Assembly: GCF_005893125.1 (NCBI RefSeq)
Contig: NZ_VCJS01000052.1
Location: forward strand, 1-64,000
Length of the DNA stretch: 64,000 nucleotides
Direction: 5' to 3'
DNA from: Nonomuraea basaltis
Lineage (GTDB): Bacteria; Actinomycetota; Actinomycetes; Streptosporangiales; Streptosporangiaceae
This document shows positions 1-64,000 of the stretch, one piece after another. Within the stretch, counting starts at the first letter, position 1, and each line of letters starts with the position of its first letter. Under the pieces are notes generated by a model. It did no database searches. It had not been told where the DNA came from and was given only the letters and a program-made list of their open reading frames with translations. Made by a program: the position numbers and the translations under genes.

Positions 1-225
1 CGCCTCGACGCTTGGATCGACGCCGTCCGGGCTGACGACCTGCCCCACCTGCATTCCTTCGCCAACGGCCTCGAACGCGACCACGCCGCCGTCCTGAACG
101 GACTCACGCTCCCTTACAGCTCAGGCGCTGTCGAGGGCAAAGTATGCAAGATCAAATTCTTGAAACGGCTCATGTTCGGCCGCGCCAACTACGACCTCCT
201 CAGAAAGATGGCACTGCTGAACTGA
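1..225 (+). CDS. ISL3-like transposase, C-terminal 74 residues (5' end outside window)
   Basis: The frame is open from the first base to a TGA at 223-225. It encodes the end of a DDE transposase: the stretch SSGAVEGKVCKIKFLKR followed by LMFGRANYDLLRKMAL is typical of the C-terminus of ISL3-family transposases, where the conserved Glu of EGK is the last catalytic acidic residue. Only the right-hand part of the element is in the window. The element's right end must lie between the stop and about 310, because recognisable host-gene sequence starts there; I could not identify the terminal inverted repeat. Family assignment rests on these motifs from memory, not on an alignment. Confidence 0.8.
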   Translation, partial: RLDAWIDAVRADDLPHLHSFANGLERDHAAVLNGLTLPYSSGAVEGKVCKIKFLKRLMFGRANYDLLRKMALLN

Positions 226-861
226 GTCGAGATCACCGACCGTGACCGCTCCCCAGCAAATGCACCAGACCCCGATAATTGGCAGATCTTCTCCAGCGCT
301 TTCGGGAAGCTCTCGTTCCGCACCTCGCCTTCGCCAACAGCTTCTGGGAGAGCTACGACGTCCTGGACAAGCCGGTCAAAGCGGGGGTGCGCAAGGCGAT
401 GGCGAAGTTCCAGCAGTCCCCATCGCCGATCTGGGTAAGTCCCTCGCTCCACACGGCCGCGAAGCCGCCGGCAAGGTGAGTGGAGCTTGGCATGCCCCCT
501 CCGATCGGACACGGGTGCTCGGCCAGCCGGGTCCGTGGCGATGTACGTTTCATGGGCCGGTGGCGGGCCTTGCGGGAGGGCTCTCGTATCGCCCCTGGTC
601 AGAGGGGAAGAAAGTGACCACAACGGCCTGGTGTCGCCTCCCAGGACGGAAGTCGCGGTTGCGGGCCTGGTTGTGACGGCGGGGAGCCGATACCGTCCGG
701 TCGGGCACGTCAGAGTACGGAACCTGTCTGGTCGGCGTCGTACTCCGCTCGCTTAGGGGCGGGATGCGACCGGGCCGGGCGTGTTGCGAGCCCGGACGCG
801 CTCCGGTCCCGGGGAACCTCTGTCCTCCGGACCCCGACGAAGCCCCGCCTCTGGAGCCGAC
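226..861. other. Intergenic region after the insertion element
   Basis: Apart from the helicase remnant (318-416) I see no convincing gene here. Several open frames exist on both strands, but they are arginine/glycine/proline-rich, lack good ribosome-binding sites and look like GC-rich shadow frames. No clear promoter or terminator stands out. The stretch is best read as decayed DNA flanking the insertion element plus the upstream region of the sugar dehydrogenase gene. Confidence 0.5.
318..416 (+). pseudogene. Remnant of UvrD/RelE-like helicase N-terminus
   Basis: One frame encodes LAFANSFWESYDVLDKPVKA followed by GVRKAMAKFQQ. This resembles the start of actinobacterial UvrD/Rep-type helicases whose N-terminal segment has a RelE-like fold (pattern: aromatic-x-x-Y-x-x-L-x-K-x-V followed by KFQ). 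Homology stops abruptly after KFQQ and no helicase motifs follow, so this is a fragment. It lies directly downstream of the transposase end, which suggests that insertion of the element or later deletion destroyed the gene. The ancestor is recognised from pattern memory and is moderately uncertain. Confidence 0.45.
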
Positions 862-2439
862 ATGCCAGGAAAACGCTGGGCAGCCCCCGCGTTGCTCGCC
901 TTGTCCCTGCCACTGCTCGCCCCCGTGACCGCACTCACTCCACCGGCCGCCGCGGTGACATCCTCATCCGTCCTGGCCGCGTCTTCGTCGGTCGCGGACA
1001 GCGGCGCGCGGCGACCGGAGGTCTCCGGAGTGCCGCTGGAAGAGATCAACGCGACCGCCACCCAGGTCGCCTTCGGGTTGCGACGCCCCACCGCCATCGC
1101 CGCACCCGACGACGGGACGAACAGGCTGTTCATCACCGAGAAGCGCGGCACCGTACGTGTCTACCACCCGGACACCGGTCTCGGACAGACCCCGATCATC
1201 GACATCACGGCGTCGGTGGACGAGTCCGGCAACGAGCGGGGACTGCTCAGCATCGCCCTCGCGCCCGACTTCGCCGAGAGCCAGGACCTGTACCTGGCGT
1301 ACACCGCGCTGCCGGACGGCGCGGTGACTTTGGCCCGATACAGGCTGGACGACGCGAGCCTTGAGCCGCTGCTCTCCCAGGAGCACGCCGAGTACAGCAA
1401 CCACAACGGCGGCCAGCTCGCCTTCGGCACCGACGGCTACCTGTACTGGAGCATCGGCGACGGCGGCGGCGCCGGAGACCCCTTCGACGCCGGGCAGCGC
1501 CTGGACACCCTGCTGGGCAAGATCCTGCGCGTCGACGTGAACCGGAGCTGCGGCGACCTGGCCTACTGCGTTCCCGAGGACAACCCGTTCGTCGGCGTCG
1601 AGGGTGCGCGGGAAGAGGTATGGATGTACGGCGTGCGCAACCCCTGGCGCTTCTCCATCGACCACGCGGACGGCTCGATGTGGATCGGCGACGTCGGCCA
1701 GGGCAGGTGGGAGGAGATCGACCACGTCAAGGCCGGGCAGCAGGCAGGCGCGAATCTCGGCTGGTCCTGCTACGAGGGGCTGGAGGTGTTCGACCAGACC
1801 CAGTGCCGGTCCGACGCCGAGTACACCGAGCCGATCTTCACCTACTCACCGCACACCGGCGGCTGCGCGGTCATCGGTGGAAAGGTGTATCGCGGTGAGG
1901 AGTTCGCCGACCTGGTCGGGGGCACCTACATCGCCACCGACTACTGCTCCTCCACCATATGGGCGCTGCGCGAGGACGGCGGGGGCGGCTACTCCCAGGC
2001 CGAGATCGGCGAAATGCCCACGCAGGTCACCGCGTTCGGCAGCACCCCGGAGGGCGAGCTCTACGTCGTCAACGACCTTCCCGGCGGGCTGCACCGCGTG
2101 TCGTTCGAGCGGGCCGAGCCGACCTGCCGGATCCAGCACACCACGCGGACCTGGGGCGGCGGCATGACCGTCGATCTCACCATCACCAACACCGGCACCA
2201 CATCCATCAACGGCTGGACACTGACCTTCCCCCTGGCCCGGGGCCAGGCCATCACCTCGGACTGGAACACCAACCTCACCCAGGCCGGTGACATCGTCAC
2301 CGCGGTCAACGCCACGCACAACGGCTCCATCGCCCCCGGCCGCAGCGTCACCATGGGCTACCTGGCCAGTCACACGGGTGACGCGTCCCTGCCGAGCCGG
2401 TTCTCCCTCAACGGAGACGCCTGTGCCGTCGGCGGCTGA
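862..2439 (+). CDS. Secreted glucose/sorbosone dehydrogenase-like protein with C-terminal CBM2
   Basis: The 525-residue protein begins with a signal peptide (MPGKRW, a hydrophobic Ala/Leu core, then an Ala-rich cleavage region). I chose the ATG at 862, preceded by GGAG, over a GTG 81 bases upstream because the signal peptide then starts correctly. Residues about 55-420 form a PQQ-type sugar dehydrogenase six-bladed propeller: NHNGGQLAFG carries the expected catalytic His (about 181), followed by IGDGGGAGDP, GVRNPWRFSID and WIGDVGQ. Residues about 422-525 are a family 2 cellulose-binding module with paired Cys, WGGGMTVDLTITN and NGWTLTF. It is likely an extracellular oxidoreductase anchored on plant polysaccharide, acting on released sugars. 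The sugar and the electron acceptor cannot be read from the sequence. Confidence 0.88.
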   Translation: MPGKRWAAPALLALSLPLLAPVTALTPPAAAVTSSSVLAASSSVADSGARRPEVSGVPLEEINATATQVAFGLRRPTAIAAPDDGTNRLFITEKRGTVRVYHPDTGLGQTPIIDITASVDESGNERGLLSIALAPDFAESQDLYLAYTALPDGAVTLARYRLDDASLEPLLSQEHAEYSNHNGGQLAFGTDGYLYWSIGDGGGAGDPFDAGQRLDTLLGKILRVDVNRSCGDLAYCVPEDNPFVGVEGAREEVWMYGVRNPWRFSIDHADGSMWIGDVGQGRWEEIDHVKAGQQAGANLGWSCYEGLEVFDQTQCRSDAEYTEPIFTYSPHTGGCAVIGGKVYRGEEFADLVGGTYIATDYCSSTIWALREDGGGGYSQAEIGEMPTQVTAFGSTPEGELYVVNDLPGGLHRVSFERAEPTCRIQHTTRTWGGGMTVDLTITNTGTTSINGWTLTFPLARGQAITSDWNTNLTQAGDIVTAVNATHNGSIAPGRSVTMGYLASHTGDASLPSRFSLNGDACAVGG

Positions 2440-2753
2440 CCGGCACCCTACCGGTCGCCGATCTGGCCGGGTGGCGCAGCTCGCCGGCACGGGCGCGTTC
2501 GACCGGCGATGGTGAGGGTGAAGGCGAAGAAGGAGCAGCACTCAGCAAGTTCCCGCTGACTTCCCTGATCACTTCAGTTCACCTCTCAGCTGTCATCTTC
2601 TGCGGTCAGGGGCGCCGGTCACCGGCTGGATCACCGTCCAGCAGGCGGCATCGTCGATCATGAGGGCTGTACGCCGGGAACAGCCGACGTTTTGTCGTTC
2701 GACGCTGCTATAGATGGCGCCATCGTCAGACATTTCAAAGGACAGGGCACTCG
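2440..2753. other. Intergenic region before the DUF4132 pair
   Basis: No gene is supported in these 314 bases; small frames on the minus strand are not convincing. A TATAGA hexamer at 2709-2714 could be a -10 box for the following operon, but no -35 element lies at the right spacing (TTGTCG at 2692-2697 is too close). The gene at 2754 has AAAGGA and CAGGG just upstream as possible ribosome-binding sites. Confidence 0.35.
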
Positions 2754-3146
2754 ATGGCATTAGTGGTTTTTCGCGATGAGACGGCGACCGGCCGGGCATT
2801 AGCTGAATTCTCCCTCCCGGACCTGCCCGAGCGGATCTCGGCCCGCGAGCTCGTACGACTCCGCGTCCGCGAGGAGGTGGCCCGCTACAACGCCGCGCCG
2901 TCCCAGCACTTCCGCGGCCTGGTCAAGCCCACGGACGCCGAGTCCGAGCTGAACGGCTACCGGATGCGCACCGCCCGCAGACTGGACTGGGAGAAGCAGG
3001 CCGACGCCGCCGAGGCCGCGTTCGCCCGCAACGGCTTCCTGCTGCTGATCGGGGACCGGCAGATCGAGGACCTGGACACCCAGATCCACCTCACCACCGA
3101 CCCGGTGCTGTCCTTCGTCAAGCTCGTCCCCTTGGTCGGAGGCTGA
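2754..3146 (+). CDS. Conserved hypothetical protein, partner of the DUF4132 protein
   Basis: This 130-residue protein has no signal peptide or membrane segment and is rich in charged residues, with an Arg/Glu-rich helix-forming middle (SARELVRLRVREEVARYN) and a C-terminal LLIGDRQIEDLD segment. I do not recognise a named domain. I believe small proteins of this type commonly precede DUF4132 genes in actinobacteria (from memory, not searched), and here the next gene starts two bases after this stop, with its ribosome-binding GGAGG inside this gene's 3' end. The two are therefore almost certainly co-transcribed and translationally coupled. Function unknown; a role as subunit or cofactor of the DUF4132 protein is inference. 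Confidence 0.75.
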   Translation: MALVVFRDETATGRALAEFSLPDLPERISARELVRLRVREEVARYNAAPSQHFRGLVKPTDAESELNGYRMRTARRLDWEKQADAAEAAFARNGFLLLIGDRQIEDLDTQIHLTTDPVLSFVKLVPLVGG

Positions 3147-3147
3147 T

Positions 3148-5604
3148 GTGGGCGTCCTCAACGCGCTTCCCGACGAGCACCGCGCCTGGCTCGACGAGCT
3201 GGATCCGGCGGCACTGGACGTGTTCGCCCAGTTGGACGCGGTCTACGAGCCCGGAAGGTTCTCATGGCCGTATCCCGCATTCGCCGACACCCCGATGGGG
3301 AAACTCGCCCGGGAATGGGGCGACGTCCAGTGGCGGGCCATGGCGCTGTGGACACAGATGCGCGTGCGCATGGTGTGGAGCAAGGTGGACAGCGTCGTGG
3401 AATACTGCTGGGGCCTGGAAACCATGCCCACGGCCATCGCACGCCGCAAGCTCGGCTGGACGGGCCCGCAACTGGACCTGCTCTGGCGTACCGCACTCAC
3501 CCCGCCCGACCGCGCCCAATACTTCGAGGAGCTGTACCGCATTCCGCTGGCCGCCGCCAAGCGGCTCTCACCGGCCGAGCGCGAGCCCTTGCTCGAACAC
3601 ATACGTGAAGTCCACCGCGATCTCCAGGGAAACGAGTACGCCGCCAAGTGGACGACCAAGCGGGTCCTGGACGGCCTGCTGGCCGAGCACCCCACCGCGG
3701 ACCCCACTGGCGCGGTCCGCTCGCTCATTCCCGTCCACGACGACTTCGCCGCGCTGATCCATGAGCAGTACGGCGAGCGCCTCGCCGCCCCTTCCACGCT
3801 CGCGATCCTGACTCACTGGACCACGGCCGTGTCCGCCAAGCCCTCGGCCAAGTGGCTGAAACAGGCGACTGCGCTGCTCACACCCGAGGCCGCAGCTCTG
3901 GTCAGGGAGGTGCTCGGCCGGATCGCCCCTTACCGGGAGAAGGTCGAGCGACGTCGTCACGACAACTACGAGTGGACGGTCGTCACCTATCTGCATGAGC
4001 GCACGGCCGTCCTGCTGCGCGGCATGATCTGGACCTGCGACCTCATCGACGAGCCGTGGGTCGCGGGATTGCTGGGCGACGTCGCCGTGGCGGCCGGCAC
4101 CGGCATCGGCGGATCCGGTGCCAACGCCCGCAGCGAGCTCGTGGCCAACGCCGCGATCGGCGCGCTGGCCCGGCGCGGCGGCCTTGAGGTGGTCGCCCAG
4201 CTGGCCCGCGTCCAGGCGAAGGTTCGCAAGAAGCCCATCCTCGCGGCAGTGGCCAAGACGCTCGACGCGGTGGCCCTGCAGACCGGGCTGTCACCCGAGC
4301 AGTTGCTGGAGCGGACCGTACCCACCTTCGGCCTGGGCCCCGACGGCGCTCGCACCGAGCACGGCCTGCGGCTGTCCCTGGACGGCACGGTCTCCTACGG
4401 CACGCGCAAGACCATCCCCAAGGTCGTCCGCGAGGAGCACAAGGAGCTGCTGGCCGAGCTCAAGGCGACCGCCAAGGAGCTGAAGAAGGCGCTGCCCGCC
4501 GAACGGTTCCGGGTCGAGCGCGCCTTGGCCACCGAGCGGATCTGGCGCTGGCACGAGGTGTGCGAGTTCTACCTCGACCACCCGGTCACCGGCTCCTTCG
4601 CACGCGCTTTGATCTGGGAGACCCTGCAGGGTCCCGCCGGGCTCCCGGTCCAGGTCGACGGCGCGTGGGAGCTGACCGACCCGGCCGGCCGCCGCATCCA
4701 GCCACGCGCGGACACCCCCGTCCACCTCTGGCATCCGATCTCGCACTCCGTGGACGAGGTCCGCGCCTGGCGCGACCACCTGATGGAGATCGGCCTGCGC
4801 CAGCCGTTCAAGCAGGCCTTCCGCGAGGTCTACCTGCTCACCCCGGCGGAGGAGGAGACCCGCGACCACTCGCGCCGCTTCACCGGCCACCTGTTGCGGT
4901 ACGGCCAGGCCAAGGCGCTGCTGACGGGCCGCGGCTGGACCGGGATGACGCTGGGCCACTGGGGCTGGGAATACGGCTCCGACCAGGCCGCAGCCACCAA
5001 GGAGTGCCCTCACGGTCTCACCGCCCACTGGGACTTCCATCTCGACTGGGAATCCGGCGAACGGGACAATTTCGGCACCGTCTCCGTCTGCGTCAGCGGC
5101 GACATCCACTTCACCGCCGAGGGCGCCCGGCTCCCGCTGGCCGAGGTGCCGCCGCTGACTCTGTCGGAGGCGCTACGCGACGCCGATCTGGCCGTCGGCG
5201 TCACCTCCACCGGCCTGGACCCGCAGGGCCATGGCGAATACTGGCAGTCATACGGCTTCGGCGACCTGAACGAGACCGCCCGGATCCGCCGCGACGTCCT
5301 CACCAGGCTGCTCCCCCGCCTGGCCATCGCCGGCCGGGCCGAGCTCACCGACCGCTTCCTGCGCGTCCGAGGCGATCTGCGCACGTACAAGATCCACCTC
5401 GGCTCGAGCAACATCCTCATGGAGCCCAACGACGCCTACCTGTGCATCGTCCCGCGCGGCTCCGGCGACCAGGTCTTCCTGCCGTTCGACGAGGACGGCG
5501 GCATGCTGTCGATCATCCTGTCGAAGGCGTTTCTCCTGGCCGCCGACACCGCGATCACTGACTCGTCCATCACCCGTCAGATCATTCACGAATCTGAGCG
5601 ATGA
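3148..5604 (+). CDS. DUF4132 domain-containing protein with DUF7737-like C-terminus
   Basis: The 818-residue cytoplasmic protein starts at GTG 3148 with GGAGG at 3138-3142. Residues about 420-600 contain the DUF4132 signature region, including HLWHPISHSVDEVRAW and PFKQAFREVYLLTPAEEETR, followed by GMTLGHWGWEYGSD. The C-terminal 100 residues (RGDLRTYKIHLGSSNILM to FLPFDEDGG) match the module now called DUF7737, if I recall the name correctly. The N-terminal 400 residues are helical and repeat-like (HEAT-like impression). DUF4132 proteins include E. coli MolR-related proteins, but no biochemical activity is established. Operon partner is the upstream 130-residue gene. A relic of a paralogous C-terminus lies convergently and overlaps this gene's 3' end by 23 bases. 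Confidence 0.85.
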   Translation: MGVLNALPDEHRAWLDELDPAALDVFAQLDAVYEPGRFSWPYPAFADTPMGKLAREWGDVQWRAMALWTQMRVRMVWSKVDSVVEYCWGLETMPTAIARRKLGWTGPQLDLLWRTALTPPDRAQYFEELYRIPLAAAKRLSPAEREPLLEHIREVHRDLQGNEYAAKWTTKRVLDGLLAEHPTADPTGAVRSLIPVHDDFAALIHEQYGERLAAPSTLAILTHWTTAVSAKPSAKWLKQATALLTPEAAALVREVLGRIAPYREKVERRRHDNYEWTVVTYLHERTAVLLRGMIWTCDLIDEPWVAGLLGDVAVAAGTGIGGSGANARSELVANAAIGALARRGGLEVVAQLARVQAKVRKKPILAAVAKTLDAVALQTGLSPEQLLERTVPTFGLGPDGARTEHGLRLSLDGTVSYGTRKTIPKVVREEHKELLAELKATAKELKKALPAERFRVERALATERIWRWHEVCEFYLDHPVTGSFARALIWETLQGPAGLPVQVDGAWELTDPAGRRIQPRADTPVHLWHPISHSVDEVRAWRDHLMEIGLRQPFKQAFREVYLLTPAEEETRDHSRRFTGHLLRYGQAKALLTGRGWTGMTLGHWGWEYGSDQAAATKECPHGLTAHWDFHLDWESGERDNFGTVSVCVSGDIHFTAEGARLPLAEVPPLTLSEALRDADLAVGVTSTGLDPQGHGEYWQSYGFGDLNETARIRRDVLTRLLPRLAIAGRAELTDRFLRVRGDLRTYKIHLGSSNILMEPNDAYLCIVPRGSGDQVFLPFDEDGGMLSIILSKAFLLAADTAITDSSITRQIIHESER

Positions 5605-5821
5605 TGCTCGGATCGGTGATCGTGGTGTCCCTGGCCGGCAGCATCGCCTTGCTGAGGATGACCGCCGGCACCTGATCGCCCTCGAACGGCAGGAACACCT
5701 GATCGGCGCCGGACCCGGACGCCTGCTTGGGCACGATGCACAAGTACCGGTCGCCCGGCGTCATCAGGATGTTGCCCGAGCCGAGGTGGATCTTGTAAGT
5801 GCGCAGGTCCCCGCGCACGTG
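5582..5821 (-). pseudogene. Relic of a second DUF4132/DUF7737 gene (C-terminus only)
   Basis: The minus strand encodes about 79 residues starting at VRGDLRTYKIHLGSGNILM and running through CIVPKQ, QVFLPFEGDQ and ILSKAM to the stop at 5582. This is plainly homologous to the last ~85 residues of the neighbouring plus-strand DUF4132 protein (RGDLRTYKIHLGSSNILM, QVFLPFDEDGG, ILSKAF). No start codon or upstream DUF4132 sequence precedes it; upstream lies the end of the acyl-CoA dehydrogenase gene. It is thus a truncated paralogue in inverted orientation. Its last codons overlap the end of the intact gene, so both stop codons sit within 23 bases of each other on opposite strands. Confidence 0.8.
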
Positions 5822-5868
5822 CTGCTGCCCGGTCACTGGATCATGGCGGCACAGTATAGAGATCACGA

Positions 5869-7533
5869 TCAAAGGGCGACGGCTCCCTCCAGGAGAACGT
5901 CGAAGGACTCCAGCTCCTCCCCCGCACGGTCGATCCCGCGCAGCGGCCCCTGATCGGCCAGGTGCGTCTCGGCGTACAGGCGGGCGACGACCGCCTTGCG
6001 CCCGTCGTCGAGCCCCCAGGTGGCCTGCTCTTCCAGCAGCGCCGCGGCGTACACGTCGGCCATGAACTGCGCCAGCGGGTAGAGCCGCGCCTCCGCCACC
6101 ACGGGCTCCAGCGCCGCCCACGCCGAGATCGCCTTGGCCAGGTCGTCGATGCGGGCCTGGACCAGGCCGGAGGTGGCCGCGGCGCGCAGGCGGTCGAGGA
6201 AGGGCAGGTGTGCCTGCTCCTTGACCATGGCCCGCCGCACGTCCAGGCAGAGGATGTTGTCGCCGCCCTCCCAAATCGGGTTGACCTGGGCGTCGCGCAG
6301 GAGCCTGGCCACCGGCCACTGCTCGATGTAGCCGTTGCCGCCGTGCACCTCGATCGCGTCGCTGGCCGCGGTGACGCCGAGCCGGGCCGCGCGCAGCTTG
6401 ATCAGGGCGGGCGCGAGCCGCAGCCGGGGGCCGACCTGGGCGTCGAAGACGAGCGCCTGCGCGGCCTCGACCTCGACGATCAGCTCGGCCAGCTTGCGGC
6501 GCATCAGCGGCTGGTCGATGAGCGGGCGGCCGAAGGCCTCGCGGGCGCGGGCGTAGCAGATCGACTCGACCAGCGCGCGCCTGGCCACGCCGACGCCCAT
6601 CATGGCCACGCCGAGCCTGGAGGCGTTGGTGAGCTTCATCATCGTCCCGAGCCCGGCGCCGGACCCCGGCCCGGCCAGCAGGAACGCCTCCGCGTCGGCG
6701 AACTCGACCTCACCGGAGGCCACGGACCTGGTGCCGAGCTTGTCCTTGAGCCGCCTGATCCGCACGCCGTTGCGGGTGCCGTCGCGCCGCTCCCACAGCA
6801 CCAGGAACGGCGCCACCGCCCCCTCGGGCAGCCGGGCGAGCACCACGAACGCCGACCCGTTGGCGTTGGAGGCGAACCACTTGAACCCCGACAGAAGCCA
6901 CGAATCCTCGCCGGCCGGGACGGCCGCGGCCTCCAGGGCCGCCAGGTCGGAGCCGCCCGTCCGCTCGGTGAACATCTGAGCGGCCTCGCCGGAGTAGAAG
7001 CCGTTGGCGAAGATCTCCCGCACCCGATCGCGTACGTCCTGCGGCGCGTGCTTCTCGGCCAGCTGGACCACCATGTCGCCGCCCGTGCCGAGCGCGCAGC
7101 CCATCCCGATGTCGGCCTGGTCGAGCAGGTACGTCCACGCCGCGGCGAGCGCATCCGGGTTGGCCCCGTTCGCGCGGGCCTGCCCGGCGAACGACGGCGA
7201 GGTGAAGTTGTCGTCCATGAGCGCCCGCCTGGCGGTCTGGAACGACGGCGGCATGACGACTTCGCTGACGTCCCTGCCCCACTTGTCGTACTTCTCCAGC
7301 CGCGGCGGGTTGCGGTCGGTCTCCTCGGCGCACTCGGCCACGAGCCCGCCCATGAGCGCGCCGAGCCTGTCGAGGTGCGGCTCCGCCCAGGCGAAGCCGT
7401 CGCCCAGGTGGCGCCGCATGAGCAGGCGCAGCGTGGGATCGCAGGTCCACCAGTTGCGCCCGGCCGCGCCCTGGTAGCGCTCGGTGGCGTAGCGGTCGCT
7501 GCGGTCGAAAGGTTCGATGAGATAACGCCCCAT
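5869..7533 (-). CDS. AidB-like acyl-CoA dehydrogenase family protein
   Basis: The 554-residue protein has the length and layout of the AidB branch of FAD-dependent acyl-CoA dehydrogenases: an N-terminal AidB-type segment (residues 1-160), FYSGEAAQMFTERTGGSD and GFKWFASNANGSAFVVLAR for the flavin-binding middle domain, and the C-terminal helical domain ending in VHGGNGYIEQWPVARLLRDA and VNPIWEGGDNILCLD. The IWEG motif is characteristic of AidB-like proteins. E. coli AidB belongs to the adaptive response to alkylating agents and binds DNA; whether this homologue has that role or acts on acyl-CoA is open. I chose the ATG at 7533 (MGRYLIEPF) over one 54 bases upstream because it fits the family start; no clear ribosome-binding site precedes it. 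Confidence 0.88.
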   Translation of the reverse strand: MGRYLIEPFDRSDRYATERYQGAAGRNWWTCDPTLRLLMRRHLGDGFAWAEPHLDRLGALMGGLVAECAEETDRNPPRLEKYDKWGRDVSEVVMPPSFQTARRALMDDNFTSPSFAGQARANGANPDALAAAWTYLLDQADIGMGCALGTGGDMVVQLAEKHAPQDVRDRVREIFANGFYSGEAAQMFTERTGGSDLAALEAAAVPAGEDSWLLSGFKWFASNANGSAFVVLARLPEGAVAPFLVLWERRDGTRNGVRIRRLKDKLGTRSVASGEVEFADAEAFLLAGPGSGAGLGTMMKLTNASRLGVAMMGVGVARRALVESICYARAREAFGRPLIDQPLMRRKLAELIVEVEAAQALVFDAQVGPRLRLAPALIKLRAARLGVTAASDAIEVHGGNGYIEQWPVARLLRDAQVNPIWEGGDNILCLDVRRAMVKEQAHLPFLDRLRAAATSGLVQARIDDLAKAISAWAALEPVVAEARLYPLAQFMADVYAAALLEEQATWGLDDGRKAVVARLYAETHLADQGPLRGIDRAGEELESFDVLLEGAVAL

Positions 7534-7641
7534 ACTGGGGAGTGTTCCATATACGTGGCCCGCCGACCGGGCCGCGTTCCGGCACACGGTCCCTCGCTCC
7601 CCGGCCTGAGGGCCGCTACCGCGAACTGCTCGACCGGCATC

Positions 7642-8670
7642 TCAAAGACCGACGCCGAAGATCACGCGCCTGTTCCTGAACTCGGTGACGCTCCACAGCC
7701 TGCCGCCCTGCACGGTCAGGTCCTCGGGCCCGATCGGGAACGGCCTGGTCTGCGGCTTGCCGTCGCTGTAGACCAGCAGCTTGCCGTTGGTGGTGGAGTT
7801 CGCGGCCTGGCTCAGGTACCACTTGCCGCCGTGCGAGGTCGCCCCCTGGATCTTGGGGTGCCCCATCACGAAGGCCTCGCTGGGCTCGCCGCCGGCGAAG
7901 CCGAGGTCCCAGTGCGCCACCCAGCCGCCGGGGTCGTTCTCCCGGTACTCGCCCGTGATCAGCCGGGGCGTGGCCGCGCTGCGGTCGATCGACACGAACG
8001 AGAAGTGCGGCCCGGGCCGCTCGATCCGCCAGAAGTCGGTCTGCGGGACGATGTAGCGGTAGCCGAACGCGTGGAACTTCCCGTCGTGCCGCCCGATCCG
8101 CTTGCCGTCGCCCAGGTCGTTCTGGGCGGTCCGCAGGTCGAGCAGGTTGCTCAGGTCGAAGACGCGCAGCCCTCTGGCGGTGTCGGCGACGTAGAGCAGG
8201 TCGCCGTCGATCGCGACGCCGCCCGCGTGGATGTTGATCGGCCCGTACGAGCCGTCCGGCTTGGCCGCCACCAGCAGCGCGTGCTGGTACTTCAGCGTGC
8301 GCGGGCTCAGGAACGACACCCTGATCCCCCTCTCGCCTGCCTGCGGCCTGAAGTACCAGCTGGCCACGAACACCGGCACCCCGATGGAGGCGGACTCCTC
8401 GCCGCAGGTCAGGCCCTGGGGATACCAGTCGGCGGTGTCCTGGTCCGCGGCGTCGAAGGCGTACCACTCGGCGGGCCTGGGCTGCATCGAGCCGAGCGCA
8501 CCGGAGGCCCCCTTGCGGACGGCGGTCCTGTTGGCCTGCGCCAGCAGCGCTTCGACGCCGGTGCTGCCGATCTCCCCCGCGAGCTTGGCCGCCCCCTCGG
8601 CCAGATCACCCGTCGCCCTTTTCATGGCGAAAGGCGCCTTGTCGGTGGAAGCCATCCCCGTTGCCGCCAT
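7642..8670 (-). CDS. Hypothetical propeller-like protein
   Basis: The 342-residue protein starts at ATG 8670 with GGTGAGG upstream. It has no obvious signal peptide in its first 40 residues (charged Lys/Asp), so it appears cytoplasmic or exported by an unrecognised route. The body contains repeated blade-like segments such as AGGVAIDGDLLYVADTARG, RVFDLSNLLDL and GGRLWSVTEFRNRRVIFGV, suggesting a six- or seven-bladed beta-propeller. Two Trp/Tyr-rich segments (AEWYAFDAADQDTADWYP; SWYFRPQAGERG) are distinctive. No enzymatic motif is visible. It stands between two minus-strand genes without tight spacing, so it may be monocistronic. Function unknown. Confidence 0.7.
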   Translation of the reverse strand: MAATGMASTDKAPFAMKRATGDLAEGAAKLAGEIGSTGVEALLAQANRTAVRKGASGALGSMQPRPAEWYAFDAADQDTADWYPQGLTCGEESASIGVPVFVASWYFRPQAGERGIRVSFLSPRTLKYQHALLVAAKPDGSYGPINIHAGGVAIDGDLLYVADTARGLRVFDLSNLLDLRTAQNDLGDGKRIGRHDGKFHAFGYRYIVPQTDFWRIERPGPHFSFVSIDRSAATPRLITGEYRENDPGGWVAHWDLGFAGGEPSEAFVMGHPKIQGATSHGGKWYLSQAANSTTNGKLLVYSDGKPQTRPFPIGPEDLTVQGGRLWSVTEFRNRRVIFGVGL

Positions 8671-8733
8671 ATCTCCCTCACCTTTCCGGTCCCTTTACCC
8701 AGTGTGACGGTACAGGGACCGGAAAGGTTGCGA

Positions 8734-10131
8734 TCAGCGCCACAAATGCACGGGAAGTCCCGACAGCGCCAGCTCGCGGTAGCGCCGTACGAGCCGCTCC
8801 CGGTCGCCGCCGAACCGCGCCAGCGCCTCCCGCTGCCACACCGATCCCGTACGGCGCAGCCGGGTCCGCTGCTCGATGACGCCCAGCGCGCGATCGGCGT
8901 CGCTCGGCACCACCCCGGCGCCGAGCAGCCCCTCCCGCGCCTCGGGCAGCAGCCCGAGCACCAGGTCCGCGGCCTCGAACTCGCCGGCCCTGCCGGGCCA
9001 GGACAGCTTGGCGTCCAGCCCGTGCATGGCGGCCCGGTAGAAGTTCTGGTACGCCTCCGCGAACCGGTAGCCGGTCAGGTCCCGCTCGGCCTGCGACAGC
9101 GCCAGCCCCAGCAGGAACGCCGTGTTCGCGGCCATGTCCGCGCACGAGGGCCCGGCCGGCAGCGCCCGCATCTCGATCCGCAGGTGGCCGCCCTCGGCCG
9201 GGTCGTAGACGGGCCGGTTCCACTGCCAGATCGTGCCCTGGTGCAGCCTCAGCTCGGGCACCTCGCGCGGCTCGGCGTCCTCGTGCAGGTCGGGCACGAT
9301 CGGCTCGTAGTCGCGCACATACCGCTCGAACAGCTCGTGCGCCCCCTCGCGCACCCAGTCCGAGCCGAACGTGACCCGCCCGTCCCTGCGCCCGAGCCGC
9401 GCCACGTCCCGGTCGTCGGCGGCCTCCTCCATCAGGGCGATCCGGGTCTCCTCCCACAGCTGCCTGCCCACGAAGAACGGCGAGTTCCCGCACGCCGCCA
9501 GCACCGGCCCGATGGCCAGCTGAGCGGCGTTGAACAGCCGGGCGAACCGCTCGGGGGGCGTGCGAATGTGCACCTGCCATGAAGTGTTGGCACTCTCGAG
9601 GATCACGTCCTCCACGGCCAGCTCCAGATCGTCGATCTTGACCAGGAACGGCTCCAGCCGCAGCCGCCTGACGCCCCGGCTCAGGGCCCGGTAGCGGTTC
9701 TGGTCGCTCATCGCGCCCACCGTGAAATCCTCGGTGTCGAGGGTGGGCAGGATGCCGATGGGCAGCGCGCCCCCGCCCTCGACCGCGTCGTCCACCTTCG
9801 TGATCGTCTCCTGGACCTCGGCGCTCAGCAGCTCGAAGGGCCTGCCCGCCAGCGGCGTCGGCGTCAGGTTCACCTCGACGTTGTAGCGGCCCAGCTCCAG
9901 CACCACGCGGGAGTCGCCGAGGGCCTCCAGCACCTGGCTGTTGTTCGGCAGCGGCCGGCCGCGCTCGTCGATGAGGAACAGCTCAAGCTCCGCCCCGATC
10001 GTGGCCGGACCCTGTCCGAAGCCGGGGGTTGCGAGCAGCTCGCGCAGGACGCCGAGCTGCTCCTGGATGCGTTCTCCGAAGCGGGCGTACTCCGCCTCAG
10101 TGAACCGCTCCTTGTCGAGATCTCGTCCCAT
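8734..10131 (-). CDS. Glutamate-cysteine ligase family (GCS2-like) protein
   Basis: The 465-residue protein carries the GCS2/YbdK fold hallmarks: IGAELELFLIDE near residue 45, RYNVEVNLTPTPL, a substrate-region NTSWQVHIRTPPE, and HLRIEMRALPAGPSC near residue 310. Members ligate glutamate to an amine or thiol using ATP in the cytoplasm. YbdK itself is only a weak gamma-glutamylcysteine ligase, so the true substrate here is unknown. Actinobacteria mostly use mycothiol rather than glutathione, which makes a non-glutathione role likely (inference). I set the start at ATG 10131, immediately after an AGGGGGGTG ribosome-binding site, rather than 39 bases upstream where no site exists. Confidence 0.8.
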   Translation of the reverse strand: MGRDLDKERFTEAEYARFGERIQEQLGVLRELLATPGFGQGPATIGAELELFLIDERGRPLPNNSQVLEALGDSRVVLELGRYNVEVNLTPTPLAGRPFELLSAEVQETITKVDDAVEGGGALPIGILPTLDTEDFTVGAMSDQNRYRALSRGVRRLRLEPFLVKIDDLELAVEDVILESANTSWQVHIRTPPERFARLFNAAQLAIGPVLAACGNSPFFVGRQLWEETRIALMEEAADDRDVARLGRRDGRVTFGSDWVREGAHELFERYVRDYEPIVPDLHEDAEPREVPELRLHQGTIWQWNRPVYDPAEGGHLRIEMRALPAGPSCADMAANTAFLLGLALSQAERDLTGYRFAEAYQNFYRAAMHGLDAKLSWPGRAGEFEAADLVLGLLPEAREGLLGAGVVPSDADRALGVIEQRTRLRRTGSVWQREALARFGGDRERLVRRYRELALSGLPVHLWR

Positions 10132-10166
10132 CACCCCCCTCTGTCCGCTTTGCGAGCTTTGACACA

Positions 10167-10877
10167 TCACCAGGGGAGCACGCCGTCATCCTGCAGATAT
10201 GCGCCGGTCGGGCCGTCCTCGTCCAGCGTGGCCAGCCGCGCGGCGATCGCCGCGCCCTGCTCGGCGGTGCGGAACCCGGAGTGACCGTTGAGGTCGGTGG
10301 CGCAGTAGCCGGGGTTGGCGGCGTTCACCTTGATCACGGTGTCCCGCAGCTCCTTGGCGTAGGAGACGGTGATCATGTTGAGCGCGCTCTTGGAGGAGTT
10401 GTACGCGATGAAGTTGGCGTCCCCGAAGGGGCTGCCCGGGTCCGACGCCATGGTCAGCGAGCCCAGCTCGCTCGACATGTTCACGATCCGGCCGGCCGGC
10501 GAGGTGCGCAGCAGCGGCAGCATGGCGTTGGTCACGGTGACGACGCCGAACACGTTCGTCTCGTAGACCTCCCTGAGCGCCCGCGCCGGGGTGCCGCTGG
10601 GTGTGGCCTGGGCCAGGTCGCCGGCGATCCCGGCGTTGTTGACCAGGATGTCCAGCGTGCCGTACTCCTGCTCGATCCACTTCGCGGCGGCGGCGACGCT
10701 GTCCTCGTCGGTCACGTCGATCCGCACGTACGGCTGCCCGAGCCGCTCGCCGGCCGCCCGCCCGCGCTCCTCGTCCCGCGCCCCCACGATCGCGGTGACG
10801 CCCTGCTCGGCGAGCAGCCGCGCGATCTCGTAGCCGATTCCCTTGTTTGCACCCGTGATGAGGGCGATCTTTGTCAT
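10167..10877 (-). CDS. SDR family NAD(P)-dependent oxidoreductase
   Basis: A 236-residue classical short-chain dehydrogenase. The cofactor-binding TGANKGIG lies at residues 8-15, VNNAG near residue 84 stabilises the central sheet, and the catalytic Tyr-Lys pair is YNSSK near residue 159, with Ser in NMSSELG about 24 residues before. The acidic-poor, Arg-containing VGARDEERG after beta-2 suggests NADP(H) preference. This length and TGANKGIG motif resemble carbonyl-reductase-like SDRs. It is divergent from the MmyB-type regulator at 10981, with 103 bases between them; that pairing is common and suggests the regulator controls this gene. Substrate unknown. Confidence 0.9.
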   Translation of the reverse strand: MTKIALITGANKGIGYEIARLLAEQGVTAIVGARDEERGRAAGERLGQPYVRIDVTDEDSVAAAAKWIEQEYGTLDILVNNAGIAGDLAQATPSGTPARALREVYETNVFGVVTVTNAMLPLLRTSPAGRIVNMSSELGSLTMASDPGSPFGDANFIAYNSSKSALNMITVSYAKELRDTVIKVNAANPGYCATDLNGHSGFRTAEQGAAIAARLATLDEDGPTGAYLQDDGVLPW

Positions 10878-10980
10878 GGTTCAACGTTCGCGCAGGCCGG
10901 AGGGGGCGCGGGAGAGACCTGCCAAGGCTGGGATCGGCGGTACCACCCACAACCGGCCGATCGTCGCCGAAGATGGAGGC

Positions 10981-11802
10981 ATGAACCGCGACCAACTCGC
11001 CGAATTCCTCCGCAGCAGGCGCGCCCGCGTCACCCCGGCCGAGGTGGGGCTGCCCAGCGGCGAGCGCCGCCGCACGCCCGGCCTGCGCAGGCAGGAGGTC
11101 GCGCAGCTGGCGGGCATGTCGATCGACTACTACATCCGGCTGGAGCAGGGCCGGGGCCCGCACCCGTCGCGGCAGGTGCTCAACGCGCTGGCCCGGGCGC
11201 TGATGCTGACCCAGGACGAGCGCGCCTACCTGTTCCACCTGGCCGGGCAGGCCCTGGAGACACCCACGATCAGGGAGGACGTGCCCGGCAGCATCCTGCA
11301 CCTGCTCGCGTTCCTGGAGGAGGTGCCCGCCTACGTCCTCAATGCCAGGTACGACATCCTCGCCTGGAACCCCGTGGCCAGCGCGCTCATGGGCGACCTC
11401 GACGCCTGCCCGGTCGAGCAGCGGAACGTCATCCGCTGGGTCTTCATGTCGCCCGACATCGCCGAGCACCTCGACCACGAGGAGAAGGGCCGCTTCGCCC
11501 GCGCCTCGGTCGCCGACCTACGCGCCGCCCTCGGCCGCTACCCCGAGGATCGCAAGCTCCGGGCGCTGGTCGCGGAGATGCTGGCGCTCAGCACCCACTT
11601 CGCCGAACTGTGGGCCAGGCACGAGGTCGAGATCCGCAGGGAGCAGCGCAAGCGGATCACCCACCCGCTCGTCGGCACCATCGACGCGATCTGCCAGGTC
11701 ATGCCGGTGCCCGACCGCGACGACCTCCGCCTCGTCCTCTACACCACCGAACCCGGATCCCCCTCCCACCAGGCCTTGCGCGAGCTGCGGCAACTGACGT
11801 GA
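10981..11802 (+). CDS. XRE family regulator with MmyB-like ligand domain
   Basis: The 273-residue protein begins at ATG 10981 after GGAGG. Residues about 5-80 are a helix-turn-helix of the Cro/C1 type (LRRQEVAQLAGMSIDYYIRL, then EQGRGPHPSRQVLNALARAL). Residues about 105-270 form the PAS-like MmyB domain, recognised by VPAYVLNARYDILAWNPVA and the C-terminal TEPGSPSHQALRELRQL. Members bind fatty acids or other small ligands and often regulate a divergent oxidoreductase, as here with the SDR at 10167-10877. The final ~50 bases of the gene recur in degenerate form about 98 bases downstream (11846-11894). Confidence 0.9.
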   Translation: MNRDQLAEFLRSRRARVTPAEVGLPSGERRRTPGLRRQEVAQLAGMSIDYYIRLEQGRGPHPSRQVLNALARALMLTQDERAYLFHLAGQALETPTIREDVPGSILHLLAFLEEVPAYVLNARYDILAWNPVASALMGDLDACPVEQRNVIRWVFMSPDIAEHLDHEEKGRFARASVADLRAALGRYPEDRKLRALVAEMLALSTHFAELWARHEVEIRREQRKRITHPLVGTIDAICQVMPVPDRDDLRLVLYTTEPGSPSHQALRELRQLT

Positions 11803-11845
11803 CGGTGGTTGATGCTGTGGACCGTGCCGTGGGCGGTGGTGATGC

Positions 11846-11894
11846 CGAACCCGGTTCACGTCCCCAAAGGCCTTGCGCGACCTGCGGCAACCGA
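11846..11894 (+). repeat. Degenerate second copy of the MmyB-type regulator 3' end
   Basis: The stretch from CGAACCCGG to CTGCGGCAACCGA repeats, with about 80% identity by eye and a one-base gap, the last 50 bases of the upstream regulator (11748-11797, coding EPGSPSHQALRELRQL and stop). The original stop TGA has become CGA in this copy. This looks like the tail of a lost paralogous regulator gene or of a local duplication followed by decay. It lies just upstream of the leaderless-type start of the alcohol dehydrogenase gene. Confidence 0.55.
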
Positions 11895-11915
11895 CTCTAA
11901 AGCTAGGCTTATGAG

Positions 11916-12953
11916 ATGCGAGCGGTTGCATTTGATATCTTCGGCGGCGAGCTCGACGTGCGAGAGCTGCCCGACCCTGCCCCGGCCCCGCACGGAGCGG
12001 TGATCAGAGTCGAGGCGACGGGGCTGTGCCGCTCCGACTGGCACGGCTGGCAGGGCCACGACCCCGACATCAAGGCGCTGCCCCACGTGCCGGGTCACGA
12101 GCTGGCGGGCGTGGTCGAGGCCACCGGCTCCGACGTGCGCGGCTGGCGGCCGGGAGCGCGGGTGACCGTGCCGTTCGTCTGCGCGTGCGGCTCCTGCGCG
12201 TCCTGCGCCACCGGCGACCAGCAGGTGTGCGAGCGGCAGACCCAGCCGGGCTTCACCCACTGGGGCTCCTTCGCCGAGTACGTCGCCATCGACCACGCCG
12301 ACGTCAACCTGATCGCGGTCCCTGAGGACATGGCCTACATCACGGCGGCCGGGCTGGGCTGCCGCTTCGCGACCGCGTTCCGCGCCGTGGCGCAGGTGGG
12401 CGCGGTGCGGCCGGGCGAGTGGGTGGCGGTGCACGGCTGCGGCGGCGTGGGACTGTCCGCCGTGATGATCGCGACGGCGGCCGGGGCGCGCGTGGTGGCC
12501 GTCGACATCAGCAGCGACGCGCTGCACCTGGCCGAGGTGGCGGGTGCCACGCACTTCGTGAACGGCTCGGCCGGCGACGCGGCGGCCCAGGTCAGGGAGC
12601 TGACCAGGGGCGGCGCGCACGTGTCCGTCGACGCGCTGGGCAGCCCCCAGACGTGCGCCGCCTCGATCGAGAGCCTGCGCCGCAAGGGCCGGCACGTCCA
12701 GGTGGGGCTGCTGCCCGGCGGGCCGACGCCGGTGCCGATGGACCGGGTGATCGGCTACGAGCTGCGGCTGCTCGGCAGCCACGGCATGGCCGCCCACGCA
12801 TACGCGCCGATGCTGGAGATGATCAGGGCCGGGATCCTGCACCCCGACCAGCTCGTCACCCGCACGATCGGGCTCGCCGACGCTGGCAAGGCGCTGGCCT
12901 CGATCGGCTCGGTGCCGGGCGTCACGATGATCACTCCTCGTTCGTCACACTGA
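11916..12953 (+). CDS. Zinc-dependent alcohol dehydrogenase family protein
   Basis: The 345-residue medium-chain dehydrogenase has the catalytic zinc region [14 protein letters not shown] and [16 protein letters not shown], the structural zinc lobe [17 protein letters not shown] (four Cys, residues about 90-107), and a Rossmann GCGGVGLSA near residue 174 followed by VVAVD, whose Asp favours NAD(H). It is complete and of normal length. A TAGGCT at 11904-11909 lies six bases before the ATG, a pattern expected for a leaderless transcript; no ribosome-binding site is present. Substrate cannot be deduced; the zinc lobe and length fit alcohol or polyol dehydrogenases. Confidence 0.9.
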
Positions 12954-13047
12954 ACGTCCTGAGGACGCCTTCGGTGAAGTCGTTCCGTCGACCGGGAGGA
13001 AGGGGCCACGGCGGGTAACCTGTGCGTTCGCCTTTATGGTGATCTGC

Positions 13048-14016
13048 ATGGATTACATGCGACTTGGTGACACGGGCTTGAAGGTCTCGCGGGTATGCCT
13101 GGGCATGATGAGCTACGGCGATCCGGCTCGGCAGGAGTGGGCGCTGCGGCAGGACCAGGCCGAGCCCATCATCCGCAGAGCCGCCGACGCGGGCGTGACG
13201 TTCTTCGACACCGCCGACGTCTACAGCCACGGCGAGAGCGAGGTCGTGACCGGGAACGTGCTGCGCGGGATCTTCAGCCGGCGCGAGGACTACGTGCTGG
13301 CCACGAAGGTCTATTTCCCGATGGGCGGCGGCGCCAACGACCGCGGCCTCTCGCGCAAGCACATCCTGTCCTCCATCGACGCCTCGCTCGACCGGCTCGG
13401 CACCGACTACGTGGACCTCTACCAGATCCACCGGTGGGACGACGAGACGCCCATCGAGGAGACCATGGAGGCGCTGCACGACGTGGTCAGGGCGGGCAAG
13501 GCCCGCTACCTCGGCGCGTCCAGCATGTGGGCCTGGCAGTTCGCGAAGGCGCAGCAGGTGGCCGAGCGCAACGGGTGGACGAAGTTCGTCTCGATGCAGG
13601 ACCACTACAACCTGCTCTACCGGGAGGAGGAGCGCGAGATGCTCCCGCTCTGCCTCGACCAGGGCGTGGGCGTGATCCCGTGGAGTCCGCTCGCCCGCGG
13701 CGTGCTGGCGAGGGCGGGCTCGGCGGCCACGACGGCCAGGACGGGGTCGGACACGCGCATCGACTCCCTGTACGACCCGGAGAACGACAAGCTCGTCCTC
13801 GACCGGGTGGCGCAGGTGGCCGCCGAGCGCGGGCTGCCCGCCGCCCAGGTCGCGCTGGCCTGGCTGCTGCACCAGCCGGCCGTCACCGCGCCGATCGTCG
13901 GGGCCACGAAGGACGGGCACGTCGACGACGCGGTGGCCGCCGTGGACGTGTCGCTTTCGCCGGAGGAGCTGACGTTCCTGCAGGAGCCGTACCGGCCGCG
14001 CGAGGTGCGGTTCTGA
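13048..14016 (+). CDS. Aldo/keto reductase
   Basis: A 322-residue cytoplasmic TIM-barrel reductase. FFDTADVYSHGESE holds the catalytic Asp and Tyr, KVYFPMG the Lys, and YQIHRWDDETPIEET the His of the AKR tetrad; WSPLARGVL and a C-terminal IVGATK segment bind NADPH. Two ATG starts are possible, 13036 and 13048. I prefer 13048 (MDYMRLGDTGLKVSR), which matches the family start and sits seven bases after a TATGGT at 13035-13040, a leaderless-type arrangement in which the upstream ATG would overlap the -10 box. It lies between the alcohol dehydrogenase and polX genes, all on the plus strand, each with its own apparent promoter. Confidence 0.9.
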   Translation: MDYMRLGDTGLKVSRVCLGMMSYGDPARQEWALRQDQAEPIIRRAADAGVTFFDTADVYSHGESEVVTGNVLRGIFSRREDYVLATKVYFPMGGGANDRGLSRKHILSSIDASLDRLGTDYVDLYQIHRWDDETPIEETMEALHDVVRAGKARYLGASSMWAWQFAKAQQVAERNGWTKFVSMQDHYNLLYREEEREMLPLCLDQGVGVIPWSPLARGVLARAGSAATTARTGSDTRIDSLYDPENDKLVLDRVAQVAAERGLPAAQVALAWLLHQPAVTAPIVGATKDGHVDDAVAAVDVSLSPEELTFLQEPYRPREVRF

Positions 14017-14055
14017 CCATCTCGGATTGTCGGGGCCAGCCCCTAAGGTATTGGC

Positions 14056-15735
14056 ATGCGGGCAAATGAGGAGGCGGCGTCGGCGCTGCAGGAATACGCG
14101 GAGCTGTTCGCGCTCTGCGGCGGCGACGCCTTCCGGGTGCGGAGCTACCAGAAGGCGGCCAAGGCGATCGCCGGATTCCCGGAGGACATCTCGGTCGTCG
14201 ACGTGCGCAGCGTCCCCGGCGTCGGCGAGGCGATCGCCAAGAAGATGGAGGAGTTCCTGCAGCGCGGCAGCTTCCGGCAGCTCGACGACCTGCGGGGGCG
14301 GGTTCCCGACGGCGTGCGCAGGCTGACGCGGGTGCCGACCCTGGGCCCCAAGACGGCGATCATGCTGTTCGAGGACTTCGGCATCGACTCCACCGCGGCC
14401 CTGAGCGAGGCGATCACCTCCGGCCGCCTCGACGGCGTCAAGGGCCTCGGCCCCAAGACCCTGGCCAACCTGCTCAAGGGCATCGAGCAGCTCGAGCAGT
14501 CCGGCCGCCGCGTGCACATCGGCGTCGCCATGTCCCTCGCCGAGCAGGTGATGGCCTCGCTGACGGCCGAGCGGATCGCGTACGCGGGATCGCTGCGGCG
14601 GATGAAGGACACGATCGGCGACATCGACATCCTCGCGGTCGCGCCCGAGTCGATCATGGCGGACTTCCGCGGCCGGCCCTACGTCGCCGAGGTGATCGCG
14701 GCGGGCGACAAGAAGACCTCGATCCGCACCACATCCGGCATCCAGGTGGACCTGCGCGTGGTCCCTGCCGGCTCCTGGGGCGCGGCCATGCAATATTTCA
14801 CCGGCTCCAAGGAGCACAACGTCGCCATCAGGGAGATGGCGGTGAAGAAGGGCTGGAAGCTCTCCGAATACGGGCTGTTCGAGGGTGAGCGGGTGATCGC
14901 CGCCGAGTCGGAGGAGGACATCTACGCCGCGCTCGGCATGCAGTTCGTGCCGCCGCCGATGCGGGAGGACGGCGGCGAGGTCAAGGCGGCGCTGCGGGGC
15001 GAGTTGCCCGCGCTCGTGGAGCTGTCCGACCTCAAGGGCGACCTGCACACGCACACAGACCTGACGGACGGCATCGCCACGTTAGAGGACATGGTGGCGG
15101 CCGGCCACACCCGCGGCTACGCCTACTACGCGGTCACCGACCACGCGCCGGACCTGGCGATGCAGCGGATGACGCTGGACAAGGCGCTGGAGCAGCGGGG
15201 GCAGGTGGCTCGGCTCCAAGAGAAATATCCCGGCATGCGGCTCCTGCACGGCACCGAGCTCAACATCGCCCCCGACGGGTCGGTGGACTGGCCCGGGGAG
15301 ATCCTGCGGGAGTTCGACGTGTGCGTGGCCTCGGTGCACTCCCATTTCGGGATGTCGCGGGACGAGATGACGCGCCGCTTCATCGCCGCCTGCGAGAACC
15401 CGTACGTCGACATCATCGGCCACCCGACCACCCGCAAGATCGGCAAGCGCCCGGCGGTGGACGCGGACTGGGACGCGATCTTCCGGACGGCCGCCCAGAC
15501 GGGCACCGCGATGGAGATCGACTCATTCCCCGACCGGTCGGACCTGCCGTCGGATCTGGTGCGGCTGGCCAAGCATCACGGCGTGAAGTTCTCGATCGAC
15601 AGCGACTCGCACGCGATCCCGCACCTGGCGAACCAGCGGTTCGGGATCGGGATCGCGCAGCGGGCGTGGTTGACGACGGACGACATCATCAACACCTGGC
15701 CGCTGGACCGTCTCCTGGCCTTCCTGGGCCGCTGA
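14056..15735 (+). CDS. polX: DNA polymerase/3'-5' exonuclease PolX
   Basis: The 559-residue protein has the bacterial PolX architecture. Residues 1-75 are an 8-kDa-like domain with a helix-hairpin-helix (VRSVPGVGEAIAKKMEEFL), followed by further HhH motifs (PTLGPKTAIMLFE, VKGLGPKTLANLL). The nucleotidyltransferase active site shows YAGSLRRMKDTIGDIDIL and QVDLRVV, supplying the three Asp. The C-terminal PHP phosphoesterase domain begins at DLKGDLHTHTDLTDG and contains TDHAPDLA, SVHSHFGM and IDSDSHA metal ligands. It likely acts in base-excision and gap repair. A TAAGGT at 14044-14049 is six bases before the ATG, indicating leaderless transcription. A strong hairpin follows at 15777-15815. Confidence 0.95.
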   Translation: MRANEEAASALQEYAELFALCGGDAFRVRSYQKAAKAIAGFPEDISVVDVRSVPGVGEAIAKKMEEFLQRGSFRQLDDLRGRVPDGVRRLTRVPTLGPKTAIMLFEDFGIDSTAALSEAITSGRLDGVKGLGPKTLANLLKGIEQLEQSGRRVHIGVAMSLAEQVMASLTAERIAYAGSLRRMKDTIGDIDILAVAPESIMADFRGRPYVAEVIAAGDKKTSIRTTSGIQVDLRVVPAGSWGAAMQYFTGSKEHNVAIREMAVKKGWKLSEYGLFEGERVIAAESEEDIYAALGMQFVPPPMREDGGEVKAALRGELPALVELSDLKGDLHTHTDLTDGIATLEDMVAAGHTRGYAYYAVTDHAPDLAMQRMTLDKALEQRGQVARLQEKYPGMRLLHGTELNIAPDGSVDWPGEILREFDVCVASVHSHFGMSRDEMTRRFIAACENPYVDIIGHPTTRKIGKRPAVDADWDAIFRTAAQTGTAMEIDSFPDRSDLPSDLVRLAKHHGVKFSIDSDSHAIPHLANQRFGIGIAQRAWLTTDDIINTWPLDRLLAFLGR

Positions 15736-15776
15736 CGCTGCCGCCCGCCCGGCGCCTCGTCCGACCCCTCTCGTGC

Positions 15777-15815
15777 TCGGAAGGCGCGACCCACGCTTGG
15801 GGCCGCGCCTTCCGA
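15777..15815 (+). terminator. Hairpin terminator after polX
   Basis: A perfect 12-bp inverted repeat (TCGGAAGGCGCG and CGCGCCTTCCGA) flanks a 15-base loop that itself contains CCCA/TGGG. It begins 42 bases after the polX stop. There is no T-run, which is usual for actinobacterial hairpin terminators. Confidence 0.65.
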
Positions 15816-16326
15816 ACCGCGTTCTGCCACGAATGGGAGACCGCGTAATAAGGGACCACGTAATAAGGGACCCAGCGGGAAGGGTTTCAGGCCGGTCATG
15901 GGATCACCCGCTCCACGGCTGGAGCCAGGTGCGCCAGACCCACAAGTCCTTGTAGTCGCCACTCTTGAGCTGCACCCAGTGCTCGCGACCGGCGGTGGGT
16001 TCGGCCGGCGAAGACGCGGGTTGCTGCTCCCACGAGCGGACCCCCATTCGACGGAACATGTATTGGCCCAATCCTGCTCCCAAATTCGGATTTAACACAC
16101 CAAATAGGCGTATTTTGCCCATTCTTTGGCGCACCGTAGGCCCGCCCCGACTTCCCCATGAGATGAGCGGCCGGGGCGGGCACATGACGAGGTCACAAGG
16201 CAGTGGAAACGTTCCTGACGTGCTCCGACAGGGCGACCCGGGTCTGGGGAAGATGGACATGAAGGAAGGAAGAGAGGAGATTAGATGCTTTACAGGTAGG
16301 GAATAGGTATTACGGAGGTGGGAACG
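15816..16326. other. Intergenic region between polX terminator and the molybdoenzyme gene
   Basis: About 510 bases without a confident gene. A 14-base unit CGTAATAAGGGACC is tandemly repeated at 15844-15857 and 15859-15872. On the minus strand 15904-16059 could encode a 51-residue peptide ending DYKDLWVWRTWLQPWSG, an aromatic-rich tail that might be the remnant of a larger protein's C-terminus; it has no ribosome-binding site and no recognisable homologue. The segment 16060-16160 is noticeably more AT-rich than its surroundings. The right edge holds the leader of the downstream gene with GGAGG at 16314-16318. Confidence 0.4.
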
Positions 16327-17373
16327 GTGAATCAAGCCGTGGCGACGATCGTGAAGCCGCTGCCCGGCCACCTGTTCAGGGTGCATGGCGGGAGCGCCGA
16401 GATGCGGTGGGAGGCCATGTCGGGGCAGGGGTATCACACCCCGACCGACCGGTTCTTCGTGCGGAACCACACCTCCACCCCGCTCATCGACGTCACCACC
16501 TGGCGGCTGCGGCTGCACGGCGCAGGGATCCGATGCCCGCGCGAGTTCGGCTACGACGAGCTCCGGGCGATGCCGTCGCGGACGTACGACGTGGCGATCG
16601 AATGCGCGGGAAACGGCCGGCGGTTCTACGGGACGCAGCAGGACGACGCCGCCCCCGGGACGCAGTGGGGCCTGGGGGCGATCGGAGTCGCCCGGTGGCG
16701 TGGCGTGCCGCTGAAACATCTGCTCAAGGAGGTGGGAGTGCGGCCCGAGGCGGTGGACGTGCTGCCTTCCGGCCTGGACGCGCCGTTCGAGGACTACGGG
16801 CACGTACGCAGGCCGCTGCCGATCGAGAAAGCCATGGACGACGTGCTCGTAGCCTACGAGATGAATGGCGAACCGCTGCCTCCGGACCATGGATTTCCGG
16901 TGCGCCTGGTGGTGCCGAGATGGGTGGGAATAGCCTCGATCAAATGGCTCGGCGATATAGAAGTTTCAACAACGAAGCTCTTCACGCCCTGGAACACGGT
17001 CTTTTACGCGAACGTCACGACGCAACCGGTGAAGAGCGCTTTCGAGCTCCCATGGAATGCCCGCCTGCCCCTCGCCGGGCCGCACATCCTGCACGGGCGG
17101 TCCTGGTCGGGGCGGGGCAGGATCGTCCGGGTGGAGGTCAGCTTCGACGGCGGGCTCGGCTGGCGCGAGGCCGAGCACCACGGACATCACCTGGTCGCGG
17201 CCTGGTTGCCATGGCACATTGCATGGGCCCCCCGCCACACGGGGAGGCACGTGCTCATGGCCAGGGCGACCGACGAGACCGGCGCCACGCAGCCGCTGAC
17301 CACTCCACGGCATCCGTCCGGCTATCACTTCGACGCGGTCGTGCAACATCCCATTCACGTTGTCATCGGATAG
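16327..17373 (+). CDS. Sulfite oxidase-type molybdopterin-dependent oxidoreductase
   Basis: The 348-residue protein begins at GTG 16327, eight bases after GGAGG; a GTG nine bases earlier overlaps that site and is rejected. The molybdenum-binding domain shows FFVRNHTSTP, the ligand Cys in VAIECAGNGRRFY (about residue 96) and HGFPVRLVVPRWVGIASIKW. Residues about 235-345 are the Mo-co dimerisation domain (Ig-like). No Tat or Sec signal is seen, so it may be cytoplasmic, unlike periplasmic SorA-type enzymes. It probably oxidises sulfite or a related oxyanion, but sulfite activity is not proven by the motif alone. It has no heme domain or visible electron-transfer partner next to it. Confidence 0.88.
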   Translation: MNQAVATIVKPLPGHLFRVHGGSAEMRWEAMSGQGYHTPTDRFFVRNHTSTPLIDVTTWRLRLHGAGIRCPREFGYDELRAMPSRTYDVAIECAGNGRRFYGTQQDDAAPGTQWGLGAIGVARWRGVPLKHLLKEVGVRPEAVDVLPSGLDAPFEDYGHVRRPLPIEKAMDDVLVAYEMNGEPLPPDHGFPVRLVVPRWVGIASIKWLGDIEVSTTKLFTPWNTVFYANVTTQPVKSAFELPWNARLPLAGPHILHGRSWSGRGRIVRVEVSFDGGLGWREAEHHGHHLVAAWLPWHIAWAPRHTGRHVLMARATDETGATQPLTTPRHPSGYHFDAVVQHPIHVVIG

Positions 17374-17515
17374 GCAATTGTCACCGATCGCGGCTGAGCT
17401 GGTGATTTCCTTTACCCATGTACGGCACCGCTGAATTCATCTGAAAGACTCTCGCGGAAACCTTCTGGAAATCCCCCTGTGTGAGGCTGCGCACACGACG
17501 GTAAAAGGAGAGCAG

Positions 17516-19399
17516 ATGCGCCAGTTGACCGCACTCGACGCCCAGTTCCTCAATGTCGAGACGGCGACCACCGCCGCACACGTGGCCGGGCTGGCGATCA
17601 TCGACTCGGCGGATGGCTCGCTCACCCCGGGCTCGCTCGCGGAGCTGCTGCTCGACCGGCTGCACCTGTCCCCCGCGCTCAGCCTGCGGCTGGCGGAGGT
17701 GCCGCTAGGGCTGGACCATCCCTACTGGGCGCCCGATCCGGACTTCGACATCGGCAACCATCTGTTCGAGCTGACACTGCCCGCGCCCGGGCACGACTGG
17801 CAGCTCTCCGAGGCCGTGGCGGAGATCCACGCCCGCCGGCTCGACCGGGCGCACCCGCTGTGGGAGATGCACCTGATCAACGGGCTGCCGGACGGGAGGG
17901 TGGCCGTCTACACGAAGGTGCACCACGCCGCGATCGACGGCATCTCCGGCGCGGAGACCCTGGCCACCCTGCTCGACCTCACCCCGGACGGCCACCTGAC
18001 GCGACGCAGACTCCGCACCACGGACCAGCGCGGCGACGCCAACGGCCATCACAGCACGGGTTCGGCGAACGGCCACGAGACCACCGCCGCTGCGGGCGCC
18101 ACGCAGGTCACCGGCTCCGCGATCGGCGACCGCACCACGGGCTCGGCGAACGGCAAGCGAGGCGCACGTGGCCTGCCCGCGAACGGCGGTCGCAGCACGC
18201 AGTTGCACCTCACCCTCCCGGCGGACGGCGAACGCGAGCACGTCTCCGTCCGCGACGACCGGGCCAAGCAGAACGGGCAAGACGGCAGCACCGCCAACGG
18301 CGACCGCACCCGCCAGGGCAACGGCACCATGCACAGCGACCGCACCAGCCAAGGCGACGGCACCATGCACGGCGACCGCACGGCGGCATTGCCCGACGGC
18401 GGTCGTATCCAGCCGGCCGGCGGCGACCAGGAGGACGCTCCTGGGCTGATCGGCATGCTGGCCGGGGCCGCCGTGCATTCGGCGACCCACCCCGTGCGGG
18501 CCGTGAAGTCGGTCGTCAGGGCGGCGGGGGACCTGGACGCCATTCCCCTGGCGGCGCGCATGCCCGGCGCGAAGCTGATCGCCAAGGCCGCGCGGCTGGT
18601 CGTTCGCGACCGGCCGAACCGGCCCGAGCTGCCGAGCCTCGCCGTCCCCCGCACCCCGTTCAACGGCCCCATCAGCGCCCGCCGCGAGCTCTCCTTCGGC
18701 TCGCTGTCGCTCAAGGACGTCAAGAAGGTCGCCAAGGCCAACGGCATGAGCGTCAACGACGTGGTCATGACCCTGTGCACGTCGGCCCTGCGCTCGTGGC
18801 TGGGCGAACGGGACGCGTTGCCGGAGGAGCCGCTGATCGTCGCCGTTCCCGTGGCGGTCCGTACGGCCGGGGCCAAGGACCTGGTCGGCAACCAGATCTC
18901 CGTCATGGTCGCCCCGATGCCCACGAACATCCCCGACCCCCTGGAGCGCCTGCAGGCGGTCGGCGCGACCATGGGCCGGGCCAAGCGGCGTTTCGCGCTG
19001 GCCCCGGCGACCTGGCTGAGCGAGCTGTGCTCGGTGCTGCCCGCCCCGGTCACCAGCCTGGCCACGCCGGCGATCTTCCGGCTGGCGGGCATGGCGTTCC
19101 CGCCGATCAACCTGATCATCAGCAATGTGCCGGGCCCGCAGTTCCCGCTGTACCTGTGCGGCGGGCGGGTGCTGTCGTACTATCCGATGTCCGTCCTGAC
19201 CGACATGAGCGGCGGACTGAACATCACCTGCTTCTCGTACGACGGCATGCTCGACTTCGGCATCGTCGCCTGCCCCGAGCGCATGGACGACGTGTGGGGC
19301 CTGCTCGGCCACCTGCGTGCGGCACTGGACGAGCTGCTAGACGAGCGAGTGGGCGATGAGTTCCGCGACGGCGTCGGGATCGATCTGGTGGCCGGTTAG
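17516..19399 (+). CDS. WS/DGAT wax ester synthase/diacylglycerol acyltransferase with large disordered insert
   Basis: The 627-residue protein starts at ATG 17516 after AAAGGAGAG. The N-terminal half (1-160) carries the acyltransferase motif HHAAIDG (136-142) and PLWEMHLINGL; the C-terminal half (about 310-600) contains NDVVMTLCTSALR, PVAVRTAG, GNQISVM and NLIISNVPGP, all typical of WS/DGAT enzymes that make triacylglycerols and wax esters at the membrane. Family members are usually about 450-480 residues. The excess is a hydrophilic, Gly/Asn/Thr/Arg-rich insert at about 163-308 with imperfect repeats (ANGDRTRQGNGTMHSDRT, GDGTMHGDRT). The last ~60 bases overlap the convergent TetR gene, so the C-terminal tail may be a late extension. 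Confidence 0.9.
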   Translation: MRQLTALDAQFLNVETATTAAHVAGLAIIDSADGSLTPGSLAELLLDRLHLSPALSLRLAEVPLGLDHPYWAPDPDFDIGNHLFELTLPAPGHDWQLSEAVAEIHARRLDRAHPLWEMHLINGLPDGRVAVYTKVHHAAIDGISGAETLATLLDLTPDGHLTRRRLRTTDQRGDANGHHSTGSANGHETTAAAGATQVTGSAIGDRTTGSANGKRGARGLPANGGRSTQLHLTLPADGEREHVSVRDDRAKQNGQDGSTANGDRTRQGNGTMHSDRTSQGDGTMHGDRTAALPDGGRIQPAGGDQEDAPGLIGMLAGAAVHSATHPVRAVKSVVRAAGDLDAIPLAARMPGAKLIAKAARLVVRDRPNRPELPSLAVPRTPFNGPISARRELSFGSLSLKDVKKVAKANGMSVNDVVMTLCTSALRSWLGERDALPEEPLIVAVPVAVRTAGAKDLVGNQISVMVAPMPTNIPDPLERLQAVGATMGRAKRRFALAPATWLSELCSVLPAPVTSLATPAIFRLAGMAFPPINLIISNVPGPQFPLYLCGGRVLSYYPMSVLTDMSGGLNITCFSYDGMLDFGIVACPERMDDVWGLLGHLRAALDELLDERVGDEFRDGVGIDLVAG

Positions 19400-19876
19400 C
19401 TGCCAGAGGTTTTCCTGGTAGAGCAGGACGGCGGCGAACATGGCCGCCGCCACCTCCAGCCTGGCCGCGTCCCCGCGCGCGCCGGGCTGCGCCAGCTCCA
19501 GCGCGAACCTGGCGCGCCTGATCAGCTCGCCGTTGAGGCGCCCGAGCCGTTCCTTGACGGAGCCGTGCGTGTCGGCCTCGCGGAACAGGATGCGCCGCAT
19601 CGCCGGTGAGGCCCGCAGCGGCAGCCCGCGTGCCAGCCTGGCCAGCGTGCCCGCCGGGTCGCCTGGCACGGCGTCGATCTCGCGCGCCTCTTCGATGTGC
19701 GTACGCTCGTTGACCAGAGCGACCAGTACGTCGACCTTGTGCGGAAAGTAGTCGAAGATCAGCCCTTTGGGCACTTTCGCGAGCTTGGCGATGACCGCAG
19801 TCGGGGTGGCCTCAAAGCCGGAGCCCGCGAACAGCTCCTCTGCCGCGTCCAGGATGCGCGTGCGCACGTCACCCAT
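19337..19876 (-). CDS. TetR family transcriptional regulator
   Basis: The 179-residue regulator has the N-terminal HTH (RILDAAEELFAGSGFEATPT, AVIAKLAKVPKGLIFDYFPH), with the usual FDYFPHK variant of YYYFxSK. The remaining residues form a helical ligand domain without a distinctive motif. I set the start at ATG 19876 (MGDVRTRIL) because the upstream frame extension is Arg/Trp-rich and unlike the family. The gene is convergent with the WS/DGAT gene, and their coding regions overlap by 63 bases tail to tail. Target unknown; candidates are the adjacent acyltransferase or itself. Confidence 0.85.
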   Translation of the reverse strand: MGDVRTRILDAAEELFAGSGFEATPTAVIAKLAKVPKGLIFDYFPHKVDVLVALVNERTHIEEAREIDAVPGDPAGTLARLARGLPLRASPAMRRILFREADTHGSVKERLGRLNGELIRRARFALELAQPGARGDAARLEVAAAMFAAVLLYQENLWQLTGHQIDPDAVAELIAHSLV

Positions 19877-19980
19877 CACCACAGCAGAACCATAGCGCCA
19901 CCTGCGGCTCCATGGCCATGCCGGGAAGGCGAGAAGTCGTCTGCGCCACGCCTCTGAGGAAGGGATCCCCCATGGCCCTG

Positions 19981-20016
19981 TGTGAGGCAATGATGTAGCA
20001 TGTGAGACAAACATGT
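19981..20016 (+). promoter_or_regulatory. Direct-repeat operator candidate upstream of the second TetR gene
   Basis: Two near-identical 16-base units, TGTGAGGCAATGATGT (19981-19996) and TGTGAGACAAACATGT (20001-20016), lie exactly 20 bases apart, i.e. about two helical turns. A TAGCAT at 19996-20001 between them could be a -10 box. The second unit also contains CATGT/ACATG inverted arms. The position upstream of a tetR-mfs operon suggests autoregulation by the TetR at 20040. Confidence 0.5.
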
Positions 20017-20039
20017 TTCAAACGATACGGCGGTGTCTG

Positions 20040-20612
20040 ATGGCGATGAGCCGACAGCAGATCATGACGGCGGCGATCCAGCACCTCAACGAGAACCCCA
20101 CCGCCTCCATGGCGCAGCTCGCCGAGGCGGCCGGGATCAGCAGGGCCACGCTGCACCGGCACTTCAGCAGCCGGGACGAGCTGATGCTGGCCCTGGGGCA
20201 CCAAGCCCATGACCGGTGGGAGCAGGTCCAGCTGAGCGCCGGTCTGGAGGCCGCGACCGCCTCCGGGGACCGCGAAGTGCTGGTAAAAGCCATGAACGCG
20301 CTGCTCGCCGGCCTGATCGAGGTCGCCGACGAGTACGGCTTCGGCCTGACCGACGACATTCTGGCGGTCCACCCCGAGCTGATGCGCCGCGTGGACGAGC
20401 TGGAAGAGCGCGAGCTGGCGTTCTACGCCGCCGCCCAGCGCGCGGGCCTGCTGAGCCCCGGCCTGCCCACCATCTGGGTCGGCCACGTCATGTACGGGCT
20501 GCTGGTGGCCGTACGGAATGGCCTGCGCCGCGGGGACATCGCCCGCCGCGAGGTTCCCCGCCTGCTGCTCGACACCTTCCTGTACGGCGTCGCACCCCGG
20601 AGGGAGTCATGA
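20040..20612 (+). CDS. TetR family regulator of the adjacent MFS exporter
   Basis: A 190-residue TetR protein with the HTH ASMAQLAEAAGISRATLHRH followed by FSSRDEL. The start is uncertain: ATG codons at 20013, 20040 and 20046 are in frame and none has a good ribosome-binding site. I give 20040; 20046 (MSRQQIMTAA) fits the family equally well. The stop overlaps the start of the MFS gene (ATGA), so the two are translationally coupled, a classic arrangement in which the regulator senses the drug its partner expels. A pair of 20-base-spaced direct repeats upstream is the probable operator. Confidence 0.85.
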   Translation: MAMSRQQIMTAAIQHLNENPTASMAQLAEAAGISRATLHRHFSSRDELMLALGHQAHDRWEQVQLSAGLEAATASGDREVLVKAMNALLAGLIEVADEYGFGLTDDILAVHPELMRRVDELEERELAFYAAAQRAGLLSPGLPTIWVGHVMYGLLVAVRNGLRRGDIARREVPRLLLDTFLYGVAPRRES

Positions 20613-22123
20613 CGATCACCACGCCACCGGTCTCGTCGAAGCGGCGCTGGGCCGGCCTGGCCGTGCTGTCGGCCAGCGTGCTGCTCGTGGTCATGGACAT
20701 GACCGTGCTCAACGTCGCGCTGCCGGCCATCTCGGCGGACCTGCGGCCCAGCTCCATCGAGCTGCTGTGGATCGTGGACGCGTACGGACTGGTGCTGGCG
20801 GGGCTCCTGGTCACGGTGAGCGCGCTGGGCGACCGGTGGGGGCGCAAGCGGATGCTGGTGACCGGGTTCGCGGTGTTCGGGCTGGCCTCGCTGGCGGTGC
20901 TGCTCGCGGACAGCCCGCTGGAGGTGATCGCGGTACGGACGCTGCTCGGCGTCGGCGGCGCGATGATCATGCCGTCCACGCTGTCCATGATCCGTAACCT
21001 GTTCACCGATCCGGGCGAGCGCGCCAGGGCGCTGGGCGCGTGGTCGGCGATGGCCGCGGTGGGCGCCGCGCTGGGGCCGATCCTGGCCGGGCTCGTGCTG
21101 GAGCATCTCAGCTGGCACGCGGCGTTCCTGCTGAACGTGCCGGTCATGGCGGTGGCGATCGGCGCCGGCCTCTTACTGCTGCCCGAGTCCAGGAATCCCA
21201 GCCCCGGCCGATGGGACGTGCTCGCCACGGCGCTGTCGATGGCGGGCATGGTGGCGCTGGTGTACGCGATCAAGAGCTTCGGCAAGTACGGCCCGGCCTC
21301 GGCGAGCGCCCTGGTGGCGACCGTGGTCGCGGCGGTGACGCTGGGCTGGTTCGCCATGCGGTGCCTGCGCAGGCCGGATCCGCTGCTGGAGCTCAGGCTG
21401 TTCCGCAGCGGCCCCTTCTCCGCCGGGGTGACGACGGCGCTGACCACGTCGATCGCGATGGGGGCGGTGCTGCTGCTCCTCGCGCAGTGGATGCAGCTCG
21501 TGCAGGGGTACTCGCCGCTGGAGACCGGTGTGCGGCTGCTGCCCGCCGCGCTGGCCGCGCTCGTGGCCTCGCCGCTGGCCCCGGTCCTGGCGGCGAGGAT
21601 CGGCGCGCGCAGGGTGCTGGCGGGCGGGCTGGCGGTGATGGGCGTGGGCTTCCTGCTGCTCTTCCTGGCACCGGCCCCGCTGGACTACTGGCCGGTGGCG
21701 GGCACGCTGACGCTGATCGGCATCGGGAACGGCGCGCTGGCCATCGCCTCCGCGATGATCATGTCAGGTACGCCCGCCGCGGAGTCGGGCAGCGCCGCGG
21801 CCATCGAGGAGACCAGCTACGACCTCGGCGGGGCGCTCGGCGTGGCCGTCCTGGGCAGCGTCGCGGCCGCCGTCTACCGCGGCGCGCTCGACTACGCCGG
21901 GCCGGCGGCCGGCGTCGCGCGGGAGTCGCTGGGCGGGGCCATCGGCGTGGCCAGGGAGCTGGGCGCGGCGGGCGCGGGGCTGGCCGAGCGGGCGACGGCG
22001 GCGTTCACCGACTCGCTGACGCTGACCAGCGGGGCGGGCGCGGTGCTGATGCTGACCGGCACGCTGGTGGTGTGGCTCCTGATGCCGCGCGACCTCGGCC
22101 TGTCCGGCGCCACCCAGCGCTGA
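20609..22123 (+). CDS. MFS transporter, DHA2 (14-TMS, QacA/EmrB) drug exporter
   Basis: A 504-residue integral membrane protein with about 14 hydrophobic segments. The DHA2 signatures are visible: MDMTVLNVALPAI in the first helix (Asp and Asn typical of QacA-like pumps), the loop DRWGRKRMLV (motif A), and HLSWHAAFLLNVP after the fifth helix in place of the usual WRWxFxxNVP. Conserved Arg in RTLLGVGGAMIMPSTLS is motif B. Length and topology fit proton-coupled multidrug exporters. It is coupled to the TetR gene through a four-base overlap. Substrate unknown. Confidence 0.92.
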   Translation: MTITTPPVSSKRRWAGLAVLSASVLLVVMDMTVLNVALPAISADLRPSSIELLWIVDAYGLVLAGLLVTVSALGDRWGRKRMLVTGFAVFGLASLAVLLADSPLEVIAVRTLLGVGGAMIMPSTLSMIRNLFTDPGERARALGAWSAMAAVGAALGPILAGLVLEHLSWHAAFLLNVPVMAVAIGAGLLLLPESRNPSPGRWDVLATALSMAGMVALVYAIKSFGKYGPASASALVATVVAAVTLGWFAMRCLRRPDPLLELRLFRSGPFSAGVTTALTTSIAMGAVLLLLAQWMQLVQGYSPLETGVRLLPAALAALVASPLAPVLAARIGARRVLAGGLAVMGVGFLLLFLAPAPLDYWPVAGTLTLIGIGNGALAIASAMIMSGTPAAESGSAAAIEETSYDLGGALGVAVLGSVAAAVYRGALDYAGPAAGVARESLGGAIGVARELGAAGAGLAERATAAFTDSLTLTSGAGAVLMLTGTLVVWLLMPRDLGLSGATQR

Positions 22124-22169
22124 GCGGCGTGATCGGCCGGATCTCGGCCCATCACCGATCAACGGACGC

Positions 22170-22185
22170 GGCCCGCTCCCGGGCC
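22170..22185 (+). terminator. Short GC hairpin between convergent MFS and esterase genes
   Basis: GGCCCG-ctcc-CGGGCC forms a 6-bp GC stem with a 4-base loop, 46 bases after the MFS stop and 63 bases beyond the esterase stop. It could serve both convergent genes; it is short and has no T-run. Confidence 0.35.
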
Positions 22186-22248
22186 CGTCACCGACCGCCC
22201 GACTCGGTCCGGTCCGCTCATCAGTGCGCGGAGTTCGAGCGTGGGCCG

Positions 22249-23211
22249 TCAGCGGGCGCCGATGGCGGCCATGAGCATGGGGTAGGCCCGGTGCAGCTCC
22301 TTCTGCCAGGAGGCGTGGTTGTGGCCGCCGCGGTAGAAGTGGGTGCGCACCGGGATGCCCAGCTCGTCCAGCCGCCCGGCGAACGACCTGGCCGCCCGGT
22401 TCGCCAGGTCCTCCACCAGGTCTCCCTCCCCCGCGGCCACGTACAGCTCGACGCCTTTGAGCTTGTCCGCCCGGTCGTAGGGATTGTGCGCCCGCCAGAT
22501 GGAGCGCTGCGCCTCCGGGTCGCCCCAGATGCGCTTCCAGTCGGTGCCCAGGCAGCCGATCGTGGTGCCCGCCATCACGGCCTGCGGCACGCCGGGGGCG
22601 AGGATGTGCACGGCACCGCTGAACGAGGCGGCCGCCTTGAAGTAGCCCTTGGACGCGTACAGCATGGCGCCCTGGCCGCCCATCGAGTAGCCGGCGACCG
22701 CCCGCTGCCCGCCGGCCCGGTAGCGTGATTCGAGCAGGGGCAGCAGCTCCCGCAGGTGGTAGGTCTCCCAGCGTGGTGAGCCGCCGTCGCCGCCGTTCCA
22801 CCAGTCGGAGTAGCTGCCGCATTTACCGCCGTCGGGCATCACGACCAGCACGCCGGTGTCGCGGGTGAGCGCGTTGACGTCGGTCTTGGCGGTCCAGGAG
22901 GTGTGGTCGTCGAGCCCGCCGTGCAGCAGCCACAGTGTCGGCCAGTCGCGGCGTGACTCCCAGCGGTGCGGCAGCAGCAGGCGTACCTTCGTGGTGGCGT
23001 CGCCCAGTGCCGGCGACCTGATCGTGAGCTCCATCCTGCGCTCGTCGAGCTGCCGCTCCTCCAGCACCCGCGCCGGCGGGGTTCCGGTCGCGGAGGGAGG
23101 CGGTTTCGGCCCGGGCTGTTCCCCGCCGGATCGCAGCACCGCCACGCCCAGCAGGAACAGGCCGCCGGCGACCACCGCGCCGACCAGGCAGCCGCGTAAG
23201 CGGGGCGCCAT
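22249..23211 (-). CDS. Membrane-anchored or secreted esterase (antigen-85/FrsA-like alpha/beta hydrolase)
   Basis: The 320-residue protein starts at ATG 23211 after GGAGG. Residues 8-27 (CLVGAVVAGGLFLLGVAVL) form a signal anchor, followed by a Pro-rich linker, so the enzyme domain is extracytoplasmic. The hydrolase shows LWLLHGGLDDHTSWT (oxyanion region), the nucleophile elbow AGYSMGGQGAML, and a C-terminal GGHNHASWQKEL supplying the His; the acidic residue is probably in the GEGDL segment. This is the Pfam esterase group that includes mycolyltransferases, but the specific substrate is not evident. It is divergent from an aldo/keto reductase, with 35 bases between start codons. Confidence 0.85.
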   Translation of the reverse strand: MAPRLRGCLVGAVVAGGLFLLGVAVLRSGGEQPGPKPPPSATGTPPARVLEERQLDERRMELTIRSPALGDATTKVRLLLPHRWESRRDWPTLWLLHGGLDDHTSWTAKTDVNALTRDTGVLVVMPDGGKCGSYSDWWNGGDGGSPRWETYHLRELLPLLESRYRAGGQRAVAGYSMGGQGAMLYASKGYFKAAASFSGAVHILAPGVPQAVMAGTTIGCLGTDWKRIWGDPEAQRSIWRAHNPYDRADKLKGVELYVAAGEGDLVEDLANRAARSFAGRLDELGIPVRTHFYRGGHNHASWQKELHRAYPMLMAAIGAR

Positions 23212-23246
23212 CGTGCCTCCTTGTTGGCTGCGCGGATAATAGCGGG

Positions 23247-24176
23247 ATGAGATCAATAGGGGCCACGGGCCTGTCCGTTTTCCCGATATCGCTCGGCACC
23301 AATGTCTTCGGCTGGACGGCGGACAAGGAGACGTCGTTCGCGATCCTGGACGCATACGTCGAGGGCGGCGGCAACTTCATCGACACCGCCGACGTGTACC
23401 CGTACTGGGCGACCGGCGAGTCCACCTCCGAGATGATCATCGGGGAGTGGATGGAGGACCGGCGCAACCGCGACTCGCTCGTCCTCGCCACCAAGGTCGG
23501 CATGCTGGAGGGGCTGGAGGGCCTGGCTCCGGCGACCATCCGCACGGCGGTCGAGGACTCGCTGCGGCGGCTGCGTACCGACTACATCGACCTCTACTGG
23601 GCGCACGTGGACGACCACGACACGCCGATCGTGGAGTCGCTGGCCGCGTTCGACGCGCTGGTCCGCGAGGGCAAGATCCGGTACGCCGGCGCGTCCAACT
23701 ACGGCGCGGCCCGGCTGGCGGAGGCACTCAAGATCTCCGACGACGAGGGACTGACCAGGTATGTCGCGCTGCAGCAGGCGTACAACCTGGTCGAACGCGG
23801 TTACGAGGGCGAGCTGCGGGACGTGGTGGCCGAGGAGGGGCTGGCCAGCACGCCGTACTTCGGGCTGGCGCGCGGCTTCCTGACGGGCAAGTACGCGCCC
23901 GGCGTGACCGTCGACAGCCCGCGGGCGGGCAAGGCCGCCGAATACCTGGCGACCGAGCGCGGGCTCAGGACGCTGGAGGCACTGACCAAGGTGGCGGGCG
24001 AGCGCGGCGTCGAACCGGCCTCCGTGGCGCTGGCCTGGCTCCTCGCGCAGCCGACGGTCGCGGCGCCGATCGCCAGCGCCCGCAACGTCGGCCAGCTCCA
24101 GGCGCTGATGACGGCCGCGGAGCTGGCGCTGAGCACCGAAGAACTCACCCTCCTGGACGAGGCCTCCCGCCCCTGA
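23247..24176 (+). CDS. Aldo/keto reductase
   Basis: A 309-residue NADPH-dependent reductase of the AKR superfamily. FIDTADVYPYWATGES provides catalytic Asp and Tyr, LATKVGM the Lys, and YWAHVDDHDTPI the His; GARGFL-like (GLARGFLTGKY) and the C-terminal PIASARNVGQL bind cofactor. It is distinct from the AKR at 13048. GATAAT at 23235-23240 ends six bases before the ATG, so the transcript is probably leaderless. It converges on the polyprenyl synthase gene with a hairpin in the 39-base gap. Whether it participates in the neighbouring terpene pathway is unknown; its opposite orientation and separate promoter argue against. Confidence 0.9.
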   Translation: MRSIGATGLSVFPISLGTNVFGWTADKETSFAILDAYVEGGGNFIDTADVYPYWATGESTSEMIIGEWMEDRRNRDSLVLATKVGMLEGLEGLAPATIRTAVEDSLRRLRTDYIDLYWAHVDDHDTPIVESLAAFDALVREGKIRYAGASNYGAARLAEALKISDDEGLTRYVALQQAYNLVERGYEGELRDVVAEEGLASTPYFGLARGFLTGKYAPGVTVDSPRAGKAAEYLATERGLRTLEALTKVAGERGVEPASVALAWLLAQPTVAAPIASARNVGQLQALMTAAELALSTEELTLLDEASRP

Positions 24177-24212
24177 CCACGCCGGCCTGCCCGGCGTGCC
24201 AGGCAGGCGTGG
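24177..24212. terminator. Bidirectional hairpin between convergent genes
   Basis: CCACGCC (24177-24183) pairs with GGCGTGG (24206-24212), and inner TGCC/GGCA segments extend the stem with a bulge. The hairpin fills the gap between the aldo/keto reductase stop and the polyprenyl synthase stop, so it can terminate both transcripts. Confidence 0.55.
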
Positions 24213-24215
24213 GTG

Positions 24216-25238
24216 TCAGCGGACGCGATCCACCAGGCCGTCGCACAAGGCACGCAGGTCGGCCGCGTTCGGCAGACAGTCGTCCAGGACCTCGAGCGCC
24301 GACGACACGTACCGGTCCGCCAGCGCCCGGGCCTCGGTGCGGCCGCCGGCCTCCTCCACGAGGCGGGCGGCCCGCCGCAGCGACTCCTCGTCCGTCGAGC
24401 CCGAGGCGAGGATGACGGACAGCTCGTGCGCGGCCGCACCGCCTGCGGCGAGGGCCGCGAGCACGGGAAACGTCTTCTTGTCGCGCCGCAGATCACTGTG
24501 TACGGGTTTGCCGGTGATACGGGGATCACCCCAGATGCCGAGCACGTCGTCCACGATCTGGAAGGCCACGCCGAGGTCGCGGCCCATCTGCCACATGCGG
24601 TCCGCCAGCTCGGGCGCGCCCCCTAGAGCCACGCCCGTCGCCGCGGCGGCGCCCAGCAGCCCGCCCGTCTTGCCCGCGGCCATCTCGGTGTACTCGGCGA
24701 CGGTGACCTCGTTGGGACCGGCCCATGGGCGGTTCTCGAAGGCCATGTCGGCGGTCTGCCCCTGGACGAGGTCGATCAGGGCCGCCGACAGGTACGTCAT
24801 CGCCTCCGGCCGCCCGGCGAGCTGGCCGACGGCCAGGGCGAGGAGCGCGTCGCCGGCCAGCAGCGCCGGCCCCACGCCGTACGCCTTCCAGAGCGCGTCC
24901 CGATGCCTGCGCCGCTCGTCGTTGTCGATGATGTCGTCGTGCGCCAGCGAGAACGCGTGCACCAGCTCCACCGCCACCGCCCCCGGCAGCGCCGACTCCG
25001 CCGCGGCGCCGACGGCCTCGGCGCTGAGCATGGCGATGGCCGGCCGCACGCCCTTGCCGCCGTCGCCGTCGTACGGCCTGCCGTCCGCGTCCGACCACCC
25101 CAGCGCGAACCCGGCCATGGTGGCGCCCCACGGGTGCAGCATCGAGACCGCCTCGCGAAGAGCCGGCTCGAGTAGCCCCTGGCAGCGGGCAACGGCCCCA
25201 CTGCCCAGCGGGCCGGCGGCCTGATGGCTAAGATTCAA
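24216..25238 (-). CDS. Polyprenyl (probably geranylgeranyl) diphosphate synthase
   Basis: The 340-residue trans-prenyltransferase condenses isopentenyl diphosphate with allylic diphosphates. The first Asp-rich motif is HDDIIDNDERRRH (D101, D102, D105) and the second is IVDDVLGIWGDP (D230, D231), with GGKGVRPAIAM and the Lys in AAGKTGGLLG as substrate contacts. The start is TTG at 25238, seven bases after AGGAG. Chain length cannot be fixed from motifs, but the adjacent class II diterpene cyclase and class I terpene synthase imply a C20 product. The gene is divergent from the P450 gene across 322 bases containing several palindromes, so the cluster is probably driven from that shared region. 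Confidence 0.9.
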   Translation of the reverse strand: MNLSHQAAGPLGSGAVARCQGLLEPALREAVSMLHPWGATMAGFALGWSDADGRPYDGDGGKGVRPAIAMLSAEAVGAAAESALPGAVAVELVHAFSLAHDDIIDNDERRRHRDALWKAYGVGPALLAGDALLALAVGQLAGRPEAMTYLSAALIDLVQGQTADMAFENRPWAGPNEVTVAEYTEMAAGKTGGLLGAAAATGVALGGAPELADRMWQMGRDLGVAFQIVDDVLGIWGDPRITGKPVHSDLRRDKKTFPVLAALAAGGAAAHELSVILASGSTDEESLRRAARLVEEAGGRTEARALADRYVSSALEVLDDCLPNAADLRALCDGLVDRVR

Positions 25239-25560
25239 CTGGCACTCCTACCCCGGTACGATCTTGAATCTACATGCGGGAACATGTGATAATCCACCCA
25301 TAGATTGACATATGTCAGGAAATGTCCGTGATGTGACACAAGGCACCGCAGGCACAGCGGGAGACGCACGTGGCGATCAGACGCCCCCACGCCACCCGCT
25401 CCACACCGGGCGGACCAGGGCAAGGTGACAAGAGGGCAATACCGCCGTATCTCCCAATCGTGATCATTTATCGACTTTTATGCGACAACAACCCAAAAGG
25501 TGATAAATATCGCATAGAGGACTTTATCTGCATATCGCATCCGGATCGGGGATCGCCGTC
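25239..25560. promoter_or_regulatory. Shared AT-rich control region of the terpene cluster
   Basis: These 322 bases separate the divergent prenyl synthase and P450 genes. A perfect 12-bp palindrome TGACATATGTCA lies at 25306-25317. ACATG (25272-25276) and CATGT (25283-25287) form a second inverted repeat. Close to the P450 start, TATCGCAT occurs twice (25508-25515 and 25533-25540), and TATGCGA (25479-25485) is its near inverse; two TGAT..TATCG blocks (around 25461 and 25501) add to the pattern. The segment 25455-25540 is strikingly AT-rich for this genome. No gene is present. The palindromes are likely regulator sites; none of the cluster genes encodes a regulator. Confidence 0.55.
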
Positions 25561-26937
25561 ATGCCGCCTGCCTCGGATACCTCCGTGACCAGCCCGAAAG
25601 TCCTCCCGTTCCACAAGACCATCCCGAGGCTGGTCAAGGATCCGGTCACCGAGCTGGCCAGAATGGGCGCCGAGGCCGGAGGTCGCATCGTCCGGCTCAA
25701 TCTCGGCCCCTTCCGTCCCTATCTGGTCTCGCACCCCGACCACGTCCAGCAGGTACTCAAAACGGAGTGGTCCAACTTTCTGCGCGAGGGCATGTTCTGG
25801 CGGCCGGTGCGCCGCCTGACCGGCCAGGGCATCCTGCGCGAGGGCGAGGACTGGGCGTCCACCAGGAAGATCCTCCAGCCGCTCTTCACCGCGAGGTACA
25901 TGGCCTCCCTGGCCGAGGACATGGCCGACGCCATCGCCGAGCGCATCCTCGAGCTCGACGACCACGCGCGGGCGGGCCGGCCGATCGACGGCGCCGGCCA
26001 GATGACGGCGATCGTCAACCAGGCCGTCGTCAAGGTCCTGTTCGGCGGCCGGATCTCACGCGACACCGCCGAGCGACTGGCGCCCGAGTTCGCCACCTGC
26101 GCCACGACGATCGGCTTCCGGCTGCTGTTCCCCTTCGTGCCGTACTCCGTCAAGGTCCCCGGTGACCGCGCCTTCCTGCGCGCCATGAAGAACATCGACG
26201 AGATCGTCTATCCCCTGATCGAGCAGGCGCGCCGCGAGGGCGCCGGCATCGGGAAGATGGACCTGATCTCGGCGGTGCTCACGTCCAGGACCGGCCAGGA
26301 CGGCAAGGGGGACCTGCGGCAGGTCCGCGACGACCTGGTGAGCATGTACGCCACGTCCACGGAGACCACGGCGATGTCGCTGACCTGGCTGTGGGCCGTG
26401 CTCCACGAGTATCCCGCCGTGAGCGCCCGGCTCCATGAGGAGATCGACCGCGTCGTTGGCGATGGCCCGGTACGGCCGGAGCACGCGACGCGGCTCCCGT
26501 ACCTCCACATGGTCCTGCAGGAACTGTTACGCCTGTATCCGGCAGGCTGGATCATCCCCCGGCAGGCGGTCGCGGACACGGAGATCGGCGGCGTCCGGAT
26601 CAAGAGCGGCTCGCAGGTGCTGATCAGCCCGTACACCACCCACCGCCTGCCGGAATTCTGGGATCGGCCGCTGGAGTTCGACCCGGATCGCTGGGCCGGC
26701 GAGAGCACCCGCAGGCATCGCTACGCGTACTTCCCCTTCGGCGCGGGCCCGCACTCCTGCCTCGGCCAGAACCTGTTCAACGTCGAGGCCCCGCTGGTGG
26801 TCGCCGGCCTGCTGAGCAGGTACCGGCTGGTGCTGACCAACCCCCAGAGGCTCATCCCGGTGCCGGGAGCGTCAGCGCGGCCGAAACAGCAGCTCCTGTT
26901 ACGACTGATGCCGATCGAGCGGAACCGGCCGACGTGA
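25561..26937 (+). CDS. Cytochrome P450 (diterpene-tailoring candidate)
   Basis: The 458-residue protein is a complete P450. The heme ligand is C400 in FPFGAGPHSCLGQN; the K-helix ExxR is ELLR (E321, R324), the PERF-like region is FDPDRW, and the I-helix has ATSTETTAMSL, where the usual AGxxT becomes STETT. There is no membrane anchor, so it is soluble and needs a separate ferredoxin and reductase, neither of which is nearby. The stop overlaps the GTG of the class II cyclase gene, giving tight coupling. It most likely oxidises the diterpene made by the neighbouring enzymes. Confidence 0.92.
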   Translation: MPPASDTSVTSPKVLPFHKTIPRLVKDPVTELARMGAEAGGRIVRLNLGPFRPYLVSHPDHVQQVLKTEWSNFLREGMFWRPVRRLTGQGILREGEDWASTRKILQPLFTARYMASLAEDMADAIAERILELDDHARAGRPIDGAGQMTAIVNQAVVKVLFGGRISRDTAERLAPEFATCATTIGFRLLFPFVPYSVKVPGDRAFLRAMKNIDEIVYPLIEQARREGAGIGKMDLISAVLTSRTGQDGKGDLRQVRDDLVSMYATSTETTAMSLTWLWAVLHEYPAVSARLHEEIDRVVGDGPVRPEHATRLPYLHMVLQELLRLYPAGWIIPRQAVADTEIGGVRIKSGSQVLISPYTTHRLPEFWDRPLEFDPDRWAGESTRRHRYAYFPFGAGPHSCLGQNLFNVEAPLVVAGLLSRYRLVLTNPQRLIPVPGASARPKQQLLLRLMPIERNRPT

Positions 26938-28490
26938 GCCCCGGGAGCGTCGCCGCCGGCGAGATGGCGAACACCTCTTCGGTCGCGGGCGAACTGATCG
27001 CCAGCCTGATGCTCAGGCCATGGGGGCAGGTGTCGCCGTCGGTCTACGAGACGGGCCGGATGGTCACGCTGGCCCCCTGGCTGACCGGCCATCGGGAACG
27101 GATCGACTACCTGACCGGAACCCAGCGTCAGGACGGAGCGTGGGGCGCGCCGGACGGGTACGGCCTGGTGCCGACCTTGAGCGCCACCGAGGCGCTCCTC
27201 TCCGCACTGGCGCGCGGGGACCTGGGCGTGGATCGCGAGTGCCTCGCCCAGGCGGCGGAGCGGGGCCTGCGCGTGCTCGCCACCTGGCTGGGCGAGCGGC
27301 TGGAGCTGCCGGACACGCCGGCGATCGAGCACATCGTGCCCTCGCTCGTGGCCCTCATCAACCGGCACGTCGAGGACCTGGCGGGCCACGCGCCGCTGCC
27401 GCTGCCGGAGGGAATGAGCCACGACACTCTCCACCTGGTCAGGTCGTGGATCAGTTCAGGGGCGGAGATCCCGGAGAAGCTGCTCCACGCTCTGGAGATC
27501 GCGGGCGACGAGGCCGGCGGGGCGCGCGGGGTCCGGCCGACGGCCATCGGGACCATCGGGGCGTCCCCCGCGGCCACCGCCGCCTGGCTGGGAGGCCCGG
27601 AGGGCCATGACGCGGACGGGCGGGCCCGCGATCACCTGGAGGCGGTCGTCCGGCGCCACGGCGGCCCGGTGCCCGTCGGGTTGCCCATCACCGTGTTCGA
27701 GCGGGGCTGGGTGCTGAGCTGGCTGACCCGCGCGGGTGTGCCCGTCGAGGCGCCGCCGGAGATGGTGGCGGACCTCAGGGCGGCGATCGGGCCCGACGGG
27801 ACGGCCGCGGGGCCGGGGCTGCCCGCCGACGCCGACACGACCTCGGTGGCGCTGTACGCGCTGGCGCTGCTCGGGGCGCCGTACGAGCCGGACAGCCTGT
27901 GGCGCTTCCGCTCCGGCACCCACTTCTCCACCTGGCCCGGCGAGCAGGGAGTCTCGGTCAGCGTCAACGCCCACGTGCTGGACGCCTTCGGCGAGTACGT
28001 GGCCCGTCGGCCCGCCGCCGCGCCCCGCTACGTGGAGACCATCTCCGGCCTGGCCGCCTGGATCGCCGACCGTCAGCAGCCGGACGGGAGTTGGACCGAC
28101 AGGTGGCACGCCTCCCCCTACTACGCCACCGTCGCCTGCGCCCTGGCGCTCGACGCGTTCGGCGGGGACGCCTCGGCCGGGTCGGTGCGCGCGGCTGTCG
28201 AGTGGGTGCTGGGCACCCAGCGGCCGGACGGCTCATGGGGCCGCTGGGAGGGCACCGCCGAGGAGACCGCGTACGGAATGCAGACCCTGTTGCTGACCAG
28301 GAGCCGGATGGACCCGCGATGCGTGCTCGCCGCGGACGAGGGACAGGCGTACCTGACACGCTCTGCCGGAACGGAGCATCCCCCGCTCTGGCACGACAAG
28401 GACTTGTACGTGCCGCTCGCCGTGACCCGCGCCGCGGTCATCGCCGCGGCACACCTGGCCGAGCGGGCGCGGGACGGGGCGGCTCCCTAG
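26934..28490 (+). CDS. Class II diterpene cyclase (copalyl-diphosphate-synthase-like)
   Basis: The 518-residue protein starts at a GTG overlapping the P450 stop. It has prenyltransferase/squalene-oxidase-type alpha-barrel repeats (QRQDGAWG, QQPDGSWTDRWH, QRPDGSWGRW) and the protonating motif DADTT at D299-D301-T303, a DxDTT variant of the DxDD motif of class II cyclases; I recall the same variant in the mycobacterial Rv3377c-type enzyme. It lacks the DDxxD and NSE motifs, so it is a monofunctional class II enzyme that would cyclise geranylgeranyl diphosphate by protonation into a bicyclic labdane- or halimane-type diphosphate. It converges with the class I synthase; their stop codons share the bases CTAG. 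Confidence 0.88.
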   Translation: MSPGSVAAGEMANTSSVAGELIASLMLRPWGQVSPSVYETGRMVTLAPWLTGHRERIDYLTGTQRQDGAWGAPDGYGLVPTLSATEALLSALARGDLGVDRECLAQAAERGLRVLATWLGERLELPDTPAIEHIVPSLVALINRHVEDLAGHAPLPLPEGMSHDTLHLVRSWISSGAEIPEKLLHALEIAGDEAGGARGVRPTAIGTIGASPAATAAWLGGPEGHDADGRARDHLEAVVRRHGGPVPVGLPITVFERGWVLSWLTRAGVPVEAPPEMVADLRAAIGPDGTAAGPGLPADADTTSVALYALALLGAPYEPDSLWRFRSGTHFSTWPGEQGVSVSVNAHVLDAFGEYVARRPAAAPRYVETISGLAAWIADRQQPDGSWTDRWHASPYYATVACALALDAFGGDASAGSVRAAVEWVLGTQRPDGSWGRWEGTAEETAYGMQTLLLTRSRMDPRCVLAADEGQAYLTRSAGTEHPPLWHDKDLYVPLAVTRAAVIAAAHLAERARDGAAP

Positions 28491-29536
28491 ACGCCGTGCG
28501 CGTCCGCGTCCCTGACCAGGTCCTGAACGGTGTACGCGTGCGTGTCCCTGGCCATGTACCAGGCGCCGTTGAACGCCACGCTCCTGCGCTGTCCCTCCGC
28601 GACGTCCGCCAGCTCGGGGGGCAGCTCCGCGAGCGCGGCGGCGAAGGCCCCGTTGAGCTCGGCGATGTGCGTGGAGACCCGTTCGACCGCCGCCTCCACG
28701 GTCATCCCCGAACGCTCCAGGATGAGGACGGAGTTCGGCTTGCCCTCGCCCCTCTCCCGTTCGAACGTCCTGATGTCGTTGGCGAGCCGCATGCAAGCCG
28801 CGCCGAAGGCGGTGGCAGGCGCGATCGATCCCCAGTGCGCGGCGTCGGCGGGAGCGGGACCGCAGATCGCCAGGGCAGCCGCCCACCAGGTGGGGTAGAG
28901 GATGGTGATGCGGCCGTTGGCCAGATAGTCGTCGTACGCCGGCCAGGGCTCGCTGCCCGCCGCCCACACGCGCTCGCGGGCCATGGCGGCGCCGGCGAGC
29001 TCGAGCCGTTCCACCAGGGTCGGCACGTGCGTAGCGGCGCCGGGATGCGCGTGAAACCGGTCGCACCACCCCTGCCAGGCGTGCAGGGCCTGTCCCATAG
29101 GATCTGCGGCGTCGGCCGGCGCCGTGGACGTCTGGGGCGGCGCCCCGGAAACCATGGCGCGAAGCCTCGCGAAAAAGGCGGCGACGTCGCGATGCGACCA
29201 CTGGCCCGCGATGTCGTCGGCGATGTCGTCGATGCCGAACAGGATCGCGGTCAGCGCCCCGAGATCGGCGATCTGATCCGGCGGCGCGTGCGGGAACGTC
29301 GCCGCGGCCGACAAGCAGCTGAAGGACAACCGGCTGGCGGCGCTGTCACCGTCGGCGAACAGGCCGGTATAGGGACGTAAGAGCTCGGCCGCATCGGACA
29401 CGGCTTCGGCCGCGGCCCTGAGCACGGCGCTCCGATGCTCCTCGGGCACGCCCGCCAGCCGATGCGCCCCCTGAAGCAGGCGATCCACGACGTCATTCCT
29501 GATGCTGAAGTACCCGGAGGGGTCCGCGTCGCTCAC
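28487..29536 (-). CDS. Class I terpene synthase (diterpene-type candidate)
   Basis: A 349-residue all-alpha class I terpene synthase. The Asp-rich motif is FGIDDIADDIA (D103, D104, D107) and the second metal motif is NDIRTFERE (N253, T257, E261, the NDxxTxxxE form). This fold ionises an allylic diphosphate with three Mg2+. With a class II cyclase next door, it probably takes the bicyclic diphosphate onward, as ent-kaurene-synthase-like bacterial enzymes do. The start is GTG 29536; no ribosome-binding site is present, but TATCCT lies six bases upstream on the minus strand, a leaderless-type arrangement. A 20-base direct repeat spans this promoter. Confidence 0.88.
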   Translation of the reverse strand: MSDADPSGYFSIRNDVVDRLLQGAHRLAGVPEEHRSAVLRAAAEAVSDAAELLRPYTGLFADGDSAASRLSFSCLSAAATFPHAPPDQIADLGALTAILFGIDDIADDIAGQWSHRDVAAFFARLRAMVSGAPPQTSTAPADAADPMGQALHAWQGWCDRFHAHPGAATHVPTLVERLELAGAAMARERVWAAGSEPWPAYDDYLANGRITILYPTWWAAALAICGPAPADAAHWGSIAPATAFGAACMRLANDIRTFERERGEGKPNSVLILERSGMTVEAAVERVSTHIAELNGAFAAALAELPPELADVAEGQRRSVAFNGAWYMARDTHAYTVQDLVRDADAHGV

Positions 29537-29538
29537 TT

Positions 29539-29588
29539 AGGAAGGATATCTACTGACATCGCCAAGCAAGGAAGGATATCTACTGACA
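29539..29588. repeat. 20-bp exact direct repeat in the class I synthase promoter
   Basis: AGGAAGGATATCTACTGACA occurs exactly at 29539-29558 and again at 29569-29588, a period of 30 bases (about three helical turns). On the minus strand the copy nearer the gene contains the TATCCT that may be the -10 box. A paired-site activator or repressor, or a promoter duplication, would explain it. Confidence 0.75.
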
Positions 29589-29647
29589 ACTTTTTTTACT
29601 AATTGTGTCAAAAAAGGGATATTTGTAGTCAAAGTGATTAATGTTAC

Positions 29648-29677
29648 TTGAGAGACGCTTTGCGTGTGCGCTAAGGT
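29648..29677 (+). promoter_or_regulatory. Promoter candidate for the conservon operon
   Basis: TTGAGA (29648-29653) and TAAGGT (29672-29677) are separated by 18 bases, a good match to a housekeeping actinobacterial promoter. The predicted transcript would start near 29684, leaving a leader of about 70 bases before the ATG at 29756. The flanking 29580-29645 is AT-rich. Confidence 0.55.
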
Positions 29678-29755
29678 TCCTTGATCGACAGCGCCGGTAT
29701 GCAACTGCATGTCCTGGTGGTCCGCACACAGAATCACTTTCACAGGGTGGGTTCA

Positions 29756-32077
29756 ATGGGCTTCCGCAACACACGCCTGCGGACCAAAGTCACGGCTCTG
29801 CTGCTCTCACTCGCGGCGCTGTGGGCCTTCGCCGCATGGGTCACCCTTCGTGAAGGTGTCAACCTGCTGTGGGTCTCCCAGCTCGACACCAGCATAGTCT
29901 CACCGAGCGAGCCCCTGCTCGTCGAACTGCAGCGCGAGCGCCGGGTCTCGGTCGTCAAGCTGAGCAACGCGACGGCCCGGTCCCGCAAGGATCTCGAGAA
30001 CCAGCGCAGGCAGACCGACCGCGTGCTGGCCGAGTTCAGGGAGGCGGCGAGCGCGGGCATCGTCGGCTGGGCGATGGACGACGAGGCGATCAGGCGGCTC
30101 GGCGACGTGTTCCGGCAGCTCGACACCGTCAAGAAGACCCGGCAGGGCGTCGACGCGGCCCAGGTCAACCGGATCCAGGCGACGGCCGCCTACGGTGACG
30201 TCATCGACTCCATCTACGGCCTCTACGGTTCGCTGGCGACGCTCGACGACAAGACCCTCGCGAAGGACATCCGCACCCTCCTCGCCCTGAGCCAGGCGCG
30301 AGAGGTCCTCGCCAGGGAAGACGCCCTGCTCGCCGGCGCCCTCGTCGAGGGGCGGATGTCTCCCGCGGAGCACGCGCGGTTCACCCAGACCGTGGGAGCT
30401 TGGCGCCTCCTCGCCGAGCAGGCCGGGGGCGAGCTCCCGGCCTCGGAGAAGGCCAACTACGACAGGCTCGTCAACGGCCAGTCGTTCGCCCAGCTCCAAA
30501 GGCTGGAGACGCTGATCTCCGAGCAGGACCTGAGGGCAGGAAGCCTGCCGATCGGCGCCGACGAGTGGAAGGCGACAGTCGACCGCGCCCTCGCCGACAT
30601 CAACAACCTGGTGCTCGGCGCCGGAGACCGCCTGGTGGACAGGGCCGTGCCCGTCGCCGTCAACGTGGTCGTACGGCTGCTCCTGGCGGCCGGCCTCGGC
30701 CTCATCGCGGTCATCGCCTCGATCGTCCTCTCCATCACCACGGCCCGCGCCCTCTTCGCCCAGTTGCAGAAGCTCCGCGACGCGGCGCACGAGCTGTCCG
30801 ACAACCGCTTGCCGGACGTGGTCGACAGGATCGGCCGGGGCGAGGAGGTCGACGTGGCCGCCGAGGCGCCGCCGCTGCAGTTCGGCGACGACGAGATCGG
30901 CCAGGTGGGCCAGGCGTTCAACACCGTCCAGCGCACCGCGATCAAGGTGGCCGCCGAGCAGGCGGAGCTGCGCCGCAGCATCCGCGACATCCTGCTCAGC
31001 CTGGCCCGCCGGACGCAGGGCCTGGTGCACCGGCAGCTCACCGTGCTCGACGTGATGGAGCGCCGCGAGACCGACCCCGAGGAGCTGAAGGAGCTCTTCC
31101 GGATCGACCACCTGGCCATCCGCATGCGGCGCAACGCGGAGAACCTCATCGTGCTGTCCGGCTCCTCCCCGGCCCGTACGTGGCGGCGCTCGGTCCCCAT
31201 GGTCGACGTCGTACGCGGCGCGCTGGCCGAGGTCGAGGACTACACCCGCGTCACCCTCATGCCGATGGGCGACGTCGTGCTCGTCGGCCGGGCCGTGGGC
31301 GACGTCATCCACCTGCTGGCCGAGCTGATCGAGAACGCCGTGTCGTTCTCGCCGCCGTACACGAACGTGCAGGTCAGCGGCCAGCTCGTGGCCAACGGGT
31401 ACGTGATCGAGATCGAGGACCGGGGCCTGGGCATGAAGCCCGAGGACCTGGACGCCGCGAACGCGCGCATCGCGGACCCGCCCGAGTTCCGCATCACGGG
31501 CACCGCCCGGCTGGGCCTCTACGTGGTCAGCCAGCTGGCCAGGCGCCACGACATCCAGGTGGTGCTCAAGGCGTCGCCGTACGGCGGGACGACGGTCGTG
31601 GTGCTGCTGCCGCAGGAGCTCGTCCAGCTCTCCCCCACGCCGGCGGAGCCGCAGGGCGGCGGGAGCAGGGAGCGGCTGCCGCGCAGGCCGACGGCCATGG
31701 CCACGGTGGCGCGCCCCGCCACCGGGGAGAACGTGCGCGCGCTCAAGTCCGCGCGCCCGGCGCCCGCCCCCGTGGCCGCGCCCCTCCCGGAACCGGTACC
31801 AGAACCCGAACCGGAGCCAGAACCGCCGGCGGAAACGGAGCAGCAGCCCGTGGCCGAGTTCACGCCGTCAGGGCTGCCGCTGCGCGTGCCCCAGGCCAAC
31901 CTTGCGCCGGCGTTGCGGGACGACACGCCCACGCAGCCAGACTTCGAGGAGGACGATGACGAGCGCTCGCCGGAGGAGATCCGCGCGAGGATGGGATCTC
32001 TGCAGTCAGGCACCCGCCTTGGCCGCACGGAAGCGGCCAAGATGCTGGATGAGCAGTCGGGAGACGAGGCATCATGA
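29756..32077 (+). CDS. cvnA: Conservon sensor histidine kinase-like protein (CvnA type)
   Basis: The 773-residue membrane protein has a first transmembrane segment at about 12-30, a long extracellular helical nitrate/nitrite-sensor-like domain (about 45-300), a second membrane segment (VVVRLLLAAGLGLIAVIASI), a HAMP-like linker and an ATPase domain with LAELIENAVSFSPP (N box), EIEDRGLGM (G1) and GLYVVSQLARRH. The phosphoacceptor His region is RTQGLVHRQLTVLDVMERRE. The C-terminal ~170 residues are a Pro/Glu-rich disordered tail. I chose ATG 29756 after AGGGTGGG; upstream in-frame starts exist. CvnA proteins partner with the roadblock, DUF742 and GTPase proteins encoded next, forming a membrane signalling complex likened to eukaryotic G-protein systems. 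Confidence 0.9.
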   Translation: MGFRNTRLRTKVTALLLSLAALWAFAAWVTLREGVNLLWVSQLDTSIVSPSEPLLVELQRERRVSVVKLSNATARSRKDLENQRRQTDRVLAEFREAASAGIVGWAMDDEAIRRLGDVFRQLDTVKKTRQGVDAAQVNRIQATAAYGDVIDSIYGLYGSLATLDDKTLAKDIRTLLALSQAREVLAREDALLAGALVEGRMSPAEHARFTQTVGAWRLLAEQAGGELPASEKANYDRLVNGQSFAQLQRLETLISEQDLRAGSLPIGADEWKATVDRALADINNLVLGAGDRLVDRAVPVAVNVVVRLLLAAGLGLIAVIASIVLSITTARALFAQLQKLRDAAHELSDNRLPDVVDRIGRGEEVDVAAEAPPLQFGDDEIGQVGQAFNTVQRTAIKVAAEQAELRRSIRDILLSLARRTQGLVHRQLTVLDVMERRETDPEELKELFRIDHLAIRMRRNAENLIVLSGSSPARTWRRSVPMVDVVRGALAEVEDYTRVTLMPMGDVVLVGRAVGDVIHLLAELIENAVSFSPPYTNVQVSGQLVANGYVIEIEDRGLGMKPEDLDAANARIADPPEFRITGTARLGLYVVSQLARRHDIQVVLKASPYGGTTVVVLLPQELVQLSPTPAEPQGGGSRERLPRRPTAMATVARPATGENVRALKSARPAPAPVAAPLPEPVPEPEPEPEPPAETEQQPVAEFTPSGLPLRVPQANLAPALRDDTPTQPDFEEDDDERSPEEIRARMGSLQSGTRLGRTEAAKMLDEQSGDEAS

Positions 32078-32493
32078 CCCCCACCCCTGGCACTGACCTG
32101 AACTGGCTGCTCGACGACCTCGTCGGCCGCGTCAAGGAGGCCGAGCACGCCATCGTGCTGTCCTCCGACGGTCTGCTGATGGCCTCGTCCGCGGGGTTGC
32201 AGCGGACCGACGGCGAGCACCTGTCCGCCGTGGCCTCCGGGCTGCAGAGCCTGGCCAGGGGCGTCTCGGAGCACATCGCCGGCGGCGCGGTGCGGCAGAC
32301 GGTCGTGGAGTGGAAGCGCCAGTTCCTCATCGTGACCGCGGCGGGCGAGCGGGCCTGCCTGGCCGTGCTGTGCGCCCAGCACGCCGACATCGGGCTGATC
32401 GCGTACGAGATGGCGATGATGGTCGCCCGGGTGGGCCAGTACCTCACCTCGGGCGCCCGCAGCGCCGAGGCCGTCGCCAGGAGCGACCGGTGA
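32074..32493 (+). CDS. cvnB: Roadblock/LC7 domain protein (CvnB type)
   Basis: The 139-residue protein is a single roadblock/LC7 domain: DLNWLLDDLVGRVKEAEHAI, VLSSDGLLMASS and AVLCAQHADIGLIAYEM. In conservons this protein is thought to regulate the GTPase, as MglB does for MglA. Its ATG overlaps the CvnA stop (ATGA) and its own stop overlaps the next GTG, so all are translationally coupled. Confidence 0.93.
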   Translation: MTPTPGTDLNWLLDDLVGRVKEAEHAIVLSSDGLLMASSAGLQRTDGEHLSAVASGLQSLARGVSEHIAGGAVRQTVVEWKRQFLIVTAAGERACLAVLCAQHADIGLIAYEMAMMVARVGQYLTSGARSAEAVARSDR

Positions 32494-32867
32494 CAGGCAC
32501 GGACGGCCCGACGGACGAGCACTGGGTCGATCCGGAGATCGTCCGGCCCTACGTCGTCACGCGCGGGCGGACCCAGCCCGCGCACGGCAGATTCGACCTG
32601 ATCTCCATGGCCCTGGCGGTGGGTCCGCCACCGGGCCCGGACGCCGGACTGGACCCCGAGCACCTCCGAATCCTCCAAATTTGCCGTGAACCTAAATCCG
32701 TCGCCGAGATCGCCGCGCATCTGGACCTTCCGGCAGGTACTATCCGCGTGCTACTCGGTGATCTGTTCGACCGCGAACTCGTCTCTGCCCAGGAACCACA
32801 ATCCGAGGTGGACATGCACGACATGAAGATGTACAGGGCGGTGCTCGATGGTCTTCGCTCGCTCTGA
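32490..32867 (+). CDS. cvnC: DUF742 protein (CvnC type)
   Basis: A 125-residue DUF742 protein, starting at GTG 32490 in the GTGA overlap with cvnB. The domain shows IVRPYVVTRGRTQPAHGRFD near the N-terminus and a winged-helix-like C-terminal half (SVAEIAAHLDLPAGTIRVLL, GDLFDRELVSA). It is the third standard member of the conservon, of unknown biochemical role. Its last 20 bases overlap the GTPase gene. Confidence 0.93.
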   Translation: MTGTDGPTDEHWVDPEIVRPYVVTRGRTQPAHGRFDLISMALAVGPPPGPDAGLDPEHLRILQICREPKSVAEIAAHLDLPAGTIRVLLGDLFDRELVSAQEPQSEVDMHDMKMYRAVLDGLRSL

Positions 32868-33435
32868 TCGCCCCCGCCTGCCGACGGCGATCAAGATCCT
32901 GGTCGCCGGCGGCTTCGGCGCGGGCAAGACGACGATGGTGGGGGCGGTCTCCGAGACCCGGCCGCTGCGGACCGAGGAGATCCTCACCGACCGCGGGATC
33001 GGCGTGGACGACCTCACGTCGGTGGAGGCCAAACGGACCACCACCGTGGCGATGGACTTCGGCCGGATCACCCTGGGCACCGACTATGTCCTGTACCTGT
33101 TCGGTACGCCCGGGCAGGAGCGATTCTGGTTCGTGTGGGACGAACTGGCGGAGGGCTCGCTCGGCGCCGTCATCCTGGCGGACACCCGGCGCCTGGCGGA
33201 CTGCTTCCCGTCGGTCGACTACTTCGAGCGGCGGGGAACGCCGTTCGTGGTGGCGGTGAACTGCTTCGAGGACGCGCCGACGTTCAATCTGGACGAGGTA
33301 CGGCTGGCGCTCCAGCTCGACCCGTCGATCCCCATCATCTTGTGCGACGCCCGGAAACGGGATTCGAGCCGTGAAGTGCTGATCGCTCTGGTCAAACACT
33401 CGGCCGAACTACGGGCGGAGCCCGTCGGCAGCTGA
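32848..33435 (+). CDS. cvnD: Conservon small GTPase (CvnD type)
   Basis: The 195-residue protein has the Walker A/G1 motif GGFGAGKTT, a switch region with conserved Thr (KRTTTVAMDFG), the G3-like LFGTPGQERFWF, and the base-recognition segment VAVNCFED (NCF replacing NKxD). These fit the Ras-like MglA/CvnD group. It starts within cvnC, 20 bases before that stop. CvnD probably switches with CvnB and relays signals from CvnA. The nearby terpene and P450 genes may be linked functionally; in Streptomyces conservons often carry P450 genes, but here the P450 is separated and faces the same way only by chance or history. Confidence 0.93.
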   Translation: MVFARSDRPRLPTAIKILVAGGFGAGKTTMVGAVSETRPLRTEEILTDRGIGVDDLTSVEAKRTTTVAMDFGRITLGTDYVLYLFGTPGQERFWFVWDELAEGSLGAVILADTRRLADCFPSVDYFERRGTPFVVAVNCFEDAPTFNLDEVRLALQLDPSIPIILCDARKRDSSREVLIALVKHSAELRAEPVGS

Positions 33436-33455
33436 TTCCCCGAGGCGCTCAGTGT

Positions 33456-33501
33456 TGTCAGGCTAGATTGACAGCGCTGCGACTGTCAATCTAGCCTGAC
33501 A
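33456..33501 (+). promoter_or_regulatory. 19-bp perfect inverted repeat enclosing a promoter
   Basis: TGTCAGGCTAGATTGACAG (33456-33474) and its exact reverse complement (33483-33501) flank 8 bases. Each arm also contains TGTCA and TGACA as a smaller dyad. TTGACA (33468-33473) and TAGCCT (33492-33497), 18 bases apart, form a near-consensus promoter inside the repeat, and the ATG of the next gene follows the -10 by seven bases. A regulator bound here would block transcription. By symmetry an equal promoter faces the other way, toward cvnD. A terminator role for the hairpin after cvnD is an alternative. Confidence 0.75.
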
Positions 33502-33504
33502 GCC

Positions 33505-34266
33505 ATGAGAACCATCACATCTCCCGGTCCCGACCCCGGACACGGGCAGCCAGGGGCAGAGTCCAACGGCAGGACGACGAGACGTTTGCTGCTGTGCGGG
33601 GCGATCGCGGGCCCGCTGTTCGTCGTCGCGTTCCTCATCCAGGGCGCCACGCGCGCCCACTATGACCCGCTGCGCCACCCGGTCAGCTCCCTCGCGCTCG
33701 GCGAGTACGGCTGGGTCCAGACCGCCAACTTCATCCTCACGGGCGTGCTGACGCTCGCCTTCGCCGTCGGACTGCGGCGGGCGCTCAAAGCATCGGCCGG
33801 GCGCCCCCACTCGACGATCAGGGGCTCGCTCTGGGGTCCCATCCTGGTGGGGGTCTGGGGGGCCATGTTGGTCGGCGCGGGTCTGTTCACCACCGATCCG
33901 GTGAGCGGGTATCCGCCGGGAACCCCTGACCTGCTGGTGGAGTACAGCAGCCTGTCCGCCGAGCTGCACGATCTTCTCTCGCTGCCCGGCTTCGTGGCCA
34001 TCCCCATAGCGTGCGTGGTGTTCGCCGTGCGGTTCGCGCGGACGCGGGAGGTCGGGTGGGTCGTGTACTCGGCTGTCAGCGCGACGGGGTTCGTGCTCGC
34101 GGACGTGCTGGCGTCGATGGCGTTCGGCCAGAACCCGTCGCTGGTCGCCTACGGCGGGCTCGTCCAGCGGCTCGCGGTGACCATCGGCTGGGCCTGGCTC
34201 ACCCTCCTGGCGGTACGGCTGCTGCGCCGTCGTCCCAGCACACCCGCCCCGGTGACACGACGCTAG
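33505..34266 (+). CDS. DUF998 membrane protein
   Basis: The 253-residue protein has six or so hydrophobic segments, starting at about residue 28 (LLLCGAIAGPLFVVAFLIQG), and the DUF998 marks HPVSSLALGEYGWVQTANF near residue 60 and a HD-containing loop (SAELHDLLSLPGFVAI). DUF998 proteins are integral membrane proteins of unknown function. The ATG lies seven bases after a -10 box that is part of a large palindrome, implying a leaderless, tightly controlled transcript. The stop codon interlocks with that of the convergent gene (CTAG). Confidence 0.85.
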   Translation: MRTITSPGPDPGHGQPGAESNGRTTRRLLLCGAIAGPLFVVAFLIQGATRAHYDPLRHPVSSLALGEYGWVQTANFILTGVLTLAFAVGLRRALKASAGRPHSTIRGSLWGPILVGVWGAMLVGAGLFTTDPVSGYPPGTPDLLVEYSSLSAELHDLLSLPGFVAIPIACVVFAVRFARTREVGWVVYSAVSATGFVLADVLASMAFGQNPSLVAYGGLVQRLAVTIGWAWLTLLAVRLLRRRPSTPAPVTRR

Positions 34267-34988
34267 GTGCCGTGCGGTGACGACAGGGTGGCCTTGATGC
34301 CGGCGACGCGGCCGGACGCGTCGAAGTCGACGGCCGCTTCGAGGCCCGGCCCCGTGAGCGAGAGCGTCGCGTGGTCAGGACCGAACTCCGCGCCAAGCTG
34401 CCGTTTCACGGCATAGCTGTGCAGAGCGCGCCGGTGGTCCCTCAGCGACAGTCCGGCGATCGCCTGCTGGATGACGCGCATGACGCGGGTCGGCTCAGGC
34501 GGCGGCAGCCGGAACTCCGGGTGCTCCACGAGGAACGCGACGCGGGTGCCTCCGCCTGCGTCGCCGTTGTAGGAGGTCCAGTGGCCGGTCACGGCCTTGG
34601 CGGCCTCGGTGAGGAGCCCGGCGGCGAGGTGCGGCTCGGCGGGAGAACCGGGCAACGCGTCGAACGGGACCTCCGGGGAGCCGAGTTCGGCGATGCCGTG
34701 CCGCTGCCCGAAGTCCCGCAACGTCGCGGACGCCGCCACCAGCGAGTCCGGGAATCCGGACGGGTTCGCCCACGCCCACAGCCACGACCGCGGGCCGGGC
34801 GCGGCGCTGCCGAGCAGGTGGAAGCGAGTGCAGGTGATCGTACGGCTGCCGGTGAACTCGAAGCGCTGCTCCTGCAGGTCGGCGTTCCAGCTGTGGTCGG
34901 CGAGGACTTCCTCGAGGTGCAGCTGGTGTTCGAGCGAGAGCAGCGCGGCGTCGTCGAGGAGGTTCGTGAAGGTGAGCGAATCAGGCAC
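34263..34988 (-). CDS. DUF6882-like hypothetical protein
   Basis: A 241-residue soluble protein with no signal peptide. The segment FHLLGSAAPGPRSWLWAWAN, then ALRDFG-like and SYNGDAGGGTRVAFLVEHP, resemble proteins annotated as DUF6882 (assignment from memory). It starts at GTG 34988; no strong ribosome-binding site precedes it. It is convergent with the DUF998 gene, sharing CTAG for both stop codons. No catalytic motif is recognised. Function unknown. Confidence 0.7.
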   Translation of the reverse strand: MPDSLTFTNLLDDAALLSLEHQLHLEEVLADHSWNADLQEQRFEFTGSRTITCTRFHLLGSAAPGPRSWLWAWANPSGFPDSLVAASATLRDFGQRHGIAELGSPEVPFDALPGSPAEPHLAAGLLTEAAKAVTGHWTSYNGDAGGGTRVAFLVEHPEFRLPPPEPTRVMRVIQQAIAGLSLRDHRRALHSYAVKRQLGAEFGPDHATLSLTGPGLEAAVDFDASGRVAGIKATLSSPHGT

Positions 34989-35069
34989 TCCCGCAGACTA
35001 GAGGCCCGCCGACGGCTCCACCTGGCATTTCCGAGATTGTCGAGGCATGCCATGACAAGTTAGGGGCCG

Positions 35070-35792
35070 TCAGGCCGAGCGCCGGCTCAGGTACGCGTCC
35101 AGCTCGGCGGCACCGGTCAGCATGGCGCGCCCGCGGGCGGACAGCCTGCCGTGCCAGTCGCGCAGGGCGGTCGCCAGGGGTGCCAGCCCGCCCGCGGCCC
35201 GTACCTGCGCGAGCAGCGGTGCGATCTGCTCCAGCAGGTAGCCGCCCCGTCTCAGCTGGTGCGCGAGCTGGGCGTCCCGTACGTCGGCCGCGGTGTAGAC
35301 CCGGTAACCGGTCTGCGGATCGCGGCGCGGCTGGACGAGACCGGCGTGCTCCCACTTGCGCAGCGTCGCCGGCCGGATCCCGAGTTTCCCGGCCAGCGGC
35401 CCGATGAAAGTGACTCCGGGCTCGGAAGGGCCGGGCACCGCCGAGGGTTCCAGGTCGCGGAGCGCTCGCTCCACGGCCAGGAGGGTCCGGCGGTCGTCGA
35501 GGAGCTGGGCGTGGCTTTCGTCGATGAGCCGCAGAGCCTCCTCGACCGCATCCCGGTTCACCGCCTGCATGATCGACGTGGCCGTCTGATGGCCGTGGCC
35601 GGGCACCAGGGCGATGAACGCGCGGAGGGCCTGCGCGTGGAGTGAGGTGTAGGTGCGGTAGCCGTGGGGGGTGCGGCCAGCGGACGGGAGGATGCCGGCC
35701 TGCTCGTAGTTCCTGATCGCCTGCGTGGACAGGCCGTGTTCGCGCGCGAGGTCCACTGGCCGCAAGCGCTCACCGGGAGACATGGAGCTCAT
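35070..35792 (-). CDS. MerR family regulator with two HTH domains (TioE-like)
   Basis: The 240-residue protein contains two MerR-type winged helices: LRPVDLAREHGLSTQAIRNY with EQAGILPSAGRTPHGYRTY near the N-terminus, and a second, LAGKLGIRPATLRKWEHAGL with QTGYRVYTAADV, at about 130-185. This double arrangement is that of the TioE-like family found in actinobacteria. Starts at 35795 (GTG), 35792 and 35783 (ATG) are possible, and no ribosome-binding site decides between them. MerR regulators bind dyads in promoters with a long spacer; such a dyad lies about 65 bases upstream at 35856-35873. The effector is unknown. Confidence 0.88.
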   Translation of the reverse strand: MSSMSPGERLRPVDLAREHGLSTQAIRNYEQAGILPSAGRTPHGYRTYTSLHAQALRAFIALVPGHGHQTATSIMQAVNRDAVEEALRLIDESHAQLLDDRRTLLAVERALRDLEPSAVPGPSEPGVTFIGPLAGKLGIRPATLRKWEHAGLVQPRRDPQTGYRVYTAADVRDAQLAHQLRRGGYLLEQIAPLLAQVRAAGGLAPLATALRDWHGRLSARGRAMLTGAAELDAYLSRRSA

Positions 35793-35855
35793 CACCGTAT
35801 TGAAGGTCTGACGTCGTGAGAGGGCCGAACATCGAGCAAAAGCTTACTGCGAAGG

Positions 35856-35873
35856 TTCAACGCTACCGTTGAA
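35856..35873. promoter_or_regulatory. Dyad operator candidate for the MerR/TioE regulator
   Basis: TTCAACG-CTAC-CGTTGAA is a perfect 7-bp inverted repeat with 4-base centre, flanked by CTTAC on the left and GTAAG on the right (35843-35879). A related ACCGT-TTGAAGGT sequence recurs at 35794-35808, next to the regulator start. The plus-strand gene one would expect this dyad to control is absent: downstream lies only the 3' end of a convergent gene. Confidence 0.5.
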
Positions 35874-35909
35874 GGTAAGCCGTCAGTACCGTCGCATCAC
35901 CGTCCTGCG

Positions 35910-37781
35910 CTACCTGGAGTCCTGATCGGCGGGCACGGCGACCCGGCCGCGGGCGAGCACCTGCTCGCAGGCCAGCAGCAGCACCCCGGCGCTCCAGGCG
36001 TGCGACAGCGTCAGGTACATGCCCTTCGGCTGGAAGCAGTCCGTCTGGTAGTAGCGTTCGGTGATCATGCCGCGGTAGGCGTTGACGTCACCGTCGGCGG
36101 CCGGGAGGAGCTGGCGGAAGCACGCCAGGGTCTCGTGCGCCCGCTCCGCGTAGTAAGGATCGCCCAGGGCCTCCGACAGCTCGATCAGCTCCGCCGTGCA
36201 CACCAGCCCGTACGCGTGGACGTGCTGGTTCGACGGGGACGCCTGGTCGGAGCCCCGGGTGGCGAAGCCGTACACGCCGAGGGGGGTGCGGGGCCCGAAG
36301 CGGACGTTGTAGGAATAGCGGAAGGTGAGCATCCAGTCGGCGGCGCGGCGGGCCAGGTCGAGCCAGCGGCGCTCGCCCGTGCGGCGGTGCAGCGCCATGT
36401 ACGCGATCACCGCCGCGTAGCCGTCCTCCGACGTCGGGGCGAGGTCCACGTCCTCCGGGGCGCCGTAGATGAACTCGTCGTCGACGAACGAGGCGTAGTA
36501 CTCCCCCGCCCGCTCGGCGGCCCGGAGGTAGCCGGGGTCTCCGGTCTCTGCCAGGGCCGCCGCCCAGGTCAGGCCGGAGGCTCCCGACCAGGACAGGACC
36601 TCTCCGGTGGCGGCGTGGTGCAGCGTGCCGAGGTTGCCGTCGGGCCGCTGGCGGGCGACCATCGCGTCCAGATTGGAGCGGGCGGCGGCCAGCCACTCGG
36701 GATCGGGCCGCAGCCGCAGCGCGCGTACCAGGAACAGCGTGGCCTCGCCCAGCGTGCGCGCGTGCAGCGCGTCCTTGATCGGGGTCCAGCTCTGCGACCA
36801 GCCGGACCTGCGATACCAGGTGCCCCAGAACGTGCCGGACGGCGACAGGTTCGCGCAGATGAAGCCGATGACCCGTGTGGCGGCGGCGACGTGCTCGGGC
36901 CGTCCCCTCCGCAGCCCGTGCTCCAGGAGCGCCGCCGCCCACGGGATGCCGCTCACCCAGCCGACGTGCATGGCCTGCCGGTCCACCCGCTCGCCGTCGC
37001 CACCGCTCACCTCCCGGTCGAACCCCACCGTCTCCAGCAGCACGCCCGGGTCCGGGTCGTAGTGCCAGCGGTACAGCCCCTCGGCGGCGATGTCGGCCGC
37101 CGGCTCGACGCCCTCCCACGGCTCGATGGGGGCGGTGGCCAGGCGCAGCTCGCGGTCCTCGCGCAGCAGCGGCGCGTACGCGTGCCGGTCGGCGGGCAGC
37201 CGGCACGTCGCCACGGTGATCACGTGTGACTCGCCGGGCCGCCAGACGTGCGTGCCGGCCTCGGCGGGCAGCGGCAACGCCGAGCCGTAGTAGGTGATCG
37301 GATACTCCCGGTACGGGAACAGCAGCGAGATCGTGGCCCGCCCGCCCCCGTGCTCAGAGTGCTCGAACGCCAGCCCGGTCGTCCCCAGGGCGGACTCCTC
37401 GTCCGCGATCAGCGCGGCGCCGCCGGTGTCCCCCCAGACCATGACGGCCGGGGTCGCCGCCCGGTCCGCCCGGAAGCCCCACCGGGACGAGACCATCTCC
37501 TCGGGCCGGTCGGCGCCCGCCTCGAAGCGGGGGAACACCCGCTCGCAGGCCGCGGGCCGGTTCTCGCCGTAGAAGAGGCCGGGGATCAGCCACCACGGGT
37601 GGGCGGCGGGCACGGACCTGCTGACGCGCACGGTGCGGGCGGCGGGCGCCGCCCCGTCGTAGCGGACGATCAGGCGCAGCTCGCGGCGCCCGGTCGGCAG
37701 CCGCTCGCCCCACTCTCCCTCGACGGTGAACGGCTCCGGCGCCTCGACGACCACCTCTCCCCCGTCGGGGTCGGGGATCAC
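35910..37781 (-). CDS. Glycoside hydrolase-like protein with six-hairpin (alpha/alpha)6 barrel
   Basis: The 623-residue cytoplasmic protein (no signal peptide) has an N-terminal beta-sandwich region (1-250) and a C-terminal helical barrel with Trp/Asp-rich repeats: WYRRSGWSQSWTPIKDALHA, RRAADWMLTFRYSYNVRFGP and NQHVHAYGLVCTAELIELSE. I do not recognise an exact GH family; the architecture is that of six-hairpin glycosidases. The start is a GTG overlapping the stop of the GH38 gene (GTGA at 37781-37778), with GGTGGAAG just upstream. It is the third gene of a tightly coupled operon after the ROK-SIS and GH38 genes, so it probably trims a mannose-containing oligosaccharide. Confidence 0.75.
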   Translation of the reverse strand: MIPDPDGGEVVVEAPEPFTVEGEWGERLPTGRRELRLIVRYDGAAPAARTVRVSRSVPAAHPWWLIPGLFYGENRPAACERVFPRFEAGADRPEEMVSSRWGFRADRAATPAVMVWGDTGGAALIADEESALGTTGLAFEHSEHGGGRATISLLFPYREYPITYYGSALPLPAEAGTHVWRPGESHVITVATCRLPADRHAYAPLLREDRELRLATAPIEPWEGVEPAADIAAEGLYRWHYDPDPGVLLETVGFDREVSGGDGERVDRQAMHVGWVSGIPWAAALLEHGLRRGRPEHVAAATRVIGFICANLSPSGTFWGTWYRRSGWSQSWTPIKDALHARTLGEATLFLVRALRLRPDPEWLAAARSNLDAMVARQRPDGNLGTLHHAATGEVLSWSGASGLTWAAALAETGDPGYLRAAERAGEYYASFVDDEFIYGAPEDVDLAPTSEDGYAAVIAYMALHRRTGERRWLDLARRAADWMLTFRYSYNVRFGPRTPLGVYGFATRGSDQASPSNQHVHAYGLVCTAELIELSEALGDPYYAERAHETLACFRQLLPAADGDVNAYRGMITERYYQTDCFQPKGMYLTLSHAWSAGVLLLACEQVLARGRVAVPADQDSR

Positions 37782-40342
37782 CACGCTTCCACCGTGAACG
37801 CGCCCTTGCGGGTGCCCAGCTCGACGAGGTCCGTCTCGACCGCGGAGAACGGATCGTCCAGGGGGATCCGGAACGTACGGATCTGGCTCGGCCCGAAATC
37901 CGCCGTCAGCCTGACCCCGGCCAGCGGGATGCCGAGGGTGGCCACCGCGGCCCGCCCCGTGATCTCGACGGCGCGGACGACGAGGTCGCGCGGCGCGTCC
38001 TCGTGCTGCTTCACCGCGGTCACCATGACCTGGCCGCCGCCGTCGTCCAGATAGCCGGCCGCGCTCGGCAGCGCGCCGTCGTGGAAGCTCTCGAGCATCG
38101 CGCGCATCGGCGAGCCGAGCACCGCGGCCCGCCGCGTCAGCCCGGCGGTCCGCCAGTCGCCCGCGTGCGGCACCAGCAGGTACGTGAACCGCTGCGTCCC
38201 CTGGTCCTGGTAGGAGTAGTAGCCCTCGGGGTCCAGCAGCCGGGGGTCGTGCCAGGCGTAGACGGGGCTGCGCACGGCGGTGATGCCGATGCTGGGGCTG
38301 CGGCCGGGCGACTGCGGAGCGACGTCGTAGCCGTGCTTGGCGTTGTTGACCACGGCCAGCCCGGCGCGCCGGCCGTCCACGGCGCCCGACAGGTCCACCC
38401 ACGACTGCGCCGGCTCCTCGGCCCCGTCGATCGGCCTGACCAGGTGCCCGAACGGGATCTCGTACGTGGCCGCCGGCCCGTCCACGGCGACCGGGAACCG
38501 CAGCTTCATCAGGTGGGCCTGCTCGCGCCAGTCGAGCGTGACCCGCACCTCGACCGCGTCGTCGCCCCCGGCACCCAGGATGAACTCCTCGGCCATCGTG
38601 GAGCGGCCCCACTCGCGCTCGACGCGGATGCGGGCGCGCAGCGGGCCCCGCTCGCGCAGGACGATGTTCGTGGTCGCCATGGCCTCGCCCGGCCAGTCGT
38701 AGGACAGGACGCGGTGTCCCCAGGTGTCGGTGGGGTCCTCGCAGATCACCGTGTGCTCGCCGGCCGCCCCGGCCACCAGGTCCACGCCGGTGCGCTTGTC
38801 GAGCAGGCTCGACAGCCAGCCGGTGGCGGGGTCGAGCTCCAGGCGGAGCACGTCGTTCTCGATGTGGTGCTCGGAGGCGGACAGGCCGGTCGTCGCCATC
38901 GGGGCGCCCTGGCGCAGCCGGTAGAGGCGGTAGCCGAGCGGGGGCAGCTCCGCCTGGAAGACGGTGGCGCCGCGGCCCTTGTCGTCGGTGGTGGCGACCG
39001 GCTGGGTGCGCTGGCAGGGCACGTCCGCGCCGTCGGCGTCCACGACGTGCACGCCGGTGGGCGCGAGGCCGTACTGCATCTCGACCCGGGTCGTGACCGG
39101 CCACGGGTGCGGGTTGAAGACGACCACCGGCTGGGTGCCGGCCTCCTCCGGGATGCGGATGTCGCGGGCGATCACGTTGTGCGCCCTGGTGATGATCCGC
39201 TTGGAGATCGCGACCGCCTCGCCGAGCTGGTCGCGGGCGTCGTCGTAGGCGGGCTCGATGGCCGAGCCCGGGAGTACGTCGTGGAACTGGTTGAACAGCA
39301 CCTGCTTCCACGCGCGCTCAAGGTCCACGCGGACGTCGTGGCCGGCGATCGCGGCCCACCGCTCGGCCGACAGCACCGCCGCCTGCGCCCGGCGCTGCCA
39401 CGCCTTGACGCCGGAGTGCGAGGAGTAGCAGCCGGCCGCGTGGTGCTGCAGGTCGTCGCGCCATACCGGCAGCTCGGCCAGGCCCTGCTCGCCCAGGCGC
39501 TTGGCCATCTCGTCGAAGTAGCGGCGCGGCGAGGACATCGTCAGCTCGCCGAAGGTGCCCATCCGGTCGTAGCGGTGGATGGACTCGATGTTGGCCCTGG
39601 TGGGGCCGCCGCCGTGGTTGCCCACCCCGTAGAAGATCATCAGGTCGCCCAGCGAGCGGTCGAGCTGGCCGAGCGCCTTCTCCGTCTGCCCGGCGACCTC
39701 GCCGGGCGGGCTGCAGTACTCGAACGGGATCCGGTACGCCAGCACGCGGCTGCCGTCCGGGCTCTCCCACCAGAACATCGTGCCGGGCAGCTCGCTCTCG
39801 TGCGGTCCCGGGCGCAGGAAGCAGTAGGAGTCCATGCCCTGGCCGCGCAGGATCGCGGGCAGCATGGCGTTGTGGCCGAACGGGTCGACGTTCATGCCGA
39901 CCGACGCCGTGACCCCGAACTTCTCCTTCAGGTAGCGCTGGCCGTACAGGCCCTGCCGGACGAACGACTCCCCGGACGGCATGTTGCAGTCGGGCTCCAC
40001 CCACCAGCCGCCGGCCATGACCCAGCGGCCCTCGGCGACCTTCTCCTGGATCCTGGCGAACAGCTCCGGGTCCGACTCCTCCACCCAGGACAGCAGCACG
40101 ACCTGGTCGCAGGTGAAGATGAAATCGGGGTATTCGTCCATGCGGTGGATCGCCGACCAGAACGTCGCGCGGGCCTCCTGGTAGCCCTCCTGCCAGGGCC
40201 ACAGCCACACCGGGTCGAGGTGCGCGTTGCCGATCATGTGCAGGGTGCGGCCGGGGGTCGCCGCCGGGCGGGCGGTGCGCGGGAGGCCGTGCGGCTGGCT
40301 GCCGGAGGGGGCGTTGGCCATGGGGGCGGGGCGCTTGTTCAT
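37778..40342 (-). CDS. GH38 alpha-mannosidase
   Basis: The 854-residue enzyme shows GH38 zinc and catalytic motifs: GNAHLDPVWLW (H41, D43), GMNVDPFGHN with the nucleophile Asp, and FNQFHDVLPGSAI with a zinc His. The C-terminal half contains the usual beta-domains (QPVVVFNPHPWPVT, ENDVLRLELDPATGWLSSL). It is retaining, zinc-dependent and, lacking a signal peptide, cytoplasmic. It probably removes alpha-linked mannose from imported oligosaccharides. Its ATG overlaps the ROK-SIS stop (ATGA) and its stop overlaps the next gene's GTG. Upstream Arg-rich frame extension is rejected as a shadow. Confidence 0.92.
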   Translation of the reverse strand: MNKRPAPMANAPSGSQPHGLPRTARPAATPGRTLHMIGNAHLDPVWLWPWQEGYQEARATFWSAIHRMDEYPDFIFTCDQVVLLSWVEESDPELFARIQEKVAEGRWVMAGGWWVEPDCNMPSGESFVRQGLYGQRYLKEKFGVTASVGMNVDPFGHNAMLPAILRGQGMDSYCFLRPGPHESELPGTMFWWESPDGSRVLAYRIPFEYCSPPGEVAGQTEKALGQLDRSLGDLMIFYGVGNHGGGPTRANIESIHRYDRMGTFGELTMSSPRRYFDEMAKRLGEQGLAELPVWRDDLQHHAAGCYSSHSGVKAWQRRAQAAVLSAERWAAIAGHDVRVDLERAWKQVLFNQFHDVLPGSAIEPAYDDARDQLGEAVAISKRIITRAHNVIARDIRIPEEAGTQPVVVFNPHPWPVTTRVEMQYGLAPTGVHVVDADGADVPCQRTQPVATTDDKGRGATVFQAELPPLGYRLYRLRQGAPMATTGLSASEHHIENDVLRLELDPATGWLSSLLDKRTGVDLVAGAAGEHTVICEDPTDTWGHRVLSYDWPGEAMATTNIVLRERGPLRARIRVEREWGRSTMAEEFILGAGGDDAVEVRVTLDWREQAHLMKLRFPVAVDGPAATYEIPFGHLVRPIDGAEEPAQSWVDLSGAVDGRRAGLAVVNNAKHGYDVAPQSPGRSPSIGITAVRSPVYAWHDPRLLDPEGYYSYQDQGTQRFTYLLVPHAGDWRTAGLTRRAAVLGSPMRAMLESFHDGALPSAAGYLDDGGGQVMVTAVKQHEDAPRDLVVRAVEITGRAAVATLGIPLAGVRLTADFGPSQIRTFRIPLDDPFSAVETDLVELGTRKGAFTVEAW

Positions 40343-41967
40343 GCGGCCGCCCATGCGTCGACCTTCTCGCTGATCATGTGCAGCATCAGTGTGTGGATCT
40401 CCTGGATGCGCGGCGTCTCTGAAGAAGGGGCGAGGAGGACGTGGTCGGCGTGCTTGGCGGCGGCCCCTCCGTCGCCGCCGCCGAACAGTACCGTCACCGC
40501 GCCATTGCTCTGCGCGGTCTTGAGGGCGCTGACCACGTTGGGCGAGTCGCCGCTGGTGGTGAAGGCGGCCACGACGTCGCCCGGGCGAGCCAGCGCCTGG
40601 ACCTGCCGGGCGAAGACGTCCGCGTAGGAGTAGTCGTTGGCGATGCACGTCATGACCGTGGCGTCGGTCGTGAGCGTCACCGTGGGCAGCGGGCGGCGGT
40701 CGCGCTTGTAGTGGCCGATCAGCTCGCCGGTGAGGTGCTGGGCGTCGGCCGCGCTGCCGCCGTTGCCCATCGTGTAGAGCGTGCCGCCGCGGGCGAACGC
40801 CTCGATGAACAGGTCCGCGGTGGCCTCGACGGCCGGCAGCAGCGCCGCCATGCCCCGCGCGGCGGCGAGGTGACCCTCGACGTGCTCGGCGAGCATCGAC
40901 GGCAGCACCGCTTCCCCGTTCGTGTCCCGAGGGGAGACGGTTTCCCCCGCGCGCCCGTCTGGCCGGGACGCGGGCGAGGGCAGGGCGGACTGGTCAGACA
41001 TGAGTGGACTTCCTGAGACGAGAAGATCGTGTGCGACGGCGCCGGCGCCCACCACGCACACGCCCGCCCCGAGCTGCGCGAGCTCGATGCGCGCGCTGCG
41101 GGCCGCGGGCGGCATGGCGTCCCTGGCGACGGCGGCGGCGACGGGGTCGAGGAGCCGGGCTCCTGAACGGGTGACGCCACCGCCCAGGACGACGAGCTCG
41201 GGCTCGAACGCGTTGACCAGATCGGTGATCGCGCTGCCCAGCGCCCATGTGGTCTCGTCCCAGATCTCGCTCGCGAGCGGATCCCCGGACTCGGCGGCGC
41301 GGTACACGTCCTCGGCCGTCGGGAGTTCGACGGCGGACAGGGCCGAGGGCCGGCCCGCGGCCAGCGCCTCGCGGGCGCGCTCGGCGATGGAGGTCCCGGA
41401 CGCGTACGCCTCCAGGCAGCCCAGGCGGCCGCACGAGCACTTCCGCCCGCCTGGCCGCACCATGACGTGCCCCAGTTCGCCGCCGTTGCCGGCCGCGCCG
41501 CGGTGCAGGCGGCCGCCGATGACGGAGCCGCCGCCGACGCCCGTCGAGATGGTCAGGTAGAGCATCGTGCTGGTGCCGCGGCCGGCGCCGTACCGGAACT
41601 CGCCGAGCGCGGCGGCGGTGGCATCGTTCTCGAGCACGGACGGCACGCCGAACGCCTCCGCGGCCATCGCGCCCACCGGGACGTCGATCCAGCCGGGCAG
41701 GTGCGGCGGGCACTCCAGCACGCCGGTCGCGGTGTCCAGCGGCCCTCCGCAGGAGATGCCGACAGCGGCCACCTCGGGCAGCCCGGCCTCGGCGATCGCC
41801 TTCCTGCCCAGGTCGAAGAGCCTGGCCAGGACCGGCCGCGGCCCCTCCTCCCTGCGGGTGGGCGTGACCTGCCAGCCGTGGATCAGGCCATCGCCCGTGA
41901 CCACGCCGGCGGCGAGCTTGGTGCCGCCGATGTCCAGCGACAGAACAGGGGGAAGAACGTGCTCCAT
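40339..41967 (-). CDS. Fused ROK sugar kinase - SIS (GmhA-like) isomerase
   Basis: The 542-residue protein joins two enzymes. Residues 1-~320 are a ROK kinase: LSLDIGGTKLAAGVV for ATP, VENDATAAALGEF-like LENDATAAALGEF, GELGHVMVRPGGRKCSCGRL and GCLEAYASG with the zinc-binding His/Cys cluster. Residues ~360-542 are a SIS domain of the phosphoheptose-isomerase type: YTMGNGGSAADAQHLTGEL, AFTTSGDSPNVV and the C-terminal EIHTLMLHMISEKVD. A Pro/Ser-rich linker lies between. It starts at ATG 41967 after GGAGG. It likely phosphorylates and isomerises a released hexose or amino sugar; the exact sugar is not readable. First gene of the GH38 operon, 37 bases downstream of a LacI-type operator. Confidence 0.9.
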   Translation of the reverse strand: MEHVLPPVLSLDIGGTKLAAGVVTGDGLIHGWQVTPTRREEGPRPVLARLFDLGRKAIAEAGLPEVAAVGISCGGPLDTATGVLECPPHLPGWIDVPVGAMAAEAFGVPSVLENDATAAALGEFRYGAGRGTSTMLYLTISTGVGGGSVIGGRLHRGAAGNGGELGHVMVRPGGRKCSCGRLGCLEAYASGTSIAERAREALAAGRPSALSAVELPTAEDVYRAAESGDPLASEIWDETTWALGSAITDLVNAFEPELVVLGGGVTRSGARLLDPVAAAVARDAMPPAARSARIELAQLGAGVCVVGAGAVAHDLLVSGSPLMSDQSALPSPASRPDGRAGETVSPRDTNGEAVLPSMLAEHVEGHLAAARGMAALLPAVEATADLFIEAFARGGTLYTMGNGGSAADAQHLTGELIGHYKRDRRPLPTVTLTTDATVMTCIANDYSYADVFARQVQALARPGDVVAAFTTSGDSPNVVSALKTAQSNGAVTVLFGGGDGGAAAKHADHVLLAPSSETPRIQEIHTLMLHMISEKVDAWAAA

Positions 41968-42003
41968 TGGGCCTCCGAGCGGGAACGAGTGCCGCGTAAG
42001 GGC

Positions 42004-42021
42004 TGTGACATCGTTCCCACA
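42004..42021. promoter_or_regulatory. LacI-type operator upstream of the ROK-SIS/GH38 operon
   Basis: TGTGACATCGTTCCCACA is an imperfect 18-bp palindrome centred on CG (TGTG...CACA arms, A and T at conserved positions). The right half CGTTCCCACA recurs exactly at 44983-44992 and closely at 49108-49117, pointing to one regulator. It lies 37 bases before the ATG of the ROK-SIS gene. Confidence 0.65.
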
Positions 42022-42075
42022 CGGGATCCTAGGGCGACTTTTCCTCGCGGGTCAACGCACGATATGGGCGAATTG

Positions 42076-43116
42076 TCAGATCATGGGCGGTGGTGCCGTG
42101 GATTCCCGGGATACGAGGTGCACGTTGAGCACCGTGGTGACCGAGTCGGCCTCGGGCATCTCGATACGCTCGTCCAGCCTGCGTACGGCGGTCGCGCCCA
42201 GGTTGAACGTGTCCTGCGAGACCGCGGTGACCATGGGCGAGACCATGCTCATCCACGGCGCGTCGTCGAAGGCGACGAGGCTGATGTCACCGGGCACCCG
42301 CAGCCCCAGCTCGCGGATCGCCCGCCAGATGCCCTCGGCGAGCACGTTGTTGGCGGCGAAGACGGCGGTCGGCCGGTCGGGCCCGCGCAGCATGTCGAGC
42401 GCCCGGCGGCGCGAGTCGGCCACGTCCCAGCCCGACGAGACGACCAGGTCGGGATCCACCTTGATGTCGCCCGCCCCGAGCGCCTCCAGGTAGCCCTGGT
42501 AGCGCTCGTAGCCGGTGGTCCAGTCGGTCTCGTCGATGAACAGCGCGATCCTGCGGTGGCCCAGCGCGACCAGGTGCGCGGTGGCCGTACGGGCGCCGAC
42601 GCGGTTGCCGACCACGACGCCGTCGGTCGAGCCGGGCGCGAACTGCCGGTCCACCTCGACGACCGGGATGTCATGCGAGAACAGGTAGGTGGACACGGCC
42701 GGGGAGTTCGGCGTCACGATCACCCCGGCCACCCTGAGCGCGACGAGAGCCTCGGCCGCCTCGCTCTCCGCCTCGGCCGACAGGCTCGTGTCGGCCAGCA
42801 CCATCGTGTAGCCGCGCTCGCGCGCCTCCCTGCTCGCCCCGGCCGCCAGCTCCGCGTAGAACGGGTTGCGCAGGTCGCTCACCAGCACCCCGACGGACCT
42901 GCTCACCTGCTGCTTGAGCGTGCGGGCCATCACGTCGGGCACGTACCCGAGGTCGGCGGCCGCGCGCAGGACCCGCTCGCGTACGTCGCTGGCCGCGTAC
43001 CCGCGCCCGGTCAGGGCGCGGGAGACGGTGGAACGCGAGACCCCGGCGGCCTCCGCGACGTCCTTGATCGTGGGCCGCCTGGAACGGCTGAGGGGGGTGC
43101 GCCGCTCCATGGTCAT
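42076..43116 (-). CDS. LacI family regulator of the glycan region
   Basis: The 346-residue protein has the LacI HTH (PTIKDVAEAAGVSRSTVSRA followed by LTGRGYA) and hinge helix MARTLKQQ, then a periplasmic-binding-protein-like sugar domain (GVLVSDLRNPFYAELAAGAS, PTAVFAANNVLAEGIW, SLVAFDDAPWMSMVSP). The ATG overlaps the stop of the double metallo-beta-lactamase gene (ATGA), so the two share an operon. Matching operators lie upstream of the operon genes at 44975-44992, of the ROK-SIS operon at 42004-42021 and of the GH36 unit at 49100-49117, so it probably represses all of them until an inducing sugar appears. Confidence 0.92.
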   Translation of the reverse strand: MTMERRTPLSRSRRPTIKDVAEAAGVSRSTVSRALTGRGYAASDVRERVLRAAADLGYVPDVMARTLKQQVSRSVGVLVSDLRNPFYAELAAGASREARERGYTMVLADTSLSAEAESEAAEALVALRVAGVIVTPNSPAVSTYLFSHDIPVVEVDRQFAPGSTDGVVVGNRVGARTATAHLVALGHRRIALFIDETDWTTGYERYQGYLEALGAGDIKVDPDLVVSSGWDVADSRRRALDMLRGPDRPTAVFAANNVLAEGIWRAIRELGLRVPGDISLVAFDDAPWMSMVSPMVTAVSQDTFNLGATAVRRLDERIEMPEADSVTTVLNVHLVSRESTAPPPMI

Positions 43117-44960
43117 CGAATCCCTTCCGCGATCACGTCGACCAGCGCCTCGGCATGCTGTCCGAGGCGCAGGTCGCCGATGGTCAGGTCGACTGCGAGA
43201 CGAACGCGGCGCCGCGGCACGACGCCGGCGCCGAGACGGAGATGCACCTGCTCCATGCCCCCACCGGGGAGCCTTAGCGTCAGTGATCCCTGTTCGCGCT
43301 CCCAGCCAGGGGGAACGACGGGCACGATGGTGGCCGTGACCTTGTCGGGGAACGGGTTGCGCACGGTGGCCGTCATCGTGAACTCGCCGCCCGCGGGGAC
43401 GCTCGAGTAGTACGGGGTCAGGCGGCACAGCACCCCGTCGGCCCCCAGGTCGAGGTGGTCCAGCGGGAGCAGGTCGTGGTGCAGGGCGACGAGCTCCTCG
43501 CCGCGCTCGGTCAGCATGTGCAGGTGGTCGTCGTCCACCCAGCGGGGGCGCCAGTGGCCGCTGACCATCACGTCGGGGCGCAGCCGCCGGTAGAGCGCGG
43601 CGCTCTTGCGGTAGTCCTCGATGCTGAACCTGTTCTTGTACTGAAAATTCAGGATCTCCTGGCGTTCGTTCGGAATGCCCATCCCGTCCTGCTGGTCGCC
43701 GGTGACCAGCACGCGATGGCCGTCCACCTGGAACTCGTACGCCGCCGCGAACAGCGTGTGCCCCGGCAGGTCGTGCACCGTGATCTCGTACTCCCGCCAG
43801 CGCACCGTCTCCTCCAGCGCCAGCACCCGGTCGACGGGGATGGGGTCGAACCACTGACACGGCAGGTCGTGGTGGAGCGGCGCGGCGAGGATCGGCGCGA
43901 TGTGGGAAGGCGCCCAGATCTCGGTGCCCTCGACGTCGCGCAGCAGCGGCATGCCCGCCACGTGGTCGTCGTGGTAGTGGGTGGGCAGCGCGACCTCGAT
44001 GCTGGTGACGCCGTAGTGCTCACGCAGCGCGGGCAGCGAGGCCAGCCAGGGGCGGCGGGCCGCGCGGGAGGTGTTGTGCACCAGACCGGTGGACATGTCG
44101 TAGCCGAAGTCGAAGACCATGGCCGCGCCGGACTCCGACAGCAGGACGTAGCTGAGGGACTGGCTGCTCCTGTTCATCAGCAGGTGGGAGGTCACCTCGA
44201 CGAACGGGTTGGCCAGCAGCCCCTTCACGTCCCAGGGGTGAGGGCGGCGGAAGTCGACGTAACGCTGCATGGACTTGGAGAGCTGCCGGAGCGCGTCAGC
44301 GGGGTCGGTCATCGGCTCGCCGTGCGACGGCAGCAAGACGGCGAGCTCCTCCCGCTGGAGGAGCTCGCAGCTCATGATGACCATGGCCGGGCCCTCGTTC
44401 TCGGTGTACGACCACTGGGTGGCGGCCAGCGACCACACCTTGCCGGGCGCGTAGATCAGGTCGCCGGTGAACGCGACCTCGCCCACCACGTACGTGACGG
44501 AGCCGGGGGTGTGGCCAGGGGTGGGCAGCACCCGTACGTCGACACCTCCATAGGTGGCCGTCCGGTATTCGGGCACCACGCCGGCCACCGGCACGGGGTC
44601 GAGCAGCGAGAACCTGTCGTCCCGCAGGTCGTAGTCGTTGCTGATCTGGCGCCCCGACCACATCTCGCCGACCTTCTCGAACAGATCGAGCTCGACCGGC
44701 GGAACATGGATCGCAATGCCCGCCTCGACCGCCCTGGCCAGCCCCTGGGCCTGGTCGCGGTGGTGATGCGTCATAAGGACGTCGGTGACGCGGTCGATCC
44801 CCATTTCGCCGAGGAGGTCGAGCACACGGCCGGAACCGAAGTCGATCGCGATCCCGGTGCGCTCCTCCCCCGTCCGGGCGGGAGCCGCCACAACGTAAAC
44901 ATGGCAGGTGTCCTCGATTCGGTACACCCCGGGCAAAACTTCGGCTACATCATTAACCAC
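43113..44960 (-). CDS. Protein with two metallo-beta-lactamase domains and C-terminal beta domain
   Basis: The 615-residue protein carries two MBL folds. Domain 1 (about 10-240) has TDVLMTHHHRDQAQG, PTPGHTPGSVTY and LLPSHGEP; its HHHRDQ lacks the final His of HxHxDH. Domain 2 (about 255-480) has a canonical THYHDDHVAG, HDLPGHTLF and VTGDQQDG. The last ~115 residues are an Ig-like domain (FTMTATVRNPFPDKVTATIV). I start it at GTG 44960 because the upstream TTG at 44993 lies inside the operator; TAGAAT eight bases before the GTG may be the -10. No signal peptide. It is in an operon with the LacI regulator and divergent from GH84. A hydrolase acting on a sugar lactone or ester is possible; unproven. 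Confidence 0.82.
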   Translation of the reverse strand: MVNDVAEVLPGVYRIEDTCHVYVVAAPARTGEERTGIAIDFGSGRVLDLLGEMGIDRVTDVLMTHHHRDQAQGLARAVEAGIAIHVPPVELDLFEKVGEMWSGRQISNDYDLRDDRFSLLDPVPVAGVVPEYRTATYGGVDVRVLPTPGHTPGSVTYVVGEVAFTGDLIYAPGKVWSLAATQWSYTENEGPAMVIMSCELLQREELAVLLPSHGEPMTDPADALRQLSKSMQRYVDFRRPHPWDVKGLLANPFVEVTSHLLMNRSSQSLSYVLLSESGAAMVFDFGYDMSTGLVHNTSRAARRPWLASLPALREHYGVTSIEVALPTHYHDDHVAGMPLLRDVEGTEIWAPSHIAPILAAPLHHDLPCQWFDPIPVDRVLALEETVRWREYEITVHDLPGHTLFAAAYEFQVDGHRVLVTGDQQDGMGIPNERQEILNFQYKNRFSIEDYRKSAALYRRLRPDVMVSGHWRPRWVDDDHLHMLTERGEELVALHHDLLPLDHLDLGADGVLCRLTPYYSSVPAGGEFTMTATVRNPFPDKVTATIVPVVPPGWEREQGSLTLRLPGGGMEQVHLRLGAGVVPRRRVRLAVDLTIGDLRLGQHAEALVDVIAEGIR

Positions 44961-44974
44961 AAGGCAAGATTCTA

Positions 44975-44992
44975 TCCGGTAACGTTCCCACA
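44975..44992. promoter_or_regulatory. LacI-type operator between the MBL-lacI operon and the GH84 gene
   Basis: TCCGGTAACGTTCCCACA lies in the 32-base gap between two divergent starts. Its AACGTT core and CCCACA arm match the operators at 42004 and 49100. TAACGT (44980-44985) also sits seven bases before the GH84 ATG, so the site overlaps that gene's probable leaderless -10 box and would block it directly. Confidence 0.65.
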
Positions 44993-46888
44993 ATGGATGC
45001 CCTGACCTGGATCGTTCCCCATCCGAAGAAGGCCACCATCGGCCGATCGCATGTTGATCTGAGCGGGTGCCGGATCAAGGGCGGCACCGCCACCGGCACT
45101 GCCACAGCCGCCCTCCGCGCCGCCCTCACCGCCGCGCAACCCCGTGCCGTTCCCGGGTTCCCTGCCGCCGCGCAGCCGCCCGCCGCCCCTCCGGCTGCGC
45201 CGGCCGTCCCTTCACCGGCGTCCGTGTCCGCCGCCCCGCCGGAAGCGCCACCCGCCTCCACAGGGCACGCCACGGCCGTTCGGCGAGCCGAGAGCGCCTC
45301 GAACGCAGCCGTTGGGACGGACGGCCGGCCGGCGGACACCCTGGGGACGGACGACCGGCCGGCGGGAGTTCCGGTCGTGGTGGAGGTGCGGGTCGACGAG
45401 GCCGCCGAGCTGCCTGCCGAGGGGTACACGCTCACCGCCGACGGCGACGGCGTGCTGATCGTCGGGGCCGATCCCGCGGGCGCCTTCTACGGGGCGCAGA
45501 CGCTGCTCGCCCTGGCCGCCGCCCCGTGCGCCGAGCACCAGGTGTGCGTGCCGGAAGCCGACGTGCGCGACTGGCCCGACCTGCCGCTGCGGAGCACCAT
45601 CGAGGGCTTCTACGGCACACCGTGGACCCACGCCGACCGCATGGAGCACCTGCGGTTCTCCGGCAGGCACAAGCTCAACACGTACGTGTACGCGCCCAAG
45701 GACGACCCGTTCCACCGGGAGCGCTGGCGGGAGCCGTACCCGGAGGAGGAGCTGGCGAGGCTGGCCGAGCTGGTCGCGGAGGCGGCGGCGCGGCACGTCA
45801 GGTTCGTGTTCGCGCTGAGCCCCGGCCTGTCGATGGTCTACAGCGACCCGGCCGAGCGGGCCGCGCTGCGGGCGAAGGCCGAGCAGGTGTGGGAGGCAGG
45901 CGTACGGGAGTTCGCGCTGCTCTTCGACGACATCCCGCCGGAGCTGCGGCACGAGCCCGACCGGGAGGCGTTCGGCACGGCGGAGGGCGCGAGCGCGAGC
46001 GCCCACGCGTCCGTCTGCCGCGACTTCGCCGAGGAGTTCCTCGCCCCGCACGGTGCGGAACGGCCGCTGACCATGGTGCCGACGGACTACGCGGGGACGG
46101 GGCGCACGGCGTACCGTGACCGGCTGGCGGAGGAGCTGCCGCCGGACGTGCTCGTCTGGTGGACCGGGTCCGACGTGGTAGTCGGCGAGATCACGGCGTA
46201 CGACATGACGGCGGCCGCGGCCTCGTACGGGCATCGCGTGGCCCTGTGGGACAACTTCCCGGTCAACGACTTCGACTTCGCCCGGGTGTTCCTCGGGCCG
46301 CTGGTCGGGCGGGCGACGGAGCTCGGCGACGTTCCGCTGGAGGGGATCACGGCCAACCCGATGGTGGAGGCGGCGGCCTCGCGGCTGGCGCTGACGACGG
46401 TGGCCGACTACGCCTGGCACCTGGCGGCGTACGACCCGGCCCGCTCCCACCAGCGCGCGGTGCGCCTGCAGCCGGGCACCGCCGAGCTGCTCCCGCTGGT
46501 GGAGGCGTGCTCCTCCTGGCCGCCCGGCGACGACCAGAGCCCGGCCCTGACCGCCCTGTGCGCCTCCGCCCTGGAGGGGCGATCCGTTGACGAGCTGCGC
46601 ACGGAGCTGACCCACCTGGCCGAGCTGCCCACGGACGTGCCGGGACCGATCGCGAGCGAGCTGGCCCGCTGGGTGGCGGCCGCCAAGGACATGGGCACGG
46701 CCGGCCTGGCGGCCCTCGATCTGCTCACGGGCGACACGCGGCCGGGTCCGCTCGAAGCCGCCGCGCACCCGTCCGCCGCCGAGCAGGCGCTGGCCCGCGC
46801 CGAGGCGCACGAGGCGAACGTCCTGCGCGGCGTGATCCCGCCGTTCGTGCGCGCGGCTGTGGAACGGGCCGCGGGGCCGGTCCGCTGA
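44993..46888 (+). CDS. GH84 beta-N-acetylglucosaminidase (O-GlcNAcase/hyaluronidase family)
   Basis: The 631-residue protein begins with a GH20b-like domain (1-185) interrupted by an Ala/Pro-rich insert at about 48-125. The catalytic TIM barrel starts at STIEGFYGTPWTHADRMEHL and continues with KLNTYVYAPKDDP; the catalytic Asp pair is LLFDDIPPEL (D312, D313), which polarises the substrate acetamido group, and WWTGSDVV is conserved. No signal peptide, so it acts in the cytoplasm on imported glycans. It would release GlcNAc, which the ROK kinase could phosphorylate. Divergent from the MBL-lacI operon with the operator inside its apparent promoter. Confidence 0.9.
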   Translation: MDALTWIVPHPKKATIGRSHVDLSGCRIKGGTATGTATAALRAALTAAQPRAVPGFPAAAQPPAAPPAAPAVPSPASVSAAPPEAPPASTGHATAVRRAESASNAAVGTDGRPADTLGTDDRPAGVPVVVEVRVDEAAELPAEGYTLTADGDGVLIVGADPAGAFYGAQTLLALAAAPCAEHQVCVPEADVRDWPDLPLRSTIEGFYGTPWTHADRMEHLRFSGRHKLNTYVYAPKDDPFHRERWREPYPEEELARLAELVAEAAARHVRFVFALSPGLSMVYSDPAERAALRAKAEQVWEAGVREFALLFDDIPPELRHEPDREAFGTAEGASASAHASVCRDFAEEFLAPHGAERPLTMVPTDYAGTGRTAYRDRLAEELPPDVLVWWTGSDVVVGEITAYDMTAAAASYGHRVALWDNFPVNDFDFARVFLGPLVGRATELGDVPLEGITANPMVEAAASRLALTTVADYAWHLAAYDPARSHQRAVRLQPGTAELLPLVEACSSWPPGDDQSPALTALCASALEGRSVDELRTELTHLAELPTDVPGPIASELARWVAAAKDMGTAGLAALDLLTGDTRPGPLEAAAHPSAAEQALARAEAHEANVLRGVIPPFVRAAVERAAGPVR

Positions 46889-46963
46889 ACGCCGCTACAG
46901 CGACAGCACCTGACCGGCGGCGGCAAGCGGACGTGGCGCCGTACACGACGACCTCGGCCTGCC

Positions 46964-48673
46964 TCAGCGCCGCCACCACTTCGCCACGAGGCGGAGGTCA
47001 TCGCCGGTGATCTGCTCGCCGGAGTTGTCGATGGACTCCACGTAGTACAGCGCGGGGACGCCGAGCGAGGGTTGCGCCTCGGCGTAGGCGAGCCAGTCCG
47101 CCCTGCTGGGCATCGGCCACTGGTCGGTGTCGATGAGGTGCCCCGGCATGGCGTGGGCGGCGACGGCGTGCCGGAAGCGGAGCTGGTCGACGGCGGGGAC
47201 GGGGTTGTCGCAGGGGTCGCGTTCGAGCACGTCGTTGAGCCTGATCATGTCGCTGACGTCGCCGAAGGCGGGGTGCGGGGTATGGGTGATCATGAGGGCG
47301 TCCGGTTTGACGCGCTTGGCGGCGTCGTACATGGTGGCGAGCAGTTCATGGAGGAGCGCCAGGCCCCAGGTGGAGCCGTACGTCTTCAGGTGCGACCCGC
47401 TGGGGAACCACTGCGTGAAGTCGATCTTGAATCCGTCTGCTCCGAGGTCGCCGAGCAGCCGCTCCATGATCTCCTGGATCCGGCGGCGGTAGGCCGGGTT
47501 CGACGGGTCGGCGGCCACGGCCCGGCCGCCCGCGTCGGTCACGCACTCCTCGACCGGCAGCCCGTCCGGCGACCAGGCCCGCCACCACAGCAGCACGCGC
47601 TGCCCGCGCGCGTGCCTGGCCGCGATCCACTCTCGTAATGCGGGCCACTTCGCCGGGTCGGGTTCCAGGTCGCCGTACGTGAGCTGCCACCGGTCGTCGA
47701 TGACGACGGTCCCCGGCACGACGCCGTGCTCCTCGAGCCTGGACAGCCACTCGTCGTAGAGGTCCTGCCTGGACAGGTCCACCGGGGAGCGGCCGTCCGC
47801 CCTGGCGCACTGGGCGCCCCAGCCGCAGAAGATCGGCTCGCTCCACCACGCGTGCCGCTCGTGGACGGGCCCGGCGGGCGCCAGGCCGTGCGCGACGAGG
47901 TCGTCCCGGTGGTGCGCGATCGCCTCCCAGGGGGACGCGGCGGCGCGGAACACGACGGCCGGCGACGTCCACGCGCCGCGCACCGCCGTGTGGCACTCGT
48001 AGTCGAAGCGCAGCAGCGCCCCGCCGTCGAGCGGCTCGTACCCGAGCTCGGTGAAGGTCAGGCCGGCGATCCCGGCGCGTACCGAGGCGCCGAGCCACGG
48101 CCCGCCGGGCACGGCGGTGGCGCCGCCCGGCTCCTCCTTGGTGAAGGCCAGGACCAGCGGCGGCGGCGAGAAGACCGCGTGCAGCCGGCCCGGCGAGGCG
48201 TCGCCGATCACGGTGAGCGCGACCGGCGCGGACACCGGCCTGACGACCTGCACGGGATGGGTGGGAGTGGGGTTGAAGACGCCGCGGGCGTGCACCCCGC
48301 TGCGGAACGTGCCCGCCGCGCGGGTGTTGAGCACGGCCCGCCCGCCGAGCAGCGTCACGTCGCCGAGCACGCCGTCGCCCTCGACGCGCACCTCCAGCGC
48401 GATCGTCTCGGGGGCGCAGGTCAGCCGGACGGTCTTGGTCTCCCACTCGGTCGTGCGCTGGGGGAAGTCGAAGATCGCGACGCCCTCGCGCTCGACGAGC
48501 ACGGGCGGGAAGGTCTCGTACGTCTCGTCCCGCCCGCCCGCGGTGTTGACCGAGGCGATCAGGCTGAGCGTCATCCAGCCCTCCAGCTCGGCGCTGGGAT
48601 CGGTACGGGAGACGGTCAGCCGGTAGTGGCCGCTGTCCAGGTGGTACGCCTGGTCGGTGGTGATGATGCGCAT
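46964..48673 (-). CDS. GH36-like alpha-galactosidase
   Basis: The 569-residue protein has an N-terminal beta-sandwich (1-260) and a TIM barrel with WWSEPIFCGWGAQC, VIDDRWQ, KWPALREWIAARHARGQRV, LLWWRAW and the nucleophile Asp D418 in GADGFKIDFTQW. The order of these motifs is that of GH36 enzymes (alpha-galactosidase/alpha-N-acetylgalactosaminidase). No signal peptide. Start is ATG 48673, three bases after the stop of the GH1 relic, so it was the next gene of that operon. It now depends on the promoter and operator upstream of the collapsed genes. Activity on alpha-galactosides is probable, not proven. Confidence 0.85.
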   Translation of the reverse strand: MRIITTDQAYHLDSGHYRLTVSRTDPSAELEGWMTLSLIASVNTAGGRDETYETFPPVLVEREGVAIFDFPQRTTEWETKTVRLTCAPETIALEVRVEGDGVLGDVTLLGGRAVLNTRAAGTFRSGVHARGVFNPTPTHPVQVVRPVSAPVALTVIGDASPGRLHAVFSPPPLVLAFTKEEPGGATAVPGGPWLGASVRAGIAGLTFTELGYEPLDGGALLRFDYECHTAVRGAWTSPAVVFRAAASPWEAIAHHRDDLVAHGLAPAGPVHERHAWWSEPIFCGWGAQCARADGRSPVDLSRQDLYDEWLSRLEEHGVVPGTVVIDDRWQLTYGDLEPDPAKWPALREWIAARHARGQRVLLWWRAWSPDGLPVEECVTDAGGRAVAADPSNPAYRRRIQEIMERLLGDLGADGFKIDFTQWFPSGSHLKTYGSTWGLALLHELLATMYDAAKRVKPDALMITHTPHPAFGDVSDMIRLNDVLERDPCDNPVPAVDQLRFRHAVAAHAMPGHLIDTDQWPMPSRADWLAYAEAQPSLGVPALYYVESIDNSGEQITGDDLRLVAKWWRR

Positions 48674-48676
48674 GGT

Positions 48677-48898
48677 CTATCCGAATGCCTCGATCCTGGG
48701 GAGATCGGGGGCCGTGCCGCCCCCGGCGATGAGCTTGGCGTAATAGCGCCCGGAATCCTTGATCGTGCGGACGCCGGTGGCGTAGTCGACGTGGACCAGC
48801 CCGAACCGGGGCCCACACCGACTCACCCCGGCCGTGGTGGCCCTCGTCTGGTACGCGGACGTGCCCGCGCCCCACAGGAATCCGCCGGGAAAGCTCAT
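48677..48898 (-). pseudogene. GH1 beta-glucosidase reduced to both ends
   Basis: This 73-codon frame starts with MSFPGGFLWGAGTSAYQ, the N-terminus of GH1 beta-glucosidases, and ends with RFGLVHVDYATGVRTIKDSG and RYYAKLIAGG, the GH1 C-terminus. About 380 residues are missing. Between, the bases after the Tyr-Gln codons read EGHHGRGESVW in another frame, as expected for an intact enzyme, so one base was lost after CAGA (CAGATCGAG expected) and a large deletion rejoined the frame. No catalytic Glu remains. The start overlaps the stop of the upstream fused ORF (ATGA), preserving the ancestral coupling. Confidence 0.85.
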
Positions 48899-49029
48899 CC
48901 TCTGCTTCCAGTCGTGACGATGCCGGAGGGCTGCACCGGAGCCGCGCCGCCGGTCCCCTTGGCACAGGAAGTGAGCACCAGAGCCGGCGACACGGACAAG
49001 ACGGACCAACGGACGAGGGGGGATCTCAT
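48895..49029 (-). pseudogene. Fused remnant: lipoprotein (sugar-binding protein) start joined to permease-like end
   Basis: A 44-codon ORF preceded by GGAGG reads MRSPLVRWSVLSVSPALVL then TSCAKGTGG, an export signal with lipobox LTSC as in sugar ABC binding proteins, then ends GIVTTGSRG and stop. The ending resembles the C-terminus of CUT1 permeases of the CebG kind, which often lie just before a GH1 beta-glucosidase gene with an ATGA overlap, exactly the overlap found here. The simplest reading is deletion of nearly all of a binding-protein/permease/permease set, leaving its first and last codons in frame. The lipoprotein part is clear; the permease ending is inferred from nine residues and context. 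Confidence 0.6.
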
Positions 49030-49099
49030 GGGGGTTTGGCCTCCGACTGATCAAGGGGAGCATCAGGCGTGCCGATGAGGCCACGTGGCGCCAGGCCAG

Positions 49100-49117
49100 T
49101 GTGGCAACGTTCACACA
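49100..49117. promoter_or_regulatory. LacI-type operator upstream of the collapsed operon and GH36
   Basis: TGTGGCAACGTTCACACA is an 18-bp near-palindrome centred on AACGTT, the most symmetric of three matching sites. It lies 71 bases before the start of the fused remnant, in the promoter region of the minus-strand unit that ends with GH36. Confidence 0.65.
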
Positions 49118-49259
49118 TCTGAGAACGTACCCATGCCGCCGAAACCCCGTCAACCACAGATTTCACAGCGTTTCGGTGTCGTTAACTTCGGCGGCCGGTG
49201 TGGGACGCCCACAATCCCTTTCCAGATACTTCCCACACGGGGCTTCCCCGGGCACGCGA

Positions 49260-49291
49260 AAAGGCCCGGCCTCCAAAGAGGCCGGGCCTTT
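49260..49291 (-). terminator. Strong hairpin terminator of the symporter operon
   Basis: AAAGGCCCGGCCTC and GAGGCCGGGCCTTT form a perfect 14-bp stem with a 4-base loop, 85 bases beyond the symporter stop. On the minus strand the stem ends in TTTT, fitting factor-independent termination of the symporter transcript. It also insulates the GH36 unit. Confidence 0.85.
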
Positions 49292-49375
49292 CGGTGCGGA
49301 AGACGCCCGGGCGGGGGATGTGAGCGTTTCCGACGGGGAGGCGCCCTCAGGGCAGGAGGCGCCTCAGTGGGAGGA

Positions 49376-50995
49376 TCAGTGCGGGGTCGCCTTCTCCGCG
49401 CCCACTCCGGTCAGGGAGCGGACCTCGATCTCGGCGTACTTGGCCGCGTTGTACTCCTTGCTGAGGACCGTGCCGATCCAGCCGCACAGGAAGCCCAGCG
49501 GGATCGAGATGATGCCCGGGTTGCTCAGCGGGAACCAGGCGAAGTCGGCCGTCTTGAACAGCGCCGTCTCCCCTCCGGACACCACCGGCGAGAAGATGAC
49601 CAGAACGAGGGCGGAGACCAGACCGCCGTAGATCGCCGAGACGGCGCCCGCCGTGTTGAACCGCTTCCAGAATAGGCTGTAGAGGATGGCCGGCAGGTTG
49701 CCCGAGGCCGCCACGGCGAACGCCAGCGCCACCAGGAACGCCACATTCTGGCCCTGGGCGAGGATGCCCAGGCCGATCGCGACGGCGCCGATGACCAGGG
49801 CGGAGAGCCGAGCCACCACGACCTCCTGTCGGTCGGTGACCTGGCCGCGCTTGAAGACGTGCGCGTACAGGTCGTGGGCGAAGCTGGAGGAGGAGGCGAG
49901 CGTGAGCCCGGCGACCACGGCCAGGATCGTGGCGAAGGCCACGGCACCGATGAGCGCCAGCAGGATCGTGCCGCCGACCGGGCCGAAGATCTCCTCGCCG
50001 ACCCGCTGGGCCAGCATGGGGGCCGCGGTGTTGCCCGCCTTGTCGCCCGCGACGATCGCCGTCTTGCCGACGAGGGCGGCGGCACCGAAGCCGAGGACGA
50101 GCGTCAGCAGGTAGAAGGTGCCGATGATGCCGATGCCCCACAGGACCGACTTGCGGGCCTCCTTGGCGGTGGGGACGGTGTAGAAGCGGATGAGGATGTG
50201 CGGCAGGCCCGCCGTGCCGAGGACCAAAGCGAGGCCGAGGCTGATGAGGTCGATCTTGCCGGCCAGGCCCTGGGCCTCGGTGCCGTACTTCAGGCCGGGG
50301 CTGAGGAAGGCGTCAGGGTTGCCCTTGGGACCGCTGGTGGCGGCGGCCTGGCCGAGCAGCGCCGACAGGTTGAAGCCGAACTTGCCCAGCACCAGCACCG
50401 TCACCAGCGCGGCGCCGCTCATCAGCAGCACGGCCTTGACGATCTGGACCCAGGTCGTGCCCTTCATGCCGCCGAACACCACGTAGACGATCATCAGCGC
50501 GCCCACGCCGACGATCGTCCACGCCTTGCCCGCCGGGGTGGTGATGCCGAGCAGCAGGCCGACCAGCGCGCCCGCGCCCACCATCTGGGCCAGCAGGTAG
50601 AAGATGCTGACCACGATCGTGGACACGCCCGCGGCCGTGCGGACCGGGCGCGGGCTCATCCTGAACGCCAGCACGTCGGCCATGGTGAACTTGCCGGAGT
50701 TCCGCATGAGCTCGGCCACCAGCAGCAACGCCACCAGCCAGGCCACCAGGAACCCGATCGAGTACAGGAACCCGTCGTAGCCGGACAGCGCGATGATGCC
50801 CGCGATGCCGAGGAAGGAGGCGGCCGACATGTAGTCGCCGCCGATGGCCAGGCCGTTCTGCACTCCGGTGAACGACCGGCCGCCCGCGTAGTAGTCGGCG
50901 GCCGTCTTGGTCTGGCGGCTCGCCCAGTACGTGATCCCCAGCGTCCCGGCGACGAAGGTGAGGAAGAGGATCATCCCGAGGGTGGTCGAGCTCAC
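49376..50995 (-). CDS. actP: Sodium/solute symporter (cation/acetate symporter, ActP-like)
   Basis: The 539-residue integral membrane protein has about 13 transmembrane segments and SSS-family signatures: YYAGGRSFTGVQNGLAIGGD with YMSAASFLG near the N-terminus, GLPHILIRFYTVP, and the sodium-site-bearing LTLASSSSFAHDLYAH. The pairing with a DUF485 (YjcH-like) gene immediately upstream is that of acetate permease ActP. It starts at GTG 50995 in a GTGA overlap with the DUF485 stop. It likely imports acetate, pyruvate or another short carboxylate with Na+ or H+. A CRP-like site upstream suggests cAMP control. Confidence 0.92.
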   Translation of the reverse strand: MSSTTLGMILFLTFVAGTLGITYWASRQTKTAADYYAGGRSFTGVQNGLAIGGDYMSAASFLGIAGIIALSGYDGFLYSIGFLVAWLVALLLVAELMRNSGKFTMADVLAFRMSPRPVRTAAGVSTIVVSIFYLLAQMVGAGALVGLLLGITTPAGKAWTIVGVGALMIVYVVFGGMKGTTWVQIVKAVLLMSGAALVTVLVLGKFGFNLSALLGQAAATSGPKGNPDAFLSPGLKYGTEAQGLAGKIDLISLGLALVLGTAGLPHILIRFYTVPTAKEARKSVLWGIGIIGTFYLLTLVLGFGAAALVGKTAIVAGDKAGNTAAPMLAQRVGEEIFGPVGGTILLALIGAVAFATILAVVAGLTLASSSSFAHDLYAHVFKRGQVTDRQEVVVARLSALVIGAVAIGLGILAQGQNVAFLVALAFAVAASGNLPAILYSLFWKRFNTAGAVSAIYGGLVSALVLVIFSPVVSGGETALFKTADFAWFPLSNPGIISIPLGFLCGWIGTVLSKEYNAAKYAEIEVRSLTGVGAEKATPH

Positions 50996-51321
50996 TGGGT
51001 CTTCTCCTCAACCTCGTGACGCAGCTTGTCGGCGATCGGGTCAAGCACCTTCTCGGCGTGCCTGGCGTACGCCCACGCGATCAGGAACGTGGACACGAAC
51101 TGCAGCAGGCCGAAGATCAGCCCGACGTTGATCTCGCCGAGCAGCTTGATGGCCATGAAGTCGCGCGCCCACCCGGACATCACCACGTAGAGCAGGTACC
51201 ACGCGAAGAACGCGACGGTCATGGGGAACGTCCAGGCGCGGAAACGCCTTTTCAGCTCTTGGAACTCATTGCTCTCCTGGACTTGTTCGTAGACAGACGC
51301 GTCATGTTCTCTGGTAGTCAC
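50992..51321 (-). CDS. DUF485 membrane protein (YjcH-like)
   Basis: The 109-residue protein starts at GTG 51321 after GGAGG. FQELKRRFRAWTFPMTVAFF and LFGLLQFVSTFLIAWAY mark DUF485, with two transmembrane helices and a charged C-terminus. It co-occurs with ActP-type symporters and is thought to assist them. Translationally coupled to the symporter. Confidence 0.9.
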   Translation of the reverse strand: MTTREHDASVYEQVQESNEFQELKRRFRAWTFPMTVAFFAWYLLYVVMSGWARDFMAIKLLGEINVGLIFGLLQFVSTFLIAWAYARHAEKVLDPIADKLRHEVEEKTQ

Positions 51322-51332
51322 GAGACCTCCAC

Positions 51333-51348
51333 TGTGATGCGGATCACG
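51333..51348. promoter_or_regulatory. CRP-like site upstream of the symporter operon
   Basis: TGTGA-tgcgga-TCACG matches the CRP consensus TGTGA-N6-TCACA at nine of ten positions, 12 bases before the DUF485 start codon. So close to the gene, it would act as a repressor site or overlap the transcription start. Confidence 0.5.
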
Positions 51349-51476
51349 CTCAACGTAAGGGCGCAACCTACCCTGCGTGGAGTCCCGTAACGGGGTTGTT
51401 CGCCGAGCCGCCTCCGTCCGGCGCTTAGTTGGTTATGGTCTGCGGTGAAAGGTCTGTTCAGCACGACGAACGGTCG

Positions 51477-53735
51477 CTACGGCAGGCCCCAGGGGGGAGC
51501 GCTCCCGTTCGCCGGTACGTCCCGGGGCTCCGACGGTCGAGCGCCGCGCCGGGCGATCACGGCCGTCGCGCCCCTGCGCAGCGGGATCTCGATCGGGTCC
51601 GATCCCCGATACGGCAGCCGCCTGCCGCGCTCGTCACGGACCTCGATCGGCCCCTCGATGCCGTGCTTGAGCTTGAGCGGCTCGCCTGCCTCGCTCCTGA
51701 CCCTGATCCATTCGGTACGCCCACGGCTGCGCGCGGCGTCCACCACGAACGCCCCCTGAGCCCGAAGCCGCTCCACCGACGCCTCGGCCCAGGTCGCCGA
51801 GACCGCGGGGAACACCTCGACCACCCCGCCGTGGCTCTGGATCAGCATGTCGAGCAGCGACTGCGCGGCGGCCAGCGGGCTTTCGATCGCGAAGTTGGAG
51901 CCCTCCCTGTACATGGTGTTGGGCGTGATCGCGCAGTTGTCGACCACGTTGCCGTCGATGAAGAAGCGCAGGTAGGACAGGGCCTCCTCAGGGTTGCCGA
52001 ACAGCGTCTCCATCGAGGAGGCCGCGGCGAAGCTGTAGCCGTGCCACCGCTCGCGCATGCTCGTCCAGTGCTCGAAGCTCCGCCTGTCGAGCGACTCCCG
52101 CAGCGGGTAGATCCACAGCAGGTGCGAGTAGTGCCGGTGCGACTCGGCGAGCGGCACGTTGGCCCCGATCATGACGCCCTGCTCGTTGCGGTGGTACGGC
52201 ACGAGCCGCGCGAGGATCTCCCGCCACCGGGGCTCGAGGGGGTCGTCGACGCGGAGCCGTTCGGCGGTGTCGAGGAGCGTCCGGCAGCCCCAGCGGATCA
52301 GCGACAGGTCGTAGGTGGCGTCGGACGCGTTGGCGTACTCGGGTGAGCGGGTCTCGGGCAGGTGGAGTTTGCCGTCGGCGCCTTCGACGAGGAACCGGCC
52401 GTAGTAGTTGATCGCCCGGGTGAGGATCGGATGGAGGACGTCTTTGAGCACTGCGGCGTCCATGTGGTGCCGGTAGGCGAGCCAGACGTTGTGCATGGCC
52501 CAGGTGAGGTTGCCGGTGTGGTCGTTGGGGCTGACGCCCGGGATGCCGACGTAGCGTGGTCCCGGCCGGAGCATGCGGTCGCCCGGATGGCACAGCGCCC
52601 AGGACTGCCCGTCGCGGTACTCGGGCCGGACGTTCAGTTCGAGATTCTCGTGATATTTCCGGAAGGTCGTGGTGATGGCGTCGAGTTCCTGGTGGTTGGA
52701 GCCGTTGATCAGCGGATAGGCGACCTGGACGTTGAGGTTCCACCAGATGTTCGTCCAGCTGTTGCCCACCTCGGGGAACCACGGCCCCCACTCGGTCACC
52801 ACAGGGGCGTTCTCCCTGGTGGCCGAGGCCATCTTGTACAGCTGGATCCAGTAGAAGCGTTGCAGCTTCTTGTCGGGGACCGAGACCAGGCTGCGCCGGT
52901 AGAACCGCTGCCACCAGAGCCGGTGGGCCACGACCTGCGCCTCGGGGTTGCCGTCGAGCACGTGGCGAACGGTCCGCACGGCCTCCTCGACGCCGGTCGA
53001 GGCCGGGTAGCCGTAGGCGATCGTGGCGGCGAGCAGGCGCCGGGAGCCCTGGCGGGCCTCGCGCCAGGCGGTGGTGTAGCCGCCGCCCGCGTGCATGGGC
53101 TGCTCGACGTACCCGTCGGCGACCACCGGGTCGGGATTTCCGGTGTAGTCGGGCGGGCGGCGGATCGTCCTGGTCGTGTGGGACGGCAGCGGCGTGAAGC
53201 CCCACGCCGCCGCCTCCTCCCCCGCGCTGGGCGTCAGGGACACCAGCAGCACGTCGCGCTGGTTGAGCACGAGCGCGGTGATCCGGACGCCGCCCTGCGT
53301 GGTCGTCACCGTGCCCGACAGCTCGGCGTGCTCCAGGTCCAGCCGCCAGTCCACGGCCGTGACGGCCCCGGCGAAGGTCAGCGTGAGATAGCCGATGGGC
53401 AGCCGCGAGTAGCCGATCGCCGCCTCCCACTGCCCCCGCTGATCCTGCACCACGGAGTGGTTGACCATGAAGCGCAGCACGTTGCCCTCGCCGCTCTTCT
53501 GGTAAATGTGCACGCCGAGAAACCCGTTGCCCAGGAACGGCCCTTCCTGCCAGCCGGCGGGCAGCCGCCGCCACACCATGGCGGCGTCGGCCAGGATGCC
53601 GCCGTGCGCGTCTCCGCCCGATCCGGCCTCCGCCCATGCGACAGGCGAGGTGACCGCCACGCTCGCTCCTGCGCCCGCCGCCACGGCGGCCGCTCCGGTG
53701 CCGGCCACGAAGGCGCGGCGGGAGATGCCAGTCAT
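51477..53735 (-). CDS. Tat-exported GH95 alpha-L-fucosidase-like enzyme (second of a pair)
   Basis: The 752-residue protein has a Tat signal (SRRAFVAGTGAAAVAAGAGA) and a GH95-type layout: N-terminal sandwich with WRRLPAGWQEGPFLGNGFLG, a helical (alpha/alpha)6 barrel with NIWWNLNVQVAYPLINGSNH (the Asn pair that activates water in GH95) and AESHRHYSHLLWIYP, and a short C-terminal sandwich. GH95 enzymes invertingly cleave alpha-L-fucose (some alpha-L-galactose). It would work outside the cell. Its ATG overlaps the stop of the paralogue upstream, and GGAGG precedes it. Confidence 0.85.
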   Translation of the reverse strand: MTGISRRAFVAGTGAAAVAAGAGASVAVTSPVAWAEAGSGGDAHGGILADAAMVWRRLPAGWQEGPFLGNGFLGVHIYQKSGEGNVLRFMVNHSVVQDQRGQWEAAIGYSRLPIGYLTLTFAGAVTAVDWRLDLEHAELSGTVTTTQGGVRITALVLNQRDVLLVSLTPSAGEEAAAWGFTPLPSHTTRTIRRPPDYTGNPDPVVADGYVEQPMHAGGGYTTAWREARQGSRRLLAATIAYGYPASTGVEEAVRTVRHVLDGNPEAQVVAHRLWWQRFYRRSLVSVPDKKLQRFYWIQLYKMASATRENAPVVTEWGPWFPEVGNSWTNIWWNLNVQVAYPLINGSNHQELDAITTTFRKYHENLELNVRPEYRDGQSWALCHPGDRMLRPGPRYVGIPGVSPNDHTGNLTWAMHNVWLAYRHHMDAAVLKDVLHPILTRAINYYGRFLVEGADGKLHLPETRSPEYANASDATYDLSLIRWGCRTLLDTAERLRVDDPLEPRWREILARLVPYHRNEQGVMIGANVPLAESHRHYSHLLWIYPLRESLDRRSFEHWTSMRERWHGYSFAAASSMETLFGNPEEALSYLRFFIDGNVVDNCAITPNTMYREGSNFAIESPLAAAQSLLDMLIQSHGGVVEVFPAVSATWAEASVERLRAQGAFVVDAARSRGRTEWIRVRSEAGEPLKLKHGIEGPIEVRDERGRRLPYRGSDPIEIPLRRGATAVIARRGARPSEPRDVPANGSAPPWGLP

Positions 53736-56563
53736 CGGGGTTCCTCCAGGGAGAGCGCGAACAGGTGAAGCTGGGGGCGGGTGAGCGCGGGCAGGGTGAG
53801 GGAGCGCAGTTCCCTGGCGGGGTCGAGCGCCGCCTGCGTCTCGAACAGGCCGACGCGCAGCGTGTTCGCGCCGTTCTGGCCGTGCCGATGGGTGCACCGC
53901 AGCACCTCGGTCGTCCCGGCGCCGGGCTGACCGCCCCAGTCGGGCAGGACGAACGGGACCTGGGCGGTGGAGCCGTCGGCGTACGTCGCGGCCAGCGCGG
54001 CGCTGACGCTGCCCGAGGTGCCGGCCCCGAGCAGGCGGACCTTGGCGTACGCGCCGGGCGGCACGTCGATGGTCTGCCCCTGGCCGGTGACGTTGTTCTT
54101 GACGCCGTCGCCGTAGGCGGGGAAGACGAAGCTCAGCCCCTCGTGCGTGAGCGGCCCGGCGGGCGGCAGCTCCTCTGCCGGGTAGGTGTAGCCGGACCCG
54201 TCCGCGTTCCCGTCGGTCATGGTCTCGTGGGTGGAGACGCCGTCGTTGTCGACGTGCGCCGACAGGTCCACCGGCGTGGTGCGGCCGGGCGGCGGGATCG
54301 GCGGCAGGCCCCACGCCTCGCCCGGCTTGGCGATCTTCACCGGGGCGATGGCCAGGTCGGGCCGCGCGCCGGTGTGGACGAGCACCTCCCTGCCCCGGCC
54401 CAACGTGATCTCCACGATGCCCTCCCCCAGGTCCTTCACCCGGGCCGGCCTGCCGTCGTCGAGCACGGCCGTGATCGGGCCGTCGAGGCCGTGCTTGAGC
54501 CTGAGCGGGGCCCCCGCCAGGCTTCGGATCCGGATGAACCGGGTGCGGCCGTCCTGGCGTACCCCCGAGACCAGGAACGCCCCCTGCGTCCTGAAGTCGT
54601 GGAGCGCGACGTCCCTCCACGAAGCGGGCACCGCAGGGAAGACGCGGACGATCCCGCCCCAGCTCTGGCAGAGCATGTCGTGGATCGATTGGGAGGCCGA
54701 CAGAGGTGTCTCGATCACCGGCCCGGCCTCGGCGTAGTGGGTGTTGGGCCGGCACGGGAAGCGGCTGGCCGGGTCGAAGAACCGGTCGAGGTAGGACAGG
54801 GCGGTGTCGCCCCGGCCCATCATCGCGTAGAGGGAGGCGGCGCCGGTGTAGCTGTAGCCGCGGTGCGCGCTCGGCAGGGCCTGCCAGTGCACGACCGACT
54901 TCTCGATCAGCTCCCGGTGCTCGGGCTGGTCCCAGTTGACCAGGTAGAGGGGATAGACCATGAGGAGGTGTGAGTAGTGGCGGTGCGACTGCGCGTACGG
55001 GGTGTCGGCGCCGATCATGAAGCCGTTGGCGTCGACCGGGTAGTCCACGAGCGTGGCGAGCACCTCCCGCCACTTCGGCTCGAGCGGGTCGTCGACGCCG
55101 AGCCGGTCGGCGGACTCCAGCAGCGTCTGGCAGCCCCACCTGATCAGCGCCAGGTCGTAGTTGGTGTCCCGGGGCGGCGTGACCGGGTATTCCGGTGACA
55201 GCGTGCTGGGCAGGTGCAGTCTGCCGTCCGCACCGGGCGTCAGGAAGTGCAGGTAGTAGTTGATCGCCCGCCTGAGCAGCGGGAAGACCGTGTCGCGCAG
55301 CAGCCGGTCGTCCATGGTGTGCCGGTAGGTCAGCCACACGTTGTGCAGCGCCCAGGTGAGGTCGCCGACCTCGGCGCCGGAGCCGGGCGTGCCGACGCCG
55401 CGGGTGCAGAACATGTCGGAGCTGCGGCCCACCCCCGCCGAGTCGGCGCGGTAGGCGGCGGGCACGTTGTTGACGAGCTGCTCGCGGTTCTGGTCGAGCG
55501 TGCTGGTGAGCGAGTCGAGCTCCAGGTGGTTCGCACCGTGGATGAGCCAGTATTCGAGCTGCACGTTGAGGTTCCACCAGACCGCCGGCCACGGGGTGGA
55601 CTCCAGCCAGGGACCGCTGGTGGCCATGACCGGGCCGCCCGCCCGGCCGGCCGAGGCCACCTTGTAGAGCTGGATCCAGTAGAAGCTCTGCAGCCGCTGG
55701 TCAGGCAGGGAGACGAAGCTCTTGACGTAGAAGTCGTGCCACCAGTCCCGGTGGCGCTTACGCATGATCCCGTACGGCCGCGCGTTCCGGATCTTGGCGA
55801 GCGCGGTCTCCTGGGCCTCGGTGGCGGACGGGAAGCTGTGGCCCACGGCTACCAGGAGCGTCCCGTCCTTGACGCGGTGGGCGGTGGCGGTCTGCCCGCC
55901 ACCGGTGAGCGGCTGGAGCACCTGCTCGACGCCGTCGGTGGTCGCGGTGGTCCAGGGCCGGTTCGGGGTGTAACCGCTCGGCGGCGCCTCGGTGGCCGAG
56001 CGGGGGCTGACCGCCGCCTCCGGGTGGAAGGTCCACCGGACCTGCTCCTCGCCATCGGCTTCGGCCCTGGCGACCAGGATCTCGTCGTGGATGAACGCCG
56101 AGAAGGCCAGCGTGCCTTTGTCCGTCGTGACGGTGCCGGTGACCTCCGCGTCCCACAAGCTGAGCCGCCAGTCCACGGCGGTGATCGTGCCGACGGGATC
56201 GAGGGTGACGTGGCCGACGGGTAAGCGGCAGGTGCCCCAGCCACTGCCGAACTGGGGCCGGTGGTCCTGGACGCGGCCGTGCTGGACGGTGAAGCGGATC
56301 TTGTTCTGGCCCGGCTCCTGGTAGATCATGCTGCCGAGCAGCCCGTCGCCGAGGAACGGGCCTTCGTGCCAGGACTTGGGCATCCTTCCCCAGATCAGGT
56401 CCTGGGCCTTCATGAACTCCGGCCAGCGCACGCGCTCCCGAAGGCGCCAGCCGGCCCCCGCATGGGCGGGGGCCGCGGTAGCGGGAACGAGAGCGAGCGC
56501 CAAGCCGCCGGCGGCGGAGCCGATCACGGCTCGGCGGGTCGGGTCTTCGATGGGGGGTGTCAT
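53732..56563 (-). CDS. Tat-exported GH95 alpha-L-fucosidase-like enzyme with extra C-terminal domain
   Basis: The 943-residue paralogue has a Tat signal (TRRAVIGSAAGGLALALVPA), the GH95 entry motif IWGRMPKSWHEGPFLGDGLL, the barrel motif AVWWNLNVQLEYWLIHGANH and AQSHRHYSHLLMVYP. Beyond the GH95 end (about 770) is a further beta-sandwich (THETMTDGNADGSGYTYPAE, then PAYGDGVKNNVTGQGQ), absent from its partner and likely a carbohydrate-binding module. Start is ATG 56563 after GGAGAG. The pair is one operon; a 22-base dyad lies upstream. Confidence 0.85.
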   Translation of the reverse strand: MTPPIEDPTRRAVIGSAAGGLALALVPATAAPAHAGAGWRLRERVRWPEFMKAQDLIWGRMPKSWHEGPFLGDGLLGSMIYQEPGQNKIRFTVQHGRVQDHRPQFGSGWGTCRLPVGHVTLDPVGTITAVDWRLSLWDAEVTGTVTTDKGTLAFSAFIHDEILVARAEADGEEQVRWTFHPEAAVSPRSATEAPPSGYTPNRPWTTATTDGVEQVLQPLTGGGQTATAHRVKDGTLLVAVGHSFPSATEAQETALAKIRNARPYGIMRKRHRDWWHDFYVKSFVSLPDQRLQSFYWIQLYKVASAGRAGGPVMATSGPWLESTPWPAVWWNLNVQLEYWLIHGANHLELDSLTSTLDQNREQLVNNVPAAYRADSAGVGRSSDMFCTRGVGTPGSGAEVGDLTWALHNVWLTYRHTMDDRLLRDTVFPLLRRAINYYLHFLTPGADGRLHLPSTLSPEYPVTPPRDTNYDLALIRWGCQTLLESADRLGVDDPLEPKWREVLATLVDYPVDANGFMIGADTPYAQSHRHYSHLLMVYPLYLVNWDQPEHRELIEKSVVHWQALPSAHRGYSYTGAASLYAMMGRGDTALSYLDRFFDPASRFPCRPNTHYAEAGPVIETPLSASQSIHDMLCQSWGGIVRVFPAVPASWRDVALHDFRTQGAFLVSGVRQDGRTRFIRIRSLAGAPLRLKHGLDGPITAVLDDGRPARVKDLGEGIVEITLGRGREVLVHTGARPDLAIAPVKIAKPGEAWGLPPIPPPGRTTPVDLSAHVDNDGVSTHETMTDGNADGSGYTYPAEELPPAGPLTHEGLSFVFPAYGDGVKNNVTGQGQTIDVPPGAYAKVRLLGAGTSGSVSAALAATYADGSTAQVPFVLPDWGGQPGAGTTEVLRCTHRHGQNGANTLRVGLFETQAALDPARELRSLTLPALTRPQLHLFALSLEEPR

Positions 56564-56836
56564 CAGGACTCTCCATATCGCAGGAAGAGATCGGATCTTT
56601 CGCCTGTATGACACACGAAATCACAGCCGTCAAGAGATCTTGATGGCCGTTGTCAACCTTCAGGAAACCTTACTTCATACTTAATCCGGCGCTGAGCTGC
56701 GAAGATGGATCGCCGCACACGTTTCCGCTGCGCAGGAGCAATTCTCCGGGCGGGCCGCCAATCATCGGATGCATCTGGAGATCGCCAGGAGCGGAGGCCG
56801 GGCCGAGTCCCGCTTCCGCGACCTCCGCTACCGGGG
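56564..56836. promoter_or_regulatory. Control region of the GH95 operon
   Basis: GCC-g-TCAAGA-ga-TCTTGA-t-GGC at 56626-56647 is a dyad with ten of eleven... arms apart from one mismatched pair and a two-base centre, about 63 bases before the GH95 start. On the minus strand TTGACA and TTGACG hexamers lie around it (near 56655 and 56632) and could be -35 elements, so a regulator there would control the promoter. No gene is seen between this site and the permease stop at 56837. Confidence 0.5.
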
Positions 56837-57661
56837 TCAGCCCTTGACGGCGCCCGCCGTCAGCCCTTCGACGATGTAGCGCCGGATGGCGGCGAACAAC
56901 ACGAGCGTGGGCAGCACGGACACCACGGTGGCGGCGGCCATGCTGCCCCAGTCGATGTCGTACTGGGTGATGAAGGAGTTCATGGCCACCGGGATCGTTT
57001 TGGCGTCCTCGCTGTCGATAAAGGTGATCGCCAGGAACAGCTCGTTCCAGCACTGGACAAAGGCAAAGATGAACGTCGCCGCGATGCCCGGCAGCATGAC
57101 CGGGATCACCACCCGCACCATGGCGACCAGCCGCGACGCCCCGTCCACCTGGGCGGCCTCCTCCAGCGCGACCGGCACCCGCTCGTAGAAGCCACGCATG
57201 ATGATCGTCGAGAACGGCACCAGCATGGCGACGTACACCAGCATCAGCCCGGCGAGCCGGTTGATCAGGTCGAGGTCGGACATCAGCAGGTAGAGCGGGC
57301 CGAGCGCGATGAACAGCGGGAGCATCTGGGTGACCAGGAACGCCAGCATCACCGCTCCCCTGCCGGGGAAGTCGAAACGGGCGAGGGTGTAGCCGCCGAG
57401 CACTCCGATCGCGGTCACCGCCCCGGCCGCGACGAGCGAGACCATGAGGCTGTTCAGCAGGTACGCGCCGAAGTCGGCGAAGGAGAACAGGTCTGCGTAG
57501 TGTTCGAACGTCACGTTGCCCGGCCAGTATCTGAGCGGCATCGAGAAGATCTCGGACTTGGGCTTGAGCGAGGTGACGACGATCCAGTAGAGGGGGAACA
57601 GGGTGATCAGCAGCCAGGCGGCCAGCACAACGACCTTGGCCGTGGTCGCGAGTCGTCTCAT
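56837..57661 (-). CDS. Sugar ABC transporter permease (MalG-like, CUT1)
   Basis: The 274-residue inner-membrane protein has six transmembrane segments and the EAA loop EEAAQVDGASRLVAMVRVVI PVMLPG-like sequence that docks the ATPase. The C-terminal GLTAGAVKG is typical of CUT1 permeases. Its ATG overlaps the stop of the partner permease. No ATPase gene is present, as is usual when a shared MsiK-type ATPase serves several importers. Confidence 0.92.
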   Translation of the reverse strand: MRRLATTAKVVVLAAWLLITLFPLYWIVVTSLKPKSEIFSMPLRYWPGNVTFEHYADLFSFADFGAYLLNSLMVSLVAAGAVTAIGVLGGYTLARFDFPGRGAVMLAFLVTQMLPLFIALGPLYLLMSDLDLINRLAGLMLVYVAMLVPFSTIIMRGFYERVPVALEEAAQVDGASRLVAMVRVVIPVMLPGIAATFIFAFVQCWNELFLAITFIDSEDAKTIPVAMNSFITQYDIDWGSMAAATVVSVLPTLVLFAAIRRYIVEGLTAGAVKG

Positions 57662-58551
57662 CTGGCCTTCTCGAATCTTGTGGCGTTGAGGTAGAAAACG
57701 CTGAAGGACAGCAGCAGGCCGAGGACGAGCAGGCCGACCGCGCCCGCCCGGCCGTAGTCGCCGCCGATGACCTGCTGGATGAGGAAGGTGGTGATGATGT
57801 CGGTGCTGCCGGCCGGGCCGCCGCCGGTCATCGAATAGATGAGATCCGGAAAATTCAGGATCCAAATGATGCGCAGCAAGACGATCAGCGCCAGCGTGGG
57901 CCGGATGTGCGGCAGCGTCACGTGCCAGAACTGGCGCAGCCGCGAGGCCCCGTCCACGTCCGCCGCCTCGTAGAGCTCCTTGGGGACCGACTGCAGCGCG
58001 GCCATGATCATGATGGCGAAGAACGTCACGCCGTACCAGATGTTGGCCACGATCACCGACGTCATCGCCCACCCCGGCGTGGCCAGGAAGCCGATGCGCT
58101 GGTCGATGATCCCGGTCTTGAGCAGCAGGTCGTTGATCACGCCGAACTGCCCGTTGAACATCCACCGCCACAGCAGCCCGATCAGGAACCCCGACATGGC
58201 CCACGGGAAGAACACCCACGCCTGGTAGAGGCCGCGCCCCCGGAAGTGCCTGCGCAGCAGCAGCGCCAGCCCGAAGCCCAGGAAGAACTGGAAGAACAGC
58301 GACACGACCACCCACGTGCCGGTGTTCCGCAGCGCCGTCCAGAACCGGTCCTCGCCCAGCACGGCCCGGAAGTTCTCCAAGCCGACGAACGGGGTCGAGG
58401 TCAGGTCGAACAGGTTGTAGCGCTGGAAGGCGATCATCGTGCCGCGGATCATCGGGTAGTACGTGAACAGCGCCACGAACACCGCGCCGGGCAGCAGGCA
58501 CAGCGCGATGAACCTGGCCCGGCGGACGGTGAAGGTGCGTGGTGCGCTCAC
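57658..58551 (-). CDS. Sugar ABC transporter permease (MalF-like, CUT1)
   Basis: The 297-residue membrane protein has six predicted helices after a short cytoplasmic N-terminus, and the EAA loop YEAADVDGASRLRQFWHVTL PH. I start it at GTG 58551, overlapping the binding-protein stop (GTGA), because upstream residues belong to another frame. It forms the heterodimeric channel with the MalG-like protein. Confidence 0.92.
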   Translation of the reverse strand: MSAPRTFTVRRARFIALCLLPGAVFVALFTYYPMIRGTMIAFQRYNLFDLTSTPFVGLENFRAVLGEDRFWTALRNTGTWVVVSLFFQFFLGFGLALLLRRHFRGRGLYQAWVFFPWAMSGFLIGLLWRWMFNGQFGVINDLLLKTGIIDQRIGFLATPGWAMTSVIVANIWYGVTFFAIMIMAALQSVPKELYEAADVDGASRLRQFWHVTLPHIRPTLALIVLLRIIWILNFPDLIYSMTGGGPAGSTDIITTFLIQQVIGGDYGRAGAVGLLVLGLLLSFSVFYLNATRFEKAR

Positions 58552-59804
58552 GAGACCTTCTTGGCCTGGTCCGTCCAGAAGGCGTCCCACGACTTGAGCA
58601 CCTCGGCGACGGTCTTCTTACCGGTGAGCAGCGCCTGGACGTCGCGGTCGGAGTCGACGCCGAACTGGCTCCAGCCCGGGTAGTCCACGGGCCTGATCGT
58701 GATCACCTGCTTCGGGTCCTGCTGGGCCGCCAGGTACGCCTTCCACGCGCCCTGCGAGAACTGCGGGTCGCTCTGCGCCTGCTTGGAGATCGGGATGAGC
58801 GAGTTGCCCTTGGCGAAGGCGATGCTCTGCTTGGCCTCCGACAGGAACTGCACCAGCTTGACCGCCTCCTTCGGGTGCGTGGTGAAGGAGGTGGCGCCCC
58901 AGCCGGCGAAGCCGACGGGCTGGAAGGCGTACCCGGTGGGGCCCTTGGGGATGGGGGCGGTGGACCAGGCCGTGACGCCGCTGTCCTCGACCGTCTTGAT
59001 CACCTCCGGGTCCTGGATGAGCATGCCGGTGACGCCCGAGGTGAAGCCCTGGACCATCTCGGGGTAGCCCCAGGACACCGAGTCCGGCGGCGACGCCTCC
59101 TTGAAGATCTTGACGTAGAGGTCCATGGCCTGGGCGGCCTCGGGGGTCGAGAAGATGGTCCGCTTGTCCTTCAGGAAGAAGGACTTCTCGGGGTTGAGAG
59201 CCTCGCCGTTGTACGCGCTGATCATCATCACCGCGTAGTCGGCGCCGCCCTTGCCGCCCCGGAACGAGTAGCCGTAGCGGTCCCCCGTGGTCATCTTCTT
59301 GCCGGCCTCGTAGAGCTCCTCCCAGGTGGTCGGAGGCTGGGCCATGCCGAAGTCCGTACGGTAGAACAGCGTGCGCTGGTAGAACCCGTACGGGATCAAG
59401 TAGGGCTTGCCCCCGACCTCGACCGCCTTCTTCTGGGCCAGCTCGGTCAGGTCCGACCAGCCCGGCCAGTCCGTGGTGGGCAGCTCGGCCAGCCAGCCGT
59501 TGTTGGAGAACGACTTGGCCGTGTGGTCGCGTACCTCCAGCACGTCCAGGTCCTTCTTGGTCTGCAGGATCTGGGTGATCTTCTGGTCGGCGCTGTCGAG
59601 CGGCGGCGAGATGAGCTCGACCGTGACGCCCGGGTTGGCCTTCTCGAAGTCGGCGATGAGGGATTTGATGAGCTTCGTGCGTTCGGGACTGGTCAGACTC
59701 TCGATCATGCGGAGCCGTACCTCTCCCGAGGACGACGAGCCGGAGCCGCAACCCGCGAGCACCAGCGTGGCGGCGACCGCGGTCGCCAGGAGGGGCTTTC
59801 TCAT
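58548..59804 (-). CDS. Sugar ABC transporter substrate-binding lipoprotein
   Basis: The 418-residue protein begins MRKPLLATAVAATLVLAGC, a lipoprotein signal with lipobox LAGC, so it is anchored outside the membrane. The rest is a family 1 solute-binding protein (FEKANPGVTVELISPPLDSA, PEMVQGFTSGVTGMLIQDPE). Start at ATG 59804 after GGGAGG. First gene of the importer operon, downstream of three GACAGCGC elements. The ligand is probably an oligosaccharide released by the exported fucosidases; inference from context. Confidence 0.92.
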   Translation of the reverse strand: MRKPLLATAVAATLVLAGCGSGSSSSGEVRLRMIESLTSPERTKLIKSLIADFEKANPGVTVELISPPLDSADQKITQILQTKKDLDVLEVRDHTAKSFSNNGWLAELPTTDWPGWSDLTELAQKKAVEVGGKPYLIPYGFYQRTLFYRTDFGMAQPPTTWEELYEAGKKMTTGDRYGYSFRGGKGGADYAVMMISAYNGEALNPEKSFFLKDKRTIFSTPEAAQAMDLYVKIFKEASPPDSVSWGYPEMVQGFTSGVTGMLIQDPEVIKTVEDSGVTAWSTAPIPKGPTGYAFQPVGFAGWGATSFTTHPKEAVKLVQFLSEAKQSIAFAKGNSLIPISKQAQSDPQFSQGAWKAYLAAQQDPKQVITIRPVDYPGWSQFGVDSDRDVQALLTGKKTVAEVLKSWDAFWTDQAKKVS

Positions 59805-59827
59805 GGGGGGTGCCTCCCGCGTGTTCA

Positions 59828-59876
59828 GACAGCGCCCCGGTTCGGGACAGCGCCTGGCTTCATGGACAGCGCTGTC
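59828..59876. promoter_or_regulatory. LacI-type operator and half-sites upstream of the ABC importer operon
   Basis: GACAGCGCTGTC (59865-59876) is a perfect 12-bp palindrome with the CG-centred core typical of LacI operators. The half-site GACAGCGC also occurs at 59828-59835 and 59846-59853, spaced 18-19 bases. They lie 24-72 bases before the binding-protein start. The LacI regulator at 61054 is the likely ligand. Confidence 0.65.
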
Positions 59877-59878
59877 AG

Positions 59879-61042
59879 TCACGCTAGGCGACCGACACCT
59901 TCCAGCGCTAGACCGAGGTCCTTGATCAATGTGTCGGCGGCCTCCAGGCCGACCGAGAGGCGGACGAGGCCGACCGGGATGCCCATGGTGGCCCGCACGC
60001 TCTCCTCGGTGGACAGCGCGGGCGCGTTCACCAGGCTCTCGAAGCCACCCCAGGACACGCCGATCCTGAAATGCCGCAATTTATCGAGAAAAATCGCGAC
60101 CTCTTCCCGCGATTCGGTCGCCAGCTCGATGCTGAACAGGCTCGAGAACCCCGACATCTGCCGCACGGCGATCGCATGTCCCGGATGCGACGGCAGCCCG
60201 GGATGGTTGACCGCGCGCACCGCCGGATGATCCTTCAGGAACGCCGCCACCGCCAGGCCCCGCTCCTGATGGGCCTCCATCCGCACGGGCAGCGTCCGCA
60301 AGCCCTTGATCACCTTGGCCGCGTCGTGCGGCGACATCGCGGCCCCGTAGAGCTGGTACTCGGTCAGCGCCAGCGGCCTGATCAGCCGCGACGGCCCTGT
60401 CACGACGCCGCCGACGAGATCGCTGTGGCCCCCGATGTACTTCGACAGCGAGTGCACGACCAGATCGACGCCCATCGTCAGCGGCTTCTGGAAGATCGGC
60501 GTGGACCAGGTGTTGTCCATCACCGTCACCAGCCCCCGCTCCCGAGCCCACCCGGTCACCTCGGCGATGTCGACGACGGCGTAGGCCATGTAGGAGGGCG
60601 ACTCGAAGTAGAGTAGGCGCGTGTCCGCCCTGATAGCGCTGTCACAGCCGTCGACATCCTGGACGTGCGTATGCGTGACGCCGAACTTCTCCAGGTAGCG
60701 CAGGAACTGCGTGGTCGGCCCGTACACCGCGCCGAGCACCAGCACGTGGTCGCCGGCCGACACGAGCGAGGAGATGGTCGCCGAGATGGCACCCATGCCC
60801 GACCCGAAACATTTGGCCCGCTCTCCCCGCTCCAGCGCGGCCAGCTTACGCTGGGCGAGATCAACCGTCGGGTTGGTCCCCCGCCAGTAGACGTACCGCT
60901 CGTCCTCGTTCCTGACCGCCTCGCCCAGCTCCTCCGCGGTCGCGAACGTGAACAGCGAGTTCTCGAACACCGGCGGGTTGACCGCGCCCAGCACCCAAGG
61001 CTCGTCCTCACCCAACCGGCCACAGATCCATTCGTCATCCAT
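59879..61042 (-). CDS. PLP-dependent trans-sulfuration family enzyme (Cys/Met metabolism family)
   Basis: The 387-residue enzyme belongs to the cystathionine gamma-synthase/lyase fold: YWRGTNPTVDLAQRKLAALE near residue 50, FGSGMGAISATISSL for cofactor phosphate, VMDNTWSTPIFQKPL with the Asp that pairs with PLP nitrogen, and SLSKYIGGHSDLVGG with the PLP lysine. Family members cover gamma-synthases, beta- and gamma-lyases, so the reaction is open. Start ATG 61042. It lies 74 bases before the importer operon and 11 bases from the divergent lacI start, an unusual partner for a sugar importer. A near-operator TGATAGCGCTGTCA lies inside its coding region (60631-60644). Confidence 0.88.
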   Translation of the reverse strand: MDDEWICGRLGEDEPWVLGAVNPPVFENSLFTFATAEELGEAVRNEDERYVYWRGTNPTVDLAQRKLAALERGERAKCFGSGMGAISATISSLVSAGDHVLVLGAVYGPTTQFLRYLEKFGVTHTHVQDVDGCDSAIRADTRLLYFESPSYMAYAVVDIAEVTGWARERGLVTVMDNTWSTPIFQKPLTMGVDLVVHSLSKYIGGHSDLVGGVVTGPSRLIRPLALTEYQLYGAAMSPHDAAKVIKGLRTLPVRMEAHQERGLAVAAFLKDHPAVRAVNHPGLPSHPGHAIAVRQMSGFSSLFSIELATESREEVAIFLDKLRHFRIGVSWGGFESLVNAPALSTEESVRATMGIPVGLVRLSVGLEAADTLIKDLGLALEGVGRLA

Positions 61043-61053
61043 GGGGGCAGCGT

Positions 61054-62100
61054 ATGACAGCGACGGACCGCCGACGCCTGGAGGAGGAGCGGAGTGAGGC
61101 CACGAGCACGAACACCCGCAAGCCGACCATGGCGGACGTGGCCAGGCACGCGGGCGTGAGCCTCAAGACCGTCTCCCGGGTCGTCAACCAAGAGCCGCAC
61201 GTCAGGGCTTCGCTGCAGCAGCGGGTGCAGGCGGCGATCAGCGCGCTCGGCTACCGGCGCAACGAGGCCGCCGCCCGGCTGGCCAGGGGCGCGACCATGC
61301 TGACGCTGGGCCTGGTGATGGAGAACATCTCCAACGAGTTCTACTCGCGCCTGGCCGCCGCGGTCGAGGCGGCCGCGGCCGAGCACGAGGCGCTGGTCGT
61401 GTTCGGCTCGTACGAGGAGAGTCCGGACAAGGAGCGCATGCTGATCGAGTCCATGTACGCGCGCGGCGTGGACTCCCTGATCGTCGTCCCGTCGGCGGCC
61501 GACCACGCCTGGCTGGCCGAGCACGCGGGCCTCCGGATGGTCTTCGTGGACCGCGTGCCGCGGGGGCTGGAGTCGGCGGACGTGGTGCTGCTCGACGACG
61601 TGCGGGGCGGCCGCACGGCCACCGAGCACCTGCTCGCCCGCGGCCACGGGCGGATCGCGCTGATCTCCGACGACGACGGGGTGAGCTCTGTGCACGACCG
61701 CGCCTCCGGCTACCGCCGGGCGCTGGGGGCGGCGGGGGTGGCGGCCGACGACTCGCTGGTGGTGCACAGAGTGTTCGACCCGTGGCGGGTGTCGCACGAG
61801 GTCTCCAGGCTCCTGGACCTGCCGGACCCGCCCACGGCCTTCTTCGCCACCAACAACCGGGCCGCGATCGGGATCCTGCAGGCGCTGCGGGAGCGGCCGG
61901 AGCGGCCCGCGTACGTGGGGTTCGACGACTTCGCACTCGCCGACGTGTTCAGCCCCGGGGTGACGGTGGTCCGCTATGACGTGACCCGCCTGGCCCGCAG
62001 CGCCGTGGACCTCCTCCTGAACCCCTCACCGACGCCCCGCCGGGTGAAGGTCCCGATCGAACTGGTCGCCCGCGGCTCCGGCGAACTCCCGCCGCTCTGA
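61054..62100 (+). CDS. LacI family regulator next to the ABC importer
   Basis: The 348-residue protein has the HTH PTMADVARHAGVSLKTVSRV followed by VNQEPHV, hinge RNEAAARLARG, and a sugar-binding core (LVMENISNEFYSRLAAAVEA, TAFFATNNRAAIGILQAL, GFDDFALADVFSPGVTVV). The N-terminal ~24 residues before the HTH are Arg/Glu-rich and unusual; the ATG at 61129 would also give a complete HTH, but has no ribosome-binding site. The given start has GGGGG upstream and lies 11 bases from the divergent PLP gene start. Probable target: the GACAGCGC operator of the importer. Confidence 0.9.
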   Translation: MTATDRRRLEEERSEATSTNTRKPTMADVARHAGVSLKTVSRVVNQEPHVRASLQQRVQAAISALGYRRNEAAARLARGATMLTLGLVMENISNEFYSRLAAAVEAAAAEHEALVVFGSYEESPDKERMLIESMYARGVDSLIVVPSAADHAWLAEHAGLRMVFVDRVPRGLESADVVLLDDVRGGRTATEHLLARGHGRIALISDDDGVSSVHDRASGYRRALGAAGVAADDSLVVHRVFDPWRVSHEVSRLLDLPDPPTAFFATNNRAAIGILQALRERPERPAYVGFDDFALADVFSPGVTVVRYDVTRLARSAVDLLLNPSPTPRRVKVPIELVARGSGELPPL

Positions 62101-62150
62101 TCACATCGCTCCCCCTGCGGGAGCGGTGGTCACCCCGCTACAGTCGATCC

Positions 62151-64000
62151 GTGCCTCCTCTCGCCGCCGACCTCACCAATCTCCTTCGTAACAGGCCGGA
62201 GCTGGCCGCGGCCCCCTCGCTCGAGGTGCTCGAACGACTGCTGGCCCGGCCCGAGCCGGCCATCCCCGTCCTGCTCGACCTGGACGCCGACTGCCACACG
62301 GTCAGCCAGGCCATACAGACGGCCGGCGGCGAGACCAGCCGCGCCGAGCTGGCCGGGACGCTCCACGACCCGCACGGGCGGTTAGACGAGGTGCTGGGCA
62401 CGCTGGCCGGACGGGGCCTGATCGCGCTCGACGGCGACACCGTACGCTCGCCGCACCGCCCCGGCCTGTGGGCGCACCCGTTCGGGCTGGGCAGGCCGCT
62501 GCGCGCGTTCGAGAAGAAGCTCACGGCCGAAGCGCTGAAGGTCGTGGTGAAGGCCCTCGGCGGCCAGCCCGTGGGCCGCAAGGCCGACCTGGTGACGCGG
62601 GCCGAGGAGCTGCTGCGCGACGGCGCGTCCGTACGCGCCCGCGCGGCGCGGCTGCCGCGCCAGGCCGTCACGCTGCTGGAGTCCATGGCGTCCGGGGCGC
62701 CGGTGGTGGGCGGCGAGCAGCTCTACTACGGCTCCGTGTCCCGGACGCACCCGGTGCAACGCCTGGTCGACGCCGGGTTCGTGATCCGTGACGGCTGGGA
62801 GTACGAGATGCCCAGGGAGGTGGCGCTGGCCCTGCGCGGCGACGGCTGGAAGCCGGCGCTGACCGGGCAGCCCGACGTGCCGGCCGGGCCGCGGCCCGAG
62901 AGCGACGGCGTGAGCGCCGCGCTGGCCGCCATCGACCGCGCCGAAGCCCTGGCGGAGCTGGCCGGGACGGAGCCGGTCGCCGAGCTGAAGGCCGGCGGCG
63001 TGGGCGTCCGCGAGCTCAGGCGGCTGGCCAAGGCGCTCGGGCTTCCTGGGCAGGAGGCCGTGCTGTGGCTCGACGTCGCCCACGACGCCGACCTGATCGC
63101 TTCGGAGCAGGGCGAGCGGCTGCTCAGCACCACGCAGGTCGACGACTGGCTGGCGCGCTCCTCCCCCGCCAGGTGGCGGGTGCTGGCCGACGCCTGGCTC
63201 CGGCTGCCGCAGGCGGCCACGTACCGCGTCGTGGGCTGCTGCGAGGACCACCTGGAGCCGCTGCCGCCGCCGTACCAGTTCGAGTGCGGGGCGGGCCGGA
63301 TCCGGCGCGCGGTCCTGGAGACGCTGCGCACCCTGCCTCCAGGGCTGGGCACGGACGCCGCCGGGCTGACGGCGGCGGTGGCCTGGCGCACGCGGGCGAC
63401 CGCCGAGGCCGCGAAGGCGTCCGACGAGTTCGTCGCCGCGGCCCTGCGCGAGGGCGAGTTGCTCGGGATCGTCGCCGACGGAGCGCTGACGACCCTCGGC
63501 CGGGTCTTCTTGGACGACGGCGAAGCACATGTGCTCTTCCCTCCGCCCGCGACGACCGCGACCCTGCAGAACGATCTGACTGCGATCGTGTCCGGGACCC
63601 CCGCCCCCGACCTGGCCGCTTTCCTGAACGCCTGCGCCGACCTGGAGTCACGTGACCGGGCCAGCGTGTGGCGGTTCTCGGAGAAGACCATTCGCCGGGC
63701 GCTGGACACGGGCACGGACACCGACGCCCTGCTCGCCGGCCTGGCCCGCTTCTCGGCCAAGGCGGTGCCCCAGCCGCTGGGCTACCTCGTCACCGACACC
63801 GCACGCAAACACGGCACCATCAAGGTCGCGGCGGGGCCGTCCGTCGTGGTCGCCACCGACCCTGCCGTCATCACGGAGCTGTGCGGCTCCAGGGCTCTGC
63901 GCAAGCTGGCCCTGCGCCAGATCGCGCCGACGGTCGCGATCGGCGCCCTGCCCCCGGACGAGGCGCTGCGCCTGCTACGGCAGTCGGGCCACGCGCCGGT
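62151..64000 (+). CDS. Helicase-associated (XPB/Ssl2-like) domain protein, N-terminal 616 residues
   Basis: The frame is open from GTG 62151 to the end of the window. It begins PPLAADLTNLLRNRPELAAA, continues with winged-helix-like segments (DEVLGTLAGRGLIALDGDTV) and reaches the conserved Helicase_C_3-like region (RFSEKTIRRALDTGTD, ALLAGLARFSAKAVPQPLGY, VVVATDPAVITEL, RQIAPTVAIG). These proteins resemble the C-terminal part of XPB/Ssl2 helicases and are common in actinobacteria with no established function. TACAGT at 62139-62144 ends six bases before the GTG, so the message is probably leaderless. The C-terminus lies beyond the window. Confidence 0.85.
   Translation, partial: MPPLAADLTNLLRNRPELAAAPSLEVLERLLARPEPAIPVLLDLDADCHTVSQAIQTAGGETSRAELAGTLHDPHGRLDEVLGTLAGRGLIALDGDTVRSPHRPGLWAHPFGLGRPLRAFEKKLTAEALKVVVKALGGQPVGRKADLVTRAEELLRDGASVRARAARLPRQAVTLLESMASGAPVVGGEQLYYGSVSRTHPVQRLVDAGFVIRDGWEYEMPREVALALRGDGWKPALTGQPDVPAGPRPESDGVSAALAAIDRAEALAELAGTEPVAELKAGGVGVRELRRLAKALGLPGQEAVLWLDVAHDADLIASEQGERLLSTTQVDDWLARSSPARWRVLADAWLRLPQAATYRVVGCCEDHLEPLPPPYQFECGAGRIRRAVLETLRTLPPGLGTDAAGLTAAVAWRTRATAEAAKASDEFVAAALREGELLGIVADGALTTLGRVFLDDGEAHVLFPPPATTATLQNDLTAIVSGTPAPDLAAFLNACADLESRDRASVWRFSEKTIRRALDTGTDTDALLAGLARFSAKAVPQPLGYLVTDTARKHGTIKVAAGPSVVVATDPAVITELCGSRALRKLALRQIAPTVAIGALPPDEALRLLRQSGHAP

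Follow-up and report, generated by a model that had tools for sequence, protein, structure and literature searches.

A class II diterpene cyclase locus of Nonomuraea basaltis as a probable conserved cassette with its own conservon

The locus was probably (at a rough probability of 0.6) a conserved cassette in which a labdane-related diterpene pathway is joined to its own conservon, an actinobacterial G-protein system. Within the window, i.e., the whole stretch of 64,000 nucleotides that was analyzed (contig NZ_VCJS01000052.1), the initial annotation had described a compact four-gene unit ending at 29536; however, the conserved unit extended into cvnABCD. Since conservon genes adjoined the enzyme cluster in more than 100 related actinobacteria, this arrangement suggests that the G-protein switch and the diterpene act together. 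The four enzyme genes claimed at 24216-29536 were all open at those coordinates with fitting Pfam matches, and every motif listed for them (DDIID, DDVLG, C400, DADTT, DDIAD and NDIRTFERE) was located in the translations:

24216..25238, minus strand: GGPP synthase, of the short-chain trans-prenyl diphosphate synthase kind, divergent from the other genes; Pfam polyprenyl_synt, 1.7e-52
25561..26937, plus strand: cytochrome P450, probable diterpene oxidase; Pfam p450, 2.8e-67
26934..28490, plus strand: class II diterpene cyclase, predicted copalyl diphosphate synthase; Pfam SQHop_cyclase_C, 1.9e-14
28487..29536, minus strand: class I diterpene synthase, family uncharacterised, convergent with the cyclase; Pfam Terpene_syn_C_2, 4.7e-19

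The labdane-type reading of this set (a class II and class I pair with a GGPP synthase and a P450) held by homology and motifs. The prenyl synthase would supply GGPP, which the class II cyclase would protonate through D301, stopping at copalyl diphosphate with the help of D488. The class I synthase would then remove the diphosphate and close another ring or quench the cation, and the P450 would oxidise the diterpene product. CvnA-D at the membrane would control the pathway genes in cis, in the manner of Cvn8 and the adjoining lanthipeptide cluster of S. coelicolor; Cvn8 represses its neighbouring cluster according to excerpts of PMC8510531. Each chemical step is an inference, and so are the nature of the product and which way control runs.

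Stops and starts had been described as coupled in the cluster, which was true of the P450 and class II cyclase genes, the only pair coupled head to tail (a GTGA overlap with 4 bases common to both), but not of the other genes. The class II and class I genes were convergent with stops overlapping in CTAG, and the prenyl synthase gene was divergent and 322 bases away on the P450 side. The prenyl synthase carried DDIID at 101 and DDVLG at 230; its best NCBIfam matches, encapsulin-cargo polyprenyl transferase (5.9e-103) and GGPPsyn_IdsB (9e-79), were both below cut-offs. Among the best 80 of 232 loci, a homologue of this gene was present at 28 of 32 Nonomuraea loci vs 8 of 48 others. The P450 had its heme Cys400 in FGAGPHSCLG and STETT in the I helix region. 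Its best NCBIfam matches, albaflavenone mono-oxygenase and pentalenene oxygenase, were below cut-offs, and its matches in the PDB were 7wzl (1e-55) and 3dbg (8e-49).

Downstream of the enzyme genes, kinase, roadblock, DUF742 and GTPase domains (CvnA to CvnD) were found in conservon order at 29747-33435:

29747..32077, plus strand: cvnA, NIT-HAMP-HATPase sensor kinase of the linked orthologue clade; start GTG 29747 or ATG 29757
32074..32493, plus strand: cvnB, roadblock/LC7 protein; Pfam Robl_LC7, 2.5e-25
32463..32867, plus strand: cvnC, DUF742 protein, start approximate; Pfam DUF742, 8.3e-34
32848..33435, plus strand: cvnD, Ras-like small GTPase; Pfam ATP_bind_1, 2e-30

CvnA matched NIT (3.4e-40), HATPase_c (5.9e-14) and, below the cut-off, HAMP (9.4e-05); the label of CvnD as a small GTPase follows the consulted portion of PMC13343842. 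When relatives were compared, every named locus (80 of 80) had a cvn gene following the cyclase in the same orientation. These loci were the top 80 among 232 confirmed stretches retrieved with peptide patterns. This locus set was biased to the linked clade because the patterns included the DxDTT motif. In the same 80 loci, the median gap between cyclase and cvn gene was 225 bases in the 64 without a class I gene between them and 1233 bases in the 16 with one. A cvn gene likewise followed the cyclase at all 40 loci fetched from the order and at 29 of the 30 best loci from another family; when loci were partly picked for distance (n = 20), a conservon was within the stretch in 16 and downstream of the cyclase in 15. 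No conservon was seen within the stretch for six distant cyclases (L195, L207, L255 and L257-L259). In a CvnA tree of 46 chosen rows, made by a quick method that gave warnings on long or gappy rows, the linked CvnA formed a single clade (30 rows, SH-aLRT 97) that excluded 11 paralogues encoded in the genome of the window, the best of which was 42% identical to the window CvnA. When 22 chosen genomes were searched at a cut-off of 1e-150, orthologous cvnA was found in 6 of 6 cyclase-bearing genomes vs 1 of 16 cyclase-less ones.

If the adjacency were old shared synteny, the conservon would be a passive neighbour serving another process. Type A loci form one clade in the trees, so the linkage in 80 of 80 (the best 80 of 232) does not amount to 80 independent events, and in one genome (G019) the orthologous conservon stood alone, 14 kb showing no homologue of the cyclase, the P450 or the class I enzyme. 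However, synteny was kept over several families though other flanking genes varied; a Micromonospora plasmid carried the seven-gene block beside an integrase gene; the conservon was absent at the 1e-150 cut-off from all 7 cyclase-less Nonomuraea genomes of the small chosen set; and a separate cyclase clade in streptomycetes had a different conservon beside the cyclase in 12 of 14 loci. Passive neighbourhood is a doubtful explanation, and a pathway joined to its own conservon is preferred. Input sensing by conservons is largely unexplored according to the parts of PMC13343842 consulted, and a cassette that couples one conservon lineage to one diterpene pathway offers a definite molecule to examine as either input or output.

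A bolder form of the joined cassette would be a self-contained circuit, in which a lipophilic diterpenoid signal is sensed by the cognate CvnA-D. Such a circuit would be kept in three families (Streptosporangiaceae, Thermomonosporaceae and Micromonosporaceae), and streptomycetes would have another pairing of cyclase and conservon; class I swaps would change the signal structure while CvnB-D stay near constant within Nonomuraea. This is speculative and on balance unlikely. The narrower proposal that CvnA binds the diterpenoid as its ligand, hormone-like or self-sensing with the NIT domain as receptor, is consistent with a cognate CvnA clade and with the NIT sensor domain of the window CvnA, whereas in the consulted sections of PMC13343842 conservons with an accessory P450 have a CvnA without a sensor domain. 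However, NIT domains are nitrate sensors or have no known ligand in the same sections, and a cluster regulator need not sense the product of its cluster, leaving this proposal quite unlikely.

The class I enzyme had DDxxD and NSE motifs (DDIAD at 103-107 and NDIRTFERE at 253-261), an all-helical AlphaFold2 model (pLDDT 87.6) and class I synthases as Foldseek neighbours, as in class I terpene synthases. When its family profile was compared with the PDB, the best matches were tolypothrichol synthase (9kgb, 4e-40), Stt4548 (7e4m, 1.5e-10) and Sat1646 (7e4n, 1e-8); Foldseek likewise placed 9kgb first and Sat1646 next. These enzymes were 21-24% identical to the window enzyme in structural alignments, a level at which function is not transferable. 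Tolypothrichol synthase and pimarane-type diterpene synthases headed the list of homologues, as a diterpenoid assignment would have it, but sesquiterpene synthases came close behind. For the class II cyclase, the closest solved structures were diterpene cyclases. Because the best solved homologues of both enzymes were diterpene-type, homology gave no ground for abandoning that assignment.

The window enzyme fell outside the Sat1646 family, the usual class I family among relatives (X1), as its family profile gave an E value of 1.1e-8 vs 1.5e-110 for the X1 family of the relatives. Judging from the sequences, the Sat1646-type enzyme is mostly replaced in one Nonomuraea subclade by an uncharacterised class I family that occupies a new slot on the opposite strand. 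Given this replacement in the subclade of the window, its product probably differs in skeleton from isopimara-8,15-diene. The locus draws attention to a class I diterpene synthase family of Nonomuraea that is as yet uncharacterised. It is improbable that the class I synthase acts alone on GGPP or FPP, outside the class II route: its gene is on the opposite strand with an upstream region of its own, and sesquiterpene synthases were among many fold neighbours of the model, but the enzyme replaces a Sat1646-type user of copalyl diphosphate, a scan of those loci turned up no further class I gene, and 9kgb and Sat1646 were its top matches.

Expression of the class I gene apart from the other pathway genes is possible. 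Two sets of elements lay between it and cvnA:

29540-29557 and 29570-29587, minus strand: direct repeat of GTCAGTAGATATCCTTCC in two copies at a spacing of 30 bases, immediately preceding the class I start
29648..29677, plus strand: promoter-like TTGAGA-18-TAAGGT before cvnA, read from the sequence

The repeat-bearing promoter of the initial annotation stood as far as the repeat itself, the two 18-mers being exact and the sole exact copies in the genome; the repeat was not found in 16 relatives. TATCCT in the near copy could be the -10 box of a leaderless transcript. A conserved operator was considered and rejected, as a pattern for the repeat core matched nothing in the intergenic stretch of all 16 named relatives (16 of 16) whose loci have a class I gene at this position. 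In the putative cvnA promoter, the TTGA and GCTA parts looked kept, by eye, in the Nonomuraea alignment. The gap and the promoter-like site before cvnA suggest that the conservon is transcribed separately from the enzyme genes, which counts against the joined cassette, as does the placing of the class I gene on the opposite strand.

The class II cyclase had the metal-diphosphate motif DxxxxE (D127TPAIE132), the acid motif D299ADTT303, D488 (in WHDKDLY) and the C-terminal Tyr Y492. The D301 column was Asp in 119 of 120 aligned rows, and similarity to PtmT2 was full-length (E=2.8e-120 over 16-509), as expected of a class II enzyme. Identity was 47% to PtmT2 (5bp8) and 53% to the Salinispora-type enzyme L253, and the cyclase fell in clade A (SH-aLRT 99) in a quick-method tree of 73 chosen rows with warnings on long or gappy rows. 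Position 302 was Thr or Ser in 98 of 98 linked-clade cyclases vs Asp in 21 of 22 others, and position 390 was Arg in 98 of 98 vs Lys in 22 of 22; DADTT was accordingly rejected as an odd trait, Thr or Ser in place of the last Asp being the norm in linked cyclases. One cyclase (L155) was left out of the alignment set because of its length. An earlier motif scan of 81 linked loci (the best 80 of 232 and L165) gave 71 DADTT and 5 DCDTT, the rest having DADST, DADPS, DADPA or DSDTT, some perhaps in wrong frames; it overlooked the motif in 13 of the 14 loci scanned from the streptomycete family and was superseded by the alignment counts.

Asp at the PtmT2 D502 position marks copalyl (labdane) over clerodane or halimane formers according to the portion of PMC9814783 consulted. 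D488 occupied this position in the window cyclase, and the column in 98 linked rows contained Asp in 93, Gly in 4 and a gap in 1. Copalyl diphosphate of normal form is, on sequence evidence, the most likely product; its configuration rests on orthology, and PtmT2, at 47% identity, gives the ent form. The skeleton, previously held to be unpredictable, is partly predictable because copalyl diphosphate is the likely intermediate. A halimadienyl or other rearranged diphosphate is very unlikely: DxDTT aligns with that of the Rv3377c-family chain 6vpt, but the motif occurs in the Salinispora-type enzyme too, likeness to that family is distant (E=3e-30 vs 3e-120 for PtmT2), and D488 is kept, whereas Gly stands there in the clerodane former Tpn2, and Gly or Ala in most of the Rv3377c family (same portion of PMC9814783).

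PtmT2, the ent-copalyl diphosphate synthase of platensimycin biosynthesis, was the closest solved class II enzyme and had the WHDKD motif in common with the window cyclase; however, it has DSDDT and Lys in place of DADTT and Arg390, and lies outside clade A. A literature search found no report on a class II diterpene cyclase or copalyl diphosphate synthase in Nonomuraea. The likeness to the Salinispora isopimaradienol operon that had been pointed out was borne out. In the terp1/sat cluster, SaCPS, SaDTS/Sat1646 and CYP1051A1 lead to isopimara-8,15-dien-19-ol, and both systems have P450, class I and class II genes, with class II enzymes of the same clade carrying DADTT, R390 and D488. In a Salinispora-like genome whose class I enzyme was 98% identical to Sat1646 (isopimara-8,15-diene synthase), the order was P450-I-II-cvnABCD, with the conservon next downstream. 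In 62 of 80 relatives (best 80 of 232), the class I gene preceded the class II gene and shared its orientation. By contrast, the window departs from the one-strand order of P450, class I and class II, its class I gene being of another family, reversed and after the cyclase, and it has a divergent GGPP synthase beside the P450.

Microbispora hainanensis CSR-4 makes the orphan compound 2alpha-hydroxy-8(14),15-pimaradien-17,18-dioic acid, according to the part of its description consulted, which names no gene cluster for it. Because the one strong class II cyclase match in the type strain was conservon-linked, this acid may be what the Sat1646-type version of the cassette makes; CSR-4 is not the type strain compared, and the window has another class I enzyme. 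In this respect the cassette could be the gene cluster behind orphan pimarane-type compounds of rare actinomycetes. One pimarane product for all relatives is not expected because Acrocarpospora punica yields abietane and labdane diterpenoids and Actinomadura geliboluensis yields kauranes, as stated in excerpts of PMC9854854 and PMC11857663. Among conservon systems, Cvn8 beside the lan cluster and the prenylindole clusters, every one of which contains a conservon in the excerpted text of PMC3617294, resemble the window in having a cvnA-D set beside a biosynthetic cluster. The window differs from both in its class II diterpene pathway and in a P450 that scores best against terpene oxidases.

All four reading frames proposed in the initial annotation, with every motif it had named, were present, and family searches returned the expected classes. 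The features are:

24216-25238, minus strand, prenyl synthase
25561-26937, plus strand, P450
26934-28490, plus strand, class II cyclase
28487-29536, minus strand, class I synthase
29747-33435, 3' of the cluster, genes for a NIT-HAMP-HATPase kinase, a roadblock protein, a DUF742 protein and a small GTPase (cvnA-D)

The P450 and cyclase genes overlap by 4 bases (GTGA), the cyclase and class I genes converge on a common CTAG, and the prenyl synthase gene is divergent; the coupled stops and starts claimed for the cluster are thus limited, as translational coupling, to the P450-cyclase pair. The last four genes form a set described as a conservon, or actinobacterial G-protein system (PMC13343842).

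This conservon accompanied the cyclase in relatives. At least one cvn gene lay 3' of the cyclase, and in its orientation, at every locus of two sets: 40 of 40 drawn from the order, and 80 of 80 in a larger set (the best 80 of 232 confirmed stretches, found with search patterns including DxDTT). The two sets partly cover the same genomes. In the larger set cvnA itself was detected at E<=1e-8 in 79 loci, the exception being L138, which has a short piece there at 1e-4. Where no class I gene intervened (64 loci), a median of 225 bases (range 117-739) separated the cyclase from the cvn genes; in the 16 loci where one did, the median was 1233 bases. In the family of Virgisporangium, cvnA flanked the cyclase in 29 of the 30 best loci, with none within 1.5 kb at the remaining one (L226). 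Genome G1254, taken as Salinispora or very near it, has the order P450-I-II-cvnABCD, and its class I gene is 98% identical to the available piece of Sat1646, the Salinispora isopimara-8,15-diene synthase. CvnB, CvnC and CvnD (32074-33435) were 81-97% identical among the Nonomuraea loci of the order search, more than most neighbouring enzymes. Cyclase homologues occurred in 47 of 54 genomes of the genus, including the window's own, and 207 of 345 of the order (both E<=1e-20), in 134 of 300 of the Virgisporangium family (1e-30) and in 20 of 394 of a class sample (1e-40).

Chance would rarely place any given gene beside a CvnA homologue, judged from the count alone, since the 14.3 Mb genome of the window holds about a dozen strong ones. 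Four further CvnA homologues lie together on one 70-kb contig of that genome (C446), a cluster of conservons. The 80 linked loci do not represent 80 events because they share common descent. Better support for a linkage beyond chance comes from the CvnA tree, from co-occurrence across genomes, and from the plasmid block and the streptomycete pairing described below. The 30 sampled linked CvnA sequences formed one clade (SH-aLRT 97), with 11 paralogues from the window's own genome outside it. Among 22 hand-chosen genomes (cut-off 1e-150), a cvnA orthologue was present in all six examined that bear the cyclase (58-83% identical) and in one of 16 that do not (G019, 56%), including none of seven cyclase-less Nonomuraea; three other cyclase-less genomes had CvnA matches of only 43-46% and the remainder none. 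The naive hypergeometric probability for this set, with kinship ignored, was 9.4e-5. Counting against the linkage are the G019 conservon, present without the pathway, and six loci (L195, L207, L255, L257, L258 and L259) where no conservon was found in the stretch beside the cyclase. In G019 the orthologous conservon (6958-10800 of L280) has no pathway homologues within 14 kb, showing that a conservon can persist alone. At L256, a distant cyclase (41%) has a divergent conservon on one side, and homologues of the P450 and of the class I enzyme follow it on the opposite strand, another arrangement of the cassette parts.

A seven-gene P450-terpene synthase-cyclase-cvnABCD block lies on a 203-kb Micromonospora zamorensis plasmid (L238, NZ_CP107937.1), with a helicase gene adjoining and an integrase (tyrosine recombinase) gene near; this placement suggests that the cassette may be mobile as a whole. 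Of 29 plasmid records that matched the cyclase, 27 were from Streptomyces. An 11.85 Mb Nonomuraea gerenzanensis record with 10 annotated features (NZ_LT559118.1) is also a PLSDB plasmid entry; its size suggests a chromosome. Cyclases of the G671 family, taken as Streptomycetaceae, formed a separate clade (7 sampled sequences, SH-aLRT 100), and a different conservon lay 5' of the cyclase in 12 of 14 loci. One Streptomyces plasmid is annotated cvnABCD-P450-GGPP synthase-cyclase-P450-terpene synthase. In this streptomycete version (L240, a plasmid of Streptomyces sp. NBC_01732, and L196-L206) all genes run in one direction, as annotated for L240. This pairing may have arisen independently or be an old link rearranged; the cyclase tree does not resolve the deep forks.

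The class I enzyme of the window belongs to a family of 16 sequences whose profile best matched tolypothrichol synthase (9kgb, 4.2e-40) among solved proteins, then Stt4548 (1.5e-10) and Sat1646 (1.1e-8). A Foldseek search with the AlphaFold2 model (pLDDT 87.6) likewise ranked 9kgb first and Sat1646 next, with sesquiterpene synthases close behind in this predicted fold. The usual enzyme of relatives belongs to the Sat1646 family itself (1.5e-110), remotely akin to the window's family (hhalign probability 99.0). Among the best 80 of 232 loci, a Sat1646-type gene stood 5' of the cyclase on the same strand in 62 and a window-type gene 3' on the opposite strand in 14; a Sat1646-like enzyme occupied the reversed 3' slot in two (L077 and L078, Nonomuraea jabiensis and Nonomuraea jiangxiensis), a window-type gene preceded P450 and cyclase in one (L142, Actinomadura craniellae), and no class I gene was found in the scan of L152. 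In the cyclase tree the window's Nonomuraea subclade (11 sampled sequences) formed one group (SH-aLRT 100), sister to nine Nonomuraea sequences of the Sat1646 type (SH-aLRT 100), the two joined at 95. Together, these counts and groups suggest that one class I enzyme took the place of another inside a single genus, and that L077 and L078 represent a further change. The reversed-slot enzymes of those two loci are a further lineage, 34-35% identical to the Microbispora hainanensis enzyme.

The repeat-bearing class I promoter of the initial annotation does contain an exact 18-base direct repeat, with only those two exact copies in the genome, but its core was not found in the 16 relatives of the 80-locus set that carry a class I gene at this position. 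By eye, an alignment of the window and 14 relatives showed, in several of them, a GGATATC-like block beside the start of the class I gene; 5' of cvnA it showed a TTGA...GCTA pair resembling a promoter. The class I transcript may be leaderless.

The class II enzyme was closest to PtmT2, an ent-copalyl diphosphate synthase, among solved proteins (E=2.8e-120; 47% identity), and carries D127xxxxE132, the acid motif D299ADTT303, and D488 at the PtmT2 D502 position, where Asp accompanies copalyl diphosphate and Gly clerodanes (PMC9814783, on Tpn2). In a 120-sequence alignment, all 98 conservon-linked cyclases had Thr/Ser at 302 and Arg at 390, and the 22 outside had Asp at 302 (21 of 22) and Lys at 390 (22 of 22). 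DADTT is therefore ordinary for the clade and was rejected as an unusual trait. Position 488 was Asp in 93 of the 98, Gly in 4 and a gap in 1. The Salinispora-type cyclase of G1254 shares DADTT and Arg and has WHDKDLY, and SaCPS, the class II partner of Sat1646, reportedly gives the normal configuration (PMC9814573). From these residues and this likeness, our best guess for the product is copalyl diphosphate, most likely of normal configuration. We put the overall reading of the locus, a diterpene pathway joined to its own conservon, at a probability of about 0.60, slightly lowered by the 4 of 98 linked cyclases without the copalyl-favouring Asp and by an adjacency estimate drawn from the homologue count.

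Known diterpenoids are no more than pointers to what the Sat1646-type version makes, and a different product is to be expected from the window. Microbispora hainanensis CSR-4 yields 2alpha-hydroxy-8(14),15-pimaradien-17,18-dioic acid, for which the available part of PMC7338456 names no cluster. In the type strain the only strong class II match is the conservon-linked cyclase; a second, weak match (43%, part of the query) is taken as a hopanoid cyclase. Actinomadura and Streptosporangium, which also carry the cassette, are the source of the norditerpenoids actinomadurol, JBIR-65 and k4610422 (PMC10951976, PMC10301674). Abietane, labdane or kaurane skeletons occur among the other diterpenoids of these genera (PMC9854854, PMC11857663). 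The enzyme classes and pathway type are already known. A conservon tied to a diterpene cluster was not found in the searched literature, largely open-access main articles. Conservons beside biosynthetic genes do have precedent: Cvn8 adjoins the lan cluster (PMC8510531), and others lie beside prenylindole clusters (PMC3617294) and the frankiamicin cluster (PMC4383371).
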